DNA from: Candidatus Zixiibacteriota bacterium
Lineage (GTDB): Bacteria > Zixibacteria > MSB-5A5 > GN15 > JACZUZ01
Assembly (NCBI GenBank): GCA_024280835.1
Contig: JAJRPJ010000002.1
Location: 1-64,000 of the forward strand
Direction of reading: 5' to 3'
DNA length: 64,000 nt
The notes below the pieces were generated by a model, which did no database searches, was not told the DNA's origin, and worked only from the letters and a program-made list of their open reading frames with translations. Made by a program: the position numbers and the translations under genes. Position 1 is the stretch's first letter. The number at the start of each line of letters is the position of its first letter. Shown piece after piece: positions 1 through 64,000 of the stretch.

Positions 1-1
1 A

Positions 2-694
2 CGCCCAATCAATTTCTCAAAGACAATTCCCACCAGCGGAAGAAAACTCCGCGGACAATCAATCGACAAACGCCTAACCGCCACTGGCCGAGCCTACAGC
101 ATCCGTCCCGATTCCAACGGCTTCGTCCTAGCCCTAGGCGCCACAGATAGTCTCTACACCAAAGTCTTTTCATTCCGTGGCCTAGGGATAAATGGTGTCT
201 ATCAAGATCCCGTCTCACGTGGCATGACCAACAGCTATGCCATCGATTTCCTCGAACTCGCACGAATATATCGCAACCGCAAAGCAGTCAAAGACCTAAA
301 CCGCATTCTCACCAAGGCCCTGGAAATCTTCCCACAAAACAGTCGCGTCAACCAAGAATATCTCGAAGCCCTATATCTAGAACAAGGCAACGAAGCTGTC
401 AAAACTTTTGTCGACACAAGCTCATTTTCCGTCAAAACTGACCTCTTCAAACGCTGGACACAGGTCGCCAAAACCGCAGGAGACGACAGCATCGCCGTGA
501 CAATTCTTGAGGAAGCCCATCAGCGTTTCCAAAACGACCGAGAGCTATTCTACGGCCTAGTCGCCCTACAACTAGAAAGCAAAGACTATAGCAATCTAGC
601 CACAAACTTGACCCAATGGACCCAGAAAAATCCTGCCGATACTTCCGCACGGAATTTGCTCCAAAGGCTACTGAACTCTGCGTCTGGAAATTGA
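2..694 (+). CDS. C-terminal part of a probable DUF2723-type membrane protein with TPR tail (5' end outside window)
   Basis: The frame is open without a stop from the window edge to TGA at 692-694, so only the last ~230 residues are visible. An internal ATG at 224 is not needed as a start. The last ~150 residues are amphipathic helices of TPR character (e.g. LARIYRNRK, LTKALEIFPQ). Just before them is VYQDPVSRGM, which resembles the junction between membrane part and TPR tail in DUF2723 proteins (protein O-mannosyltransferase-like). That assignment is inference, because the membrane domain lies outside the window. It is the first of five same-strand envelope-glycan genes, 57 bases before the GT4 gene, and shares their C-rich third codon positions. 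Confidence 0.6.
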   Translation, partial: RPINFSKTIPTSGRKLRGQSIDKRLTATGRAYSIRPDSNGFVLALGATDSLYTKVFSFRGLGINGVYQDPVSRGMTNSYAIDFLELARIYRNRKAVKDLNRILTKALEIFPQNSRVNQEYLEALYLEQGNEAVKTFVDTSSFSVKTDLFKRWTQVAKTAGDDSIAVTILEEAHQRFQNDRELFYGLVALQLESKDYSNLATNLTQWTQKNPADTSARNLLQRLLNSASGN

Positions 695-751
695 AATCCA
701 GATCAATCCTAATAATTGAACGTCATTAGCGCATAAAACGTACAAAACCTC

Positions 752-1885
752 ATGAAAATCTTAGCTCTAAATTGGCAGGACCTCAAGAACCCACTCTCAG
801 GTGGGGCAGAAGTCCATTTGGAGGAACTCCTACGTCGTTTGAGCTCAATGGGCCATGAAGTCACTCTCTTTTGCAGTAATTACGCAGGCGGCCTACCCGA
901 GGAAACAATCGAGGGCGTAAAAATAATCCGCCGCGGCAGTCGTTTCGATTTCAACTTCATGGCGCCATTCCATCTCAGACGTCTAGTCAAAGCCGAGAAA
1001 TTCGACATACTCCTCGAAGATATCAACAAAATTCCATTCTATACACCGCTCTATCTAAACATCCCCACGCTGGTAGTCATCCCACATCTTTTCGCCACTA
1101 CCGTCTTTCAGGAAATCAATTTCATCCTCGGCAGTTACATCTACTGCGCCGAACGCCCCATGGCCACTGTCTATCGTCGCCAAAAATTCAACGTCATCTC
1201 AGAATCAACCGCCGACGATCTCAAAGAGCGGGGTATACCCGAAAAAAATATCACCGTTGTCCACTGTGGAATCGACAACTCTATGTACAACCACGACCCC
1301 GCACTCAAAAAGTACGAAACCCCGACAATCATCTATCTCGGTCGTCTAAAAAAATACAAATGTGTCCAACACCTAATCAGTTCGCTAAAGATTATTCGCC
1401 AAACCGTTGCAGATGCTAGATTAATGGTCGTAGGTGCAGGAGACTACCTCGATGACCTAAAAAAACACGCAGACACTCTCGGACTCAAAGATTGCGTAGA
1501 GTTCACAGGCTTTGTAACCTCAGAAGACAAAGTCGAAAGACTCCGTCGCGCCCATGTCTGCGTTTGTCCCTCAACTAAAGAGGGCTGGGGCCTAACCAAT
1601 ATCGAGGCCAATGCTTGCGGAACTGCGGTAATCGCCGCCAATGTCGCTGGCCTAAAAGATTCAGTGCGTGACAATGAATCAGGATTCTTGTATCCTCATG
1701 GCGACATTGATGCCCTCGCCAGCAAAATCAAAACCGTCCTCACCGACAACACCGAACGCGAGCGTATCGAAAACGGAGCCTTAGCGTGGTCAAAACAATT
1801 TAGCTGGGATCTAGCTGCAGTGGCCTTTATGAAAAACATCGAAGAAACTCTCTCAAACAATACCACCACAGGTAATTCCCAATGA
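752..1885 (+). CDS. Glycosyltransferase family 4 (GT-B fold)
   Basis: 377 residues. The N-terminal acceptor domain begins with KNPLSGGAEVHLEELLRRL, the usual GGAE loop of GT4 enzymes. The C-terminal donor domain carries IIYLGRLKKYK and, near residues 277-291, the E-x7-E signature EGWGLTNIEANACG that binds the nucleotide sugar. It likely transfers a sugar from an activated donor at the inner face of the membrane for a polysaccharide or glycolipid. The gene overlaps the next one by four bases (ATGA), so they are probably translated together. Family is clear; donor and acceptor are not. Confidence 0.93.
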   Translation: MKILALNWQDLKNPLSGGAEVHLEELLRRLSSMGHEVTLFCSNYAGGLPEETIEGVKIIRRGSRFDFNFMAPFHLRRLVKAEKFDILLEDINKIPFYTPLYLNIPTLVVIPHLFATTVFQEINFILGSYIYCAERPMATVYRRQKFNVISESTADDLKERGIPEKNITVVHCGIDNSMYNHDPALKKYETPTIIYLGRLKKYKCVQHLISSLKIIRQTVADARLMVVGAGDYLDDLKKHADTLGLKDCVEFTGFVTSEDKVERLRRAHVCVCPSTKEGWGLTNIEANACGTAVIAANVAGLKDSVRDNESGFLYPHGDIDALASKIKTVLTDNTERERIENGALAWSKQFSWDLAAVAFMKNIEETLSNNTTTGNSQ

Positions 1886-2880
1886 CTCGCCGCCAAACAG
1901 CAATCATACTTGGTATAGTAACATCAATCGCGGCCCTTTGGGTTACTTTCAGCAAAATAAAATTTGATGAAGTCAGCTCCGCTCTCCAAACCGCAAACTA
2001 TTGGCTCCTAATACCAAATATCGTCATTATTCTCATCGGTATGTACCAACGCGCTTGGCGCTGGGGACGTATGGCCAAGCCCATAACTAATGTCGCTTTC
2101 AACAAACTCCTCTCAGCCACAGCTGTCGGCTTCATGGCCAACAATGTTCTGCCCATGCGCCTCGGGGAGTTTGTCCGCGCTTATTCACTCTCCAAACAAG
2201 AGCCCAAAATTACAAAGTCCGCCTCGCTAGCAATGATCTTTACCGAAAGAATCATCTTCGACCTAGCGGCGCTAATCGGAATCTTCGGTCTAATCCTCTG
2301 GTCAACTTCGATCGTCGAACTAGAAAAATATAAAATGACCAGCGGCCTAATCCTGATTGTGGCTTTCAGTGGTTATTTCTTTGCCATAGCTATGGCCAAG
2401 TGGCCCGAAAAAATCTCAGAGTTCATGCACAGCAAACTCAGCTTCCTGCCAATAAAAGCCCGCGATTTCTTGCGCGACACAATCGAACGCTTTTCGGTCG
2501 GCCTACAATTCATGCGCTCACCAGCAGCTGGACTCTCTGTTCTAGCACAGACTGGCCTTATCTGGCTCGGACTCGGCATCTCAAACTATTTCGTTTTCCA
2601 GGCCTTCGGCCTAAATCTCCCACTAGAGGCATCATTCACAACCTTGGTAGTAGTCTCAATCGGAATAATGATTCCTTCGTCTCCTGGATTCGTCGGTGTC
2701 TACCATCTAGCCGTCTTAGTGTCACTACGCGACATCTATGGTGTAGATGAAAACACCGCCATTGCCTGCGCGGTCATCATGCACGCCGCCCAATACGCTG
2801 CCGTAACACTCTTCGGACTATTTCACCTTTGGAAAGGCCACCTCTCCCTAAAGGAAGTTGAAGAAGAGGCCACCGCTTAA
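1882..2880 (+). CDS. Lysylphosphatidylglycerol synthase TM-type (UPF0104) membrane protein
   Basis: 332 residues with about eight hydrophobic segments. Motifs typical of the flippase-like LPG_synthase_TM family are present: WRWGRMAKP after TM2, NNVLPMRLGEFVRAYSL (residues ~90-106) and PSSPGFVGVYHLAVL in the C-terminal half. There is no catalytic aminoacyl-transferase domain, so it is the membrane-only form, usually found beside glycosyltransferases and thought to move or handle lipid-linked substrates. It overlaps both neighbours (ATGA upstream, TAATG downstream), which ties it to the GT4 and GT2 genes. The exact substrate cannot be read from the sequence. Confidence 0.9.
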   Translation: MTRRQTAIILGIVTSIAALWVTFSKIKFDEVSSALQTANYWLLIPNIVIILIGMYQRAWRWGRMAKPITNVAFNKLLSATAVGFMANNVLPMRLGEFVRAYSLSKQEPKITKSASLAMIFTERIIFDLAALIGIFGLILWSTSIVELEKYKMTSGLILIVAFSGYFFAIAMAKWPEKISEFMHSKLSFLPIKARDFLRDTIERFSVGLQFMRSPAAGLSVLAQTGLIWLGLGISNYFVFQAFGLNLPLEASFTTLVVVSIGIMIPSSPGFVGVYHLAVLVSLRDIYGVDENTAIACAVIMHAAQYAAVTLFGLFHLWKGHLSLKEVEEEATA

Positions 2881-3632
2881 TGACACCTGATTCATCAAAT
2901 CAAGAACCAACCAACGACAAGAAAATTCTCATCATTTTGCCCGCCTACAATGAAAAAGGCAAAATCGGCAAAGTCGTCGAAAAAATCATCGCCACAAAAA
3001 TCCCCTGCACAATCCTAACAGTCGATGACTGTTCAAATGACGGCACAAGGGAAGAGGCCCTCCAAGCAGGCGCCGAAGTCATCACCCACAAACACAACAC
3101 AGGCGTAGGCGGCGGAATCCGCACAGGTATCCACTATGGCCAAGAACACAATTTCGAAATCGGTGTCGTCCTCTCAGGCGATGACCAACACGAGCCCTCA
3201 GAACTACCAATAGCCTTAGCGCCAATAGAAAACAACACCGCCGACTTCGTCCAAGGCTCACGCTACATGGAAGGCGGCCAACTAATCAACGAACGCCTCT
3301 TCCGCAAAGTCACCACCCACGCCTATAGTTGGATTTTCTCATTTCTAACTGGAGTGAAAATCACCGACGCCACCAATGGCTTCCGCGCCTTCCGCTTCTC
3401 AATTTTTTCTGAACCAACAATCAATCTAGACCAAGACTGGCTAGACACCTACGAGCTAGAGCCATATTTGCTCTACAAAGCCGTCACAGCAAAATCAATC
3501 CGAGTCATTGAAGCCCCGATAACAATTCGTTATCATGCTGTAGGCAAAGACTTCACCAAAATGCGCCCAGTCTTCGACTGGTGGAGACTAGCGCGACCAA
3601 TGTTCATGCTAAAACTAAGAATCAGAAAATAA
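2880..3632 (+). CDS. Glycosyltransferase family 2 (DPM/DPG synthase-like)
   Basis: 250 residues. The GT-A fold starts with ILIILPAYNEKGKIGKVVEKI and the first Asp motif DDCSNDGT at about residues 48-55. The metal-binding region reads SGDDQHEPSELP near residue 100, where dolichyl-phosphate-mannose-type enzymes have DADGQHxP; both acidic residues are kept. There are no C-terminal membrane segments. The start ATG shares its A with the preceding TAA, indicating translational coupling. It probably makes a polyprenyl-phosphate sugar or extends a glycan for the same pathway as its neighbours. Confidence 0.92.
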   Translation: MTPDSSNQEPTNDKKILIILPAYNEKGKIGKVVEKIIATKIPCTILTVDDCSNDGTREEALQAGAEVITHKHNTGVGGGIRTGIHYGQEHNFEIGVVLSGDDQHEPSELPIALAPIENNTADFVQGSRYMEGGQLINERLFRKVTTHAYSWIFSFLTGVKITDATNGFRAFRFSIFSEPTINLDQDWLDTYELEPYLLYKAVTAKSIRVIEAPITIRYHAVGKDFTKMRPVFDWWRLARPMFMLKLRIRK

Positions 3633-3681
3633 TTTGTCATACAAATAATCTCTACCAAAAAAATAACATGAGCGTGCGATT

Positions 3682-4638
3682 ATGATTACTCCCATAGATT
3701 TCTCTGGCAAAAAGGTCCTCATAACTGGCGCCGCTGGCTTCGTCGGCTCAAATCTCATGCGCGCCGTCTACGACGCAGGGGGAGAGATAACCGCTCTCGA
3801 TGACCTCTTCACAGGCGACCTAAAAAACATCGACAATGACATCAAATATAAATTCATCGAAGGTAGTGTCACCGATGCCGAACTTGTCACAAAACTAGTC
3901 AAGGACGCCGACTATGTCGCTCATCTCGCCGCACGCAACATCATCGTCTCCACCAAGAACCCCCGCGACGACTACGCCAGCAATATCGGCGGCACACTCA
4001 ACATCCTCATGGCCGCACGCGAAGCCCAAAACGTCAAAATCGTCTACACATCCTCAGCCTCAGTCTATGGCAACCCCATGCACCTACCAATTTCCGAAAA
4101 CGAAACCCCACTAACTTTCTCGCCCTACTCAGTCTCAAAACTAGCTGGCGAAAACTACTGCACCGCGTTCTACGAAACCTATGGCGTCCACGTTTCAGCC
4201 GTGCGCTATTCAAATGTCTATGGAATCAAACAGGACCCGTCGAATCCCTATTGCGGAGTAGTCTCAAAATTCATTGAAGCCATCGCCAACGACAAAGTCA
4301 TCAGCGTCCACGGCGACGGCCAGCAAACCCGAGACTTCACCTACGTCACCGACACAGTCGAAGCCACTTTAATCGCGCTACTGTCACCTCGCTCTGACGG
4401 CATGGTCTTCAATGTCGGCTCAGGCTTCGAAGTCTCAGTGTTAAAACTAGCCGACGAAATCGGCAAAGCCTTCGGCAAAGAACCCAGGATCGAACACATC
4501 GACCGCCGAGACATCGACAACATCCGCCGCCGAGTCCTAAACATCGAAAAAATCCGCTCCCGCCTAAGATGGCAACCAAGAACCACCCTACGCCAAGGCA
4601 TCCAACGCACAGTAGAATGGTGGCGCTCCACCCGCTAA
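3682..4638 (+). CDS. NAD-dependent epimerase/dehydratase (UDP-glucose 4-epimerase family)
   Basis: 318 residues, full length for the extended short-chain dehydrogenase family. Rossmann motif GAAGFVG at residues 16-22. The catalytic YxxxK is YSVSK (Y149, K153), preceded by the Ser-rich strand YTSSASVYG. The end (RLRWQPRTTLRQGIQRTVEWW) is typical of the group. It likely interconverts or dehydrates an NDP-sugar for the glycosyltransferases upstream. It sits 49 bases after the GT2 gene on the same strand, probably one operon. Whether it acts on UDP-Glc/Gal or another NDP-sugar is undecided. Confidence 0.92.
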   Translation: MITPIDFSGKKVLITGAAGFVGSNLMRAVYDAGGEITALDDLFTGDLKNIDNDIKYKFIEGSVTDAELVTKLVKDADYVAHLAARNIIVSTKNPRDDYASNIGGTLNILMAAREAQNVKIVYTSSASVYGNPMHLPISENETPLTFSPYSVSKLAGENYCTAFYETYGVHVSAVRYSNVYGIKQDPSNPYCGVVSKFIEAIANDKVISVHGDGQQTRDFTYVTDTVEATLIALLSPRSDGMVFNVGSGFEVSVLKLADEIGKAFGKEPRIEHIDRRDIDNIRRRVLNIEKIRSRLRWQPRTTLRQGIQRTVEWWRSTR

Positions 4639-4713
4639 CTGTCTAAGCTGTTTTGAAAAGGTTTATAGTAAAGTGGCGAACTTCGTCATTCCCGAGAAGG
4701 CGGAAACACACAT

Positions 4714-5244
4714 TCAATAAGCTACTGCTTCAATCCTTTTACCTTCAATCCGAATCATCTGAATCGAAGTGTCTGCAAACACCGCCTGAGAGTTTTCTTC
4801 ATAGGAAATGAAAACCCCAAACTTAATCGAATCTATACTGTTGGGGATCATCAAATCGTCGAATATATACGTGTAGGAATACTCTACGCTATTAATGTTG
4901 ATAGCGTTAGTGGCAACGCTGTCTAGAGTCAAAGAGTTGATCCCATCGTCAAATTCGACGGTTGCTTCTAAGAGTCGCATACTAAGAAATCGTTCTTTTT
5001 GTGATTCAACAAGGATATCACTGCGTCTAGTCCAAACATGGATCGAATAAACACTGTCCTTAAAATTGTCTTTATTGACTATTACATCTATATCCAATCC
5101 GAAAGTAAAGTCCCTGAAATCTATTACATGAGTCATAATATACTGCCCTTGACCGATGCCAAAAAGCTTGTAATAGTTAGTAACGCACCCAACACAGATA
5201 AGCGCCAAAATACTAGCGATTGCAATAGTTCTTTTAATCTTCAC
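4714..5244 (-). CDS. Hypothetical secreted/lipoprotein-like protein
   Basis: 176 residues starting MKIKRTIAIASILALICVGC: basic start, hydrophobic core, then Cys20. The box (Cys-Val-Gly-Cys) lacks the usual Leu at -3, so lipidation is plausible but not certain. The mature part is beta-rich and acidic (e.g. IVNKDNFKDSVYSIHVW, YEENSQAVFADTSIQMIRI). No family is recognised. It is convergent with the epimerase, and its base composition is more A+T-rich and less C-skewed than the flanking genes, which hints at a different history. Confidence 0.6.
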   Translation of the reverse strand: MKIKRTIAIASILALICVGCVTNYYKLFGIGQGQYIMTHVIDFRDFTFGLDIDVIVNKDNFKDSVYSIHVWTRRSDILVESQKERFLSMRLLEATVEFDDGINSLTLDSVATNAININSVEYSYTYIFDDLMIPNSIDSIKFGVFISYEENSQAVFADTSIQMIRIEGKRIEAVAY

Positions 5245-5301
5245 AACTCAGTAGTCACCGTCACCCACAGCTCACTGTAGGAATATATCGCGCAAAAAAA
5301 C

Positions 5302-5772
5302 TCAATCCCAAATCAAACCTCGCTCAACCCCAGCCGTCCGCAAATAATCCAACATCTGACCCATATGCACCGACTCATGATATGCAATCCGATTTAGATA
5401 ATCACCAAGCCCCTTAATCTGACCTTTCTCACTGCGCACAATCTTAACTTCAGATAAATCACTCTCCGAAAACCCACGAATCATCTCAATAAAATCCGCC
5501 CGATGTGGCTGCGCCAACGCCAACTCATTCTCAACACTTACCAACGGCGCATCACCCCAAGGCGAATTAAACTCCCCAAGATTCCCACGGTTCTTAACAA
5601 TCGTATGAAACAAATGCTCACCCTCAAGCACATGACGAATCATCTCAATCACCGTCAACGCCTTCTCATCAGGCCGCCACGAAAGCGACTCCTGTGGAAT
5701 CACCTCCCAAACCTTAATACTCCGCCGACGAATCTCCGAAAAGTTCAAAACAATAATCTCACTAGCAGTCAT
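5302..5772 (-). CDS. DinB family protein
   Basis: 156 residues from the chosen ATG (MTASEIIVL). That start has AGAGGG six bases upstream; an in-frame TTG and ATG further up lie on or before this ribosome site. Four-helix DinB-like fold: SLSWRPDEKALTVIEMIRHV near the start, the first His in MIRHVLEGEH, and YHESVHMGQMLDYLR near the end. These supply the three histidines that bind a divalent metal in this family. Members are thiol- or stress-related metal-dependent enzymes of varied function; the substrate cannot be told here. Stands alone. Confidence 0.87.
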   Translation of the reverse strand: MTASEIIVLNFSEIRRRSIKVWEVIPQESLSWRPDEKALTVIEMIRHVLEGEHLFHTIVKNRGNLGEFNSPWGDAPLVSVENELALAQPHRADFIEMIRGFSESDLSEVKIVRSEKGQIKGLGDYLNRIAYHESVHMGQMLDYLRTAGVERGLIWD

Positions 5773-5943
5773 AACCATCCCTCTCAAATGTCATCCAAAC
5801 CAAGGCCTCAAACTCCAGCCAACAACACAATAAAAAGAATAAAACCAACAACCACCATCACATATCAAAAATATTTTCTGTAATTCAGTAGTGAATAGGG
5901 CAAATTAAGGTAGGTCAAATCCCCTTTTCAGGGACTTGACATG

Positions 5944-6963
5944 TTACTGCACAGCACGATTCAAATACCCAGTTTCAAACAATGAGTCCAAATGCAACGT
6001 CCTAGTTTGATATTCTACAGACATTGAATCATTGAAATAGGAATCGTATAAGTCATTCATTAACTCCTCATATTCCCAGAATTCCTCAGGTCCGATAAGA
6101 GACCAGATTTTATCATTAACCAAAAGATCGATATAGTTCTCAAGTTCCTTGCCTTGAATCGAATGAATACGATTCCCTACCAATCGATAAGTCATCAAAT
6201 GCCCATCCAATCGGCCGATTGCAATAGCGTAAGCGCCTCTCTCCTCATCTCGGCGACACGAAATCAAAGCGAATTTGTCTCCGACTAGAGTTGAATGGTC
6301 AAGCATAGTTAATGTGCTCTGGTCATTGATAAACTGTTCAAATGGCTCATCGTAGGCTAATGCGAATGGCAGGCCAATTTCAGGTCCTTCTATCCTTCTA
6401 GTCGGCGGCCTTGATCCGCGAGATTGTAGTGAAGCCATGTAATACAACGAGAAATGCATGCCCACTTCATATTCCAACTTACCGAGCTTTGTTTGTTTGT
6501 GTGAATCTAAGAAGGACTTCCAGCCCCTATCAGTATTCCAAAAAGGTTTGTCAGAGAAGAGCATCCCAAGAGAATCTGAGTTGAGAGCATCGAGGTACCA
6601 CTTCCGATTAGTCGAATTCTTTTCTGGATGTTCTTGGATCCCAGAAAGAAAAATATTGTAAACCTCCCCTCCATTATGGACCCCAAACCAACGTTCGTAC
6701 TCAAAGGCAGCTTGATCTCGCGCAGAGTAAATGACAGCGAATTCATTGCCCATCGTCCTAAACCAGTCAATTCTTCTGGGGGCCCTCAAGTCACTAATCC
6801 TCGTTTGAGGACTGACACCATACTCATGATAAGCAAGCGTCAAAACAGCCGCACGCCATTCCAAGTCACTAATGTTGCCCGAATTGTAGGTATCACAACT
6901 CAATAGAAGCATGGCGTTCACCAATAGAGCGCTGGCGAGAAACAGTCGTACAAACGTTTTAAT
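5944..6963 (-). CDS. Hypothetical lipoprotein with probable non-AUG (AUU) start
   Basis: About 340 residues. The first ATG/GTG/TTG codons would begin inside or after the signal peptide. Extending upstream in frame gives IKTFVRLFLASALLVNAM followed by LLLSC, a complete lipoprotein signal with lipobox Leu-Leu-Ser-Cys. A TGA stop sits just upstream, and GAGG lies 7 bases before an ATT codon at 6961-6963 (an ATC precedes it), so AUU is the best start. The mature part is acidic, with many aromatic residues and no recognised domain (e.g. WYLDALNSDSLGMLF, WSLIGPEEFWEYEEL). It is followed by about 170 bases before DinB. Confidence 0.6.
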   Translation of the reverse strand: MKTFVRLFLASALLVNAMLLLSCDTYNSGNISDLEWRAAVLTLAYHEYGVSPQTRISDLRAPRRIDWFRTMGNEFAVIYSARDQAAFEYERWFGVHNGGEVYNIFLSGIQEHPEKNSTNRKWYLDALNSDSLGMLFSDKPFWNTDRGWKSFLDSHKQTKLGKLEYEVGMHFSLYYMASLQSRGSRPPTRRIEGPEIGLPFALAYDEPFEQFINDQSTLTMLDHSTLVGDKFALISCRRDEERGAYAIAIGRLDGHLMTYRLVGNRIHSIQGKELENYIDLLVNDKIWSLIGPEEFWEYEELMNDLYDSYFNDSMSVEYQTRTLHLDSLFETGYLNRAVQ

Positions 6964-7285
6964 GATGCCACCTCATCGGAAACGAGTAACCCACCCTTTG
7001 GGGTGATAACAGTCAAGCTTCATTGTAGTATACCTCACTGGCGTCCCATCCGCTTGCGGTGGGATTAGTTACAATGCTCAAACTTACAATCCAGTCAGAC
7101 CAAATGCAACCGAATCACCACAACTTCATCTCCAATTCACATCCCAGCCAACCATTTGGCTGAAATCATACCTGACTCACCTCAAATCCAAGTTTATTGT
7201 TGCAATAAGAGCGGATTCTTGCTGATATACTAATGACAACAGCACAAAGCCAGTTGTCACAAAAGCGTCGACAGGGAAGTCAGAA
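6964..7285. other. Intergenic region between divergent genes
   Basis: 322 bases between the divergent lipoprotein (minus) and anchored protein (plus) genes. It contains an imperfect hairpin at about 7050-7072 (CCCA-T-CCGC / GCGG-TGGG, one bulged base). The + strand is rich in A and C. No RNA gene or clear promoter was recognised. Confidence 0.5.
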
Positions 7286-7855
7286 ATGAAAGTCATTCTA
7301 AAAATACTATTATCTATGGCCCTCCTCGGAGTAGTCGTCGGTGTCTCATACCTAAAAACCATACCAGCTGAAAACCTCGGCTCAGACGTCGGTTCCGACA
7401 TCCAACCAACCACAGAGACTCCAGAAGCCCCAGTCGCAACAGAATCAGATAAGAAAGACGGGGAAGAGGCCATCATTCTCAAAAAAGAAGAGCCAACCAA
7501 ACAGGACAACACGCCCCAAGAAAAAAGTCAGGTCACAACAACGATACTCACACCAGCGCCCACAGAACCTCCCAAAATCCTGACCATCAGCGCCAAAAGT
7601 AACAGCGGCCAAACCGATACAACACAATCTGGCCCCACCACAGCCGCCAACAGCGCCAATACAGATGCAAAAGTCCGCGAAGAACAAATCATCATCTACT
7701 TCAAAGACAGACTAAAATCCCTACCTGACGACCTAAGCTCCTACGAGAAAAAAGTCGCCATCAAAGAAGTCCGCGACGAAACTTGTGATTTATTCCATAT
7801 ATCTAGAACCAAACTCAACCAACTAGCCCGACTACACAAAATAACCTACCCCTAA
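7286..7855 (+). CDS. Membrane-anchored protein with long Pro/Thr linker and helical C-terminal domain
   Basis: 189 residues. One N-terminal membrane anchor (MKVILKILLSMALLGVVVGV) is followed by about 100 residues of low-complexity Pro/Thr/Glu/Lys sequence. A compact helical domain of about 55 residues ends the protein (EEQIIIYFKDRLKSL, FHISRTKLNQLARLH). The last part has helix-turn-helix-like spacing (ISRTKLNQL), but this is weak. It lies 32 bases before a sigma-region-4-like gene on the same strand, so the two may form a membrane/regulator pair. No family recognised. Confidence 0.7.
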   Translation: MKVILKILLSMALLGVVVGVSYLKTIPAENLGSDVGSDIQPTTETPEAPVATESDKKDGEEAIILKKEEPTKQDNTPQEKSQVTTTILTPAPTEPPKILTISAKSNSGQTDTTQSGPTTAANSANTDAKVREEQIIIYFKDRLKSLPDDLSSYEKKVAIKEVRDETCDLFHISRTKLNQLARLHKITYP

Positions 7856-7887
7856 CCCACCCTTGAAGACCTTGGCCTAAAATCCAG

Positions 7888-8214
7888 ATGGGACGAGAGC
7901 ACGAATTTGCCGAACTAATCGTCAGCCGCAAAATGTTGGAATCTTTTCCAGCCACGCGCTCGGCCTACCGCAGCCGCGAGTCAGCCCCCGAACTCGACAA
8001 AACAATTGACCGCCTCCGCAAAAAAATCAAATGGCACATCGCCCACTCACTCTCCAAACGTCAAAAAGAAGTTATCAGGCTCTACATGCTCGGCAAAAAA
8101 GAACGCGAAATAGCAGGCATTCTCGGCATCAAGCAACAAGTTGTTAACATTTATAAGTGGCGCGCCATCAAGAAGTTACAAAAAGTTTTGACAGCAGAGG
8201 TGTATGTCAAATAA
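7888..8214 (+). CDS. Small sigma-70 region 4 / HTH protein
   Basis: 108 residues. The C-terminal half is a clear helix-turn-helix of sigma region 4 or LuxR type: LSKRQKEVIRLYMLGKKER, EIAGILGIKQQVVNIYKWR, then IKKLQK. There is no region 2, so it is not a complete sigma factor. The N-terminal ~45 residues are charged and helical. It probably binds DNA or RNA polymerase as a small regulator. It is adjacent to the anchored protein upstream. Start ATG is the only sensible one; no strong ribosome site is seen. Confidence 0.75.
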   Translation: MGREHEFAELIVSRKMLESFPATRSAYRSRESAPELDKTIDRLRKKIKWHIAHSLSKRQKEVIRLYMLGKKEREIAGILGIKQQVVNIYKWRAIKKLQKVLTAEVYVK

Positions 8215-8545
8215 CTAGTACGTGACAGTTGTGGTCTCCGTTTCAAGTCGGTTCCCTCTTACAGTCCCTCACTGTACCGACCTTAGCAGTCCAATAAAAA
8301 GAGGAGGTAAAACCTCGAATACAATCGAGCTGGCTACATATGTGTGATTGCACATTCAAAAAAACACGCCGAGAATCAAGACTCTGGATTTTGTCTCGTT
8401 GATGCGACCCTGAATCACTAAATACGAGGCATCTAAATCCAATTTGGTTCACCCTGTCACACTTTTTATTATTATTTTTAATCTCCTCACTCCTTACACC
8501 TGGTAATCCGTTTTTCACGGTAAGTCAACGAAAAGGGAGGTCGCT
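8215..8545. other. Gene-free region near strand-composition switch
   Basis: 331 bases with no credible gene. It holds a GAGG-taaaa-CCTC hairpin (8301-8314) overlapping CTCG...CGAG, and an A+T-rich tract around 8460-8485. No DnaA-box cluster was found by eye. It is the left side of the zone where the + strand changes from A/C-rich to G/T-rich. Confidence 0.5.
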
Positions 8546-8734
8546 ATGCCTAGAAAGAAAGAAAACGAAGAGTTTGTCGAAACTGGCGCCAAAGACATTT
8601 GGAATCCTTTCGCACTCCAATCCTTAGCCCCAGAGAGATTCGGCTCTGTCGCCGCTCTAATCCTGAGCGGCAAACACAATTTATTGAGCTTCGCAAATCG
8701 ACGCACCCCGCGCTCGACCCTACGAAGTTTCTGA
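8546..8734 (+). CDS. Possible small protein of unknown function
   Basis: 62 residues, basic at both ends. The only support is a very good ribosome site (GGGAGGT four bases before ATG) and a sensible start MPRKKENEEFVETGAKD. No family is recognised. A minus-strand frame covers the same bases, but it has no ribosome site. Confidence 0.4.
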   Translation: MPRKKENEEFVETGAKDIWNPFALQSLAPERFGSVAALILSGKHNLLSFANRRTPRSTLRSF

Positions 8735-8841
8735 TGCGCAGAATCGACACCTAAAGCCTCCACCAAACGTCCTGCGACTAGGACACCCTCTGATGGATGT
8801 TGAAATTGTCGAGATGGTAGTCCAATCTGCGTTATTTAGAC

Positions 8842-8881
8842 TGCCAAGAAGCCACGAGTTAATGCTCGTGGCTTCTTGGCA
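8842..8881. terminator. 17-bp perfect hairpin, possible bidirectional terminator
   Basis: Perfect inverted repeat with arms 8842-8858 and 8865-8881 (core GCCAAGAAGCCACGAG) and a 6-base loop TTAATG. Neither side has a long T-run, so intrinsic termination is uncertain. It separates the small ORF from the ZIP gene and lies in the composition-switch zone. Confidence 0.4.
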
Positions 8882-8953
8882 AATACATGATTTTGATAAT
8901 TGACACTCATCAATCTTGACATGGCCATAGTAATTTGAGAGATTCGACTCACT

Positions 8954-9730
8954 ATGACACCGAGCCCTCTTGAATCCGCAATTGCAGTCTTCCTGCTAGC
9001 CTTAGCAGGCGGAATATGGGGTAGTGTCCGCAAAATAAGCGAGGAAAGCCTACATCTAGCGCTGGCTTTCGCGGCGGGTTTCTTCTTGGGAGCCGCTTTT
9101 CTGGATCTATTGCCCTCAGCTTTCGCCTCGCGTGGCGGCATGGAACCCACTACAGTCGGCGGACTAGCGCTCTTAGGATTCTTGGTTATCTACGTAGTCG
9201 AACGCGGTCTGGCGCCTTCAAGGACAATCGAAAGTCACAGTGGCAAGCACATAGATGCGCATGCAGTCGTTGCCCTAACTGCTCTTTTAGGACTAAGCGC
9301 ACATTCAATTGCTGAAGGCGGGGTCCTATTGGTTGCTTCCGAAGGCAGCGCCGTTGCCCAAAGTGTACTCCTTTCAATTGGTTTACATAAAGGCATAGCT
9401 GGTTTGGCGCTTGGTTCCTTGTTTGGACTAGCCCACTTTTCAAAACAAAAAACCATTACTTTCTTAATAATTTTCGCTCTGATGACACCGTTAGGAGCAT
9501 TACTCTCGTCTTTGGCTTTAACAGGAGAGAGCGCCGCCGTGACTAGTACTTTTTTTACAGCCATAACCGCTATCTCCAGTGGTGTTTTTCTCTATGTGGC
9601 GACAGTCGATATTTTGCCTGAAGTGTTACACTCGAGAGCGTCATTGGCTTGGAAGCTATTTTTAGTCGTGTTCGGGGCTTTTGTGATGTGGGTTATAACT
9701 TTATTCGAACACGGACATGGGCACGGTTAA
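8954..9730 (+). CDS. ZIP-family divalent metal transporter
   Basis: 258 residues and about eight membrane segments. Metal-site motifs are HSIAEGG (TM4, from about residue 117) and HKGIAGLAL (TM5, about residue 146). These resemble ZIP subfamily II (HSxxEG ... HKGIxA, as in animal ZIP1-3) more than bacterial ZupT, which has HNxPEG twice. A short His-containing loop (SHSGKHIDAHA) precedes TM4, and the C-terminus is His-rich (EHGHGHG). It probably moves Zn2+ or a similar metal into the cytoplasm. ATG start, no clear ribosome site. Confidence 0.9.
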   Translation: MTPSPLESAIAVFLLALAGGIWGSVRKISEESLHLALAFAAGFFLGAAFLDLLPSAFASRGGMEPTTVGGLALLGFLVIYVVERGLAPSRTIESHSGKHIDAHAVVALTALLGLSAHSIAEGGVLLVASEGSAVAQSVLLSIGLHKGIAGLALGSLFGLAHFSKQKTITFLIIFALMTPLGALLSSLALTGESAAVTSTFFTAITAISSGVFLYVATVDILPEVLHSRASLAWKLFLVVFGAFVMWVITLFEHGHGHG

Positions 9731-9876
9731 GGGAACCAACTACCTCAAAACTATGTAGAAGCGGTTATGGGTTCCTAGGGCGAACCCCCAAAATCCGAAA
9801 ATTAAAATACTGTCAGTTCAATATTTATTAGTCTAGTCTTTTGTAAAATAGTTTGGTCACCAGCTAAGAGGATTTT

Positions 9877-10419
9877 ATGTCATCAAATACGATTGTTCGC
9901 ATGCTTGCAATCATTCTATTGGGAAGTGGTTTGGGAGTAGTAAACAAATTTGCCAACCCAAACGCGCCAGATTTTGTCGGAATCTATCCAGTTTTTTCAG
10001 CGACTGATACCGCCAAAGTCCCAGAGGCCGCTGACGAGGGTGATCCTCCGTATATTTCAATAGGCGAAGCTGTCGGATTTTATAATTCACCTTCGGTTTT
10101 GTTCATCGACGCACGGGATGAATGGGATTACAACGAAGGCCACATCAAAGGCGCTGTGAATTTACCTTTTGAAACTGAAGACGAAACTATCCTTTTGAAC
10201 TTCATGGCGGCAACTGCCAAGGATAAAGAGATGGTTGTTTATTGCAATGGCGCCGATTGCGATTTGTCATTGTATCTGGCGCGGACACTGGCGGCAGAAG
10301 GATTTACAAGTGTCAATATTTTCTTCGGTGGTTGGAGTGATTGGCAGTTACAAGAGCTACCAACTGCTCGCTCTACAGAAACAGATAACAATAATTCAGT
10401 TGAAGATGGGGGTAACTGA
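9877..10419 (+). CDS. Membrane-anchored rhodanese-like sulfurtransferase
   Basis: 180 residues. An N-terminal hydrophobic segment (MLAIILLGSGLGVV) anchors the protein or acts as a signal. A single rhodanese domain (residues ~58-165) shows FIDARDEWDYNEGHIKGAVN and the active-site loop VVYCNGADC, with the catalytic Cys at about residue 123. These domains carry sulfur as a persulfide. It starts after GAGG (AAGAGGATTTT-ATG). Its TGA overlaps the ATG of the DoxX/MauE-like gene, so the two are coupled and probably act together in periplasmic sulfur or thiol chemistry. Confidence 0.92.
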   Translation: MSSNTIVRMLAIILLGSGLGVVNKFANPNAPDFVGIYPVFSATDTAKVPEAADEGDPPYISIGEAVGFYNSPSVLFIDARDEWDYNEGHIKGAVNLPFETEDETILLNFMAATAKDKEMVVYCNGADCDLSLYLARTLAAEGFTSVNIFFGGWSDWQLQELPTARSTETDNNNSVEDGGN

Positions 10420-10862
10420 TGAGAAAATTAATCGATAATCCCCAATTGATATTGGTACTACGAATCGTTTTCGCTGGAATCTTTCTCTTTGCGGCTTTTG
10501 GAAAGATCGTAGATCCTGCGGCTTTCGCAAATAGTATTAATAACTATCACATCGTCCCAGGCTCCTTGGTAAATATCTTCGCTTTGACACTGCCGTGGGT
10601 AGAGGCCTTGGTTGGCATTGGTCTGCTAACAGGGATTTGGGGAAAAGCTTCGGCTTGGTTGACACAACTGATGCTTGTGATGTTTACAATTGCTCTGTTG
10701 ATTGCGATTTCTAATGGTGTGAATATCAACTGCGGTTGCTTTACACAAAACCCAGAGGTCAAAGGTTCGTTGACAATGGATGTTCTGCGTGATATTACGA
10801 TGATGATTCTTGTAACGCCACTCCTAATCAGCAAAGCCCGTGGATTCTGCTGGAAGCCATAG
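10419..10862 (+). CDS. DoxX/MauE-family membrane protein
   Basis: 147 residues with four predicted membrane helices. The N-terminal pattern VLRIVFAGIFLFAAFGKIVDP is the hallmark of the DoxX/MauE family. Two cysteines in a CGCF motif near residue 107 fit the redox-associated MauE branch. It starts inside the stop of the rhodanese gene (TGATG), an arrangement often seen for this pair. Likely role: membrane partner in thiol-disulfide or sulfur handling. No terminator was seen before the convergent secretin gene. Confidence 0.9.
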   Translation: MRKLIDNPQLILVLRIVFAGIFLFAAFGKIVDPAAFANSINNYHIVPGSLVNIFALTLPWVEALVGIGLLTGIWGKASAWLTQLMLVMFTIALLIAISNGVNINCGCFTQNPEVKGSLTMDVLRDITMMILVTPLLISKARGFCWKP

Positions 10863-10884
10863 CGGCTCACAATTTTAGTGACAG

Positions 10885-12231
10885 CTACATTATACGCGGA
10901 GTAATTAAGATAATTAAGTCTGTGTTCTCTTTGATTGTGGATTTGTGTCTGAACAAACTGCCCAAAATAGGAATGTCACCCAAGATAAAGAGTTTGCTCT
11001 CATTGACAATTTCGTTCTCACGCAAGAGCCCGCCGATTACAATAGTTTCACCTTCTTTGCAAGTGACCATCGTGCGAACCGAACGTTCGGTTGTAATTGG
11101 TTTCTGTTGATCTCCTGTCCCAGTAAAACCAACAATCTCTTCGACACGAGGGAATACATCCATCGTAATTATTCCATCTGCATTGATACGTGGAGTCACC
11201 AGTAAAGTGATACCAACTTCAATGTCTTGAAAGGTCACGATGTCTGAAGTCGACGAACCTTGCGTAAATCGATTGATTGTTTGTACTGGAACAATCGTCG
11301 CAACCTTAAATTCAGCCTTGTGATTTTCCAGAGTGGCTAGTTTCGGATGTGAGATAAGTTTGCTCTTACCGGTGGACTGCAAAAAGTCCAGAGTTGAAGT
11401 TAGCTCTTTAAAACTCAATGTCCCCCAATTCCAACCACCCTTTGAAAGGTCTTTTGAAAGAGAACTTTTCTGAAGTTGAGAAGCTGTAGTAGTCGTCGTT
11501 GTGGTCGTAGAGTTAGCAGCAGCGGCGGCGCCCTGATCACTTAGCCTAGCGCTTATTGATGTTGGCCAATTGACTCCAACTACATTTTGAATATCAACTT
11601 TTGTTTCAATCATCTTGACTTCTATCATCACCATTCGCTCTGGCTGGTCAACAAGCTCCAACAACCGTTCCGCTTCTTTGAGAACCTCTGGGAAATCGTG
11701 AATCATCACTGCATTCGGCGATACAGAAGGAGTTGCCTCGTCTGATGCTGATCCCTCAGGAGTGATAACCTCGGCTTTGCCGGATTTGCTTAAGAGAGGC
11801 AAGACAGCATTCTTTCCCATCATCGCTGGAATAAACTTCAAGCGATAATACAAAGTCGACATACTGCCAACGCCAGGATTATCGGCGGATGTGATAACAA
11901 TAATATTGCCACGCAAATAGTAATTGAAGCTATTCGGGAAGAGAAGCGACTCCAAAGCGTCCTTCAAAGTGACATCTGTTAAGAACAAGCTGACAACAGC
12001 GCCACTAGCGTCCGAAACAACCATATTCAAGTTGAATTGGCTAGCCAACATGTTAAGCGCATCACCTAGCTTCATGGACTCTAAGCTAAGTGAGACCTGT
12101 TGTTGCAAATCTACAGGACTGTCATCGGCATGCGCAATACCGCCCGAAGGAAACAATGACAGCATTACCAATGCAATTGCCAGGGGAGACTTGCGCAATT
12201 GCGCTTTCATTTTGTGATAAAGAGAAAACAT
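10885..12231 (-). CDS. pilQ: Secretin (PilQ/GspD family)
   Basis: 448 residues, short for a secretin. Signal peptide (residues ~10-35), an STN domain (VSLSLESMKLGDALNMLASQ onward), one secretin N domain, then the conserved beta-barrel domain with TTERSVRTMVTCKEGETIVIGGL... and the closing LGDIPILGSLFR plus DLIILITPRIM. It forms the outer-membrane ring through which the pilus or exported substrate passes. The chosen ATG has GAGG seven bases upstream, four bases after the preceding stop. A Thr/Ser-rich loop (TTTTTTTAS) lies mid-protein. Last gene of the pilus operon. Confidence 0.95.
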   Translation of the reverse strand: MFSLYHKMKAQLRKSPLAIALVMLSLFPSGGIAHADDSPVDLQQQVSLSLESMKLGDALNMLASQFNLNMVVSDASGAVVSLFLTDVTLKDALESLLFPNSFNYYLRGNIIVITSADNPGVGSMSTLYYRLKFIPAMMGKNAVLPLLSKSGKAEVITPEGSASDEATPSVSPNAVMIHDFPEVLKEAERLLELVDQPERMVMIEVKMIETKVDIQNVVGVNWPTSISARLSDQGAAAAANSTTTTTTTTASQLQKSSLSKDLSKGGWNWGTLSFKELTSTLDFLQSTGKSKLISHPKLATLENHKAEFKVATIVPVQTINRFTQGSSTSDIVTFQDIEVGITLLVTPRINADGIITMDVFPRVEEIVGFTGTGDQQKPITTERSVRTMVTCKEGETIVIGGLLRENEIVNESKLFILGDIPILGSLFRHKSTIKENTDLIILITPRIM

Positions 12232-12234
12232 ATA

Positions 12235-12693
12235 CTAACCTCGTTTGACAGTAACCATAACTTCGCGTCCGTCCACTTCAAGAGTAACTGCGCGTTTGCT
12301 GATTTTTATTATTTTAGCCCCATCGACAAAATCGCCTGTTTTGACAACTCGGCCATTTAGAAATGCCGAAGGAGATGTTGAGTTGAAGATGATAGCCTTC
12401 AGTTCATAGGTGTTCTCCATGGTCAACTCGGTTCTCGATGTGCTTGTAGGTGAAACGTTAGCGATTCTTCGATAGAATGGATCAGCGCCCCACGGCTTTT
12501 CTTTGACAAAAGTAAAGTCCAAAGGAATTGCTTTCTGGGCTACCTTAAGCTGCTTTTCCATCAGTGGTTTCTGCAGAGATTCCGCAACTACTTTTCCACG
12601 TCCCTGAAAATTGTTGAAAGCCCAGATAGCAATGGAAAAAGCAACTATCGACATATATATGCGTCGTTTTGATTCACTCATTTGTTGCGCCAT
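12235..12693 (-). CDS. PilP/GspC-like pilus assembly protein
   Basis: About 152 residues from the ATG at 12693, ten bases past the pilO stop; an alternative ATG is at 12681. A longer frame reaches 12783 but overlaps pilO by 80 bases, so it was rejected. One N-terminal membrane helix (MSIVAFSIAIWAFNNF) is followed by WGADPFYRR and a small beta domain (YELKAIIFNSTSPSAFLNG, GDFVDGAKIIKISKRAVTL). That is the shape of PilP or the HR domain of GspC, which joins the inner-membrane complex to the secretin. Assignment rests on position and shape. Confidence 0.8.
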   Translation of the reverse strand: MAQQMSESKRRIYMSIVAFSIAIWAFNNFQGRGKVVAESLQKPLMEKQLKVAQKAIPLDFTFVKEKPWGADPFYRRIANVSPTSTSRTELTMENTYELKAIIFNSTSPSAFLNGRVVKTGDFVDGAKIIKISKRAVTLEVDGREVMVTVKRG

Positions 12694-12703
12694 TCCGTTG
12701 TAA

Positions 12704-13330
12704 CTATTTTGTCCCGACGGCCATAAGTTGCTTTTGAACGCTTGATGAACTGCGCTGTGCATGGGTATCGCCGACTCCGCCAATCATTGATGTAAACCGT
12801 ATCCTATACTCCGCAGGTATACGGCCGTCTTCACGAGAAATAATGTTAACACTTAACAGCTTCACAAACATTGGCTTTCCCTCAAGCTCCGCCAGAAAGA
12901 GAGTCGCATCACGATATGACCCAGTATATCTCATAGCGATGTCAAGGTAGCGCGGTGAACCGTCAGCAGGTGGCAGTGAATTAAGAGCCAATAACTCACT
13001 CAATGAAGGAGTGATTTCTCGCACGGACAAATCTTTTTGTTGAGCGCTGATCTTCAAATGCTTCACAAGGGCTACAACTTCCTTCTTGTTGTATAGGCGG
13101 GCTGTCAGCGCATCCTTTTGAGATTGTAGCTCGCGCTTTCTTTTCAAGTAGTCGTTGATGGTGGTCATGGTGTTTTGATAGTCAGCAAGTTTTGCATTGG
13201 CAACCGTTGTCTCAGCGACAATAGCTTGCCTTTTGCTAGTGAGTGGCTCTAGGACGAAAAAATAAACACCAGCAATGATTGCCGTCAGACCAACTGCAAG
13301 AATTGCGTATTTTTGAGTGAGCTTTTTCAT
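12704..13330 (-). CDS. pilO: PilO-like inner-membrane pilus assembly protein
   Basis: 208 residues. N-terminal membrane helix (ILAVGLTAIIAGVYFFVL), a coiled-coil (residues ~35-75, KRKRELQSQKDALTARLYNKK) and a ferredoxin-like C-terminal domain (YLDIAMRYTGSYRDATLFLAELE, then VKLLSVNIISRE). This is the PilO/GspM plan. It would pair with the PilN part of the upstream fusion protein. It begins 14 bases after that gene ends. Confidence 0.87.
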   Translation of the reverse strand: MKKLTQKYAILAVGLTAIIAGVYFFVLEPLTSKRQAIVAETTVANAKLADYQNTMTTINDYLKRKRELQSQKDALTARLYNKKEVVALVKHLKISAQQKDLSVREITPSLSELLALNSLPPADGSPRYLDIAMRYTGSYRDATLFLAELEGKPMFVKLLSVNIISREDGRIPAEYRIRFTSMIGGVGDTHAQRSSSSVQKQLMAVGTK

Positions 13331-13343
13331 TGATTAGGTGTTC

Positions 13344-15005
13344 TTAGAGAATTGGTGTTAGAGTAATGCTGAATGTTATTGTTCGCTTAGCACCTTCAAT
13401 ACGTTTGCTATGATTTTTCAATTGGACATCGGAGAATAGAGGTGAGCCGCCAAGTCGTGAAGTAAACTCAGCGAGTATCACTTCAGGCGCCACAAGTCTG
13501 GAGATAACAGAACCATTGAGCGTTGAAGTCGCTCCTCGTTCGCTAGGAAAATAGTTAAGAAAATCCAACCTAATAGCCGCAGGAGTTAAAGCTGCAATTT
13601 CCTTAAGCGCCAAATAGTGCTCTGAATCTCCTTGTTCAAGCTCGTTGATAATTGTCTGTTGTCTAAGCAACTCCGCTTTGAGAACTCGGTAGCCAGCGTA
13701 GGCTGGGGAGGACTCAAAGCTGTTAACAGTTTCGGACGAATTCAACAGTTCTCGTTTGGCGATTTTCTCTCGCCAAAGCTCTGAACTCCAAACAGCTCCT
13801 AATGTAATTATGACAAGCGCCGCAGTGGCTATTGCTCTTCGCAAAAATGTTTGGTTGCTTTTAATCGCATGCACACTCTCAGGTGTAAAGTCCGACAGAG
13901 CATATGGACTTGTGGCAGCCGAAACTACAGGCAAAGCCACTGGTACAACATCCTTGAGGCTTGGATCTGCAAAAATGAATGAGTCAAAGACTTCAGTAGG
14001 GAACCGTTTGAAGGCCATACCAAATCTCTCAGAGAGCATGTCAATTAGTTGCTCCGAATATGAGAAATCACCATAAATGTAAAAAGTTTCGATTTCACCC
14101 AGACCATGCTGAGCGCCATAGTAATCAAGAGCATTTTGGATGATATTGGCTAGTCCTTCGGCGAAATTTTCAAGCGCCTGTGGCATGAACTCTTGAGCCG
14201 CAGAGTCGAATTGAAGTGACTGCCCCAAGGCGACTGAACCGAAGCCTCCATGATGTAAAAACTTCAAACGTGTTCCGCTGTAGAGAGAAATGTCAGTTCG
14301 TGTGGGCCGGATGTTCAATAGGCCATGCGGCTGGTTTTCGCTAAAGTCAGGAATGCGCTCTAAGGCTAGGCCAAGAGCTTCAATGTCTAGACTGATGAAA
14401 TCAAAAGAGATCTTGTTGGCTGCAAAGAATTCTAAAGTCTCATTGAGAGCCGTCTTTGGGAGCGCCATAAGCGTTATTGAGACATCAACACTCTCGCCAG
14501 ATGTAATCTGCTCACATCGTCTATAAGACCAGTATGCGTCATCGAGAGAAAATGGGACACTCTTGTCGCCCTCAAAATATACGGCGCGTCTTTCTTCATT
14601 GAGTGGCATTTTAGGTATACGAATAGTTCGTACAGCAATATCGGTTGAAGAGATACTCAAACCAAAGCGGACATTGTTTAGATTGTGTTGTTTGCTCAGA
14701 TGCATGATTTCATCACTCAAGAAAACTGAATGATCTGAGAGTTGAGCGCCAGTTCGCGGACGATATATTTTGCCAAAGTCGACTATCTCTACCGAAGAGA
14801 GTCTTCGTTCGATAATGCAGTACTGCAATGAATGAGAATCGATTTGAAAGACAACGGTGCGTCCAAGCATCCAGTCATGTTTTAAGGCACAAGAAGAGGC
14901 AGAGGCTGATCCTGGTTTGGCTTCGGCATTACCTGAGGCAGGAACAACGCGCCTAACTGTAGTTTGAAGCGCCGCGTTAAATGCTGTTTGCAGTAGGTTA
15001 CTCAT
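13344..15005 (-). CDS. PilM-PilN fusion (GspL-like)
   Basis: 553 residues. Residues ~43-370 are an actin-like PilM domain (FQIDSHSLQYCIIERRLSSV, VRFGLSISSTDIAVRTIRIP, LALERIPDF, DISLYSGTRLKFLHHGG). A membrane helix follows (RRAIATAALVIITLGAVW, about residue 390), then a coiled-coil and a PilN periplasmic domain (LALKEIAALTPAAIRLDFLNYF). In most type IVa pilus loci PilM and PilN are separate genes; a single chain like this resembles GspL of type II secretion. It forms the inner-membrane platform with PilO and the PilP-like protein. No frameshift is seen at the join. Confidence 0.88.
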   Translation of the reverse strand: MSNLLQTAFNAALQTTVRRVVPASGNAEAKPGSASASSCALKHDWMLGRTVVFQIDSHSLQYCIIERRLSSVEIVDFGKIYRPRTGAQLSDHSVFLSDEIMHLSKQHNLNNVRFGLSISSTDIAVRTIRIPKMPLNEERRAVYFEGDKSVPFSLDDAYWSYRRCEQITSGESVDVSITLMALPKTALNETLEFFAANKISFDFISLDIEALGLALERIPDFSENQPHGLLNIRPTRTDISLYSGTRLKFLHHGGFGSVALGQSLQFDSAAQEFMPQALENFAEGLANIIQNALDYYGAQHGLGEIETFYIYGDFSYSEQLIDMLSERFGMAFKRFPTEVFDSFIFADPSLKDVVPVALPVVSAATSPYALSDFTPESVHAIKSNQTFLRRAIATAALVIITLGAVWSSELWREKIAKRELLNSSETVNSFESSPAYAGYRVLKAELLRQQTIINELEQGDSEHYLALKEIAALTPAAIRLDFLNYFPSERGATSTLNGSVISRLVAPEVILAEFTSRLGGSPLFSDVQLKNHSKRIEGAKRTITFSITLTPIL

Positions 15006-15149
15006 ACTATTGTATGTTATCGTAAGTTGTTAGGTTGCAATTCACTGTGGAGGGTCAAGTTGTTTTGACGATGTCAAGAAATGATGACAGTTCTGGCTCA
15101 GCCCTTAATTGTGGTTTCAAGTTGAAACAAATTTGATATGTCGAAAGAG

Positions 15150-15956
15150 TCAATAATTTGTTGTTGGCAAGCGCAATGTGCCAGCGTTGGTATTAGCAAT
15201 TGTGGAGCGAGGGAGGAGCCTGACGAAAGAATTAGCGCTGTCGGATGTAATTGTGTCTTTGACAAGTAAACTTCGGATTCCAATCGGTAGACCAGCGCTG
15301 AAGTTAAAGACACCAGATGAGCTAACCGAGGCAGTGTCGCTCTTCATTGCTCCGGCTCCATTAGGATAGCTGACTACTGAAATCACATTGCCAGAACTAA
15401 TTCCAGGTGTGACGCCATTGGCGCCTTTGATTATCCCAGTAAAGCCGCAATTCAATAAGTCGGTTGTCGTCTTTGCGACTGTGTAATTGATTGTATTGCC
15501 TGAGCCAGATGAAGTGACAGTCACACCTCCAGTGTAGTTGAAAGATGTGCCCCAGCTATCTGTGACTGCTTTATTCGTGGCTTCAAGGAAATCGTCATGA
15601 ATGTATGGGCCATTCCAAGTTGTGTACCCACCTGGATTTGTTTGCAATGAGCTGAGAGAGGTTGGTAAAGCTCCAACATCGCCAACATAGCCGAAATCAG
15701 CGCCAGACATCATTCCGCCCAATGCATAGTCGCCAGCAACGGCGCGTCCAACTGCATGCAGCGCCGCTTCGGTTTCAATTCGTCGACTCTCTTCAAGGTA
15801 AGGTGTGATTGCCTCTAGAGCGACAGATGTCAGAACCGCGAGTGTAATTATCAGAATCAATACACCGATGAGCGAAAAACCAGACTGTTGGTTGATTCGT
15901 TTTGGCGAGAGCAAGTGTGACTCGGGTTTAGACATTTTGGAGTTCAATAGGCACAT
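15150..15956 (-). CDS. Prepilin-like protein without Glu5
   Basis: About 268 residues. Start is uncertain: ATG 15956 lies five bases after the upstream stop, and ATG 15935 is also possible; neither has a good ribosome site. The prepilin signal is NQQSG/FSLIGVLILI, with cleavage after Gly. The fifth mature residue is Gly instead of the usual Glu. The globular part has the shared module GYVGDVGALPTSLSSL, GYTTWNGPYI and DSWGTSFNY, followed by a carboxypeptidase-regulatory-like beta domain (VVSYPNGAGAM...). Probably a minor pseudopilin. Confidence 0.8.
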   Translation of the reverse strand: MCLLNSKMSKPESHLLSPKRINQQSGFSLIGVLILIITLAVLTSVALEAITPYLEESRRIETEAALHAVGRAVAGDYALGGMMSGADFGYVGDVGALPTSLSSLQTNPGGYTTWNGPYIHDDFLEATNKAVTDSWGTSFNYTGGVTVTSSGSGNTINYTVAKTTTDLLNCGFTGIIKGANGVTPGISSGNVISVVSYPNGAGAMKSDTASVSSSGVFNFSAGLPIGIRSLLVKDTITSDSANSFVRLLPRSTIANTNAGTLRLPTTNY

Positions 15957-15961
15957 ATGAT

Positions 15962-17233
15962 TTATTGGTAGAATACTTCGACCCACACTTGTGTGCATTG
16001 AGTCCCTTTTTTGATTGCAACTCCAATTTCCAATGCATTAACTTGAGTCCAAGTCCATGGTGAGCCAGTCTTTGGATTGACTGTAGTTCTTGTTGAGTAG
16101 GTTGTCCACGTAGTCGTAGGGCTGAACGCGACTCCGATATAGTAGAACCCTTCCGTCTTTAAGAATACTGCCAGGCTTTGTGGGTCGCTACCGAAACCGT
16201 GGACAAAGAAGACGACGCTATCAATTATGCCTGAACTAACGGAACTATTCTGAGTGTCATAAGAGTCATACAGAAAGAAACTTCCGCCTCCACCCTTAAC
16301 AAAGCTCCCAGCGTCGTCGGAAACAACGTCCTTGACGCATGACCAGTTCACTGTGCAGTTTTCGGTAAGTAGCTGTGAAAGAGAGCCAACCCCAATTGGC
16401 CGTAATATCTGGCTGTTTGGACCTCCACCGCCACCACTTGTAGTGTCTGCCCAGTAGCCATTGCTAAGACGCATTATGCCAGCATACGCGCCTACTCTAG
16501 GAAGAGAAGAGGCATAAGTTACAGCTGTGTCATTGGCAGTTGTGTAGACCGCTGTAATTCCGTGATTACCAATCGGTATACCAGTGAAGGAAAAGGAACC
16601 CGAAGAGTTGGGTGTGACGGTCGTCGATGTTGTTCCACCTGCGCCGTCGGGATATGTGACTGTGACATTTACATTTGAGGCATCTGTCCCAGGCGGGGCG
16701 CCGTCACGATCAAGAAGCACACCCTTGAGCGGAGTAGAAAGAATCGCTGAAGTAGAGTTGGCGAATTGTTTGGTGATATTGCTGCCTGAGCCAGTCGATT
16801 GGATAGTGACTCCTGCGCTATAGGCATAATTTGTGCCCCATGGGTCGGTTTTGAAATCAGCGGTGTTTTCGAGGAAGTTGTCACGAATGTAAGGACCGTT
16901 CCAAGAACTATATCCCGCGGGATTCGATGACAAATAGTCAAGTGAAATAGGTAAAGCGCCAATATCTCCAACGTAGCCAAAATCAGTGCGCATGCCGCCT
17001 GATGCCAATTGGCTGTTACCAACTATGGCATTGGACAAACGATTAAGTTCGTCCTCGGCTTGGGCCTGACGACTAGCGTCAATTGTAGTGTCAATAGCAC
17101 GAGTAGCAACTGTAACAAAGACACCAAGGATAAGAATCACAATCACAAGCTCGATGAATGTGAATCCTCTTTCAGAAGCGTCAAAGAAACGCTTACAAGC
17201 TTTGTGGATTATGTTTGAAACTGTTGTCACCAT
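15962..17233 (-). CDS. Large prepilin-like protein with beta-sandwich extension
   Basis: 423 residues, long for a prepilin. The signal SERG/FTFIELVIVILILG has the standard Gly cleavage site and Glu5. The module shared with its neighbours (DFGYVGDIGALPISLDYL, GYSSWNGPYIRD, DPWGTNYAYSAGVTIQSTG) is followed by a carboxypeptidase-regulatory-like domain (GVLLDRDGAPPGT ... GSFSFTGIPIGNHGI). A further ~170-residue C-terminal domain follows a Gly-rich linker. The start overlaps the stop of the upstream prepilin gene by seven bases, suggesting coupling. Likely a tip or minor pilin. Confidence 0.88.
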   Translation of the reverse strand: MVTTVSNIIHKACKRFFDASERGFTFIELVIVILILGVFVTVATRAIDTTIDASRQAQAEDELNRLSNAIVGNSQLASGGMRTDFGYVGDIGALPISLDYLSSNPAGYSSWNGPYIRDNFLENTADFKTDPWGTNYAYSAGVTIQSTGSGSNITKQFANSTSAILSTPLKGVLLDRDGAPPGTDASNVNVTVTYPDGAGGTTSTTVTPNSSGSFSFTGIPIGNHGITAVYTTANDTAVTYASSLPRVGAYAGIMRLSNGYWADTTSGGGGGPNSQILRPIGVGSLSQLLTENCTVNWSCVKDVVSDDAGSFVKGGGGSFFLYDSYDTQNSSVSSGIIDSVVFFVHGFGSDPQSLAVFLKTEGFYYIGVAFSPTTTWTTYSTRTTVNPKTGSPWTWTQVNALEIGVAIKKGTQCTQVWVEVFYQ

Positions 17234-17949
17234 AGGGCCACTCCAAATGTTGCAGGAACTGTGACCATTGACAATGGCAGAACATCTATCTGGATAATGA
17301 TAGTGTCGGGCCCGACATTATGGATTATCTGTAGAGGGTAGCTCCCAACAGGTATAGAACTCAGAGTAAAGGCTCCTGTTGGAGTGGGAGTCACGCTGGT
17401 GGTCACCGTGCCACCCGCGCCGTTTGGATGAGTCAGTGAGACAGTAATGTTGGTGTTGTTAGCGCTACCTGGTGGTAGACCTGCAGCGTCATGAACTACG
17501 CCTTGAATTGTGTTGGCAGTGAAGTCAGTAGTCGCGAAAGCGAATTGTTTTGTGATAGTCGCCCCTGAGCCAGTGGATTGAATCGTCACACCACCACTGT
17601 ATGAATAAGCGACTCCCCAGCCATCTTTGGCAAAGTCACCAGAGGCAATGTCAGCGATATATGGACCATTCCAAGTAGTGTATCCAGATGGACGTGTAAC
17701 CAAGTCCGCAAGTGCGGTAGGGAAGGCCCCGACATCACCAATATAACCAAAGGAGGATGATTTGCCTGATTGATAGAGCGTAGGGTCGCCACGAATTGCT
17801 CTGGCTAATGTAGTTAGTTCTGTTTGGGTGGCGCTGTGTCTGGCTGCTTAAGTGACTCCGTCACTTTGGCCAATTGCCATTGTGGAAATAATACCAATGA
17901 TGACAATGACTACGGCAAGTTCGATAAGAGTGAAACCTTTTTCATTCAT
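17227..17949 (-). pseudogene. Prepilin-like gene interrupted by in-frame TAA
   Basis: Reading from ATG 17949 gives MNEKG/FTLIELAVVIVIIG, a perfect prepilin signal. The frame hits TAA at 17848-17850 after 33 codons and then continues, in the same frame, as a full-length prepilin: SSFGYIGDVGAFPTALADL, GYTTWNGPYI, DGWGVAYSYSGGVTIQSTG, then a regulatory-like beta domain, ending at 17227. At the TAA the paralogues have a residue within the N-terminal helix, so one base change (CAA or GAA to TAA) explains it. It may be a recent loss, a base error or a readthrough case. Confidence 0.85.
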
Positions 17950-18012
17950 TTTTCACTCAGATTATTTTGGAGTTCAGTATTACCGCTTCTTAGCCAGAGA
18001 TTCATTGCTATG

Positions 18013-18483
18013 TTAAAATGTCAAGACAATGTTTGAGGCGCCGCCCGTGGATGTGATTGTTCTGGCGCCAGAATCATATACATAATTGGCTCCCCAAGCG
18101 TCTGTGAGATACTCTCCACCTGCAGAATCAACATATGGGCCATTCCAACCGAGCCGAGTAAACTTGTTGTAGACGGCAACGCCACCGGGCTTTACAGACA
18201 AGTCTGTCAATGCACTCGGTAGGGCATTGACATCACCAGAATATCCACGACTGATTAACTTACCAGCTACATTGATTGAAGCGTCGCCGACAATTGCTAC
18301 TTTCAGTCGGCGCATCTCTTCTTTGGTTGTGGTGATCTTCGAAGTCTCTGAGACATCGCCTAGTTTTGGAATGGCCACAGCAGCCAGAATCCCCAAAACA
18401 ATCATCACAATAACAAGTTCGACCAATGTGAAACCCTCACATTGGTCGAACTTGCTATGCTGTTTTTGTCGTCGCTGTTTCAT
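18013..18483 (-). CDS. Prepilin-like protein (pseudopilin)
   Basis: 156 residues. Signal DQCEG/FTLVELVIVMIVLG with Gly cleavage and Glu5. A short globular domain matches its neighbours (GYSGDVNALPSALTDL, LGWNGPYV, DAWGANYVYDSGARTITSTGG) and then stops, without the beta-sandwich extension of the longer paralogues. Probably a core or minor pseudopilin of the same apparatus. ATG start, no clear ribosome site. Confidence 0.88.
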   Translation of the reverse strand: MKQRRQKQHSKFDQCEGFTLVELVIVMIVLGILAAVAIPKLGDVSETSKITTTKEEMRRLKVAIVGDASINVAGKLISRGYSGDVNALPSALTDLSVKPGGVAVYNKFTRLGWNGPYVDSAGGEYLTDAWGANYVYDSGARTITSTGGASNIVLTF

Positions 18484-18582
18484 TGAAACAGGTCTCCAAG
18501 TTAATTGTCAATTACTTCAATAACAGAGCCTTATGACAATGTTCAATGACAATGCGCCCAAGGTATTACTAAGACATGATTC

Positions 18583-19014
18583 CTAGAAATTGTTCTCGCC
18601 TGAGCCGCTAGTATTCGGCCAAAGTTCACCTGTCGTCGCGTTGTAAGCCCAGCCGCCGCGAACTCCGACGATAGTACCCTTGGTGACACCAGTGACAATA
18701 CTATCAGGAGCGCTAGTCTTGGCTTGATACGGGTTTTTAGGTATACCCTGTTCCATAACTGTGCCGATAGTACCCAGTTCGTTGACACTAGGCCATGTGG
18801 CAGTGCCAGTTGTGACTGCTTTATTGGCGTAGAAAATCATAACCGCCGAACGTAACCCGCCGAGAGCAGCGCGCGCGCTTGATTCTTTTGCTTCAGAAGT
18901 AATGTCCTGATACTTTGGAATTGCCACTGCCGCTAAAATGCCGAGTATCACGATGATGATAACCAGCTCAATGAGTGAGAAACCTTTTTGATTTCTCAAT
19001 GAATTGAAGTTCAT
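18583..19014 (-). CDS. Major prepilin (PilA/GspG-like)
   Basis: 143 residues. Short leader MNFNSLRNQKG, cleavage before FSLIELVIIIVILGILAAVAIPKYQDI, the most canonical pilin helix of the cluster. The C-terminal globular region (WPSVNELGTIG, GIPKNPYQ, GGWAYNATTGELWPN) is typical of GspG-like pseudopilins, where KNPY and the WxYN turn recur. A strong ribosome site GGAGGA lies seven bases before ATG, consistent with high expression. Differs from the other four prepilins in lacking the GDxGALP module. Confidence 0.92.
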   Translation of the reverse strand: MNFNSLRNQKGFSLIELVIIIVILGILAAVAIPKYQDITSEAKESSARAALGGLRSAVMIFYANKAVTTGTATWPSVNELGTIGTVMEQGIPKNPYQAKTSAPDSIVTGVTKGTIVGVRGGWAYNATTGELWPNTSGSGENNF

Positions 19015-19163
19015 GGGGTATCCTCCGAAAATTATTGTGAAACGAATATTATTATTTCTTAAGATGATTACTACCTACTGGTAAAGCCTTAGTCTAATAA
19101 TCGGCGCGATTGATTCTCCTCTTGAGTGTTTCAGAGACAATAATGTCAGTATTGTGTTGTCTC

Positions 19164-20375
19164 TCAATGAAACACCTTAATGAGATTCCACATCGGCAAA
19201 AAGATTGATAGCGCCAACAAGAGTACAATACCGCCTATTGCGACAGTCATAATTGGCTCAATCAGGGAGGCTAGGTTGGTGGAAATGCGTTCAACTTCGC
19301 GAGAATAGTGGTTTCCAATTTCTGCGAGCATCATATCAAGTGAACCGCTCTCTAGTCCTGACTTAATCATATTTAGAGCCATTTCAGGAAAGAAACGGTG
19401 AGCGCTATCACTGACGTCGAGTTCTTTGCCTGTCTCGAAAGAATGACGCATATCTGCGATTTCTTTTCTTAGATGGACGTTTTTCTGGGACTCCTCAAGT
19501 AGTTTCAAAGACCGCACAATCGGAATACCAGCCTTAAAGAGAATGTTAAATAAAAGTGTAAAACGAGCCACTGCGGCTTTGATTATTAAGTCTCCGAATA
19601 TTGGAAGTTTGAGAGACAGTTTATCCGTCAATGCTCTGCCTTTTTGTGTTTGGTAAAATTTGTGCGCCAGATAGCTGACAACGCCAAGACCAGCTAGAAA
19701 AGCATACCAATACGTTTGTGCCATGTCGCTCAACCAAATCATACCCCGAGTAATAGCGGGTAACTCAGAATTGAATTTACCATAGAATGTTGCAAATTTT
19801 GGAATGACGACTGTCATGAGTACGCCAATAGCCATAACGACAGCCGCGATCACCATCATTGGGTAACGTAATGATGACTTAATTTGTCTACGAAGCTCCA
19901 GCTCACGTTCCATGGTTGTCGCCGAGTCATCAAGGATAGTGGACAAATGGCCCGAAGCTTCACCAGCCTCCACGGCATTTATGAAGACTGTCCAAAATGC
20001 CTGCGGGTAGAGGCGCATAGCTGCGGAGAGTTGCTTGCCTTCAGAAACCTTCTGTGCGACATCCTTTAGGATTATTTGAAACGGGCTACCAGGTTTATCG
20101 ACTTTGATAAGTGATAGAGCTTTCAGGAGGGGAATTCCTGATCGGTGATAAGTCGCCAAGTGACGCGCAAACATTATTAGTTGCTGGCTATAGTCTGGCT
20201 TGAAAAGTGATAGGACTTTGGAACGTTTCTCAGTGTCGACAAGTTGGATGGATGTAACTAAGATACGTTTCTTCTCCAAAGCCTCAAGGGCTTTCTGCTG
20301 AGAATCTACCAGAAGAGAGCCTGAGACTTTATCGCCACTTTGTGTGCGGCCTGTATATTTGTAGGAGGTAATCAC
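19164..20375 (-). CDS. pilC: Type II secretion F / PilC inner-membrane protein
   Basis: 403 residues with duplicated T2SF domains and three membrane helices (VMAIGVLMTVVIPKFATFY, FLAGLGVVSYLAHKFY and the final IGGIVLLLALSIFLP). Conserved features: RHLATYHRSGIPLLKALSL and VEAGEASGHL in the first half, LFNILFKAGIPIVRSLKLLE and GLESGSLDMML in the second. It starts at GTG (GTG ATT ACC). It anchors the assembly ATPase to the membrane and the pilin pool. Confidence 0.95.
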   Translation of the reverse strand: MITSYKYTGRTQSGDKVSGSLLVDSQQKALEALEKKRILVTSIQLVDTEKRSKVLSLFKPDYSQQLIMFARHLATYHRSGIPLLKALSLIKVDKPGSPFQIILKDVAQKVSEGKQLSAAMRLYPQAFWTVFINAVEAGEASGHLSTILDDSATTMERELELRRQIKSSLRYPMMVIAAVVMAIGVLMTVVIPKFATFYGKFNSELPAITRGMIWLSDMAQTYWYAFLAGLGVVSYLAHKFYQTQKGRALTDKLSLKLPIFGDLIIKAAVARFTLLFNILFKAGIPIVRSLKLLEESQKNVHLRKEIADMRHSFETGKELDVSDSAHRFFPEMALNMIKSGLESGSLDMMLAEIGNHYSREVERISTNLASLIEPIMTVAIGGIVLLLALSIFLPMWNLIKVFH

Positions 20376-20483
20376 AGTAGTTTCTCTAAAAGCGGATGTT
20401 CATGTTCTTGAATTCTCTCGTACTGTTACTCGTAGCGTTGGCTACCTAATCGTCATAGTGAGTCTTATTAGTAACTGGATAAG

Positions 20484-22220
20484 TTACAAAGCAGTTGTTT
20501 TCGCAAAATCAACGGCCATATCAATATCTGTTAATGAGTCGGACTGGATTCTATCAGGGATAGCCACTTGCACCAATTCTTCTAAAGTAATCTCGCCGTT
20601 GAGCAGTTTCTTTGTTCCTGCTTCAAAAATAGTCTCCATGCCTCTATTTCTGGCGTAGGACTTAATAGCCTCATCAGACTTGCCTTCGGCAATCATCTCC
20701 CGCACGGTGGTGTCAATCGGCAAGTATTCATACAAACCAGACATACCGCTGTAGCCAGTCATCGAACATGAACCACAGCCCTTTGATTTACGGAATTCCG
20801 TCTTCTCTGGAAAACCAGCCATAGAGACTATTGCCGCCGGTGGAGTATATTGCTCAAGACAATCAGGACAGTTCAGGCGAACCAAGCGCTGGGCCAATGC
20901 GCCTTTGAGAGACGAGGCAACTAGGAAACCGGCAACACCAATATCTGCTAAGCGGGTGATACTGCCTGCGGCATCGTTAGCATGTAGCGTCGAGAAAACA
21001 AGATGTCCAGTCAATGCCGCTCGAACTGCCATGGTTGCAGTTTCGCCGTCGCGGATTTCGCCTATCATGATAATATCTGGGTTTTGACGTAGAATTGAGC
21101 GCAGGCAAGAGGCAAAGGTCAAGCCCGCGCGCTCATTGGTGTGCACTTGATTTATCAACGGCAATGAATATTCAACAGGATCTTCGACTGTGACAATATT
21201 TTTCTCAACTGAGTTTATTTCTTGCAATGACGCATAGAGTGTGGTTGTTTTTCCGCTGGAAGTCGGGCCTGAGATAATAACTAGCCCCTCTGTCGAGTGA
21301 ATCAACTTTTGCCAATGTTCCAAAAATGTGTCATTGAGTCCCAATTGCGATAATCCAATTCGGATTTTGCGGGGGTCAAGAATACGAATAACCACTTTTT
21401 CTCCATGAATAGTGGGGAGAGTTGAGATTCGTAAATCGACTGTCGTATTGTCAGCTTCAATTGAAAAGCGACCGTCTTGGGGAAGACGTTTCTCTGAGAC
21501 ATCTAGATTCGCGGCGATTTTGATTCGAGACGTGATTTCTGCTTGAAGAGATTTCGGTGGCTCGGCTTCTTCACGCATACGACCATGAACACGATAACGC
21601 ACACGGAGTGATGTCAAGCCAGGTTCAATGTGTATATCTGATGCGCCTTCACGGACGGCTTTTGAGATAATCAGGTGGACCAGTTGGACGACTGGGGCTT
21701 CTTCTTTTTCAGCTAGCGATTCTGCCGCAGAATCATCGGCAGTTTCGGCGCTGACATCTGAGATATCGCCGATAACAGACTTGAGCCGCTCTTGAACCGA
21801 ATAGTAGCGCTCAATGGCCTTGTTGATACCAGATTCTGTTGCGATGGCGCGTCTGATCTCACAACCTGTGGTATAGGCCAACTCATCCATGGCGATGATA
21901 TTCAAAGGATCGGCCATCGCAACTGTGAGCGATTTACCAATTTTGAAAACAGGCAATAATGTATAACGTCGAGCCAATTCAACAGGGACTGATTTGATGA
22001 TGTGTGGAGCAATAATGAGCGATTCAAGAGTGACTTTAGGCATTTTTAGCCGCTCAGCCATAACCTCGACAAGTTGGTCTTCGGTGATTAACTTTTGGCC
22101 CAATAGAATGTCACTAAGCCGTTGTCCACTTTTTTGCTGTTCAGTGAGGCAACGCTCAAGAGCATCTTGGTCCAAGATGCCTTTTTCAACTAACAATCGT
22201 CCTATTGTCTTTGTGGCCAT
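20484..22220 (-). CDS. pilB: Type IV pilus/type II secretion assembly ATPase (PilB/GspE)
   Basis: 578 residues. An N-terminal GspE_N (MshEN) domain (LLVEKGILDQDALERCL) precedes the ATPase with Walker A GPTSSGKTTT at about 318-327, the Asp box ITVEDPVEY-like VTVEDPVEY, and Walker B IMIGEIRD at about 382. Two zinc-ligand pairs (LNCPDC ~449 and GCGSC ~481) are typical of PilB/GspE. It hydrolyses ATP to drive pilus or pseudopilus extension. First gene of the operon, divergent from the Omp85 gene with only a few bases between starts. Confidence 0.95.
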   Translation of the reverse strand: MATKTIGRLLVEKGILDQDALERCLTEQQKSGQRLSDILLGQKLITEDQLVEVMAERLKMPKVTLESLIIAPHIIKSVPVELARRYTLLPVFKIGKSLTVAMADPLNIIAMDELAYTTGCEIRRAIATESGINKAIERYYSVQERLKSVIGDISDVSAETADDSAAESLAEKEEAPVVQLVHLIISKAVREGASDIHIEPGLTSLRVRYRVHGRMREEAEPPKSLQAEITSRIKIAANLDVSEKRLPQDGRFSIEADNTTVDLRISTLPTIHGEKVVIRILDPRKIRIGLSQLGLNDTFLEHWQKLIHSTEGLVIISGPTSSGKTTTLYASLQEINSVEKNIVTVEDPVEYSLPLINQVHTNERAGLTFASCLRSILRQNPDIIMIGEIRDGETATMAVRAALTGHLVFSTLHANDAAGSITRLADIGVAGFLVASSLKGALAQRLVRLNCPDCLEQYTPPAAIVSMAGFPEKTEFRKSKGCGSCSMTGYSGMSGLYEYLPIDTTVREMIAEGKSDEAIKSYARNRGMETIFEAGTKKLLNGEITLEELVQVAIPDRIQSDSLTDIDMAVDFAKTTAL

Positions 22221-22225
22221 AGGTA

Positions 22226-24070
22226 ATGCTCAGGTATCACAGTAGTGAGTTGTCGGTTATGAAACAGTGTCTACTGCCTCAGTTTATCGGCCTAATTTGG
22301 AATGAGGTTAGTCGCTGGGCAAGAGCCACATCAAAGGCTTTTAGTGGAGTCTATCCAAGTACCTCCAGAAAAATAGTCGGCTCTACATCTAGTTTGGAAG
22401 CTTCGATCTTGTTTATGATTTGTGTCGGAGCTTTGTCGCCACTAATTCTAGGTGGAGAATTGTTCGCAAGTGAAACACATGACACTACCTCAAGTGGCCA
22501 GCCGTCGCCCTTGATAATTCAGAGGATAATTATTGAGCCTCAAAACGTCTTTGGCGCCAATGAAATTGCCAAGTCGCGGGTACTGCAGGCGATTAACCGT
22601 TTCCATATCCCGACTCGGCAATTCGTTATTGAGCGTGAGTCGCTATTAAAAGTCGGTGATGAGTTTGATGTAGAGTTGGCTTATGAAACAGAACGTAACT
22701 TGCGTGATTTAGCTTTTATCTATCAAGCCAGTGTGACTTTCGACTCGCTGAATTCCAATGGCGCTACATTACGCATTAAGACCGTAGATCGCTGGTCTTT
22801 GAGCGCTGGGCTTAAAGTGGCGCGAAAATCTGAGAGAAACTTGTTTCAATTTGGTCTGACAGAGTCAAACCTTTTTGGCCTAGGTCATCGGATAGGAGCT
22901 ACCTATTCGATTTCAAAGCCCGACCCCAGTTACTTCAAGTTTGAATATCACAATCCACGAGTTCTGGGAAGCTTCAATGAATTCGGTCTCAATATCGTGA
23001 ATGATCCACTAAATCGAAGCGCTAGATTGACTGCACAGAAACGTTTCATACATCAAACAGACCCGTTCTCATATCGTGTCTCATATCTAAATTTTGATAA
23101 GCGAGACATTGACGTGACGACATTGGGTGATACGGCAGTCACGTATTTTCAAAAAGGCAATCGAGTGGAAAGTGGAGTATCACTTAGAACTGGAGACTTT
23201 CACCGCAAGTTGAGAGTCTCGGCTATCTATCGGTATGTCAATGGGGCAATAGAGAATCTGAATACATTCAATGGCTACACACTTGATTACCAAGGCAAAG
23301 TGATTCCACCGTTGGCGCAGTTTCCAACTGATACATTCACAATCCCAATTGACAGCGCCTTGCACGAATTGACGTTCGTTATTAACGCATCAAGGTTTGA
23401 TTTCTATGCGCTAGAGAGACTCAAGTATCAGAAGCGCGTGGAAGATGTAGAAATTGTGAATGGAATCGGTCTCAAGTTCGGGCAGGGTCGCGCTGAGTCA
23501 TTGGATAATCACTTGTATTCTATATGGGGAATTGGCGCCAGATACGGCGCTGTGATATCAGATTTTATTTTTGCTGGTAGAGTTCGTCGCTCGGGGTGGA
23601 TTAAGGGCGGCAGTGAGATTCGTTCGACATTTCGCTCGTCACTAATTGCCTATCACAATGGTTTCTCTTGGGTAACCTTCGCTGGGAGAGCTTTCTACGG
23701 CTTTGACAGACGCAAGGGGGATCCGAACCCATTGAGTGTCGATGGTGGCTCTGGTGTGCGCGGTTATCCTGCGAATTCTCTGACAGGCAATCAATTATTG
23801 GTGGGCAATTTCGAGACTAGGTTCTTTACTGGTCTCAGTGGACTGACAACACGTTTGGGGTTCGCCTTACATTTTGACTTTGGAACCGCTTGGGGCGATG
23901 GAGATGAACTAACATACGATAGATTCATCTGGTCGGCAGGGCCAGGCCTACGGCTGGACATGGGACAAATCGGAACTGTGCGAGTTGATATTTCGTATTT
24001 GAACTCCCTCGATAGTTGGGCGATTTCCGCCTCAACGGGGCAGTTCTTCGATTTGAATCCGGGCAACTAG
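22226..24070 (+). CDS. Omp85/BamA-superfamily outer-membrane protein
   Basis: 614 residues from ATG 22226, but the hydrophobic signal (LEASILFMICVGALSPLIL) begins ~55 residues in, so the true start may be later. One or two POTRA-like segments (IIQRIIIEPQNVFGANEIAKSR, LRDLAFIYQASVTF) precede a 16-strand-type barrel (surface-antigen D15) with the lid motif GVRGYP. Likely inserts proteins or lipids at the outer membrane, or exports a partner. It diverges from pilB, so promoters must overlap the opposite coding region. Confidence 0.85.
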   Translation: MLRYHSSELSVMKQCLLPQFIGLIWNEVSRWARATSKAFSGVYPSTSRKIVGSTSSLEASILFMICVGALSPLILGGELFASETHDTTSSGQPSPLIIQRIIIEPQNVFGANEIAKSRVLQAINRFHIPTRQFVIERESLLKVGDEFDVELAYETERNLRDLAFIYQASVTFDSLNSNGATLRIKTVDRWSLSAGLKVARKSERNLFQFGLTESNLFGLGHRIGATYSISKPDPSYFKFEYHNPRVLGSFNEFGLNIVNDPLNRSARLTAQKRFIHQTDPFSYRVSYLNFDKRDIDVTTLGDTAVTYFQKGNRVESGVSLRTGDFHRKLRVSAIYRYVNGAIENLNTFNGYTLDYQGKVIPPLAQFPTDTFTIPIDSALHELTFVINASRFDFYALERLKYQKRVEDVEIVNGIGLKFGQGRAESLDNHLYSIWGIGARYGAVISDFIFAGRVRRSGWIKGGSEIRSTFRSSLIAYHNGFSWVTFAGRAFYGFDRRKGDPNPLSVDGGSGVRGYPANSLTGNQLLVGNFETRFFTGLSGLTTRLGFALHFDFGTAWGDGDELTYDRFIWSAGPGLRLDMGQIGTVRVDISYLNSLDSWAISASTGQFFDLNPGN

Positions 24071-24502
24071 TCTTTCCCTCATAAACTGTTGTTTTCTCAA
24101 GAAGTATCTTCTCAAAGAGTGTCTTCTCAAAGAGTGTCTTCTCAAAAAATCTTAGACGCAACTCTGCCAAGTCTTTGGATAATTCGAAAGTAACATCCTC
24201 AGGTATAACAGTTTAGCCCAGACGCAAGCTCTCAAATAGGCCTTGACAAACGTCCATCTAATGGTAACTTTATGTATGGCCGATACTTACCTTACAATCG
24301 GTTGGGTTTTTGTATAGTAATGCAAAGCTAATTGACCACCTCACTGATTTCGAAGATGTATAAGTATCGTCGCAAGAAAGCGACTATCCAAAAGCACGGG
24401 CTTGGAGTGCTGATGTTGAGTTGTACGTTCGCCACTAAGGGATAGGTAAGATGTCTCTTAAATCCGCTTGTTGTCACAAGCGACATTACCCAAACGGAAG
24501 AA
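24071..24502. other. Intergenic region before first metalloprotease gene
   Basis: 432 bases. It holds a 15-base tandem repeat (separate entry) and a weak promoter-like pair TTGACA (24243) - 16 bases - TAACTT. A hairpin CGCTTGT-TGTC-ACAAGCG at 24465-24482 lies 20 bases before the next ATG. No gene seen. Confidence 0.45.
24092..24151. repeat. 15-base tandem repeat, about four copies
   Basis: Two identical units TCTTCTCAAAGAGTG at 24107-24121 and 24122-24136, with a degenerate unit on either side. It lies directly downstream of the Omp85 gene. Confidence 0.85.
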
Positions 24503-26257
24503 ATGAAGAACTACTACATAAAGATAAAGCCAATCTCGGTATCGTTCTTGTCGCTCGGACTCACTCTCCTAATTAGCGCTCTTGTGTTGTTACTGGGAGC
24601 CGCTGATACATTCGCCGCGAAATCAATTGATACTAAAGCTATCCAAAAATCTCCACTGGAGAAAGTTGAGCAAGCCCTAGAGGCTGGAACAATTACCAAG
24701 ACTCAGCAAACTCTCCTAGAATTGATGTATATATTCGACAATGAAAACTTCCCGTCCGATCTTCGATTGTCAACAGGGCCGACAACACCACTAAAATGCG
24801 GCTTTGGCGTCAGTAGAGAAAGTCATGATCTTTTCCCTGATCTAGGCGCGGATGATCAGTCACTAGTTACGAGTATACTTGCTCGGCCATCTAAACAAGT
24901 CAGCTACACACCACCAGGTGGACATTTTCTTTTGCATTATGACACTGTTGGAGTTGAAGCTGTGCCAACCGCGGATGCTGATAGTAACGGTGTCCCAGAT
25001 TTTATTGAAATGGCGGGCGTTTATCTCGATAGCTCTTGGGATAAGTATCATGTAACTGTAGGATATTTAGAGCCTCCGTCGGATGGAGTCTTGGGCGGTG
25101 ATTCAAAGTATGATGTTTATTTTCTGGCTATCGCAGCTTTTGGAGTGACAAATTTTGGGTCCGCTGGACCAGAAGCGTGGAACGATGTCACCTCGTATAT
25201 TTTCTTGCATAACACATTCTTGGGGTTTCCAGCAAACCAAGACCCTGACGGTGATCAGCTTGGCGCTCTAAAAGTAACCTGCGCGCATGAGTATTACCAT
25301 GCAGTGCAGTTGGCTTATGATAAAGGCGATTCTCTCTGGCTCTACGAATCTGGAGCGACATCACAGGAGGATGCTCTCTTTCCCGAAACCCATGACAATT
25401 ATCAGTATTTCCCATTTTTCTGGAATGATCTCGATACTTTCTTGGTGGTAAACCCAGGCTTTCACAAATATGGCGCCTATGTTTGGCCGTCGTTCCTCAG
25501 CGCTTCGCACTCAGAGTCGATGATGAAGACTTTTTGGGAGTATGCGCGCTTCTGGGATAATATGACTTCTTTTGACAGCGCCTTAGCCCAATACGGAACG
25601 ACAACAAAAGATGAATTTCAACAATTCGCTCATTGGAACTTCTTAACAGGCGCAAGGTTTCAATCTGGGTTCTATGCTGATGGAGCAGACTATCCTGGTG
25701 TAACGCTGGCGCAAACTCTGCCACAAATACCTTTCAGCTCTGTCGCTCCAATCTTGCCGCCGGATGGCCTTGGCTCCAACTATCTTGCCTTGATAACCCA
25801 AGGTGGCCCGCCAGGAATGCTTGTTCTCGAATTCTCAGGTGATAACTCTGTCCTCTGGCGTATGAATGTTTACTTAAAGGACACCTTGGGAGGGTATGAG
25901 ACACTTCTCTTGGCTCCAGTAACAGGCCTGCCCAATTCTGATATGACGTTTAGACGCTACAACTATGACACTTGGGATACCATTTTTGTATCGCCACTGG
26001 TTGTTAGTCCTTTCCAGAGCAATAACAATTATTCCTTGACCGCTAGCGTGTTGCCACATGGTGATGCGGACGCAACTGGTACTGTGAATGTCGCTGATGT
26101 GACATATCTAATCGCCTATATTTTCGCACAAGGCCCAGAGCCAGTTTATGAGTTATTGCTAGGAGATGCCGATTGCTCTGGTCGTGTCAACGTTGCTGAC
26201 GTGACGCTTCTAATAGCCCACATTTTCTCTGGTGGACCAGCCCCCTGCTCTCCATAG
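24503..26257 (+). CDS. Secreted MXAN_6640-like metalloprotease with dockerin-like tail
   Basis: 584 residues. Signal peptide (residues ~10-38). The catalytic domain has a Ca-binding-like DADSNGVPDFIE and the zinc motif HEYYH at about 262-266, with a downstream Glu in LWLYESGATSQED, the gluzincin-like layout of MXAN_6640-type putative metalloproteases. The last ~65 residues are two dockerin type I-like repeats (GDADATGTVNVADVTYLIAY and GDADCSGRVNVADVTLLIAH). Probably secreted, with the tail serving attachment or folding. A close paralogue follows. Confidence 0.88.
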   Translation: MKNYYIKIKPISVSFLSLGLTLLISALVLLLGAADTFAAKSIDTKAIQKSPLEKVEQALEAGTITKTQQTLLELMYIFDNENFPSDLRLSTGPTTPLKCGFGVSRESHDLFPDLGADDQSLVTSILARPSKQVSYTPPGGHFLLHYDTVGVEAVPTADADSNGVPDFIEMAGVYLDSSWDKYHVTVGYLEPPSDGVLGGDSKYDVYFLAIAAFGVTNFGSAGPEAWNDVTSYIFLHNTFLGFPANQDPDGDQLGALKVTCAHEYYHAVQLAYDKGDSLWLYESGATSQEDALFPETHDNYQYFPFFWNDLDTFLVVNPGFHKYGAYVWPSFLSASHSESMMKTFWEYARFWDNMTSFDSALAQYGTTTKDEFQQFAHWNFLTGARFQSGFYADGADYPGVTLAQTLPQIPFSSVAPILPPDGLGSNYLALITQGGPPGMLVLEFSGDNSVLWRMNVYLKDTLGGYETLLLAPVTGLPNSDMTFRRYNYDTWDTIFVSPLVVSPFQSNNNYSLTASVLPHGDADATGTVNVADVTYLIAYIFAQGPEPVYELLLGDADCSGRVNVADVTLLIAHIFSGGPAPCSP

Positions 26258-26315
26258 CTTCACTTTGTATGTCCTAGTTCTTTAGCAATAGTACAATTAG
26301 CGATAGAGATGTTCT

Positions 26316-28448
26316 ATGAATATTGAAGCTACAAACAGTCTGGCTACCAAAGTTGAGAGTGTTACTACTCTGCGAATCGTCTCTCGTTTTGTTGTATATG
26401 TGCCATTGATTGCATTAACGCTCTTCGGCCTTGTAAGTATTCCCGCTGAAGTTGCTATGTCCAGTGAAATAGAAACGGGTATATTCTCACAAATCGAGAT
26501 TGATCTCGCGAGCTCTACTATTACACTCAATGAAGCGCAAGTCCTAAGAGTACGCGCGATTCGTGAATTAAGCTCACTACCAGAAAAATATCTTGCGATA
26601 GAGCTCGACAACCCACAATTGAGCAATCTTATAGCTGGTGGGATTTCTTCTCGTTGTGCAACAGCGACATTGCTACAGGCATGGCGAGAGATGGACGATA
26701 TGAGTTCTGCATTAAGAAGCGAATTGCAACTCCTCCAAGTTAGGCCATCAAGTCAGGTTGGATTTGATTCTCCGCTCGAGCATTTCAAATTGCACTATGA
26801 CACAATTGGTACGAATGCCGTGCCAACACTTGATAATGATGCAAGTGGTATACCTGATTTTATTGAGCGAATCGCTCTTTATGCTGATTCTAGCTGGCTG
26901 ATGCAGGTTGAGACGTTCGGCTATTTACCGCCGCCATCTGATGGTCTTGAGGGCGGAGATTCACGTTATGACATCTACTTTGAAAATATCTCCTTTTTTG
27001 GTTTTGTCCAGCCAGAACTGGTGGGGCCAGAAAGTTGGAATGATGCGATATCCTATATGGTACTCAATAACAATTTCATTGGACTCTCAGTTAACTCTGA
27101 CCCTGAAGGCAATGAGATTGGAGCCGCAAAGGCTACTGTGGCGCATGAATTTCAGCACTCCGTACAATTAGCTTATGATTTCGCTGATGAATTGTGGTTT
27201 ATGGAATCTAGCGCCACATGGATGGAGGATATGTTGTTTGACGAGGTCAATGACAACTACAACTTTTTCCCGAGTTTCCATAGCGCTCCACAAACTGCGC
27301 TGACCAAGGAACTCTCCCCACACTATTATGCGACTTTCATTTGGCCAATGTACCTGTCGCAGCGCTATGACACTTCACTGATGAGGCAAGCATGGGAAGG
27401 CGCTCGATTCAAAGATGTCATGGAGGCGCTTGCAGATTCGTTGCCGATAGTCCACGGAGTCTCTCGGGATAGCGCCTTTACAGAATTTGTCCTGTGGGCC
27501 TATCTCACAGGTCAGCGTGATGATGGCCAGCATTTCGAGGAAGCCGCTGCCTATCCTGATATGAAAATTGTCGACACGGTTTCGATTTTACCAGTCTCCA
27601 ATCTTCAGGTTGGACTTAAGCCGCAGGGCTATGGTAGCTCTTTTGTCCGTTTTATTCCCATTGGTGATTCTGGGACTTTGCAACTATCATTCCAAGGGAA
27701 CCTAAGTCGCAATTGGAGGGCGACAGTCGTGGCAACCCGTGGCGCCAACGATCATGATGTCTTCAATATCGCATTAGACAGTTCCCAATTTGGGACCTTG
27801 TTGATTTCGCAATTTGAACAATACTCAGAGGTGACTTTAATAGGAATAAACCTGACAGCCTATAGTGTTTCCGCTGAGTTCTCATATTCTGGTGAAATAA
27901 TTTCTGGGGCCGCTGTCGCTGGAGTTGCTGTTACAGACACAATCGCCTACACGCTGCGCGATAATCACGTTGGCTACCGTTTTACTAATTTTGGGATAAA
28001 CACAGATTCGTTTGTAGTCAGCGCTTCCGATAGCGCTGGGTGGGGCGCTTCGGTAATTGGACCGACACTTATATCTTTGGCGGCAGGGGCCGATACGACA
28101 GTGGTGGTTTCGGTGATTCCGCCAGCTGGTGTTTTGCCAGGGGCGAGTTCGGCGGTAATTGTGAAAGTCATTTCGCAAGTGAATTCAAGCGCGAAAGATT
28201 CTGTAGTTATTAACCAAGTAGTCAGCATATACCGAGGCGACTCCAATTGGGACGGAAAAGTCAATATCGCCGATGTAACCTATTTGATTTCATGGATATT
28301 CACTGGTGGCTCTGGTCCAGTTCCTGAATGGATTGCTGGTGACGCCACCTGCGATGGTGTCGTGAATATTGCTGATATTACTTATCTAATAGGTGTTATC
28401 TTTCAAGGCTTATCTTTTCCTGTCTGCAATGTAGTAGATCCCCTCTGA
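26316..28448 (+). CDS. Paralogous MXAN_6640-like metalloprotease with dockerin-like tail
   Basis: 710 residues. The catalytic domain matches the preceding protein in order: LEHFKLHYDTIGTNAVPT, DNDASGIPDFIE, zinc motif HEFQH at about 277-281, then LWFMESSATWMED. An extra Ig-like beta domain (~residues 530-630, GYRFTNFGINTDSFVVSA...) separates it from the C-terminal dockerin-like pair (GDSNWDGKVNIADVTYLI, GDATCDGVVNIADITYLI). The hydrophobic signal is about 28 residues in (VVYVPLIALTLFGLVSI). It lies 58 bases after its paralogue, a tandem duplication with domain gain. Confidence 0.88.
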   Translation: MNIEATNSLATKVESVTTLRIVSRFVVYVPLIALTLFGLVSIPAEVAMSSEIETGIFSQIEIDLASSTITLNEAQVLRVRAIRELSSLPEKYLAIELDNPQLSNLIAGGISSRCATATLLQAWREMDDMSSALRSELQLLQVRPSSQVGFDSPLEHFKLHYDTIGTNAVPTLDNDASGIPDFIERIALYADSSWLMQVETFGYLPPPSDGLEGGDSRYDIYFENISFFGFVQPELVGPESWNDAISYMVLNNNFIGLSVNSDPEGNEIGAAKATVAHEFQHSVQLAYDFADELWFMESSATWMEDMLFDEVNDNYNFFPSFHSAPQTALTKELSPHYYATFIWPMYLSQRYDTSLMRQAWEGARFKDVMEALADSLPIVHGVSRDSAFTEFVLWAYLTGQRDDGQHFEEAAAYPDMKIVDTVSILPVSNLQVGLKPQGYGSSFVRFIPIGDSGTLQLSFQGNLSRNWRATVVATRGANDHDVFNIALDSSQFGTLLISQFEQYSEVTLIGINLTAYSVSAEFSYSGEIISGAAVAGVAVTDTIAYTLRDNHVGYRFTNFGINTDSFVVSASDSAGWGASVIGPTLISLAAGADTTVVVSVIPPAGVLPGASSAVIVKVISQVNSSAKDSVVINQVVSIYRGDSNWDGKVNIADVTYLISWIFTGGSGPVPEWIAGDATCDGVVNIADITYLIGVIFQGLSFPVCNVVDPL

Positions 28449-28679
28449 TTCAGTTTTTCGCTTCTAGTCAATAAACAAACTTGACATATATCAAACTAGT
28501 TCACTAACTTAGCGACAATCTCAGGGCAGTGGAGCCTCTGCGTTAGGTATTGGCGTAGAGAATAAGCTGTTTCTGGATTTGATTTGGGAGAACGTCCACA
28601 GTCGTTCTCGGGAAGTATGTGCCTCACCGTCAGCCCAGCAGGCACAGAACCGTAACCATTCACACCAAGGAGGGGGAGA

Positions 28680-28985
28680 ATGGAATCAAATTTTGAATCG
28701 CGGATATTGCTCTGCGCATCTTGCAATGAGGAATTCGCTTTCACTGTCGAAGCGCAGGACTACTTCGCCCAAAAAGGATTAGTTGATGATCCGCAAATGT
28801 GCAAGAGTTGCTACACCGAATCAAAACGCGGGAAGCGATCTCAGAGCGCTGAGCAAAACTCTTCTCATGGAGAGGTTGATAATAATCGAATTGCATCAAA
28901 CGCTGGCAATTCAATCAATGGTAATTCAATCAACGGTAATTCATTCAATGGGAATTCCGGTTCTAATGGGAAAAACGTTAAGTAG
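28680..28985 (+). CDS. Zinc-ribbon protein with Asn/Gly/Ser repeat tail
   Basis: 101 residues. The N-terminal half is a probable zinc-binding domain of the zf-trcl type: LLCASCNEEFAFTVEAQDYF followed by GLVDDPQMCKSCY, i.e. two CxxC pairs. The tail is a low-complexity NSINGNS-like repeat encoded by a 15-base tandem repeat. A very strong ribosome site (AAGGAGGGGG) sits just before ATG. Likely an abundant small cytoplasmic protein, function unknown. Its stop lies inside the downstream hairpin. Confidence 0.85.
   Translation: MESNFESRILLCASCNEEFAFTVEAQDYFAQKGLVDDPQMCKSCYTESKRGKRSQSAEQNSSHGEVDNNRIASNAGNSINGNSINGNSFNGNSGSNGKNVK
28905..28958 (+). repeat. 15-base tandem repeat inside zinc-ribbon gene
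   Basis: Three and a half copies of GGTAATTCAATCAAT-like units starting at 28905, 28920, 28935 and 28950. They encode the N-S-I-N-G repeat, so copy-number change would keep the frame. Confidence 0.85.
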
Positions 28986-29015
28986 CGCCTTCGAATCAAG
29001 GCGCTACTTAACGTT
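28974..29015. terminator. 18-bp hairpin terminator
   Basis: Perfect arms 28974-28991 and 28998-29015 (AACGTTAAGTAGCGCCTT and its complement) with loop CGAATC. The zinc-ribbon stop codon is within the left arm. No long T-run, but it lies between convergent genes and could act both ways. Confidence 0.6.
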
Positions 29016-29089
29016 AAGTTTCAGGACATTATTGCGTTGTGCTGAGCTAGCTTTTTCTAGTCAATACTGCAATTTATCTCAAGAGAGAC

Positions 29090-30883
29090 TTACTTCAAGA
29101 GAGACATTTTCTTGCTCTCTTGATTGTCTTCAGTGACTACTTCATAGAAGTAAATACCTGAGGCAACTACAGCTCCCGAACTGTTTGTCCCATCCCAAGT
29201 AACCGTGTGCGCGCCTTGTGACAAAGCGCCATCAGCTATTACATCAACAATTTGTCCCAAGACGTTATAAACAGTTACTGTCACTTGCGTACTCTTGGGC
29301 AGGTCGAAACTGATTGTCGTACTTGGATTGAATGGATTCGGATAGTTTTGTCCCAGCGAAAACTGCTCAGGCAAGAATGGTTTTGGGTCCTCATCACCAA
29401 GTCCCGCAAGCAGTGAAACCGAGAAATCCGCATACATCGTATCAGCGGAGGCGCCAATATTGGAGACTGCCACAAAAGTCGTTGTTCCTGAATATGAATT
29501 AGAATTGGGCGTAGAGATTGGGGAGAAGAAAGTCGCCCCAGTTCCTGTTGAGAATGGATCTGCCACGCTACCCAAATCCACTTTTTTGTCGAGATTCCAC
29601 AAACCATCGGCTTGCTCAAGCGCCACTTTGTAATGTCCTGAGCCAGTGTTTCCAGGGTACCATTCGTTAGTGTTGCCGCTTTGCGAATTGTCGATATGCC
29701 AAACGAGAATTCCCGAAGCAGGCAAGTATGAATCGTAGCCAGTTTTCTGTCTATTGGTAACTAGGAAATACTCACTACCTACCGCACCGCCATTCCAGAG
29801 ACGATAGATATTATCGCCGCTATTGACACTAGGAATTGCGCTGGCGCTAGTGTTGGTTGTAATATTGGTCGCAGTTGCGAAGCCCATGTCAATTCGGCTC
29901 CAAGCATCAGGGTGTGCAGGGGATGCGCCCAAATTGCCTGGCCCATTCCAAGAGCCACTGGCCATTAATGACCAACGTCCAAGCCCCCATGAAGAATTGT
30001 CGGTGTCATACAAATCAGGTAGGCCGAATCCATGCCCCAATTCATGAGCGTAAACCCCGATTGTCAAATCGCCAGGCGACATCCAGTATTCTGGTTGGAT
30101 CGTATAATCAGAAATGGTCACACCATCTTTGAGGCGGGGCGTTATACCCCATTTGTGTGACCAGATGTCGGTGGAAGCGCCTGTGAATTCTGCCCCCGAA
30201 CCAGCGTGAATGATAATCAGAACATCCACAGTTCCATTGCCGTCATTGTCATAGACCGAGAAATTAACAAGGCCATCAACTTGATCCACCAAATCTTCAC
30301 ATAATTTCTGCGAGTTTTGTGGGTAGGCGCCTGTGCCGTTTTGGTTATTGACATAGTATGAGTAGGTCTTTGGAGCTCGATTCCAACCTAGCGTTGAAGG
30401 GAGATTCACTGTTACTAAGTCAAGTTGACCGTATGAAATCTCAGAATAGTAATCATGAACAGAACCGCTAGCAGTAGAAAACAGCATTGTATCAAAAAAT
30501 GGAGTGGTGACATTTGAACCATTGTCACTAAAGTCCACGAGTATAGCCAAGGCGCGGAAAGTTGTAACTACCGCAGGTGAGCCGCTGGCGTTATTATTGC
30601 CGCTGGCGTTTCGTAGGGCTTGCACACGGCGCATAGCAGTTTTTACAGCATTAACCTTTGCTGGTGAACAGACACCTTTGGCGTGGAGAGCCTCTAGGTT
30701 TTCCATGAACGGCGGCTTGGCGATTTCACCAGCGTCGATTCTGGCTTTTAGCTGCGGACTAGGCGGAGCGGCGCTAGTTTCAGCGCTTGAGAGGAGTAGC
30801 GCTCCCAGAGCCAGAACCGAACCGAAAAACAGAGCGGCTGTGTTGTGGAAGAATATTCGTGTCTTTGAATTGGCGCGATGCAT
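29090..30883 (-). CDS. M6-family (immune inhibitor A-like) secreted metalloprotease with type IX-style sorting domain
   Basis: 597 residues. Signal peptide to about residue 38. The M6 catalytic domain contains ALAILVDFSDNGSN, YYSEISYGQL and the zinc motif HELGHGFGLPDLYD at about residue 280, followed by WSLMASG. The last ~85 residues are a sorting domain: LGQNYPNPFNPSTTISFDLP, VYNVLGQIV, WDGTNSSGAVVASGIYFYEV. It degrades extracellular proteins after export. Third gene of a minus-strand run with the lipoprotein and porin-like genes. Confidence 0.93.
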   Translation of the reverse strand: MHRANSKTRIFFHNTAALFFGSVLALGALLLSSAETSAAPPSPQLKARIDAGEIAKPPFMENLEALHAKGVCSPAKVNAVKTAMRRVQALRNASGNNNASGSPAVVTTFRALAILVDFSDNGSNVTTPFFDTMLFSTASGSVHDYYSEISYGQLDLVTVNLPSTLGWNRAPKTYSYYVNNQNGTGAYPQNSQKLCEDLVDQVDGLVNFSVYDNDGNGTVDVLIIIHAGSGAEFTGASTDIWSHKWGITPRLKDGVTISDYTIQPEYWMSPGDLTIGVYAHELGHGFGLPDLYDTDNSSWGLGRWSLMASGSWNGPGNLGASPAHPDAWSRIDMGFATATNITTNTSASAIPSVNSGDNIYRLWNGGAVGSEYFLVTNRQKTGYDSYLPASGILVWHIDNSQSGNTNEWYPGNTGSGHYKVALEQADGLWNLDKKVDLGSVADPFSTGTGATFFSPISTPNSNSYSGTTTFVAVSNIGASADTMYADFSVSLLAGLGDEDPKPFLPEQFSLGQNYPNPFNPSTTISFDLPKSTQVTVTVYNVLGQIVDVIADGALSQGAHTVTWDGTNSSGAVVASGIYFYEVVTEDNQESKKMSLLK

Positions 30884-30942
30884 TATTGTTTCCCCTTACT
30901 TTGTAGCCTTGAAAATATTTCGTTCATTCCTTCGAACAACTT

Positions 30943-32238
30943 TTAGAAATTCAGTCCCGCTGATAATGCGAATTGCGCGCCCTTATTGGACGAAGCGCTG
31001 GTTCCGCCTGTTGTCATTACTGCCGCATCGATATAGAGGAGCGGAATACGAATTCCTGTACCTACAGCCAGTTGGGAGCCGTGACGACCACCAAAGCTGT
31101 AGCCTGCGCGAAGTGGCAGGAAGCCGACTAATGAATACTCAGCTCCAAGTGAAATCTGAGGCTTTGACGATGCTCCAGGCGCACGTTTGAAACCCTGTTC
31201 CCAATCAAGCGCCCAGATAAACTTGCCGGATGTTTTGGCGATTCCTGCGCGAATTGTAGAAGGCAATCCAGACTTAAAGCTGGCGATAGGACGACTAAAA
31301 TCGCTAGAGATAACAGCCGAATCGCTTGAGTTGTTGATGTTCAAAGAATCAAATGAAAATGTGTAGCCTTGCTCTTGTGGGTTCTTATCCCAATTGATTG
31401 AGCTGGCGAAGTTCTTGAAGTTTAGGCCAACGGTGTAACTCTTGCTAAGGTCAAGCGCTACCCCCAAATCAACTGCATAACCCGAGCCGCCCTCTGCGGT
31501 GCGGGCGCTGATTTCGCCGTCACCTGTAAAGCCAGTGGAAAGAGTTGCCGCAGTTGCGTCAATCTTCGTTACATCCGCAAAGTAGAGGCCTTTGATATAG
31601 TGAGCGGTTAAGCCTACAGCTAACTGGCGGTTGCCATGCGTATAAATTGGTGTGCCGAATGAAAAGTCAGCTGAACCATATGACCAACCTGAGCCATACA
31701 TCCCATTCAAAGAAATCGTGTCGCCGAAGCTGTTACCGTAGAGCAAGGTCTCAAGCACGTCATGGCCAAGGTTTGCTTCACTGGCGGCGAAGCCAGTCAT
31801 GTTGAAAGAAAACTTACTGAAAGAAACTCCCATGGCGCTGGCTTCGGCATCCGCAGAAATTATCAATCCTTCAAGAGGGACTTTGTTAAGAATGTCCTGC
31901 TTGTCGTTGTCAGTTAAGAATGAGCCAGTGTAATTATTATAGTCCGCTAGTGAGAAACTATTATTGCTGGCATTCAAGCCAACGCCCGCTAGCAGGATTT
32001 CTGTTTGGCGGTGTGTTACTAAACCTAGGTTAGCTGGATTGTAGTACGACGCCGATGCTCCACTGGCCAATCCAACATGTGCGCCTGCCATTCCTGCGCT
32101 ACGTGCGATTGAAAATCCTGCCGCCTGAATCGTCGAAGCGCTCATAAGTAAGCTAAGAACCATGCCTACACTAAGGACAAGTGTCAGAGCTACTGAGACT
32201 TTCGCTTCACTATTGTTATGTATACTTTTAAGTTTCAT
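30943..32238 (-). CDS. Outer-membrane beta-barrel protein (PorV/DUF5723-like)
   Basis: 431 residues. A signal peptide is followed by FSIARSAGMAGAHVGLASGASASYYNPANL, the start pattern of FadL/PorV-type barrels in the FCB group, then alternating strands to a terminal Phe (FALSAGLNF). The middle contains VDLGVALDLSKSYTVGLNFKN and FGGRHGSQLAVGTGIRI. PorV-like proteins act in type IX secretion or as transport pores; the exact role is open. It begins 12 bases after the upstream lipoprotein gene ends, so the two are co-transcribed. Confidence 0.8.
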   Translation of the reverse strand: MKLKSIHNNSEAKVSVALTLVLSVGMVLSLLMSASTIQAAGFSIARSAGMAGAHVGLASGASASYYNPANLGLVTHRQTEILLAGVGLNASNNSFSLADYNNYTGSFLTDNDKQDILNKVPLEGLIISADAEASAMGVSFSKFSFNMTGFAASEANLGHDVLETLLYGNSFGDTISLNGMYGSGWSYGSADFSFGTPIYTHGNRQLAVGLTAHYIKGLYFADVTKIDATAATLSTGFTGDGEISARTAEGGSGYAVDLGVALDLSKSYTVGLNFKNFASSINWDKNPQEQGYTFSFDSLNINNSSDSAVISSDFSRPIASFKSGLPSTIRAGIAKTSGKFIWALDWEQGFKRAPGASSKPQISLGAEYSLVGFLPLRAGYSFGGRHGSQLAVGTGIRIPLLYIDAAVMTTGGTSASSNKGAQFALSAGLNF

Positions 32239-32250
32239 GTCTATTTCACC

Positions 32251-34287
32251 TTAGAAGTTATCGTTGACCAGGTATTCGATGATGACATGCGCTTTGACAT
32301 CTACGAAGTCTGCGCCGACAAATCGAATTGGTTGTCCGCCTGTGCTAGCGATTGTCAACAATTCGCCAATGTAAAGTTGGCTATTCTTGAGGACTTGCAC
32401 GTCAGCGCTGTCTATGATGGTGACTGATGCCGTTATAGTTGAGGTTGTGGTAATGCCGGATCCGTCAACCTGTCCTGGCAGAACAGTTATAGGGCCGATT
32501 GTCACTTCGGGCGCAGAATACAAAGTCGCTGAGTCGCTTGAAAGAAGCAGAACCAATGACAATCCTGTCGGCAGATGATTTGTGACGGTTGCGTTGAGTG
32601 TTGCGGTTTGTAAGTGATTGGTGATAATGTCAATGCTGGATGTGTCAACACTAGAAGATTGAATATCCAACTGAACTTCTGAGCCATTGAAAGCAACTTC
32701 AAGTGGCGAAGAAATCAGCACACGTGAAGTCACATAGTCGTTCTTAGTTATGTCAGTGACAGTGACTCCATCACCGAATGTGACTGAACCGCTAACTGTA
32801 TATGAACTCGGAATAGGATTTAAGAAGTCCGCAAGATTCGAGTTGGTAATGGTTGTTGTAATTGGCGTTGTCGGGGAACCTGCGGCAATCGTTCCAGCCA
32901 GTACAATACTCTTGCCATTTGAGCCAAGGACACTGACGTTCAAAGTCCCGCTTAGTCCTGAGGCATTATCAACCTCAAGAGTTAATGTCGCGGCGGTGAA
33001 TTGCGCTGAATCAAATCCGTTCGGGATATCAAGAGTCGCTGATATTGGCGCAAAATTGGTGGTGATAGAATTGAAGACACCTTGAACCGATGAGAATGCA
33101 ATATTGGATAGTGTGGCTGTGGCATTCAGCGAATCTGATGCGTTAATCGGTACACTATTGGGGCTCGAAGACGGCACATGAGCAATGATTTGGATGTCTA
33201 GCTCTTGCGGCGCTACAATATCAGCAGGAATAAGTGAATACCCACTAAGATCAATATTGATGATCTTGCTAGAATTGCCTAGCATTGTATCAATGATCAT
33301 TAAGGACTGTCCGCCGAGCTTCAAATCTGGAATACTGATTGTCATGTCAGTCGTCAATCCAGAGCCATTTGTCAAATCCAATCTCAACGAGCCACTTTCA
33401 AGGCTGGCATTTCTGATAATATGCGGAGAGCTGAGCCCTACTTTACTAGAGAAATTGAGTGAGATTTCAGGAATAATCGCTAAGCCACCAGAAATCGTAA
33501 TTGGGTCAGAGATAATCATTTCCATCATGATGCTCTTTCCAGATGTGCTCAAGATTGTGCCACCTGGAGTATGAGCGTGCACCTGCATGCGGAAACGATT
33601 ACCAACAGTCTTGCCGTTGAGTGGTATCACTAAAGTATCCACCGCGCCACTTGGTAGGCCGCCTACAAATTCGGCGCTACCGATAATCAGAAAAGTGGTT
33701 AAATCTACGAGCTCTACTTTGACAGTATCGAGAAAGACTCCGAGGTCATTGCGGACAACAGTCGAAACACTGCCAATTTGGAAAGTAGCGTTTTCGTAAA
33801 CACTTAAGACTGGACCATCAAAGACAACATCCAATGGAAGCGGCGGAATGACACCAGGAGGAAACGCGATTAGGTCCGTAAAGTTTACTGTGAGAGGTGG
33901 AATAGTCTCAGGCGTCAGGGTTATCAAGCCAATCACATCGCCAACAGATTGAGAGATATCCGCGACAGTCATTGAAGCATTGACACCCACAGAATCGATG
34001 TCTTCCTGAATTGAGAAGAAGGGATTACCAGCGCTGTCGAGAGTCAATGTTGGTTCGTCAATGCGTTGGATTAGCTCTGCCATATCGTAGCGACGGTCGA
34101 TGAGCGGGACAGTCAATTGTGTTGTCCAACTTGGAGCTTCTGGTTTCTTGACTGTACATTGTACAACTGACAAGAATGACACTATTACCGCCAATGAAAG
34201 AGCGACTTTTAGTCCGAGGCCGATTGCGATTCTATCGCGAAACCCCGTCCGCCCTGATTTTTTCCGTCTTTTGCGACGCTTAGCCAT
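32251..34287 (-). CDS. Large beta-rich envelope lipoprotein of unknown function
   Basis: 678 residues from the ATG at 34287, chosen because GGAAGGGA lies just upstream; a longer frame to 34320 has no ribosome site. A very basic N-terminus (MAKRRKRRKKSGRTGFRDR) precedes a hydrophobic segment ending in LSVVQC, a possible lipobox. The rest is regular beta-strand sequence with repeated patterns such as the LDLTNGSGLTTDMTISI and LEVDNASGLSGTLNVSV pairs, suggesting tandem Ig-like domains. No family recognised. It is the first gene of the run with the porin-like protein and M6 protease. Confidence 0.8.
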   Translation of the reverse strand: MAKRRKRRKKSGRTGFRDRIAIGLGLKVALSLAVIVSFLSVVQCTVKKPEAPSWTTQLTVPLIDRRYDMAELIQRIDEPTLTLDSAGNPFFSIQEDIDSVGVNASMTVADISQSVGDVIGLITLTPETIPPLTVNFTDLIAFPPGVIPPLPLDVVFDGPVLSVYENATFQIGSVSTVVRNDLGVFLDTVKVELVDLTTFLIIGSAEFVGGLPSGAVDTLVIPLNGKTVGNRFRMQVHAHTPGGTILSTSGKSIMMEMIISDPITISGGLAIIPEISLNFSSKVGLSSPHIIRNASLESGSLRLDLTNGSGLTTDMTISIPDLKLGGQSLMIIDTMLGNSSKIINIDLSGYSLIPADIVAPQELDIQIIAHVPSSSPNSVPINASDSLNATATLSNIAFSSVQGVFNSITTNFAPISATLDIPNGFDSAQFTAATLTLEVDNASGLSGTLNVSVLGSNGKSIVLAGTIAAGSPTTPITTTITNSNLADFLNPIPSSYTVSGSVTFGDGVTVTDITKNDYVTSRVLISSPLEVAFNGSEVQLDIQSSSVDTSSIDIITNHLQTATLNATVTNHLPTGLSLVLLLSSDSATLYSAPEVTIGPITVLPGQVDGSGITTTSTITASVTIIDSADVQVLKNSQLYIGELLTIASTGGQPIRFVGADFVDVKAHVIIEYLVNDNF

Positions 34288-34712
34288 GATATTCCCTTCC
34301 GTGAATACTTCGTGCTTCAAATATCTTTTGCTTCAAATACTTCATGTTCCTTGGTCCACAGCGACAGAAATTGCAAGTGGGGCGCCAAGAATAGGCTATG
34401 ACATAACGGCCTGTATGAGAGGCGGTTAGCTAGTTGAACGCAGTCTTGGGAATGCCGAAAGTATGGGAGGCAGTCAATAGGTATGGCTCTGGAGCAGGAA
34501 ATAATCAGTCGCTAACATAGAGTTTCCCGAATCGGGTTCACTAGAGTCAGGAAAGCGAATTTGGTGTGCTTGTTTTATATTGAAACAATGCTCTAGAGGG
34601 TGATGTCAATAATGTGAACGTAGGGTGCAACCAATTGACAGTACACGGCGAGAACTCTATCATGTAGGTAATAGGGCGGTATGTGTTTTTGGTGTTACTG
34701 TAGGGGATATCT
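34288..34712. other. Divergent intergenic region with 16-base tandem repeat
   Basis: 425 bases between the lipoprotein and the WYL regulator. A 16-base unit (GCTTCAAATATCTTTT / GCTTCAAATACTTCAT) is repeated at 34314-34329 and 34330-34345, close to the lipoprotein start. Nothing else recognised. Confidence 0.5.
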
Positions 34713-35657
34713 ATGAACAAGTACGAACGGCTACTGTATATTCTAAATTTGATTCGCACGCGGAAGAATCTAAACGCTAAGTCATTGGCCACTGCCTGCG
34801 ATGTAACTGAAAGAACAATCTTCCGCGACATTACATCTTTGTCTTCGGCCAAAATTCCAATTTACTACGATCGCGGCTATAAGCTACTGACTGATAACTT
34901 TCTGCCGACTTTGAACTTCAATCTCAAAGAGTTTCTCACAGCTCGAGAGGCTTTGAGGTCGACACCCTTGCGAAAGCTACCAGAATACAAACGGACGCTC
35001 AAAAGCCTTGAAGCCAAAATGGAAGCCTGTTTGGCTCCTCAAGTTCAGGAGCAGGTCAAAAGTGTCGGCAAAGAGTCTTTCTTGAAAGTTCAGGATCGGC
35101 CCTATTCCAGCCACCAATCGGCATGGTTTGAGGAACTTGAGAGGGCGACAAAAGAGCGCCGAGTTATCCAAATGTCCTATGACTCAATTGACTCAGGGGT
35201 TCGTGAAAGAGAAGTCGAACCCTGCTTTACCGTGTTTGTCAATGGGAAGTTCTATTTTGTGGGCTTTTGCCTTTGGCGTAACGAGTATCGTACTTTTCGT
35301 CTAAGTCGTATTCAAAACCTGACTGTCGTTCAACGACACTTTGGCCGCCATAAAGAAATAGACCCCAAAACCCACTTTGCGAACAGCTGGTCTATCTTCG
35401 GCGGTGAGATAATCGATGTTACGATAGAGTTCAAGGGACGTGCCGCAAGATTAGTGAAAGACGGCTCATTTTTGTCTGGCGAACAGAAAATAGTACGGCC
35501 AAATGGGAAACTTCTCTATAGGGCTCGCGTATCTGGTATGTCAGAGATAGGGCGCTGGTTATTGGGTTTTGGCGCTGATGTTACGATTATAGGACCAGAC
35601 GATCTCCGGCAATGGACTTTGGAGAGGGCCAAAGGCTTTACAGAAATGAACTCCTAG
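34713..35657 (+). CDS. WYL-domain transcriptional regulator
   Basis: 314 residues. The N-terminal HTH_11 (YERLLYILNLIRTRKNLNAK, VTERTIFRDITSL) is followed by a WYL domain (~residues 145-230: VIQMSYDSIDSGVREREVEP, GKFYFVGFCLWRNEYRTFRLSRI) and a WCX-like end. Such proteins sense nucleic-acid or nucleotide ligands and control DNA-damage, defence or metabolic genes. AGGGGAT precedes the ATG. It stands alone, upstream of a second HTH_11 regulator on the same strand. Confidence 0.92.
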   Translation: MNKYERLLYILNLIRTRKNLNAKSLATACDVTERTIFRDITSLSSAKIPIYYDRGYKLLTDNFLPTLNFNLKEFLTAREALRSTPLRKLPEYKRTLKSLEAKMEACLAPQVQEQVKSVGKESFLKVQDRPYSSHQSAWFEELERATKERRVIQMSYDSIDSGVREREVEPCFTVFVNGKFYFVGFCLWRNEYRTFRLSRIQNLTVVQRHFGRHKEIDPKTHFANSWSIFGGEIIDVTIEFKGRAARLVKDGSFLSGEQKIVRPNGKLLYRARVSGMSEIGRWLLGFGADVTIIGPDDLRQWTLERAKGFTEMNS

Positions 35658-35940
35658 AGCCCTTTTTATTTCGTATCTCGAGTTATTTTGTCCATGCTTG
35701 ATTGACATAATCGTAAATATTGTGTTATGTGAGATAGTGTACCGTGCCTAGTTCAAATGGGACTTGTACATTTCACTTAATTATCATCTTCTGAACGACG
35801 GGGGCTTAACCGATAATCAGGGATAGGGAGTATCATAACGGAACATTGTCAAGTGTGAGCACATTTGACGAATTGTGGGCAGGTGTAAACATTCGAGAAC
35901 GCGGTAGGACGCTTTCTCAAGAAAGAAGGGAGTGTGGGGC

Positions 35941-36579
35941 ATGACTAAAACTGAAAGACTGTTCCATATAGTTAACTATTTGCGGGTGAAAAAATCCGCA
36001 TCTATTGAAGAATTGACAGATGAGTGTGGCGTGAGTAGCCGCACTGTTTATCGAGACGTACTCAATCTTGAGGATATGAGCATCGTTGGCAAGGGTAAAA
36101 AGGGCTGGGAGCTTAACGTTTCTCGCTCTGGTGGTTACAATATGACCGCTGATGAAGCCGCGATTATCTTGTTTTCCTTGGGAACCACACCGTTGGTCGA
36201 TTTGCCGTATTTCAAGGCGAAAGTCAAGAATATCGGTTTGCGTATCCAAAAAGCTTTTTCTTTGGGTGACCGTGATCCTTTTTCAGACAATGTTGCTCGT
36301 CTGGAAAACAAGACCGGAACACCGGCTGCGCGCAAATCGATTCCAGCCTCTGCGAAGCATATTGAGGCTTACTGGAAATTCATGAATGGCAACCGCAGGG
36401 TTAAAGTCAGCGTGAAACGTCCAGGCAAACGCAACGCAGATTCAATTATCGCCTTTCCAGAAGGTTTGGGCCACTCAGGTGGTAAATGGTGGTTTGAGTT
36501 GTACGATCGCGATGCCGACAAAAAGCACCGCATTGACGTTGCCAAAGTGACAGCGGTTGTTCCGTTTCGTCGCAAGTAG
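35941..36579 (+). CDS. HTH_11 (DeoR-like) regulator
   Basis: 212 residues from ATG 35941, eight bases after AAGGGAG; a GTG nine bases upstream is too close to that site. The N-terminal HTH (TERLFHIVNYLRVKKSASIEE, VSSRTVYRDVLNLEDM) is followed by a helical section resembling the first part of WYL regulators (MTADEAAIILFSLGTTPLVD). A short basic C-terminal domain follows (GKWWFELYDRDADKKHRIDV). The WYL core is reduced or absent, so it may be a shortened paralogue of the upstream regulator. Ends in a strong terminator. Confidence 0.85.
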   Translation: MTKTERLFHIVNYLRVKKSASIEELTDECGVSSRTVYRDVLNLEDMSIVGKGKKGWELNVSRSGGYNMTADEAAIILFSLGTTPLVDLPYFKAKVKNIGLRIQKAFSLGDRDPFSDNVARLENKTGTPAARKSIPASAKHIEAYWKFMNGNRRVKVSVKRPGKRNADSIIAFPEGLGHSGGKWWFELYDRDADKKHRIDVAKVTAVVPFRRK

Positions 36580-36628
36580 TCGTCAGCAAGTTTTGTAATT
36601 TGATTTGCCTTTTTGGCTCTAAGTAGAT

Positions 36629-36664
36629 AGGCGCCTCAATAATGGATTATTGAGGCGCCTTTTT
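36629..36664 (+). terminator. Rho-independent terminator
   Basis: 15-bp stem with arms 36629-36643 and 36646-36660 (AGGCGCCTCAATAAT and its complement), then TTTT. Directly after the HTH_11 regulator. Confidence 0.92.
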
Positions 36665-36743
36665 CTTGTCTGTCGACATGAATTACGCTACTTTTGTGAC
36701 GGTAAGTCTCCTGGACCTTCTTCGTAATTAATTGAGTGAGAGC

Positions 36744-38024
36744 ATGCGAAATCTATTAGTCATCTTTGAAAATTCAACCAGTAAAACCCATTCAATGAGC
36801 AAAAGATATGGGTCGTTAGCGGACTTACGCCCGATTTTCTGTTTACGCACAGGTATGCAGGCCCTTTGGCAAAGACTCAAAGGCCTGTTTCCAGGGTTTG
36901 ACCTACAATTTATTTGCCGCCCAGAAGTGGCGCATGTTTGCCTGCGGGAGACTGGCTTAGCTCCCAATCATATTGAGTCCAGATCATACGAGCGAATAAT
37001 CTTCATCGACGCCAGCGCTCGCCCAAGCGCCGATTTCATTAGCGAATTACTGCAAATCGGCCATTCGCAATCTTTCAGCTCTGCAGGCAGAATTGTCGCA
37101 GTAGCGCTCGTAGGAAAAGAAACAGAACTTGCCAGCTCTGTCGCTGAAGCTCTGTCGCCAAAAGCTACCGATAGCTCAACCGTCTCAGAATTGCCTTTTG
37201 ATAAGTTACAATCCTCAAAGGTTGATGTGCGGCGTTATGAGTACATTTGGGATTTGATGCTAGCGAACCCCGAAAACCTATGCGAAGACTACGACCAAGC
37301 TCTCAGTGATCTTGGTGCAAGTAGTGAATTCAATCTCGCGGAGCGACTGGAAGGTTCCAAAATTATTGGAGTGGGGCAAGTCTTCATCCATCCAACAGCA
37401 ACCGTTCTTCCTGGAGTCGTTTTCGACTCAACTTCGGGGCCAATTTACATCGATGAAGGCGTGCACATCGAGCCAACGACCTATATAGTCGGGCCGTTTT
37501 ATGCAGGAATAAATTGCAAGCTCCTCGGCGGAAAGCTCGCTGGGGCTTCTTTGGGGCCTGTTTGCCAAATTGCTGGAGAATTGGAAGAGTCGGTTTTGCA
37601 GGGATATGTCAACAAACACCATGCAGGATTCATCGGACATAGCTATATTGGGGAATGGGTCAACTTTGGCGCCATGACCACCAACTCCGATTTGAAGAAC
37701 AATTACTCTTCGGTTCGAGTAGACATAGACAACGAATTACTGGATTCAAACTCCAACAAAATCGGCTCATTTATCGGTGATCATACAAAATTCGGCATCG
37801 GGACTTTGCTCAATACAGGAATCAATATTGGTATCTTTTGTAACATCTTTGGTGGAACCTTAATTGCCGATAAATCAGTGCCGTCATACAGTTGGGGGAA
37901 AGGCGGTAGTTGGGACAAGCATGATGTCGAAAAGGCGCTGCAAACCGCCAAACGAGCGATGGTCCGCCGCCAGAGAGAGTTGTCTGAGGATGACATCAAG
38001 TTGATACGCTCATTAAGCCCATAA
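36744..38024 (+). CDS. GlmU-like putative sugar nucleotidyltransferase
   Basis: 426 residues from ATG 36744; TTG 36732 is also possible. The N-terminal third (LLVIFENSTSKTHSMSKRYG, LADLRPIFCLRTGM) is a divergent nucleotidyltransferase-like domain. The C-terminal left-handed beta-helix carries the family signature VFIHPTATVLPGVVFDSTSGP, PTTYIVGPFYAG, GPVCQIAGELEESVLQGYVNKHHAGFIG (read as separate turns) and DLKNNYSSVRV. This matches the GlmU-family putative sugar nucleotidyltransferases common in the FCB group. It probably activates or acetylates a sugar for the envelope. Confidence 0.9.
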   Translation: MRNLLVIFENSTSKTHSMSKRYGSLADLRPIFCLRTGMQALWQRLKGLFPGFDLQFICRPEVAHVCLRETGLAPNHIESRSYERIIFIDASARPSADFISELLQIGHSQSFSSAGRIVAVALVGKETELASSVAEALSPKATDSSTVSELPFDKLQSSKVDVRRYEYIWDLMLANPENLCEDYDQALSDLGASSEFNLAERLEGSKIIGVGQVFIHPTATVLPGVVFDSTSGPIYIDEGVHIEPTTYIVGPFYAGINCKLLGGKLAGASLGPVCQIAGELEESVLQGYVNKHHAGFIGHSYIGEWVNFGAMTTNSDLKNNYSSVRVDIDNELLDSNSNKIGSFIGDHTKFGIGTLLNTGINIGIFCNIFGGTLIADKSVPSYSWGKGGSWDKHDVEKALQTAKRAMVRRQRELSEDDIKLIRSLSP

Positions 38025-38112
38025 GAAACTACTTTAACCTAATTCAGGCTCAAATGCTACAAGATACTACCTGCAAACTACTACACAGAAAACAGAGAGA
38101 GGATAATTACAG

Positions 38113-38691
38113 ATGAAAGTTCTACAAAAAATCAAATTGAATAACTCGGTATTTCTTGTCCTAAGTCTCATGATATTGACAGCTATCACTGCTTGTTCAT
38201 CAAACGCCGAACAGGCCGCCATCACCACCGCTCCAGAGAAAACTCCGACAGATTCACCTAGTGAAGGGCAGCCGAAAGTTGACACAATTCCGATTGTCGA
38301 ATTACTCTCTGGTTTCGATTCATTTTTGCAACAAGGCTCCGAGAAAATCGACGCCATAGTTTTTCTAGTGAACAAATATGATCCAGGCTTGTGCTACGGT
38401 ATGCCAAGTCCTATCCCTGATGAAATCGTGAATGGCGCTATGGCGAGAAGCCCACTCTTAGTGGAGTTTATTCGCAACACTTTTTCAGTTGAGTCAGATT
38501 TCCAGATTTTCATAAAGATACGCCAACTTTTAGTTATCAAACTACGACAATCAGGAGCAGGGGCCTACGAGTACTATTTGATTGATGGTCGCTGTTGCGA
38601 TATTCTGCGTTTTCACGGAGAGTTAAAGTTGAATGAGGGTGTGTTTATGGACGCCTTGTTAGATCGAAACATCGAAAACGTTCCTTGCTAA
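38113..38691 (+). CDS. Hypothetical lipoprotein
   Basis: 192 residues. The signal ends in the lipobox ITAC (MILTAITACSS), followed by a Thr/Pro/Glu spacer. The mature domain has four further cysteines, two adjacent in DGRCCDIL. GAGAGAGGA lies just before the ATG. No family recognised. Follows the GlmU-like gene by about 90 bases. Confidence 0.78.
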   Translation: MKVLQKIKLNNSVFLVLSLMILTAITACSSNAEQAAITTAPEKTPTDSPSEGQPKVDTIPIVELLSGFDSFLQQGSEKIDAIVFLVNKYDPGLCYGMPSPIPDEIVNGAMARSPLLVEFIRNTFSVESDFQIFIKIRQLLVIKLRQSGAGAYEYYLIDGRCCDILRFHGELKLNEGVFMDALLDRNIENVPC

Positions 38692-39273
38692 CACAGCAAG
38701 TACGGCTCCCCAATAATCTGTAGTACAAGCCATTTACATGGGATAGCTCATGTAAATGTTTAGTTGAGCGTCGCTGAATGTGTGCGTTGGAATTTGACTT
38801 TACACTCGTTGCGTATTAGTATACATGTGGACGTGATTATACAAGGAGACATTTCCGCAGATACACTCCGATTAAGATACCGATCGGAGCGCTGTCATAT
38901 GCCTCTATATTACACTGAAACGCTTCAGCTCTTTGAGATTGGAGTGTGAATCATGTACGGCCGTCAGCGTGAAGAAAGTATTTTACTTAGCGCCGAATGC
39001 CAACCAAGCATTGATTCCCACATTTCAATATCTTCTTTCAAATTAAATCCTCTTAACAATCTTCGCTTATCACTTACACCAAAAACTAGTTTGGCTTCAT
39101 TGAAGCATTGGTTAGTTCTTTCACTGTATGTTTTTTTGAATGTATCGCTGTATCTCTCACTGTTGTTTACGGCGCTCGGAGCGTCGCACGCAATCTCTTT
39201 TAGCTCTCTCAAAATAGATTATCCTCACGATGGATCATGTGGGTGATTCTCTGAACGAAAAATGGAGGCAGTA
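38692..39273. other. Intergenic region with hairpin and doubtful ORFs
   Basis: 582 bases. A hairpin CATTTACATG / CATGTAAATG (38731-38740, 38749-38758) probably ends the lipoprotein transcript. A plus-strand frame 38953-39246 (97 codons, one hydrophobic segment, GGAG eight bases before ATG) overlaps a minus-strand frame. Neither resembles a known protein. Confidence 0.4.
38731..38758 (+). terminator. Possible terminator hairpin
   Basis: 10-bp stem with 8-base loop followed by TTTAG. Forty bases after the lipoprotein stop. Confidence 0.4.
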
Positions 39274-40803
39274 ATGGCACAGATTGAAAAGTTGACAGGA
39301 TCAAATCCATTGAAAATTCTTATCGCCGCGCCAGAGATGGCGCCATTCGCCAAGGCTGGTGAGCTGGGCGATGTAATTTCAGCCATTAGTGGAAGAATGT
39401 CTTTGGCAGGTAATGATGTCAAAGTCTTCATGCCCAAGTACAGCTCAGTCTATCAAACTGGAATCGCTGGCCAAACAAGCTCCGAATCACTTACCATTTC
39501 AATCAATGGCGTGGACTATCCTCTGCGTTGGGAAACCTATCAAGATAAATCCTCAGGATTGGATATTGTCTTTGTCATTAACGATGACTTGTATCATCGT
39601 CCCAATATCTACACTGACTGCAATACTGGTTTAGATTATGATGACAATGACGTGCGCTATATTTTCCTTTGTCGGGCGGTATTGGAAATCACTAAACAGA
39701 TGGATTGGCGTCCAGATGTTATCCACTCCAATGAATGGCAAACAGCTTTGCTACCAGTTTATTTGAAAACGCTGTATGCGGACGATTCATTCTTCACAGA
39801 GACTCTCACCTTGCTAACTTTCCAAAATGTGGCCTCGCAGGGTGTTTTCAAGAAAGAGTCACTACTAAAGCTTGGAATACCAAGTCACTACTTGGACGAT
39901 CCGACTGTTTTCACCGCTCGTGGCCAGATGAATATTCTCAAAGCGGGAATACGCTTTGCAGATAAAATCAACACTGTCTCTGAGCGATACGCCACCGAAG
40001 TTCAAACAGTGGAATACGGTTATGGGCTCCAACGCGCTTTGCGTGAGCGCAATGCGGATTTGATGGGAACTCTCAATGGAGTTGATTTTACCGATTGGAA
40101 TCCGGGCGAGGATGAACTAGTTGCGCAAAAATTCGACAATAATCACTTGGCCCTCAGGACCAGAAACAAATCAGCTCTACAAAGAGAAGTTGGTCTGCCT
40201 GTACGCAATAAGCACGCGCTAATCAGCATGGTTGCCACACATGACGACCAGAGTGGTGTGGAGTTGTTTCTCGATGTGGCCGAGGATATTTTCAAGTCTG
40301 AAGTTCAATTAGTAGTCTTTGGTGACAATAAGTACGCCACCGAACTTGAGGCGCTCCAGAAGAGTTTCCCCAAACAATTCCGCTTTGTAAAGTCATATGA
40401 CCAGCGCTTGTTGCATTTGTTCATGGCAGGTAGTGACATGTTTCTGATGCCCGCACGTTCGGAGCCATGTGGAGTGAATCAAATGTATGCCCTGCGGTAT
40501 GGCGCTGTGCCAATCGTCCGTGAAACTGGCGGTCTAGCTGACTCAATTATTGAATGTAACACCGAACAACAAACAGGTTCAGGATTCATTTTCAAAGCAT
40601 TCAGCTCCGACGAACTATTTGAGGCGCTGACTCGCGCACAGAAACTCTATGCAGAGAAACCCGACTGGAGAAAACTCCAAAAGCGCTGCATGACTCAGGA
40701 CTTCTCTTGGAACACCGCCACAAGCCGCTACCAAGACTTCTATCGAACAACATGCGCCGCAAAGGATACACAAAGGACTTTCAAAGGAGCCACAGCGGTA
40801 TAA
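39274..40803 (+). CDS. glgA: Glycogen/starch synthase (GT5)
   Basis: 509 residues from ATG 39274, which has GGAGG five bases upstream; the ATG at 39262 lies within that site. The N-terminal starch-synthase catalytic domain begins ILIAAPEMAPFAKAGELGDV, where most GlgA proteins read KTGGLADV: the Lys is kept but one Gly and the Ala differ. Further motifs are DVIHSNEWQTALLPVYL and, at the donor site, RSEPCGVNQMYALRYGAVPIVRETGGL. It adds glucose from ADP- or UDP-glucose to glycogen. No other glycogen gene is nearby. Followed by a hairpin. Confidence 0.92.
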   Translation: MAQIEKLTGSNPLKILIAAPEMAPFAKAGELGDVISAISGRMSLAGNDVKVFMPKYSSVYQTGIAGQTSSESLTISINGVDYPLRWETYQDKSSGLDIVFVINDDLYHRPNIYTDCNTGLDYDDNDVRYIFLCRAVLEITKQMDWRPDVIHSNEWQTALLPVYLKTLYADDSFFTETLTLLTFQNVASQGVFKKESLLKLGIPSHYLDDPTVFTARGQMNILKAGIRFADKINTVSERYATEVQTVEYGYGLQRALRERNADLMGTLNGVDFTDWNPGEDELVAQKFDNNHLALRTRNKSALQREVGLPVRNKHALISMVATHDDQSGVELFLDVAEDIFKSEVQLVVFGDNKYATELEALQKSFPKQFRFVKSYDQRLLHLFMAGSDMFLMPARSEPCGVNQMYALRYGAVPIVRETGGLADSIIECNTEQQTGSGFIFKAFSSDELFEALTRAQKLYAEKPDWRKLQKRCMTQDFSWNTATSRYQDFYRTTCAAKDTQRTFKGATAV

Positions 40804-40855
40804 GTCTATATAGCGGCACGTAGAGTCTGCGCCATACTGACGATTAATTGTATCA

Positions 40856-40891
40856 AAGGTCTGCCCGCTCGCCAAAGAGTGGGCAGACCTT
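40856..40891 (+). terminator. Terminator hairpin after glgA
   Basis: Arms AAGGTCTGCCC (40856-40866) and GGGCAGACCTT (40881-40891). The loop can extend the stem by a G-T and three further pairs. It is followed by TCATGTTTCTC, a poor T-run. Confidence 0.65.
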
Positions 40892-40910
40892 CATGTTTCT
40901 CATACTTGGC

Positions 40911-41864
40911 ATGTCGATACTTGGGGAAAAAATCAAATTGAAGAATTACAGTTATGTGTTTACCTTGACGCTCACGATAATTCTCACTGGAGCGCAACTG
41001 TCTCTTGGAGAGGAATCTTGTCGTCTGCTCTCAACTGACTTTGGCAAGGTTGCTCAAGAAAACCGCAACCAAGACAAATGGCCAATTGATAGTCTGATAC
41101 GTTTTCTTTCAGGCCCAGCGCTAGCGCTAAGCCCTGCGAGGGTCATGCAGGATGGTGAATCACAACAGTGTTTTTCATATCAAGAGATGCTTTCGGCCAA
41201 AACTTTCCAAAACATTCTACTCGAACTCAATAGCCTTGATACTGTTCTGGACTCCCAATGGAAGAAGTTCATTGATGCTTGTAATGTGCTGACGTGTGAG
41301 AGCATTATTGAACTTGGTAAACCTGTTGAATGTCCCAAAGAACGTCTAAACAGTTTTATTGAAGGAGCTCGACTGGCCGCTTTGCAAGCTGTGATTTACG
41401 ATCCAAGATATGTGCGACTGGATACTATCGGCGGTGACCCAGACCCAAGTCGAGGTGTTTGCAGTGATGTAGTTGTCCGAGGATTGCGAAAGGCTGGGTT
41501 TGACCTTCAGAGCCTAGTGCATAGTGATATGAAGCTTAATCCCAAGAGATACCCACTAGCTACTTGGAATCAAACAAAGCCTGATCGAAACATTGACCAT
41601 CGCCGAGTCCTAAACCTAATGGCCTATTTTAAGGGAAATGAATCTGAGTTTGCTACACTTGATTCGTTAAGTAGCGATTTTCAGCCAGGAGACATTGTCG
41701 CTTGGAACTTGAGAAGTGGAAACGGATTTCTGGCGCATATTGGAGTCGTCTCGGATCGCAAAGGTGACAATGGGTACTTGGTTATTCACCACCTCGGTGG
41801 TCAAGGCGAAGAGGCCGATGTGCTACTAAGATGGCCCAGAATCGGACACTTTCGCCTACGATAG
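40911..41864 (+). CDS. DUF1287 family exported protein
   Basis: About 317 residues from ATG 40911; the start is uncertain. TTG 40938 gives a tidier signal peptide (KNYSYVFTLTLTIILTG), and a TTG at 40848 lies before the glgA hairpin. The C-terminal ~200 residues show the DUF1287 pattern: GVCSDVVVRGLRKAGFDLQ, HSDM, NIDHRRVLNLMAYF, FQPGDIVAWNL, LAHIGVVSD, IHHLGGQ and the end IGHFRLR. Cys, His and Asp are placed as in NlpC/P60-like hydrolases, so a cell-wall or peptide hydrolase is likely. Confidence 0.88.
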   Translation: MSILGEKIKLKNYSYVFTLTLTIILTGAQLSLGEESCRLLSTDFGKVAQENRNQDKWPIDSLIRFLSGPALALSPARVMQDGESQQCFSYQEMLSAKTFQNILLELNSLDTVLDSQWKKFIDACNVLTCESIIELGKPVECPKERLNSFIEGARLAALQAVIYDPRYVRLDTIGGDPDPSRGVCSDVVVRGLRKAGFDLQSLVHSDMKLNPKRYPLATWNQTKPDRNIDHRRVLNLMAYFKGNESEFATLDSLSSDFQPGDIVAWNLRSGNGFLAHIGVVSDRKGDNGYLVIHHLGGQGEEADVLLRWPRIGHFRLR

Positions 41865-41917
41865 TACCAAGCAAAAATGAAGCTAGAGTCCAGAGTCGAA
41901 TCGGGGAGTCCCACAGA

Positions 41918-42571
41918 ATGACAGGTAAGACGATTCCAAACATCGCTAAATGGCTTTTTCTCGCCGCTATATACTGTACTTCTCCAAGTGCATATTGTGA
42001 TGAATTAGGCGCCATAAGAGGGACAGTCAGGGATACAGTAACAGGCGAGCGATTAGAAAATGTTTACATAATTATTCAGGGGATAGATACCGTGGTAACC
42101 ACCGATTCTTTGGGGCGCTATGAACTTGGCGGAATCGATCCTGAAAGATATGACGTCATGTGCTATGGCTCTGGATATGACACGAGCATGTGGGTGGGTG
42201 TTCCAATTTACTACTCTCTCATATCAGACGTAGACTACTTTTTGCAACCATGCGCCTCTTCAGATTCTTGTGGGAGAGAAAACGTTCTTTTTGGCGAATT
42301 GTTAATCTCTGTTTGCTTCCCTCCATTTGGCGACTACTCTGGTACTGTGACCGATGAAAACGGCCAACCAATAGCTGGAGCAGTAATTGACTTTATCGAG
42401 GCCGACACCATAGTGACATCAGACTCACTTGGGCAATACTTACTGAGTGTCTACGGCAGAAATGTGACAATACGTTGTTCAGCTGCGGGGTATCTCGCAA
42501 ATGTAGTTGGAGATGTTAAAATCAAGAGCTTGCCCAACTTGACCGTGAACTTTGTGCTATACACTGATTGA
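41918..42571 (+). CDS. Secreted protein with two carboxypeptidase-regulatory-like domains
   Basis: 217 residues from ATG 41918, nine bases after GGGGAG; longer frames overlap the DUF1287 gene. Signal peptide (WLFLAAIYCTSPSAYC). Two tandem beta-sandwich modules share the same signature: GAIRGTVRDTVTGERLENVYI with TTDSLGRYELGGIDP, and YSGTVTDENGQPIAGAVI with TSDSLGQYLLSV. A Cys-rich linker (QPCASSDSCG) joins them. Such domains bind or stabilise surface proteins; no catalytic part is present. Likely co-transcribed with the DUF1287 gene. Confidence 0.8.
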   Translation: MTGKTIPNIAKWLFLAAIYCTSPSAYCDELGAIRGTVRDTVTGERLENVYIIIQGIDTVVTTDSLGRYELGGIDPERYDVMCYGSGYDTSMWVGVPIYYSLISDVDYFLQPCASSDSCGRENVLFGELLISVCFPPFGDYSGTVTDENGQPIAGAVIDFIEADTIVTSDSLGQYLLSVYGRNVTIRCSAAGYLANVVGDVKIKSLPNLTVNFVLYTD

Positions 42572-42604
42572 TTTGGGTGGAGTGACTGTAATGACCTACG
42601 ATAC

Positions 42605-43144
42605 TCAAAAATAGAAATTTACAGTCAACAGTTGGGCAGTTGAGTAGTACGTTGATGATGCTCGAAGGTCAATTGAGGGCGAAACGTTCTTGTCTGTAAA
42701 AGTGATGTTCAACTGATATTCTCCTGCAATAGAAAGGTTTTCTGAGACAAAAAACTCTCCACCGAAAACAGGACTGAACATCTTGTCAATTCTAACTTTA
42801 GATTTTCCGGCAAGTATGTCTAACGCCGCACGGACGCCCGCAAATGGTCGAAAGTCACTTCCAATTCTTCCGTGATGAATCACTCCCAGCCCTGGGTTCC
42901 AGCGGATATTGCCGTTGCTCAATAAATCAGTCCTCCTTGCGGTGACACGTCTAAAGGCAAACGTAGGCTCAATGGAAATCGAATTCGAAACAAAAAAGCG
43001 AAACAAGAATATTGGATTAGAGTCGGTCACCGAAAGACCGATTCCTTTCTTGCGTGACTTTGCTGTCGCAGAGTTCGTAACGGTAAGCGAAGCGATTGCA
43101 ATGCTCATAAATACAATAGTTAGGAAGCGATATCTACGTTTCAT
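42605..43144 (-). CDS. Small outer-membrane beta-barrel protein
   Basis: 179 residues. Signal peptide with Ala-x-Ala end (TVTNSATA). The mature part alternates hydrophobic and polar residues (IFLFRFFVSNSISIEPTFAF, ISIAGEYQLNI-like ENLSIAGEYQLNITF) and ends in VNFYF with C-terminal Phe, the usual signal for barrel assembly. No named family recognised. Convergent with the preceding gene, and 20 bases after the next minus-strand gene. Confidence 0.72.
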   Translation of the reverse strand: MKRRYRFLTIVFMSIAIASLTVTNSATAKSRKKGIGLSVTDSNPIFLFRFFVSNSISIEPTFAFRRVTARRTDLLSNGNIRWNPGLGVIHHGRIGSDFRPFAGVRAALDILAGKSKVRIDKMFSPVFGGEFFVSENLSIAGEYQLNITFTDKNVSPSIDLRASSTYYSTAQLLTVNFYF

Positions 43145-43164
43145 TATTTCTCTCGAGAACTAGT

Positions 43165-43671
43165 TTATGGTTTATTCAAGTTTCTGCGAATTGCATCTGC
43201 CGCCGATGTCTTCCAAATATCTCCATGTTTGTAACTCAAATCTGATGCAACATATCGTATCCTATACAACCCATCGGGATAATCAGAAAGCGACAAGTCG
43301 ACGATCGTTTCTCCATCGTAGCGTATCTGGAAGATCAGTCCCTCAAGTGTTCGTCCATTATCATCGACGAGGAAGAGTCCCACTCTAAAGGTGCGTGAAG
43401 GTTCGGGGCGGGGTGGGCGAAAGTCAGAGCGAAAGCGAAAGTGTATTGTATCTTTTGTAGGGTTTGGAAAGGCGGGAGACATTTCGATAAATGGTGTCGT
43501 CCAATCTTGATAGTCTATTGGTCCAATTAGACTTCCTGATTCATCGGTGTATGTAATTCCCGAAATCCCTTGACGCAGCAAAGTCGGATCGACAGGTGAA
43601 TCAACGCAAGACAGCACAAGAAAAACGAGTAACATGAGAGATAATGTTGTCTGTGTTTTGGTAGTAGGCAC
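43165..43671 (-). CDS. Small lipoprotein with sorting-tail-like domain
   Basis: 168 residues from GTG 43671; ATG 43635 is also possible. The lipobox is LVLSC (MLLVFLVLSCVDSP). The domain after it contains MSPAFPNPTKDTIHFRF and DYPDGLYRIRYVASD, which parallel the YPNPF... and GIYFYRV elements of type IX-style sorting domains, here on a lipoprotein. Probably coupled with the barrel gene 20 bases downstream. Confidence 0.68.
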   Translation of the reverse strand: MPTTKTQTTLSLMLLVFLVLSCVDSPVDPTLLRQGISGITYTDESGSLIGPIDYQDWTTPFIEMSPAFPNPTKDTIHFRFRSDFRPPRPEPSRTFRVGLFLVDDNGRTLEGLIFQIRYDGETIVDLSLSDYPDGLYRIRYVASDLSYKHGDIWKTSAADAIRRNLNKP

Positions 43672-44042
43672 TTGGCAATATCTGCCGCATCGGTCGGATT
43701 GTCAAGTCCAGTAGACCAAGCCTTCGTAATTGTGACGTTCTCAATATGTCAGGACAATGACAGACACCCACCTCTACTTCAAAATAGACCTCAACCCAAA
43801 TTCACTATCAAACTACACCAAGAATAGGGCAGAGCTTGTATGTGACGGCAAGTAATCGTCGGATATCTCAGATTAGCGCTACTCGACAAAAACACTACAA
43901 CATTCGTAACGCAGCGCACTGTATATGCAAAACGAACCCATTTTGAGGGCTTGAGTTGATTCCAAACGTCGAGATTGCCACGTTGCTACGCTCCACGCAA
44001 CGACTTTGGGGAGTGAACGGAAGTAAAGAGGCGCCAAGAAAC
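43672..44042. other. Gene-free region
   Basis: 371 bases between the small lipoprotein gene and the tRNA terminator. No gene, repeat or RNA was recognised. Confidence 0.4.
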
Positions 44043-44069
44043 AAAAAAGCCGAAACCGTGTTAGTTTCG
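44043..44069 (-). terminator. Rho-independent terminator of tRNA-Gly/tRNA-Cys
   Basis: On the minus strand: stem CGAAAC / GTTTCG with 7-base loop, followed by GCTTTTTTG. Lies ~50 bases past tRNA-Cys. Confidence 0.85.
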
Positions 44070-44120
44070 ACTACGTGAAAAATCAAGAAGGACTTGTTTA
44101 AAAGCTGGACTTGTTCAATC

Positions 44121-44195
44121 TGGAGGCGGCTCCCGGACTTGAACCGGGGAATGGGAGTTTTGCAGACTCCTGCCTTACCACTTGGCTAAGCCGCC
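44121..44195 (-). tRNA. tRNA-Cys (GCA), CCA encoded
   Basis: Cloverleaf read on the minus strand: acceptor GGCGGCT / AGCCGCC, anticodon GCA in loop CTGCAAA, T arm CCGGTTCAAGTCCGG, then T-CCA. The CCA end is encoded, unlike in the other two tRNAs here. Transcribed with tRNA-Gly. Confidence 0.96.
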
Positions 44196-44304
44196 CAGAA
44201 TTACTGCTGTCCAGAATAATTGCCGTCCAGATTAATTACCGTCTAGATGATATATCGGCAATTCAGACGATAACAAAGGTAACTTTTACAACAACATCAA
44301 AAAA

Positions 44305-44377
<73 letters not shown>

Positions 44378-44391
44378 GCTACCTGTGCGAC

Positions 44392-44419
44392 ATAATACAT
44401 AGAAATCCGCTATTGTCAA
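44392..44419 (-). promoter_or_regulatory. Sigma-70-type promoter of the tRNA unit
   Basis: Minus strand TTGACA (44414-44419), 16-base spacer, TATTAT (44392-44397). Transcription would start about 8 bases before tRNA-Gly. Confidence 0.85.
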
Positions 44420-44609
44420 CAACTCACCTATAACTTCTTTGGCCCGAGATGATTAACTCTAAACGAAAAGTGGGCTAATTCTATCTGAATCAGTAAAATC
44501 CTACCAAATCGCAACAAATGGCCACAAAGCGCCAAAATAGTTACCGCAAAACCCATGCCAGCGGGTTTGGATGTTGACTAAGGGCTTGGCGTCATAGATA
44601 CTGTAAGTC

Positions 44610-46154
44610 ATGAAGCGCTTAGGGATAACAGTTGACTATAAACATGCAACAAAAAGCCGATTTGGAGCTATCTGGCTATTGGTCGCAGCAAGTCTGTTTT
44701 TCTCTCCACTTGCCGCGCAGGCCCAAAACCCAGCCGCGCCACTGGCTCCACTTATCTTCGAAAAGCCCAATAGTCAGCGATTTGAAGTCATTTGGTTTCA
44801 TCCTGATTTCCACAGTCAAACTTTTGGAAATCTAGCAACTCCAAGTCGATACTTCGTACCATTTCAAGATAATCGATCAGGGATTATTGCCTCGCGCGTG
44901 AGTCTGGCGGCTCCGTTTGCCGTTTACCGAGTTGCCGCCTATCTCGATACAGTGGACTCATCGCCTACGCTTCCAGGAGATCAATACTCAACTCTTGACT
45001 TGCAATTGACAATTGAACGTGAGAGCATAACCGCTCATCCGACTGACATAAAATTTTCATCACCCGTTGGCTCGGCGACACCAGGGTTTGTGACTGTTTT
45101 TCCAGAAATCTCTTTTCCACAAGGGGACTCACTCTATGTCGGTTTGCAGTGGAATGAGAGTACGCCTTATTCGCCAGCAATGGGTACTGTTGGCGGGCTG
45201 GGAACTTTGGCTAGCCAAGAAACAGTCTTTCGCTCAGGTAACGTAAATCAATGGCAGGCCACCACCGAATATGTTGGCCTTGAAATCGAGGCTCTAAGTT
45301 GGAAACCCGATACGACATCGTTCGGAGGTCTGAACAGCTTTGGAACTCAGCCGCATTTTGTGGTTTGGTATGCCGCTGATTCGACAACTCCTATCGCCGA
45401 AGCAACAGCTAGCGTTGTTGTCGCCACCGACACTTTGTCATGGGTCAGCTCGCTTGCCAGCGGTGGTTACCTCTCCCTAGTGGCCGAAGACAGCGAGGGT
45501 GCGCTCTCTGATACAGTGGTGGTTCATGTAGACCCGACTACCTTTGGCAAGATTACGCTCAGCTCTCCAGAGATTGTCTTTGATTGGCGTAGGCCAAATA
45601 CTTTGTCGCAAAGTATCTTTGTGACTAATGAATCCACTGGTCCAGTTAACTTGCGATTTCAGAGCGATGACTCGCGCGTAGTTTTTAATGAGACAACTTT
45701 GTTTCTTAGTGGTGGCGCCTTCAAGCTTGTGACTGTAACGATGCAAGAGCCGCCACGTGGACCTTTGCCGGAGTTACTTTCTTTGTATGTTTTCAACGAC
45801 AACAGTTGGACTCCGCTAAAAGTTGATATGTACGCTATGCCCGATATTCAAACTTCAGTCGCCGATGATGCTATCAAGCCGCTTTCCTTCGAGCTATCAG
45901 AAGTCTACCCAAACCCCAATTACGGTTCGGCACAATTGAGAATTGTTAGTCCGCAAAGTAAGGTCTTCAAAATTGAAGTGTTCAATGTCCTCGGACAGCT
46001 ATTGCAAACCGAAGACCGAGAAGTTTTTGGTGAATCACAAATTGCCATTGACTTAGCGCCAACAGCTACCCAACCACTTGCCGCTGGAATATATTTTGTC
46101 AGAGTTTCATCAGGAGTAGAATCAACCATGCGCAAGATGGTCTTTGTCAAATGA
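44610..46154 (+). CDS. Secreted protein with type IX-style C-terminal sorting domain
   Basis: 514 residues. Signal peptide ending ...AAQAQ (residue ~38). The body is beta-rich without a recognised enzyme motif. The C-terminal ~75 residues form a sorting domain: FELSEVYPNPNYGSAQLRI, VFNVLGQLL, LAAGIYFVRVSSG, MRKMVFVK. In FCB bacteria this tail directs export across the outer membrane. The function of the body is unknown. Single gene between the tRNA promoter region and a gene-poor stretch. Confidence 0.85.
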   Translation: MKRLGITVDYKHATKSRFGAIWLLVAASLFFSPLAAQAQNPAAPLAPLIFEKPNSQRFEVIWFHPDFHSQTFGNLATPSRYFVPFQDNRSGIIASRVSLAAPFAVYRVAAYLDTVDSSPTLPGDQYSTLDLQLTIERESITAHPTDIKFSSPVGSATPGFVTVFPEISFPQGDSLYVGLQWNESTPYSPAMGTVGGLGTLASQETVFRSGNVNQWQATTEYVGLEIEALSWKPDTTSFGGLNSFGTQPHFVVWYAADSTTPIAEATASVVVATDTLSWVSSLASGGYLSLVAEDSEGALSDTVVVHVDPTTFGKITLSSPEIVFDWRRPNTLSQSIFVTNESTGPVNLRFQSDDSRVVFNETTLFLSGGAFKLVTVTMQEPPRGPLPELLSLYVFNDNSWTPLKVDMYAMPDIQTSVADDAIKPLSFELSEVYPNPNYGSAQLRIVSPQSKVFKIEVFNVLGQLLQTEDREVFGESQIAIDLAPTATQPLAAGIYFVRVSSGVESTMRKMVFVK

Positions 46155-46666
46155 GTTATTGCCTCAGTTATTCGTAATTACCCTCATACAATCGTGTTTC
46201 CATTCGCATTCACTATCTAGCCAAGATAGATAACCTGTTCGGTTATCCCATTCTGTTGATAGGGCAACTAGGAGCTTGCTAAATTAGGCGTCATGTTGTA
46301 ATATGTAGTATAGTGGATGAAGTTAGTCCATTATGCGATCAGTCAAAAAGAGAGGGTTCATCTCTGAAAAGGGTAGAGGGGGCTAGGAAACTACCCAGGG
46401 ACAGCAGAGAATCACCCTCAAAATATATTGTATTGCTCCGTGTACTCGTATTAAGCAATATTACAGAGCTACATAACGCACCAAGCGCTAAGCGCAAACA
46501 AGAGTACAATTCAAACTATCATTGATAGATTAAGTACGGGATTGTGCCATTGAAGCCCTCACACACGTAGTATCGCATTAGATTCCCAGATTGTCAATAG
46601 AATATTTGCTGAGTCTCAACTCGGGAATTGTTGCTCTCACCAATTGTCAGATCTAAGCGCTTAAGA
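46155..46666. other. Gene-free region
   Basis: 512 bases between convergent genes. A short hairpin GATAACC-tgttc-GGTTATC (46229-46247) may end the upstream transcript. A 70-codon plus frame (46313-46525) has no ribosome site and is not credible. Confidence 0.45.
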
Positions 46667-47491
46667 TTACCGTCGTATAAGCTTAATTGGCATAGAAATG
46701 CGAACCGCAGGTGTGGTTTGAAACTCCAGTGTCAAAGTCGAGTAATACTCGCCCGCTTGCAGGCTGTCTTTGACGCGCAAATACATGTGCGTGTATCCGT
46801 CAGCGGGTAAGTAGTCAAATTCCGTCCACAATTCAAATAACGACGAATCCAAAAATACAGCTCTAAAGGGGATCTTTTGAGAAGTAAAATTCTTGACTAC
46901 CAATGAATCTCCTTCTTGTCCAGAGAGCATTAGTATTGAGGTTGGCAAAAGGGCTACTTCGGCTGGTCGACCGCCGACAATTGCTTTGAATTCAACTAGT
47001 CGCTCGGCAACAAAAGGGTCTGTTGAAAAAATTTCGACAAAGCGAGATTGTTGACCTGAGAACTTTTCGGTATTGAAAGTTATAGTCAATCGAGCTGATG
47101 AGTCTGGAGCCAAGATATCTCGTTGAAGTCGAGTCGTTGTGCATTCGCAAGTAGAAACCACATCGAGAACTTGCAGAGTGTCTTGACCTGAATTATGTAA
47201 ACCAACGTTGAAGACCATGTCATAGCCCACGGGCACATAACCGAAATCCCATTCATTCCCGAAAGAAGGCGAATCTAGCTTACCCTTAAGAGCGCTATAC
47301 TTTGACTTACTATCGCTGGAAAGACTCTCCGCCTGACTAGCCGGCTTCGCGTTGGCGCTAGAGTCGGTCTTAACTGCATTAGGAGCCTTGCCAGCATAGC
47401 TGTAAGAAGGAGTCAATAACAAGGATGCGGCAAGAATTACCGTGGTTGAAGTCAAAAGCCGCAAAGGCAATAAAGATACAAATTGGGTCAT
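46667..47491 (-). CDS. DUF1573 domain secreted protein
   Basis: 274 residues. Signal peptide (AASLLLTPSYSYA), Ser/Lys-rich linker, then a DUF1573 domain at ~75-175: WDFGYVPVGYDMVFNVGLHN and the hallmark Cys pair STCECTTT, then APDSSARLTITFNTEKFSG. The domain is Ig-like and common in FCB secreted proteins; role unknown. The C-terminal third is a further beta domain. Confidence 0.87.
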   Translation of the reverse strand: MTQFVSLLPLRLLTSTTVILAASLLLTPSYSYAGKAPNAVKTDSSANAKPASQAESLSSDSKSKYSALKGKLDSPSFGNEWDFGYVPVGYDMVFNVGLHNSGQDTLQVLDVVSTCECTTTRLQRDILAPDSSARLTITFNTEKFSGQQSRFVEIFSTDPFVAERLVEFKAIVGGRPAEVALLPTSILMLSGQEGDSLVVKNFTSQKIPFRAVFLDSSLFELWTEFDYLPADGYTHMYLRVKDSLQAGEYYSTLTLEFQTTPAVRISMPIKLIRR

Positions 47492-47725
47492 TCTATGGGC
47501 CTATTTGAAAGCTTGGTCAGGTTACAGTCAGCATTGCCACTCACAAAGAAGTCCATCTGCTCTTGAAAATCAAGCTTATTGCCATCTCATCACGCAATGT
47601 CTAGGGGGGCAGGTCTGCATGCTCGACTTTAATTGCGTGAGGCAATTGAATGCTGTACCATTATAACATACGCCAACGGAGGCGCATGTTGTTTTATACC
47701 AACTTGGACAGGATCAGTTCAACGC

Positions 47726-47786
47726 GAGGAAGGTATTGTTCGAAGGAAGTATTGATTGAAGAAAGTATCGATTGAAGAACTTATCG
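47726..47786. repeat. 16-base tandem repeat, about four copies
   Basis: Units start at 47726, 47742, 47758 and 47774 (e.g. GAAGGAAGTATTGATT, GAAGAAAGTATCGATT). Confidence 0.8.
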
Positions 47787-47799
47787 TAAGTTAAAAAGA

Positions 47800-47841
47800 A
47801 TCCACCGATACGAACCCATCAATACGAACTCATCAATTCGA
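47800..47841. repeat. 14-base tandem repeat, three copies
   Basis: ATCCACCGATACGA, ACCCATCAATACGA, ACTCATCAATTCGA in direct succession. Confidence 0.8.
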
Positions 47842-47972
47842 ACAAACCCGTCTGAGAATTGTATCAAGTTATGGAAGCGGCAATAATAATCAATTCTTAC
47901 TAGTCTAGTAGTGAAAGACTAATAACATTTGGGTTGACAAAATAATTTCATGATCTCTGAGGGAGGGATACT

Positions 47973-48539
47973 ATGATTTTGACAGATATGATTTCGACAG
48001 TTAACAAAGCAAACAATTTCCAACCGATTAACAAGAATCTCCGGAAAGTACTTCTAGGTGTCACTTTGGTAGCCTTAACTGGATTTGTCGGGACAGGTTG
48101 CGCTGACAAAGAAAAAGAAGAAGCTGCCAAACAAGAGGTCTTGCGCCTTGAAGCGGTGCGGGCAGACTCTATTTTACAAGATTCATTAGTTCGTGTAGCA
48201 CAGGCTTTGTCAGATTCAGTTGCCGCCGCGGAGGCCGCAATTCCAGAAGAGCCAGAAATGCCTCCGCATCCTTCGTTGCAAATCGAATGGGGAACCTACA
48301 CAGTCCAAATCGCTTCATATGATTCACGTGAGTTAGCTATGCCTTTTTACAACAAGCTCGAAGCCGAAGGCCGCGAGCCATATATCCTTGATGAGGTAGT
48401 TGAAGAAAACGGTGAAGAGCGCACAATTTATCGTCTACGTTTCGGCAAATATTCCAGCAAAGACGAAGCCCACAACAAGGGTAGCGAAGTTGCTCTTGTC
48501 CACGAGTTGGACTATTGGGTCGATAATTACAAGCATTAG
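47973..48539 (+). CDS. SPOR-domain lipoprotein
   Basis: 188 residues. GGGAGGG six bases before ATG. The signal ends at VGTGCADK (lipobox Gly-Thr-Gly-Cys), followed by a charged helix (EAVRADSILQDSLVRVAQALSD). The C-terminal SPOR domain is YTVQIASYDSRELAMPFYNKL, ...YRLRFGKYSSKDEA. SPOR domains bind denuded peptidoglycan, often at division sites. A broken DUF2807 gene follows on the same strand. Confidence 0.9.
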   Translation: MILTDMISTVNKANNFQPINKNLRKVLLGVTLVALTGFVGTGCADKEKEEAAKQEVLRLEAVRADSILQDSLVRVAQALSDSVAAAEAAIPEEPEMPPHPSLQIEWGTYTVQIASYDSRELAMPFYNKLEAEGREPYILDEVVEENGEERTIYRLRFGKYSSKDEAHNKGSEVALVHELDYWVDNYKH

Positions 48540-48590
48540 AAACACGGAACGATTGACGAAAGGGACGGGGTTTAAGGTTGCTTGGTCTAA

Positions 48591-48950
48591 ACATTTTGGC
48601 TCAAACACGAAGCGCTTGAAGTTAATGTCTCAGGAGTTGGTTCAGTTGAACTGCGGGATTTCGAGGCAAAAACTCTTGAGCTTTCACTTTCAGGTGTCTC
48701 AGAGATTGAGGTAAATGGTAAAGTTGACGAACTGGATGTCTCACTCTCGGGAGTTGGTGAAGCCGACCTGCGTGATTTGATTGCACGGGAAGTTCATGCT
48801 TCAGCCAGCGGTATGGGTGACATAACAGTTCATGCCACCGAGCGATTAGTGGCGAGCGCTAGCGGATTTGGCGATGTTGTTTACTATGGCAAACCAGAAA
48901 AAGTGTCCAAAAGTGAAAGTGGTTTTGGAGACATAATCGCCAAGAAATAA
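48591..48950 (+). pseudogene. 5'-truncated DUF2807 (GIN-domain) remnant
   Basis: The frame after TAA 48588-48590 reads, without any ATG/GTG/TTG near its start, LEVNVSGVGSVELRDF, LELSLSGVSEIEVNG, LDVSLSGVGEADLRD, VHASASGMGDITVHA, LVASASGFGDVVYYG, KSESGFGDIIAKK-stop. This is the repeating SGxGD beta-helix of DUF2807 (putative auto-transporter adhesin head GIN domain). Only about 117 residues remain, and the N-terminal third and signal are missing. Only 51 bases separate it from the SPOR gene, consistent with a deletion. Confidence 0.82.
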
Positions 48951-48992
48951 TTGCTAAGAAGTGGTCCTACAAGAAAAACAAAGCAGAGTGAT

Positions 48993-49024
48993 AAGTCAGG
49001 TCTCAGAGATGGAGCCTGACTTTT
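48993..49024 (+). terminator. Rho-independent terminator
   Basis: AAGTCAGG / CCTGACTT stem with inner CTC/GAG pairs, followed by TTTT. After the DUF2807 remnant. Confidence 0.75.
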
Positions 49025-49072
49025 CTGTGGATGTAAGTTGTCCAATGTCACTTGAATATTAAGAAAGCTTCT

Positions 49073-49627
49073 CTAGGCTTTGCCAGTCAATCGTCGATTA
49101 CAGATATCACATAGCTTCTTAGCTTTTTGGTCAATCTCCATCATACTACTGGTCTCATAATGCACACAACGCGAGTTGCGGCACTGACCGACTTTGAAGA
49201 CATAGCTAAGTTGATGGACTGACTCCTTGATGAGTCTCTCATAAATCTTGCTCTCATCCTCGGGTAGGCCATAGAATTCCTGCCGAATTCTAAAGAGTGA
49301 CACAACAGCCACACCTGGCAGATGATCACCATAACCGATAACGTAATTCTCATCGGGCAAGTAAAGGTCATCTTCGCAAATTGCAATAACTTTTTCGCGT
49401 TGGTTGGCTTTGGCGCGTTCAAGTTTCGAGAGTACAACGCGAGCGTAGTGCTGGCTGCGAATCACATTGAAAGCTTCTTCGGGCATTTTCATCCCTTTGA
49501 GAATGTCCACCGACCTATCAAACACTGGTCCAATTTCTGTGGCTAGGCGGTTGACTAAAGTGAAGTCGACTTCACCAAGTGGCACAACCACAATTTTCGC
49601 TTTTAACAAGGCCATCATAGAAGACAT
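49073..49627 (-). CDS. Archaemetzincin-family protein with lost catalytic residues
   Basis: 184 residues, normal length for the family (M54). The structural zinc site is intact: C149-x4-C154 and C173-x2-C176 (CRNSRC, CDIC). The active-site stretch, normally HExxHxxGxxH, reads H138-Q-L-S-Y142-V-F-K-V-G-Q148: Glu is Gln, the second His is Tyr and the third is Gln. The rest of the fold is conserved (VVVPLGEVDF, VIGYGDHLPGVAVVSLFRIR). It is probably inactive as a protease and may bind protein or ligand instead. AAGG lies seven bases before ATG. Confidence 0.85.
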   Translation of the reverse strand: MSSMMALLKAKIVVVPLGEVDFTLVNRLATEIGPVFDRSVDILKGMKMPEEAFNVIRSQHYARVVLSKLERAKANQREKVIAICEDDLYLPDENYVIGYGDHLPGVAVVSLFRIRQEFYGLPEDESKIYERLIKESVHQLSYVFKVGQCRNSRCVHYETSSMMEIDQKAKKLCDICNRRLTGKA

Positions 49628-49743
49628 ATAAGCGCCTTTCTACCTGTCACACAAGAGCGAGATTCGTGGGGAGATTGCAGTTTTGTAGTTCAGTGTCACA
49701 AGCAGAGCCAAGTTAGGGAGCATAGCAGGCTGTCATAGCCGGC

Positions 49744-49980
49744 CTATTGGGCCGTGAAAAACCTATTTGTTGAGCCGTTGGGACTCATGATAACTTCCAT
49801 CCGCGCTCCACATTTTGGACAAAATCCATGAACAACGGATTTATTAGGAGGTAAATAGATTCGGCTATATACTTTGCAACAAGAGTAAATCACTCCCACA
49901 AAGTTGAGTTTAGAGCGTGCAGAAGGGTACTGTGGATGCCTTGTTGGGTTCTTTGGGGCCATGCAATATATATCGGCCAT
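49744..49980 (-). CDS. Small zinc-ribbon-like protein
   Basis: 78 residues from ATG 49980, or 72 from ATG 49962. The core is VIYSCCKVYSRIYL followed by HGFCPKCGARMEV: a CC and a CxxC pair fit one zinc site. The end NGSTNRFFTAQ resembles small zinc-ribbon proteins of related bacteria, recalled rather than checked. It starts 15 bases after deoC stops, on the same strand, so probably in its operon. Function unknown. Confidence 0.68.
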   Translation of the reverse strand: MADIYCMAPKNPTRHPQYPSARSKLNFVGVIYSCCKVYSRIYLPPNKSVVHGFCPKCGARMEVIMSPNGSTNRFFTAQ

Positions 49981-49994
49981 TCACAGGCAGTGGT

Positions 49995-50681
49995 TTAGGT
50001 GGCCAATACGCTACGCTGGCTATGCTCACGCATAATGGAGACACTGGCCGATGAGCCGAGGCGGTTTGCTCCAAGAGCAATGAACTCTTCGGCCATTGCA
50101 AGAGTCTTGATTCCACCTGAGGCTTTGACTTGGATTTGTTGGGCATTGGCTTCGACGACAATCTTGAGTGATTCAGCCGTAGTTCCACCGAAGAAGCCAG
50201 TGGCGGTCTTAACAAATTGAGCGCCTGCGTTGATAACCACTTGGGTTGCCTCGCGAATCCTCTCGGAGGTCAGCAAAGGAGCTTCGATGATAACTTTTAG
50301 GGCAATTTCATTGGGCATGGCGTCGCGGATATCCGAGATTTCCTTTTCGGTATAGGACAAATCTCCCGCAACTATTCGCCCGATATTGGCCACCATGTCA
50401 ACTTCTGCTGCGCCATGTTGCGCGGCTTCAAGCGCCTCGTAAATTTTGGATTTGGTGGTTGTGGCTCCAAGTGGAAAGCCTGCGACTCCGACGATACAGA
50501 CGTCTGAACGTTCTAGTTCTTTAGCTATCAATTCAGTCCAACAGGGGTTAACTGCCAATCCGAAAAAATGTCCTTCGCGCGCCTCCAAGCAAGCAGCGAG
50601 AACTTGCTCTTCAGTAGTTTCACTCTTGAGAATGGCGTGGTCAAAATATCGGTTGAAAGCTTGTTTCTCAGGTAGCATCAT
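49995..50681 (-). CDS. deoC: Deoxyribose-phosphate aldolase
   Basis: 228 residues, full length. DeoC motifs: FDHAILKSETTEEQVLAACLEA, VGVAGFPLGA, EVDMVANIGRI, KVIIEAPLLTSERI, the Schiff-base Lys in FVKTATGFFGG (~residue 156) and VKASGGIKTL. It splits 2-deoxyribose-5-phosphate to glyceraldehyde-3-phosphate and acetaldehyde. The start overlaps the stop of the TonB-C gene (ATGA), so it is translationally coupled to an unrelated envelope gene. Confidence 0.96.
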   Translation of the reverse strand: MMLPEKQAFNRYFDHAILKSETTEEQVLAACLEAREGHFFGLAVNPCWTELIAKELERSDVCIVGVAGFPLGATTTKSKIYEALEAAQHGAAEVDMVANIGRIVAGDLSYTEKEISDIRDAMPNEIALKVIIEAPLLTSERIREATQVVINAGAQFVKTATGFFGGTTAESLKIVVEANAQQIQVKASGGIKTLAMAEEFIALGANRLGSSASVSIMREHSQRSVLAT

Positions 50682-52411
50682 TTGCTTTCTGTAGTGTCGG
50701 TGGTCGTGTCAGGATTGTCAGCTTCTTTTTTACCAGTTGTTGTTGAGTCAGTTGCTGTTTTCGAGCTATCGGTTTTGGAGCTGTCTGATGGAGTCGGAGC
50801 TGGTTTTGTAGCGTCAGTTGTAGCGCTGTCTGACGAAGTTGAATCTACGGCGGTCGAATCAATGTGGCTTGAATCAATGACACTCGAGTCAATGGCAATA
50901 GAGTCTGAGGCTGTAGAATCAGCGCTTGTAGAATCAATTGATAATGTGTCAGTATTTGTGCTGTCAGCTAGCGTGGTGTCATTGGTTAAACTATCCGTCA
51001 CCGTGCTGTCAGGTTTGGCGCTTTGATTATTCGTTTTGCGTTTGCCAGCTAAACGAAAACTCAATCTGTAGGTTAGCCACATATCCGCTGGCTTGCCATC
51101 GACTATGCCGGGTCTAAATTCTGAAAGTTGTCCAGCAGTTTTGGCGCTAAGTTCGAATCCGACTTTCTTGTCGGAGCGTTTGCGAATCATGGCTTGTTTG
51201 GCTTTGCCAGTTGGATCAACGCGTAGCATGATTTCAACGACACCTTCTGCGCGTTGCTGAAGGGCTTCGGGCGGGTAGACAGGCTCAATGAATCTAGTGA
51301 ACTCTGGAATGTTATCTATCAAAGTCGAATCGCCAGCCAATACCAGTTTTGCTGAAAGTATTTCATATGAGACATGACCACTGACAGGTGGGGGCTTAAC
51401 TGTGCCGCTTAGCAAATCCGCCAAACGAATATCGCCGCCTGGCGCCTGTGGCCTCGGTTGTGGAATCTCGCGTCCACCGTTACCAGAATCTGAAACGCCC
51501 TCAAGGGAATCTCGCGGGATATCGCTTAGCATTCCAGCTAAAACAGAGGAGTCACTGGCTGCTGCGAGGCTATCTGTGTTTGCGTCTTCTTCCTGTGGGA
51601 GGTCTTCGTAGGTAACCAATTGTTCGCTTTCATCAATCAACAAACCGTCACCAAAATATTTTATCATCCAACGCGTGACTTCCACGCCGTCGCGAAGGCA
51701 AGCGGTGAAACTGGTTTCGGTGGTGTCACCATGTTGCTCTGAGGCGAATGGATAATAATCATCGCCCATAACTTCGGCGAGTTCAATGCCGTGATAGACG
51801 CTATCTGGAGAGCCGAGAATGTCGTATGAGCCATAGCCAGCATAGGAGAGCAGTGTCAACAGGAAGTCTCGCTGTCCTTGCGGGTTAGTCAAGTCGTCGG
51901 AGCTAACTTCGATTATTCGTTCAAATAGAGGAAAGCCCGCTGAATCGATTACTACCCAACGCTTATCATTGCGGTTGATGGCATATGTCTCGCGCAAAGA
52001 AAAGCGACCGTCATAAGTTGATAGCGAAACCGCGATGAAATCCAAGTCTTGCGCAAACAGTGATGAGCGCCAAAGTGAGCGGCGCTGCGAAAGAGTTGAA
52101 TCACTTTGATAGTATCCGTGATAAGGGGTAGAGGTTAAAGCCTCCAAATATGGAGTGGCATCGGCTCCCCAAACTTTTTGGAGGCGTTGGCGAATAATCT
52201 CAGTGACATCTCGTTCATAAGAATCGAGAATATCAAGATAGATTTGGTTATCAGGCTGATAGTAGTACTGTCGTGGAGGGTCAAGTTGTGAGCTTGCAAG
52301 AGGTAGTGACAATGTCAGCGACAGAAAAAGAGTTAGGGCCATTAGCGCCATGGCTGCTGGCTTTGTCGAATTTGCTGGTTGAAAACTTGAGGATTGAGTT
52401 TCTTGAGTCAT
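50678..52411 (-). CDS. TonB C-terminal domain protein with long Ser/Thr/Asp tail
   Basis: 577 residues from ATG 52411; a longer frame to 52450 is less likely. Signal peptide (ALMALTLFLSLTLSLPLASS). The body (residues ~40-330) is of unknown fold. A TonB_C domain follows at about 380-460: PVYPPEALQQRAEGVVEIML, DPTGKAKQAMIRKRS, WLTYRLSFRLAGK. After it come ~110 residues of DSTxxDS repeats. A normal TonB ends with its C domain and has an N-terminal anchor, so this is a periplasmic relative. Coupled to deoC. Confidence 0.82.
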   Translation of the reverse strand: MTQETQSSSFQPANSTKPAAMALMALTLFLSLTLSLPLASSQLDPPRQYYYQPDNQIYLDILDSYERDVTEIIRQRLQKVWGADATPYLEALTSTPYHGYYQSDSTLSQRRSLWRSSLFAQDLDFIAVSLSTYDGRFSLRETYAINRNDKRWVVIDSAGFPLFERIIEVSSDDLTNPQGQRDFLLTLLSYAGYGSYDILGSPDSVYHGIELAEVMGDDYYPFASEQHGDTTETSFTACLRDGVEVTRWMIKYFGDGLLIDESEQLVTYEDLPQEEDANTDSLAAASDSSVLAGMLSDIPRDSLEGVSDSGNGGREIPQPRPQAPGGDIRLADLLSGTVKPPPVSGHVSYEILSAKLVLAGDSTLIDNIPEFTRFIEPVYPPEALQQRAEGVVEIMLRVDPTGKAKQAMIRKRSDKKVGFELSAKTAGQLSEFRPGIVDGKPADMWLTYRLSFRLAGKRKTNNQSAKPDSTVTDSLTNDTTLADSTNTDTLSIDSTSADSTASDSIAIDSSVIDSSHIDSTAVDSTSSDSATTDATKPAPTPSDSSKTDSSKTATDSTTTGKKEADNPDTTTDTTESK

Positions 52412-52641
52412 TGCTATAGTTGCAGTTCGGCTATTGCCTAGGGCATCCACTAGGTCTTCAGTTGGGCTTATTTTCTAGGCTTAGGACAATCCTGAGCGTT
52501 TGGCAATATATTGTGGTTTTACGACTAATCCAAGAATCAGTATCTATTGAAATTGCCACTCACTCGGGCGTGTCAATTATACACTTTTTCATCCACTTGG
52601 TCACTGAAAACTATGATTTGCAGGGGCTTTTGAGTTCAGGG

Positions 52642-52669
52642 TTGACATGTCCGAACTCAAACGTATATT
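52642..52669 (+). promoter_or_regulatory. Probable promoter of tRNA-Ala, overlapped by inverted repeat
   Basis: TTGACA (52642-52647), 16-base spacer, TATATT (52664-52669), ~90 bases before tRNA-Ala. An inverted repeat TTTGAGTTC / GAACTCAAA (52629-52637, 52653-52661) spans the -35 and spacer, which could be an operator or a terminator of an upstream transcript. The rest of the 354-base gap between 52411 and the tRNA shows no gene. Confidence 0.55.
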
Positions 52670-52765
52670 CACCAAACTGGCGGGCCGCTCAGCATTGCGG
52701 AGGCCGAGTCGATACAGTCTTTAGCAGTATTTACGAAACAAAACATATCCGCTTAGGCGGAAATC

Positions 52766-52838
52766 GGGGCCATAGCTCAGCTGGTAGAGCGCTTGACTGG
52801 CAGTCAAGAGGTCAGGGGTTCGAAACCCCTTGGCTCCA
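52766..52838 (+). tRNA. tRNA-Ala (GGC)
   Basis: Acceptor GGGGCCA / TGGCTCC (one G-T pair), D arm GCTC / GAGC, anticodon stem TTGAC / GTCAA with loop TGGCA (anticodon GGC), T arm GGGGTTCGAAACCCC, discriminator A. CCA is not encoded. Confidence 0.97.
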
Positions 52839-52867
52839 ATATATACTCTCCAACAAATCCATAAATC

Positions 52868-52902
52868 CCACCGCAGAGATTTTCTTTGGCGGTGGTTTTT
52901 TG
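52868..52902 (+). terminator. Rho-independent terminator of tRNA-Ala
   Basis: CCACCGC (52868-52874) / GCGGTGG (52889-52895) followed by TTTTTTGTTTTT. Confidence 0.92.
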
Positions 52903-53048
52903 TTTTTGGGCGCTATCCTACTATTACCTATATTGCAACTATGTGATTTCTGCTCTCGTAGATAGAATCGACAGCGCAGTTTACCTGTGTGATTAGCTTG
53001 TTACGCGTGCGAACAAGATATTGAAGTGTTTTTGGGAAGGAGTTAATT

Positions 53049-53450
53049 ATGATAAGAATTTTGGGTAATATCATTTGGTTTATATTTGGTGGTTTTGTAA
53101 TGGGCCTGTCTTGGTGGTTCTTCGGATTACTTTGCTATCTTTCGATAGTTGGTATTCCGTGGGGGAAAGCCTGTTTTACTATTGGGACTTTTGCATTTTT
53201 CCCATTTGGTCAAACCAGTGTTGAGCGCGAAATAATTACTGGACATAATGACATTGGGACTGGTGGTTTGGGAGCGCTGGGCAACGTTATTTGGTTTGTT
53301 TGCGCAGGAATCTGGCTCGGGATTGGGCATTTGATTTCGGCCTTATCCTGCTTTGTGACGATTATTGGAATACCCTTTGGACTGCAACATTTGAAACTAG
53401 CGAAACTTGCAGTGGCTCCGATAGGGAAGACTTTGGTTCCGATTGGGTGA
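53049..53450 (+). CDS. yccF: YccF domain membrane protein
   Basis: 133 residues with two repeats of the YccF module: ILGNIIWFIFGGFVMGLSWW with IVGIPWGKACFTIGTFAFFPFG, and ALGNVIWFVCAGIWLGIGHL with IIGIPFGLQHLKLAKLAVAPIG. A polytopic inner-membrane protein of unknown function, found widely. GGAAGGAG lies 9 bases before ATG. Ends 17 bases from the convergent reverse transcriptase gene. Confidence 0.95.
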   Translation: MIRILGNIIWFIFGGFVMGLSWWFFGLLCYLSIVGIPWGKACFTIGTFAFFPFGQTSVEREIITGHNDIGTGGLGALGNVIWFVCAGIWLGIGHLISALSCFVTIIGIPFGLQHLKLAKLAVAPIGKTLVPIG

Positions 53451-53467
53451 GCTTCTCTACGTCTGTA

Positions 53468-54844
53468 TCACCAGCATAGATCACCCTTAAGCTGGGGATT
53501 GCGTTTGGTTGTAGAGGTTTTCTTAGAAAGGGGGTAAATCTGATTTCGCTTGTCAGCATATGTAGATGGAACCCCTAGGGCAGCTCCCCTTTGAATTGGC
53601 GTAGCAGCTCTGTAGATTATTCCAGAGAATTCGGCGAAGAATTTGGAAAACTCTTCAGCAATTTTATGGTCGACTTCTATCATTTTCTCCTTGCTATTAC
53701 AGAAATTGTAGTACTTACCCCATGAAATTACACCTAGGCAAATGCGGTTAAGTTCTGCAAAAGAGTTTGAAGTATTCTCAAAATGTGACGTGGATTTTCT
53801 TGAATAGCGAAGTATTCCATCGAGAGACTGCTTAGTACGAACTACAAGTTTACTGCAAGAGTCATTTGAAGGGAGTACTCTTTCGGCATTTATCCGACAA
53901 CCTAAGTAATCGAATGCTTTTGCAGTTGTACCGCAAGATGATTTGCTTCTATCTTCTTTCTTGAGAGGGTGGTATAGCTCCATACCCAAACGGTCAAGGT
54001 GCTTAACTGCCAATCTGTAGGTAGCCCAGACATCTTGCTTTGTTTTTCCCAATATTAACAAATCGTCAATGTATCGTAGGCATTTGACATGCTCACTATT
54101 CATTTCGATGTCGAAGTTAGAAAGAAGTAAATTGCCGAAAAGTGGTGAAAGACATATTCCTTGTGCAGCTCCAATGTTACTTCCGGGCTGGGGGAATAGT
54201 TTAGAATCCTTGCCCATTTTACTAAGGTTTTCAAATTCTACAGTTGTTGCCTCTCTAAGCAGGTCAATAAACTGTTTGTCGTTCAACTTTCGACTTAGCT
54301 TGGTGAGGACTTTGTCTCGGGGGATTTTCGTAAAGAATTTCTTTATGTCAGTTCGGATATAGTAGTTGTGTCCTGAGTTCATTAAAAGGCACGCGGTTTT
54401 TATTGCTGTTCTAACACCATATTGAGGGTCTGTCGAATGACTGCTCGTCTTGCCCTTTTGGGAGGTGTTTTCTGAGAGCCCGCCAAAACTGTATTTATTC
54501 TCGATGGTACTCTTAATGAGTTTTTCTTTTTGTAAAATATCAAGGATTGCTCGTTGAACAATTCTGTCCTTGATGCACGGGACAGTTAGTGGACGTACAC
54601 TCTTCCCAGGGCTCTGGATTTTTACAGCTCGGTATTTGGAAAACTTGTAAGACTTGTTCCGTAGCTGTTTCTGTATTTTGCGAACGACCTGATCCACAGT
54701 GATATGGAATTGTTCAGCTTCAGAAACTATTGCCTGCGAGTCTGAATTGCGGCAACTTTTCTGTACGCGTAACCATGCGGATTTAATTGAGTTTTGCAAG
54801 CTCAATTTGTGAATTAGATTTGATCTGTGAATGGAATTGCCCAC
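53468..54844 (-). CDS. Stand-alone reverse transcriptase (possible defence-associated type)
   Basis: 458 residues from GTG 54844; a TAG lies just upstream in frame. RT palm and fingers: RPLTVPCIKDRIVQRAILDI, YYIRTDIKKFFTKIPRDKVL (first catalytic Asp), IGAAQGICLSPLFGNLLL (~residue 228) and CLRYIDDLLIL with the YxDD box as YIDD (~258). A thumb-like helical end follows (LGVISWGKYYNFC, then a basic tail). No maturase HNH domain, no retron VTG or NAxxH, and no group II intron RNA were seen. It resembles single-gene RTs of unknown-group/DRT type. Two 161-bp structured repeats precede it. Confidence 0.88.
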   Translation of the reverse strand: MGNSIHRSNLIHKLSLQNSIKSAWLRVQKSCRNSDSQAIVSEAEQFHITVDQVVRKIQKQLRNKSYKFSKYRAVKIQSPGKSVRPLTVPCIKDRIVQRAILDILQKEKLIKSTIENKYSFGGLSENTSQKGKTSSHSTDPQYGVRTAIKTACLLMNSGHNYYIRTDIKKFFTKIPRDKVLTKLSRKLNDKQFIDLLREATTVEFENLSKMGKDSKLFPQPGSNIGAAQGICLSPLFGNLLLSNFDIEMNSEHVKCLRYIDDLLILGKTKQDVWATYRLAVKHLDRLGMELYHPLKKEDRSKSSCGTTAKAFDYLGCRINAERVLPSNDSCSKLVVRTKQSLDGILRYSRKSTSHFENTSNSFAELNRICLGVISWGKYYNFCNSKEKMIEVDHKIAEEFSKFFAEFSGIIYRAATPIQRGAALGVPSTYADKRNQIYPLSKKTSTTKRNPQLKGDLCW

Positions 54845-54867
54845 CGGCTAACGCCAACCTCTCATCA

Positions 54868-55028
54868 CGGTCTTGCCTCTGTGCAGTCGACTCAGAGTCT
54901 TTGATTCCCGCTTTCGCGTTTCTCGAAAGTACATTATCGAACTGCGCCCCAACGCAAATGTATACGCTGAAAGCTTCTCCGCTGTCCCCGAAACTCTCCA
55001 AAATCGGAGTCGCAGGCGTCAGAGACAC
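54868..55028 (-). repeat. 161-bp direct repeat, copy 1 (candidate structured RNA, RT-proximal)
   Basis: Ends 24 bases before the RT start codon on the RT strand. 155 of 161 bases match copy 2; differences are at 54955, 54960-54962, 54999 and 55006. Hairpins seen: CTCTG...CAGAG, CTTTCG...CGAAAG, and CTCC...GGAG at 54996-55009. A minus-strand frame runs through it, but all six differences from copy 2 change residues, so a coding role is unlikely. Confidence 0.9.
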
Positions 55029-55244
55029 TTGGATGACTGCTACAATTACTAATAGAAGCAATCTACCTACACATACGGTAAGTTTTTGCCGCAATAAGTC
55101 AAGAAGAATTTCACGGCGTCAAAATATGACATGTACGTTCCTCTCTTTTCCGTCCGCGGCATTCCCGAGCCATCCTCTTGAATAAATCCTGTGGCCGCCA
55201 GGTGGCACGTGAAGTGTAGTGATACGGCCAAATCGAGATTTCCT

Positions 55245-55405
55245 CGGTCTTGCCTCTGTGCAGTCGACTCAGAGTCTTTGATTCCCGCTTTCGCGTTTCT
55301 CGAAAGTACATTATCGAACTGCGCCCCAACGAAAATTACTACGCTGAAAGCTTCTCCGCTGTCCCCGAAACTCTCGAAAATCCGAGTCGCAGGCGTCAGA
55401 GACAC
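55245..55405 (-). repeat. 161-bp direct repeat, copy 2 (candidate structured RNA, RT-distal)
   Basis: Same length and orientation as copy 1, separated from it by 216 bases of unrelated sequence. The third hairpin here reads CTCG...CGAG (55373-55386), a compensatory swap of the closing pair relative to copy 1. Upstream, 55406-55543 contains nothing recognised. Confidence 0.9.
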
Positions 55406-55543
55406 AGGGCTATGGAAAAGATGCATTTACTCTTGAGTTGTGTCAAGTACATATCGTAGTTTTAAGAAGAATGTGATATGGCAAACGCCATAGCGATTTG
55501 TGCCATGGCTCAAAATAGAACAAAACATACTTTGCTAATCTTC

Positions 55544-55873
55544 TCACTTGACCACAACTGCGGTGCCGTATGCTAGTAGTTCGGCGGCGTTTTCCATCAT
55601 TGAGTTGGTGGCGAAACGAGTTGTTAGGATTGCGTTGGCTCCGAGGCTGTGAGCTTCTTCACGCATTCTGTCTAGCGCTTGCTCACGGGATTCTGCGAGC
55701 ATCTTGGTGTATTCCGTAATTTCACCGCCGACCATGTTTTTGAAAAAAGCTCCGATGTCTCTGCCGAGGTGACGCGCTCGGATTGTATTGCCGCGAACGA
55801 GTCCCAAAACTTGGACGATTTCTCGGCCTTGGATGGTTTCAGTTGTGACAACAATGATGTCTCTGGCGTTCAT
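55544..55873 (-). CDS. YbjQ/UPF0145 family protein
   Basis: 109 residues, full length. Family pattern: IVVTTETIQGREIVQVLGLVRGNTIRARH (read as two parts), DIGAFFKNMVGGEITEYTKML, ALDRMREEAHSLGANAILTTRF and the end YGTAVVVK. Small oligomeric cytoplasmic protein of unknown function, sometimes called heavy-metal-binding. Its start overlaps the anti-sigma stop by four bases (ATGA). Confidence 0.95.
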   Translation of the reverse strand: MNARDIIVVTTETIQGREIVQVLGLVRGNTIRARHLGRDIGAFFKNMVGGEITEYTKMLAESREQALDRMREEAHSLGANAILTTRFATNSMMENAAELLAYGTAVVVK

Positions 55874-56319
55874 TTCATTACCTTTCTATATCTGTCGCGC
55901 TTGCGCGCAAAGAGTGATTCACGAAGTTTAGATACCAATAGAATTACAGCGCCAATGACAGCCGCTCCAGCGCCAAATCTGCCAAGTAACGGCACAGACG
56001 GGTCAGTGAAGAAAGTTGACCACAGCGCCCAACCACCATATAGCAGACCAATCACAGCCCCCATCGAAAGTAGAAACATACCGATAGAGCCTTCGGCTTT
56101 GCGATATGAGGAAGCGTTGTAGGCCTCCCAGATTGGGTCTGGAATTTCTTCAAAGCGCACTTGCGAAGTGAGCTGGTTTATCTTTTCGAAAGATTCGACA
56201 TCGGCGCGCAATTCTGGATGTTTGTCCATCATCACCTGGAACTCCTTTCGTTCTTGTGGAGTCAGTTCATCATCGACATAACCAGCCGCCAATTCTCGGA
56301 AATTATCTAGCGTACTCAC
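55870..56319 (-). CDS. Anti-sigma-factor-like membrane protein
   Basis: 149 residues from GTG 56319, overlapping the sigma stop (GTGA). The N-terminal part (LDNFRELAAGYVDDELTPQER, HPELRADVESFEKI) has the layout of zf-HC2 anti-sigma domains but lacks the zinc His and Cys residues. Two membrane helices follow (FLLSMGAVIGLLYGGWALW, AAVIGAVILLVSKL). It likely holds the adjacent ECF sigma factor at the membrane. Confidence 0.85.
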   Translation of the reverse strand: MSTLDNFRELAAGYVDDELTPQERKEFQVMMDKHPELRADVESFEKINQLTSQVRFEEIPDPIWEAYNASSYRKAEGSIGMFLLSMGAVIGLLYGGWALWSTFFTDPSVPLLGRFGAGAAVIGAVILLVSKLRESLFARKRDRYRKVMK

Positions 56320-56966
56320 TTTGCCTCCAATTTGTTTGAGCCACTATTTGAACCACTGCCGGAACCACCACTAGCAGTGATGTTCATATTCTCTGCGAGG
56401 CGCTTTCGAGCGTAGTATAGCCGTGACATGACAGTGCCTCGCGGAATCTTTAGAGTCTTTGCGATTTCGTCATAGCTGAAATCATGAAAAGTTTTCAGCG
56501 TAATAATCTCTCGGTCGTCAAATGAAAGCTCTGAGAGCGCTTTGCGCAATTGTGTTAGCTGTTCTTTCATTAGCATCTCGGTTTCTGGATTACTGGCTGT
56601 CTTGGCTGATAACTGTAAATCATCGAATTCAACCTCACGATTGGCGGCGCGGCCGCGTCGAGTGAGTGATGTCCGACATAGGTTCGAGAGAATTGTATAG
56701 AACCAAGGGAAGAACTCGCGCGTAGTGTCAAAAGTTTCGAATGATTTCTGGACACGGATAAATGTCTCCTGTGTAACGTCCATCGCGTCGTCGCGATTGC
56801 CAACGATTCCGACGGCAATTCCATAGACCTTGTTGTAATATGTCTTGGCGAGTAAATCCATGCCGCTCTCGCGGTTTTCCATAAGAATCCTCACAATTCG
56901 CCGATCAAGGTCCTCGTTGGCAGACTCTTTGTTCTGCGTCGTATACGAGGCTTCCGGCTCTGTCAT
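56316..56966 (-). CDS. ECF RNA polymerase sigma factor
   Basis: 216 residues. Region 2: YYNKVYGIAVGIVGNRDDAM, DVTQETFIRVQKSFETFD, FFPWFYTILSNLCRTSL. Region 4: LSFDDREIITLKTFHDFSYD, EIAKTLKIPRGTVMSRLYYARKRL. A Gly/Ser-rich tail ends the protein. The 30-residue acidic N-terminal extension is unremarkable. Its partner anti-sigma gene overlaps its stop. Confidence 0.95.
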   Translation of the reverse strand: MTEPEASYTTQNKESANEDLDRRIVRILMENRESGMDLLAKTYYNKVYGIAVGIVGNRDDAMDVTQETFIRVQKSFETFDTTREFFPWFYTILSNLCRTSLTRRGRAANREVEFDDLQLSAKTASNPETEMLMKEQLTQLRKALSELSFDDREIITLKTFHDFSYDEIAKTLKIPRGTVMSRLYYARKRLAENMNITASGGSGSGSNSGSNKLEAK

Positions 56967-57046
56967 AGGGAATACTTACGGTTTGGATGTATATTCAGAT
57001 AATTCATAAGAAATTTCATAAGAAATATTGAGATATTTTGAAATTA

Positions 57047-58762
57047 CTATCCCACTGGCTCCAGATCGACCATTTTGAGCTGTTCGCGCTTGGAATCTTG
57101 CTTGTTAAGTGAGATGACACTGACGATATTCTTGCCTTTGGTGGGAGCTTTCTCAACGAGAAGATGATTGTCGGCCTGCTCTACTACTTGCCGCAAATGG
57201 GTCACAACTATTGTTTGTTCGCCTGTGGATAGCTCTTTGAGTTTTTTGCCCATCGCGGTGGCTGTTGCTCCGCTGACCCCTGTGTCTATTTCATCAAAAA
57301 CAGCAACTGGGGAGTGGTCGCGTTTTGAGGCGGTGGTCTTGCTGGCTTTATTCTTGGTGATTTTGTTCCTTGTGGCGATTTTCAATGCTAGCAATACGCG
57401 CGAAAGTTCACCGCCAGAGGCGACACGGGCCAATGGACGTGGCTCTTCGCCTGGGTTCGCGGAAAAGTAGAATGTTCCACTTTCGAGACCATGTCTTTGA
57501 GCTTTGAGAGACTTATTTTGGCCGTCATCTGTGATAGAGATTGCTGGTTCCCCAGTCTCTTCTTCAAAGACAAACTTGAATTGTGCTTTCTCAAGCGCTA
57601 AAGCAGTGAATTCTTTGACTGTTATTTTAGTTAGTGAGGCGGCAGATTGTTGACGTTTACTGCGCACTTTAAGCGCAAGTTTCAAATAGCGTTCACCAGA
57701 TTCACTGGCCCGCGTCACTAAATCAGTTATGGCTTTTTGAGGGTCGGGGAGGCTTTCGAGTCGTTTGGTTATTCTCGTCAGTTCGTCGAGAGCATTAGCG
57801 ACTGTGCCGCCATATTTGTTTTTGAGTTGATATATCTCAGAGAGACGTTGGTTGATTGTTTCGAGTCTTTCGGCGTCAAACTGTAGGGCGCTATGAAATG
57901 TAGCGACATTGCGCAGAACTTCTTCTAGCTGGATTAAAGACGAATCAAATAAATCATTATGTTCAGAGAAACGTTCGTCAATGTTCTTGACCTCTGAAAA
58001 AGCTCCACGTAATGCTTGCAGGGCTTCAAGTGGTGACTCATCACTTTCTAAAGTTGCAAGAATCAAATTACAAGTTTGACTCAAACGCTCAAAGTCATCG
58101 AGGCGTTTCTTCTCAGAGATTAGCTCGCTCTCTTCGCTGATTGACAGGTCAGCTTTTTGTAATTCATCTAGTTGAAATCTAAGCAACTCCCGTTCACGGC
58201 TAATTTCGTCGCGGCTCTTTTCGAGTTTGCGCAAAGCTGCGCGAGCGCTCATCCAGATGTCGAACAATTCTCCTAGTTCTATCACGGTTTTGCTCAAACC
58301 AGCAAATTGATCAAGCATTGCCAATTGACGGATGGGGTCGCGGAGCGCAACGCTTGAAGATTGTCCTGAAATCTCGCAGAGGCTTGTGGCGATGTCAGAT
58401 AGGTCACTAAGACGCACTAATTGGTCATTGATAAAACAACGTGAGCGGCCTGTGGCTGTTAGTTCACGTCGGAGTGTGACAGTTACGTTAGAAGAGCTGG
58501 AAGTTTCAACAGTGATTTCAAGTGTCTCAAGAGCTGGCAGGATAGAGGGTGAGGCCGAGAAGTCGGCTTCAATGGAAGTTGTGGTGGCAAATGAGCCGCA
58601 GTCATCTCTGTCGGCGCGAGCACCAAGGGCAAGAGCCAAAGCTCGAATCAACAGCGATTTGCCTGCGCCACTTTCGCCAGTGATGACTGTCAGGCCGTCA
58701 TTGAAGTCAATTGCGACACGTTCAATGACCGCCAGATTTTGTATTTGTAGAGCCTTGAGCAT
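57047..58762 (-). CDS. recN: DNA repair protein RecN
   Basis: 571 residues, normal length. SMC-like: Walker A GESGAGKS at 29-36 after LTVIT, a long coiled coil (~residues 150-350), then the ABC signature LARVASGGELSRVLLAL and Walker B VAVFDEIDTGVSG, with VVTHLRQVVEQADNHLLV at the end. It acts in double-strand-break repair. Starts 6 bases after the dnaG stop, so it is in the same operon. Confidence 0.97.
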   Translation of the reverse strand: MLKALQIQNLAVIERVAIDFNDGLTVITGESGAGKSLLIRALALALGARADRDDCGSFATTTSIEADFSASPSILPALETLEITVETSSSSNVTVTLRRELTATGRSRCFINDQLVRLSDLSDIATSLCEISGQSSSVALRDPIRQLAMLDQFAGLSKTVIELGELFDIWMSARAALRKLEKSRDEISRERELLRFQLDELQKADLSISEESELISEKKRLDDFERLSQTCNLILATLESDESPLEALQALRGAFSEVKNIDERFSEHNDLFDSSLIQLEEVLRNVATFHSALQFDAERLETINQRLSEIYQLKNKYGGTVANALDELTRITKRLESLPDPQKAITDLVTRASESGERYLKLALKVRSKRQQSAASLTKITVKEFTALALEKAQFKFVFEEETGEPAISITDDGQNKSLKAQRHGLESGTFYFSANPGEEPRPLARVASGGELSRVLLALKIATRNKITKNKASKTTASKRDHSPVAVFDEIDTGVSGATATAMGKKLKELSTGEQTIVVTHLRQVVEQADNHLLVEKAPTKGKNIVSVISLNKQDSKREQLKMVDLEPVG

Positions 58763-58768
58763 AGTTGG

Positions 58769-60532
58769 CTAGCGCCTTCTGGCCTCTTCAAACTCACGGA
58801 GAATCGCTTGAGCGGTTTCTTTGTCGCCACTATCCTCAGCGGTTTTTAGCCGCGCTGTTAGTTCTGCTATTGAACTTTGACGCGCTCGTTTTGTAGCCAG
58901 TGTTGCGACGAAATCTTCAAGGGCCATTGATGCTGATTCATCGTTCCAGCGATTGGAGCTGGTGATGAGGAATGTCGCGGTCTTGCGGAGTGTGTCATCT
59001 GTTAGCGAGCCAATAAATGAGGCTGCGTCGAGGGCGCTGGTTGTGCCAGTGGCCGTTAGTAGCGCCTTATAGAGGTTTTGCAATTTGATACTTGCCAGCG
59101 CTTCTGGTTTAATTTGCTCTGCTGCATTGGCAATCAAATGTGTGTGAGCTAGCAGTAGTGAAACAAACTCGGCTTCAATAGTGGCTTGATTCCGCTGTCC
59201 CCAGTCATCCTCAGTCCTACTGGGAGCGTTAGAACGTCTTGGCGTTGTGTCAGATTGTCTTGTGCCTCGGAATAGTCCCTTGTCGACTTGCATGACCTCA
59301 GCGGCTTCGGTTATGAAGAGTTCCTTTAGTGACGTGTCACCAATTCGCGCAGATATTTGTGTTAACTCGCTGATGAGTTCATTGCGCGCAACTAGTCCAG
59401 TGTTGACGCGATCAAATGACTTGAAACGAAACTGCAAGTAGCGTTCGGCCTTGGCTATTAGTTTGTTAACTGTCTCAACACCTTGTCGGGCCAATGAATC
59501 AGGGTCTTCGCCAGCTGGGGCGCTGATAACTTTGACTTCAACACCAGCGTTGTAGAGAGAATCAACTGAGCGAATTGCCGCCTTGATACCAGCAGAGTCG
59601 GCGTCGAAAAATAGGTAAGCGGTGTTGGCATAGCGTGCGAGTAGTTTGCCTTGTTGTTGTGTAAATGCTGTTCCAGAACTGGCGACAACGTTTTCTATAC
59701 CAACTTGCGCTAGGGAAATCAAATCAAAATAGCCTTCAACGATGATTGCGCATTTTTCTTTGCGGATCGCTTCACGGTTCAAATTCAAACCATAGAGAGT
59801 TGCGCTTTTTGAGTAGAGTGGTGTCTCGGGTGAATTGATATATTTCGCGGCCTCGTCCTTCTTCAGAGCGCGACCGCCGAAAGCGATGACCTTATCACTG
59901 ATATTGTGAATAGGAATCATCAAGCGATGATGAAAACGGTCGTAATGTGTATTGCGTTTCGACGAGAAAACAGCCAATCCCGCTTTGGCGAGAATTGCAG
60001 GGGAGAGGCCTTTGGTTTGTGTGAGCTTGATGAGATCATCCAAACTTGTACCAGCAACACCGAGCATAAAGCGATCAATAGTAGCAGGTGTCAGACCGCG
60101 CGACTTTTGCAAATAATCCGAATAGACATTGGTGTAACGGGGTAGCTTTAAGTTGTTTTGGAAAAGTTCCAAAGCTAATGTGTGCGCGTAATAGAGAGCC
60201 TCGACTTCATCACGGTTTTGACGATTGTCACTGGATTCTGGGATTGTGATATTTGAACGTGAGGCTAAGAAGCGCACTGCTTCAGGGAAGGTCATGCGCT
60301 CATGCTCCATCAAAAAGCGAAAGACATTGCCACCTTGACCGCAGCCGAAGCAATGGAAGATTTGTTTTTCCTGTGAGACAGTGAATGAAGGTGTTTTCTC
60401 GTCATGAAAAGGACAGAGGCCAATAAAATTCACGCCTCGGCGTTTGAGTTTGACATAGTTGTCCACTGTCGCAACGATATCAGTTGCCAGACGCACTTGC
60501 TCGATTATGTCCTCTGCTATGAATCCGCTCAT
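58769..60532 (-). CDS. dnaG: DNA primase
   Basis: 587 residues from ATG 60532 (MSGFIAEDIIEQV), two bases after the mutS2 stop; the longer frame overlaps mutS2. CHC2 zinc finger C40-x2-H43...C61-x2-C64 (LCPFH, HCFGCG). Primase core and TOPRIM domain (IIVEGYFDLISLAQ, LFFDADSAGIKAAIRSV). A C-terminal DnaB-binding region completes it. It makes RNA primers at the replication fork. Operon mutS2-dnaG-recN. Confidence 0.97.
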   Translation of the reverse strand: MSGFIAEDIIEQVRLATDIVATVDNYVKLKRRGVNFIGLCPFHDEKTPSFTVSQEKQIFHCFGCGQGGNVFRFLMEHERMTFPEAVRFLASRSNITIPESSDNRQNRDEVEALYYAHTLALELFQNNLKLPRYTNVYSDYLQKSRGLTPATIDRFMLGVAGTSLDDLIKLTQTKGLSPAILAKAGLAVFSSKRNTHYDRFHHRLMIPIHNISDKVIAFGGRALKKDEAAKYINSPETPLYSKSATLYGLNLNREAIRKEKCAIIVEGYFDLISLAQVGIENVVASSGTAFTQQQGKLLARYANTAYLFFDADSAGIKAAIRSVDSLYNAGVEVKVISAPAGEDPDSLARQGVETVNKLIAKAERYLQFRFKSFDRVNTGLVARNELISELTQISARIGDTSLKELFITEAAEVMQVDKGLFRGTRQSDTTPRRSNAPSRTEDDWGQRNQATIEAEFVSLLLAHTHLIANAAEQIKPEALASIKLQNLYKALLTATGTTSALDAASFIGSLTDDTLRKTATFLITSSNRWNDESASMALEDFVATLATKRARQSSIAELTARLKTAEDSGDKETAQAILREFEEARRR

Positions 60533-60534
60533 GG

Positions 60535-62901
60535 CTATTGTTTCATTTGCACAACTGTTACACCAGAGCCGCCCTGATTCCAATCGCCTAGTCGCATTGA
60601 CTTGACTGCGGGATGGGCTTTGAGTAGCGCGGTTAGTGATTTACGCAGAGCGCCAGTTCCATTGCCATGAATTACATAGACCTGCTTCATTTCAGTAAGA
60701 ATTGCTCTGTCGAGGAACTTGTCAAGTTTCTCCTTGGCCTCATCGACTGTCAGGCCGCGTAGATGAATCTCTGGGGCCGCGGCGGTTTCTGCGCGTAGGC
60801 CGATTGGGTCGCGTCTGGGTTTTGCTCCAGGTGTGGGAACATCGGCGCGAATGATGTCATCACGACTCACTAGGTTCATGATATTTCCTACTCGTACACG
60901 AACGCGGTTGTCGCCGACTAGTTCTGCAATTTCACCAGAGATGCGTAGCGTATTTATCCAAACTTGATCGCCAGGTTGTAGCGCTGCGGTTCGTTTGAGT
61001 CGTTTGGGAGTTTTGGATGACTTGGCGCGAGATTGTTCTAATCGAGCTGATTGTTTTTGGAGGAGATGATGCGCTTCCTTGACTTTGTTCTTATCGGCGT
61101 TTGTTTCGCGAATGTCTTTGACCAAACGCTCGACGTCTTGACGAGTGTCATGCAACAACTCTTCGGTCTCTGATAAGGCTTGTTCTCGTTTGGTTTCTAG
61201 TTCTTCATCGAGGCTATCCAAGCGCTCTTGAAGTTGACGTTCCATAGAGTCGGCCTTGTCGAGTTTTGTAGACAGCGTGGCATTATCAGCGCGCATTTGT
61301 TTGAGTTGAGTTTCCATAGTGGCAATTAACTCAGCCAGTGAGCGCTCGTTGCTATCAAGTCCTGCCGAAGCTTTTTCAATTACAGTTTTGGGCATTCCCA
61401 GCCGCTCGGCGATTTCGATAGCATAGGATGATCCAGGGAGACCCATTTGTAGCCGATAGGTTGGCTTTAGAGATTCACGGTCGAACTCCAGAGAGCAGTT
61501 CTCAAGTTCGGCATGTTCTAGAGGCAGGGTCTTCAACTGTGAATAGTGTGTTGTGGCAATCATCAAGGCGCCGGCTTTGAGAGCCTCGAGGATGATTGCC
61601 TCAGCGAGGGCTGCGCCTTCAGCTGGGTCTGTGCCTGCGCCGATTTCATCGAAGAGCAATAGACAGCGCTGATTGGCGGAATTGATGGCTTCAATTACGC
61701 GTGTTATATGAGAGCTAAACGTCGATAGCGAGAGCTCTAGTGATTGTTCGTCACCAATGTCTGCAAAGATGTTGTCGAAAACTCCGACAGTCGAACGGCC
61801 ATCAACTGAAATCAGCAATCCGCTTTGGGCCATCGCGGTCAGAAGACCTACAGTTTTTAACGCAACTGTTTTGCCGCCAGTATTCGGACCTGTTATTAGA
61901 ATTCCCTGCCGCGCTTGATTTAGTGACAGCTCTAGTGGAACTATTTCAGCTTTGTTTTCAGCGTAGTAGAGGAGCAATGGATGTTTTGCGGCGACAAAGT
62001 TAACTTCGGCTTTGTCGACGACATGCGGAGCAACCGAATCAGTCTTGACTGCGAAGGTACCCTGCGCGTGCAGGGAATCGAGAACTCCGATTGTTTTCAA
62101 ACTATCGGCAAGCGCTCCACTGACATTCCTTACCAATGTAGTTAGCTCTATCAAAATTCTATCAATTTCGAGTAACTCATTTTTCAATTCTAGTGTTAGA
62201 TGATTATTCAACTCTACCGCAAATGGCGGTTCGATAAAAACAGTGGCGCCTGATTGAGAATGGTCAACGAGGATACCATCGGAGGCGCGATAGAGATTGG
62301 CTGGAACGGGGATGACATAGCGGCCGTTGCGTTGTGTCACCACATCGTCTTGCCAGCCATCGGTTTTCGGTCGTGAGCGAATTGTGCGTTCGAGTTTGTC
62401 GATGATGCGCCGTCTAGTGTCGGCTATAGCGATTCGAATCTTGCGCAAAGCGCCGGAGGCATTGTCACGAATATCGCCATACTTATCGAAAGTCCGCTCA
62501 ATTGCATCTTTCAATTCGCTGAAAACTCCTAGCGCCTCGAGATGTACAGCTAAGTCGGGCATATTGTCGCGCTCGTCTTTGTTGAAAGCTCTGAGTTTGG
62601 CGATGACACCCAGTGTTAGTTGGATCCTGCGGAAATCTTCAACATCGATTCTTCCGCCCTCGACTCCAGCGCGACTTAGCGCCTCACGGATGTCATCGAG
62701 GTTTTCGAGTGGGAAGACCGCTCCGAAAAGAATGATGTCACGCATTTGCTGCGCCTCGGCTAAGCGATGTCGAATAGTTTCGATATCGTGTAGTGGCTCG
62801 ATGCGGCCGGTATGCTCAAGTCCATATGGGGTCAAGGAACGCCCAGAAATGGCTTTGATAATTTTCGGATATTCTAGAGCTTCTAGTGTCTTGATATTCA
62901 T
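60535..62901 (-). CDS. mutS2: Endonuclease MutS2
   Basis: 788 residues. Walker A GPNTGGKT at ~336 in ILITGPNTGGKTVALKTVG, then DIGDEQSLELSLSTFSSH and LLFDEIGAGTDPAEGAALAE. A coiled-coil section (residues ~520-640) leads to a KOW-like loop, and the C-terminal Smr nuclease domain is LRGLTVDEAKEKLDKFLD, VIHGNGTGALR. In bacteria it limits recombination or rescues collided ribosomes. First gene of the mutS2-dnaG-recN run. Confidence 0.97.
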   Translation of the reverse strand: MNIKTLEALEYPKIIKAISGRSLTPYGLEHTGRIEPLHDIETIRHRLAEAQQMRDIILFGAVFPLENLDDIREALSRAGVEGGRIDVEDFRRIQLTLGVIAKLRAFNKDERDNMPDLAVHLEALGVFSELKDAIERTFDKYGDIRDNASGALRKIRIAIADTRRRIIDKLERTIRSRPKTDGWQDDVVTQRNGRYVIPVPANLYRASDGILVDHSQSGATVFIEPPFAVELNNHLTLELKNELLEIDRILIELTTLVRNVSGALADSLKTIGVLDSLHAQGTFAVKTDSVAPHVVDKAEVNFVAAKHPLLLYYAENKAEIVPLELSLNQARQGILITGPNTGGKTVALKTVGLLTAMAQSGLLISVDGRSTVGVFDNIFADIGDEQSLELSLSTFSSHITRVIEAINSANQRCLLLFDEIGAGTDPAEGAALAEAIILEALKAGALMIATTHYSQLKTLPLEHAELENCSLEFDRESLKPTYRLQMGLPGSSYAIEIAERLGMPKTVIEKASAGLDSNERSLAELIATMETQLKQMRADNATLSTKLDKADSMERQLQERLDSLDEELETKREQALSETEELLHDTRQDVERLVKDIRETNADKNKVKEAHHLLQKQSARLEQSRAKSSKTPKRLKRTAALQPGDQVWINTLRISGEIAELVGDNRVRVRVGNIMNLVSRDDIIRADVPTPGAKPRRDPIGLRAETAAAPEIHLRGLTVDEAKEKLDKFLDRAILTEMKQVYVIHGNGTGALRKSLTALLKAHPAVKSMRLGDWNQGGSGVTVVQMKQ

Positions 62902-63120
62902 GAATCTACTTGGCTTGTTCGAGCATTACAGAATAATAGAATTAGCGAATTGCAATTACCTGAGGTTCTGACAAATGGTCAAAGCCTTAGGGATGGTTAA
63001 CCCATACAAAATGAATATAGGGGGAAATGCCAAGTCGACCAAGAGTAACACTGAACCAAACACTTATGGCAAAGGCAGAAGGGTTGGCCTTAGTCCAAGG
63101 ATGAATTTATCTGTAGGTGC

Positions 63121-63762
63121 TTACCTACTTAGGTAGACTGAATCCATCTTGTAAATTTTGCGATAGACTTCACGGCGGCTTTTGCGCAATTCGGCTAGCG
63201 CATCTTCTGATAATTTGCTCTTGTCGACACGCATCAGCAACATATTTTCGACTTTATCCGAGAAGTCATCGGATGAGGAGTGGATTGGTGAGGTGGTATT
63301 GTACAATAAGGGTAGAGTCCTTGCGATTGTTTGGCCGAGTCCTGATGATTTGAATTCGCGGTAGTAGCCGTCTGGCAGAGGCGCTAAGAATGTCAGAAAA
63401 ATCAGGAGACTTAGAGCCAGCCATCCGCGCAGGGCGCCAACTAGAGCGCCGCCGAAACGATCCTTTGGGCCTAGTTCTTGTAGGTGTGCTACACGGTAGA
63501 AGACGACTCCGAGGAGTTTGAAGACGGCGTAGGAAGCTCCCATGACTATTAAGAATGAAAGCAAAGCTGAGCTCAGGCCAGTCATGCCTATTTCTTCTTG
63601 GACTTTGACAGCCACTTGATCGATATATCGAATTGAGACAATCAAGGCGGCGGCAAAGATGAAGAAGGCCATCAGTTCGCGCACTAGTCCCTTGCGTGAA
63701 CCCACAACAATCATGCTGACCAATAATGCCAGCAATCCCATGTCAACCCAGTTCAAGTCCAT
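63121..63762 (-). CDS. cvpA: CvpA family membrane protein
   Basis: 213 residues with four membrane helices. Start MDLNWVDMGLLALLVSMIVVGSRKGLVRELM (as two parts) is the typical CvpA opening; FGGALVGALRGWLALSLLIFL ends the membrane part. A ~60-residue charged cytoplasmic tail follows. Members affect colicin V export and cell surface. Lies 219 bases before mutS2 and next to yqeY, a familiar order. Confidence 0.93.
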   Translation of the reverse strand: MDLNWVDMGLLALLVSMIVVGSRKGLVRELMAFFIFAAALIVSIRYIDQVAVKVQEEIGMTGLSSALLSFLIVMGASYAVFKLLGVVFYRVAHLQELGPKDRFGGALVGALRGWLALSLLIFLTFLAPLPDGYYREFKSSGLGQTIARTLPLLYNTTSPIHSSSDDFSDKVENMLLMRVDKSKLSEDALAELRKSRREVYRKIYKMDSVYLSR

Positions 63763-63936
63763 ATGTCCCGTATCCTATTTCTGCCTATCTGCCGAAATCC
63801 AGTTCTGCGCTCTTCTTGTATGCCGTAGTCAACGGCCTACTGTCTATATTCCTACAGTTGAGCGTGGCATAAAACAAGAAAAAAATGTGATTGACAGTGT
63901 TTAAGCGACTCCTTGAGCAAAAAGGTCTAACTTGAC

Positions 63937-64000
63937 CTAGGAGCTTGAGTTCTGACTGGTTAGGATTTCCTTGGCGATGGCGCTGATTAGTTTACCGTCG
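63937..64000 (-). CDS. yqeY: 3' end of a GatB/YqeY-like gene (runs off the window)
   Basis: Only the last 20 residues are inside: DGKLISAIAKEILTSQ then NSSS and TAG at 63937-63939. The ending resembles the YqeY C-terminus (...GKADGxLVxxxVKExL), and yqeY commonly lies before cvpA and mutS2. Identification is from this short piece and context only. Confidence 0.6.
   Translation of the reverse strand, partial: DGKLISAIAKEILTSQNSSS

Follow-up and report, generated by a model that had tools for sequence, protein, structure and literature searches.

The window analysed here is a stretch of 64,000 nucleotides from a contig of Candidatus Zixiibacteriota bacterium. On its minus strand lies a reverse transcriptase (RT) gene preceded by two copies of a 161-bp repeat (Table 1). 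The preliminary description of this DNA had reported an intact RT with a YIDD box and a GTG start, and two repeat copies 216 bp apart that match at 155 of 161 positions, all of which was confirmed. We refer to the RT-distal copy as R1, to the RT-proximal copy as R2 and to the 216 nt between them as the spacer. The copies are in direct orientation and 96% identical (six mismatches), R2 ends 23 nt ahead of the GTG codon, and the unit made of one repeat and the spacer is 377 nt long.

Table 1. Features of the RT locus, listed from the RT gene towards the distal promoter.
Feature	Position in window	Strand	Remarks
G2L4-type reverse transcriptase	53468..54844	-	458 aa, YIDD active site, GTG start
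Tail	54839..54863	-	R2 to RT start; site of relatives' conserved hairpin (alpha-prime)
R2	54868..55028	-	RT-proximal 161-bp repeat; mid-section of permuted gene
Hairpin counterpart in R2	54996-55010	-	ACUCC..GGAG
Permuted gene, N-terminal part	55029..55061	-	Hydrophobic LLLLVIVAVIQ, enters R2
Likely start codon of permuted gene	55061-55059	-	TTG, behind AGGTAG
Stop codon of permuted gene	55069-55067	-	
Permuted gene, C-terminal part	55067..55244	-	R1 into spacer, ends ..CGKNLPYV*, overlaps P2
P2, σ70-like promoter	55075..55102	-	Inside spacer, TTGACT-16-TACCGT
R1	55245..55405	-	RT-distal 161-bp repeat
Hairpin in R1	55373..55387	-	ACUCG..CGAG; compensatory double change relative to R2
P1, σ70-like promoter	55418..55446	-	Before R1, TTGACA-17-CATCTT

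The closest solved structure to the window RT is that of the G2L4 (group II intron-like 4) RT (9d5x/9d4s), with an E value of 8e-57 for the single sequence; a profile of the family matched 9d5x with 3e-132. In a tree of 57 RTs, the enzyme falls inside a 50-member G2L4 clade (support 100/96) that is separate from the RTs of group II introns. By sequence, the window RT is a member of this clade, an affiliation missed by the preliminary description, which had left the placement of the enzyme to phylogeny. The YIDD box is found in 42 of the 50 members, the others having FIDD, YMDD, YVDD, YLDD or FMDD. The RT3a insertion with FP..GxAQG aligns in the window RT, and the RR pair of 9d5x (the plug arginines) is not kept (LSKMGKDSKLFP). 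An additional stretch (ENTSQKGKTSSHSTDPQY) behind SFGG and an extension at the C-terminus distinguish the window RT from its relatives, which lack both. Four G2L4 relatives with FIDD (L047, L052, L055 and L060) have a C-terminal extension of ca. 160 aa.

A group II intron identity was considered and rejected: the window RT scored 148 bits against the maturase model TIGR04416 (cut-off 300), and no group II intron RNA was matched in the window by Rfam, which retrieved three tRNAs and nothing else. The RT was also below the cut-offs for Drt2 of NCBIfam (40 bits, cut-off 390) and for Drt3a, and it scored 37.5 bits with the Drt2 model of PADLOC versus 140.7 bits with the generic RT model. The earlier view that a retron is not supported was borne out by the absence of the VTG and NAxxH motifs and by a score of 40 bits with retron_St85_RT (cut-off 235).

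A genome of the same genus that lacks the RT (G001, locus L023) allows the limits of the locus to be seen. Homology to the window breaks off in the YccF gene (window position 53440) and restarts at 55543, with unrelated DNA between these limits in G001; the RT locus is therefore an insert among conserved housekeeping genes. The corresponding YccF-YbjQ site of G001 contains different small ORFs and palindromic GTAGGTCGGGTT..AACCCGACCTAC repeats. RT homologues are present in two genomes of the same class. No constant partner gene was found among the neighbours of ten loci. In Acetobacter (L085), Pseudomonas aeruginosa (L019) and Acinetobacter soli (L087), genes near the RT code, among others, for recombinases/invertases, a TIR-domain protein, DarT and a DNA damage-inducible protein, a hint of a mobile or defence-related setting.

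The 161-bp element occurs exactly twice in the genome (20 contigs), both times at the RT locus. A search of 59 related genomes with the 161-bp region returned a single 27-bp match that is chance-like, and the sequence is also absent from the RT loci of relatives; it is private to this genome. The six R1/R2 differences are C/G, G/C, T/G, A/T, C/A and G/T. Two of them compensate each other within a single hairpin, with CUCC/GGAG in one copy and CUCG/CGAG in the other; the remaining four cluster in a single apical loop. As these differences show no adenine bias, a template repeat/variable repeat (TR/VR) reading of the kind known from diversity-generating retroelements was rejected. The several hairpins that had been proposed for the element are weakly supported by single-sequence folding, which is unremarkable (z = -1.8 and -1.3); the compensatory pair, together with covariation in relatives (see below), argues for structure.

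The sample of relatives consisted of 50 genome loci and 2 viral loci, 3 genomes of the same class and plasmid records, and the layout was counted in those 45 G2L4 loci whose upstream sequence extends over 760 nt or more. Twin direct repeats of 103-161 bp are present upstream of the RT in 34 of the 45, in Pseudomonadota, Zixiibacteriota, Bipolaricaulota, Acidobacteriota and Thermodesulfobacteriota. The expectation that the element would recur beside RT homologues elsewhere thus held for the layout and failed for the 161-bp sequence itself. Within a locus, R1 and R2 are 87-100% identical; the repeats of different clades are mostly unalignable, which points to concerted evolution. The start-to-start distance is 328-397 bp in most loci and 425-485 bp in three Pseudomonas loci; the longer spacing in this subgroup (L038, L057 and L037) is due to a 103-bp spacer stretch that is tandemly duplicated (copies 67-80% alike). 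In loci with a sound prediction of the RT start, 20-89 nt separate it from the end of R2. Locus L034, whose RT is closely related to the crystallised G2L4 RT (782 bits over 410 residues), carries a 141-bp pair that is 100% identical, and a P. aeruginosa G2L4 locus on a complete plasmid (L019) has a 137-bp pair.

No twin repeats were found at four group II RT loci (L079, L080, L081 and L083) or at the RT loci L021 and L022. Random windows from the same loci gave 13 hits, 12 of which were true R pairs (from loci whose RT is not at position 4001), leaving one unrelated repeat in ca. 394 windows. At least nine more loci (L030, L035, L036, L041, L043, L048, L061, L070 and L073, the last two from Ancylobacter) have a single R in the order P1-R-tail-RT. 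They may represent assembly collapse of an exact repeat (the L048 assembly has NN within R) or natural deletion of the R-spacer unit. As judged from these sequences, the twin repeats are a rule of the family with locus-specific sequences and not a peculiarity of the window genome.

R together with the segment behind R1 forms a covarying RNA fold in relatives. In six alphaproteobacterial and acidobacterial loci, R1 and the next 100 nt share a fold of 61 pairs, 21 of which have changed on both sides; none of 500 shuffles matched this number, and structures slid along the alignment reached 5-10. The segments following R1 and R2 pair better within than between loci (0 of 2000 permutations, relatedness uncorrected); the long-range alpha/alpha-prime pairing was not significant in the window alone. 

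Two σ70-like promoter signals, P1 before R1 and P2 inside the spacer, accompany the repeats. Taken in the window alone, neither is significant (p = 0.10 for P1 and 0.11 for P2). In the family, the -10 box of P1 ends 5-15 nt ahead of R1 in 19 of 34 loci (12 nt in the window), so that the repeat starts about where the RNA starts, and P2 in the spacer is supported with a Fisher p value of 4e-8. The identical scan of R1 and of R2 plus tail, which served as controls, gave null results.

Inspection of reading frames around the repeats showed that each locus has one frame that is open from the 3' half of the spacer (past P2) into R2 and that also leaves R1 open into the 5' half of the spacer. When spacer, R and spacer are joined, the two parts become one ORF. 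As a criterion, we required at least 15 codons before R, an open R and at least 33 codons after it. Such a junction ORF is open in 33 of 34 loci versus 8.6 expected from dinucleotide resampling, and in 23 versus 6.2 expected among 24 representatives; the maximum in 20,000 simulation runs was 20 loci, and the reverse strand gave 13 of 34. The only failing locus is L045, because the 5' edge of its R1 has diverged. Past R1, at least 15 further codons are open in 33/33 loci, past R2 in 12/33 only; in L019 and L077, R2 has a TGA at a sense codon of R1. N-terminal parts often contain ATGCAAAAACGTGCC and MQKRA, with a hydrophobic stretch next: a 17-residue hydropathy above 1.6 was reached by 26/33 junction frames and by 2/66 other frames (p = 2e-13). 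In the window, the junction product has 123 aa, in which the hydrophobic segment is followed by R and the C-terminus CGKNLPYV, and no contiguous genomic ORF encodes it. Sorted by remainder on division by three, the G2L4 unit lengths are distributed 8/12/14; since units are not multiples of three, the frame is not continued from unit to unit in the way known from neo of DRT2. The pattern of junction frames points to a small membrane-protein gene stored in circularly permuted form and complete only on joined (R-spacer)n DNA.

The main soft spot of this reading is the weak constraint at the codon level. The dN/dS ratio is 0.43-0.98 in most diverged pairs, codon periodicity is not clear in plain nucleotide alignments, and the bias towards indels in multiples of three is modest (14/27 versus 23/87 in controls). 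A possible reason for the weak constraint is that these bases have to encode RNA structure and a promoter as well. Assignment of the start codon is uncertain for several loci, and Pfam gave no match for four junction proteins. Two other readings of the frames were rejected. KNLPYV* of the window is not a leader peptide like KNVP of relatives, for which it had been taken, but the C-terminus of the permuted ORF, which overlaps P2. Nor is R, as it stands in the genome, a conventional protein-coding repeat, given that codon periodicity is not clear and that the frame past R2 is usually cut. 

Most proteobacterial loci (e.g., L042, L046 and L034) have in their spacers a conserved TGCAAAAACGTGCCA that is read in two frames, as a short ORF led by a Shine-Dalgarno sequence (..CKNVP..) and, in the frame one back, as the permuted gene's MQKRA. 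Some loci lack the second ATG, and a frameshift at AAA AAC or coupled starts may play a part. PLSDB annotates a 65-aa hypothetical protein (WP_124169534.1) over R2 of the P. aeruginosa locus (L019, 5738-5932); it probably represents the N-terminal half of the permuted gene, with the reading continued through R2.

Twin repeats also accompany RTs of Acinetobacter plasmids that have a YADD box and lie outside the G2L4 clade (L020, L084, L086 and L087). The L020 enzyme adjoins the clade on a long branch, and those of L086 and L087 are ca. 62% alike. At L020, L086 and L087 the repeats are 126-135 bp long and 97-100% identical, and the units of 399, 378 and 387 nt are all divisible by three. Each unit has one frame that is stop-free throughout, in DNA of 36-46% G+C; resampling produced stop-free units in 148, 19 and 1 of 20,000 cases, respectively. 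No repeat pair was found at the related RT loci L085 and L088. The stop-free units match the never-ending ORF of DRT2 neo, and their sequences make the Acinetobacter loci a candidate for a separate neo-like system.

The layout, the permuted ORF, the two promoter signals and the covariation in relatives are features of the sequences themselves; from them we infer RNA binding, strand transfer, second-strand synthesis, expression, RT-dependent assembly and a role in defence, as follows. A transcript from P1 would begin at the 5' edge of R1 and span R1, the spacer and R2 towards the RT, which would bind the conserved fold of R and the segment behind R1. Copying of R2, the spacer and R1 would proceed up to the 5' end of the RNA, and the cDNA end, being complementary to R1, could then re-anneal to R2 of the same or another RNA. 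An R1 near the 5' end of the RNA and an R2 just before the tail are the arrangement needed for such a transfer. Continued copying would yield (R-spacer)n cDNA. Once it is double-stranded, P2 in every spacer would drive one uninterrupted gene, with the hydrophobic N-terminus from the 3' half of the spacer, then R, then the C-terminus from the 5' half. The small membrane protein would be the effector, probably growth-arresting and acting against phage or in stress, by analogy with Neo of DRT2. The G2L4 RT of P. aeruginosa (9d4s, 9d5x) has been described as a protein-only MMEJ repair enzyme (PMC12337344). G2L4 RT forms a dimer and reportedly prefers annealing of strands and synthesis primed by microhomology, activities that would suit the strand-transfer step. 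We put the probability that the window holds a G2L4 RT with an R1-spacer-R2 unit storing a permuted gene, assembled through concatemeric cDNA, at roughly 0.6. The duplicated partner RNA proposed in the preliminary description stands insofar as a structured, duplicated element lies directly upstream of the RT; a better interpretation of the two copies than a duplicated scaffold RNA is that they are terminal repeats, bounding a unit (R-spacer-R) in which a permuted gene is stored.

Recombination at the level of DNA is the serious rival among the alternatives. Homologous exchange or single-strand annealing between R1 and R2 could excise an R-spacer circle with the complete gene, possibly promoted by the RT at breaks, and the locus would then be a damage-triggered switch without RNA templating. 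The permuted ORF indeed requires only a single R2-to-R1 junction and has a stop codon, strand annealing and MMEJ are reportedly favoured by the G2L4 RT, and single-R loci resemble the expected deletion product P1-R-tail-RT, although they may be collapsed short-read assemblies, as at L048. A switch of this kind has no need for an R1 edge at the P1 transcription start, yet the two often coincide, nor for a covarying RNA fold in R, and the excised circle would be unable to replicate; we consider it unlikely. To a purely non-coding role we give rather less credence. R would then be a duplicated structured RNA bound by the RT, serving as a scaffold, as a template for short cDNA or as a 5'-UTR regulator (R1 cDNA acting on R2 in the RT mRNA), and the open frame would be a by-product of structure or composition. 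Strong covariation, weak codon-level constraint and the better pairing of post-R1 and post-R2 segments within loci (0/2000) all fit such a role. By-product frames would hardly be open in 33/34 loci versus 8.6 expected, from R1 into the spacer but not from R2 into the tail, or have a frame-specific hydrophobic N-terminus, and the stop-free 3n units of two AT-rich Acinetobacter lineages also speak against this role.

That the locus is an ordinary tandem duplication of a small gene, with gene conversion keeping the copies alike and two proteins made without any assembly, appears highly improbable. Conversion does occur between nearby direct repeats, short ORFs cross both R1 and R2 (e.g., 55067-55426), and the 65-aa protein listed by PLSDB lies over R2. 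However, upstream of R1 only the promoter signals are conserved, with 54-63% identity in diverged pairs, so the R1 copy would have no conserved start; the frame running out of R2 is usually cut, and plain duplications would not be expected to persist in this form over five phyla.

G2L4 RTs have so far been presented as domesticated repair enzymes acting as bare proteins. The conserved R-spacer-R unit with its permuted gene suggests that they work within a larger system, together with an RNA and probably an effector. In the G2L4 papers examined, upstream repeats, an ncRNA or a linked gene are not mentioned, and a search of the literature covered here for the proposed gene assembly found nothing. 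We would give even odds to the wider proposal that G2L4 RTs and their sister YADD RTs rebuild a permuted membrane-protein gene from RNA by strand transfer between long terminal repeats, that the neo principle thus evolved a second time or has its older root in these enzymes, and that their end-joining and annealing activities reflect this rather than, or besides, repair. If so, gene assembly by reverse transcription would extend beyond DRT2, and bacteria would assemble genes with retrovirus-like terminal repeats. Twin repeats with an open junction frame provide a search rule for more such systems, and the natural role of G2L4 RTs becomes directly testable.

With the P. aeruginosa G2L4 RT, the window enzyme shares the RT family, YIDD and the lack of D and En domains, its RT3a insertion aligning without the RR pair, and the upstream layout is common to the window, L034 and L019. 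Diversity-generating retroelements likewise have, close to an RT, a pair of nearly identical repeats measuring 100-150 bp (TR/VR), but at the window locus the differences are not adenine-specific, there is no C-type lectin target and the RT is not of their type. In retroviruses, the direct repeat R stands at the 5' end of the RNA, recurs near its 3' end and serves strand transfer. Similarly, R1 of G2L4 loci often begins at the start site of the promoter and R2 recurs downstream; unlike in retroviruses, the host is bacterial, an integrase and LTRs are missing, the RT gene follows downstream of both repeats and strand transfer is our interpretation. In DRT2, a promoter and an ORF permuted in an ncRNA become a working gene once the RT makes tandem cDNA, template jumping being guided by three-nucleotide (ACA) matches (PMC12039810, PMC11100668). 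G2L4 loci differ in the RT lineage (not UG2/DRT2), in a unit of 328-485 nt versus ca. 120 nt, and in that joining would use terminal repeats of 103-161 bp instead of ACA matches. Their P2 is intact within one unit, the ORF and not the promoter being split, the gene sits on the ncRNA strand, and their ORF is closed by a stop codon, in contrast to the endless one of neo (the window unit of 377 nt is not a multiple of three). The comparison with DRT2 made in the preliminary description was nevertheless a good lead. Both systems have an RT with an adjacent structured RNA and a permuted template, and in both a promoter and a hydrophobic ORF would become functional only after template units are joined, as proposed here for G2L4. 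Judged by sequence, the window locus fails as DRT2 on RT family and unit length, and resembles it in that joining of the units yields a single ORF which the genome does not contain in one piece.
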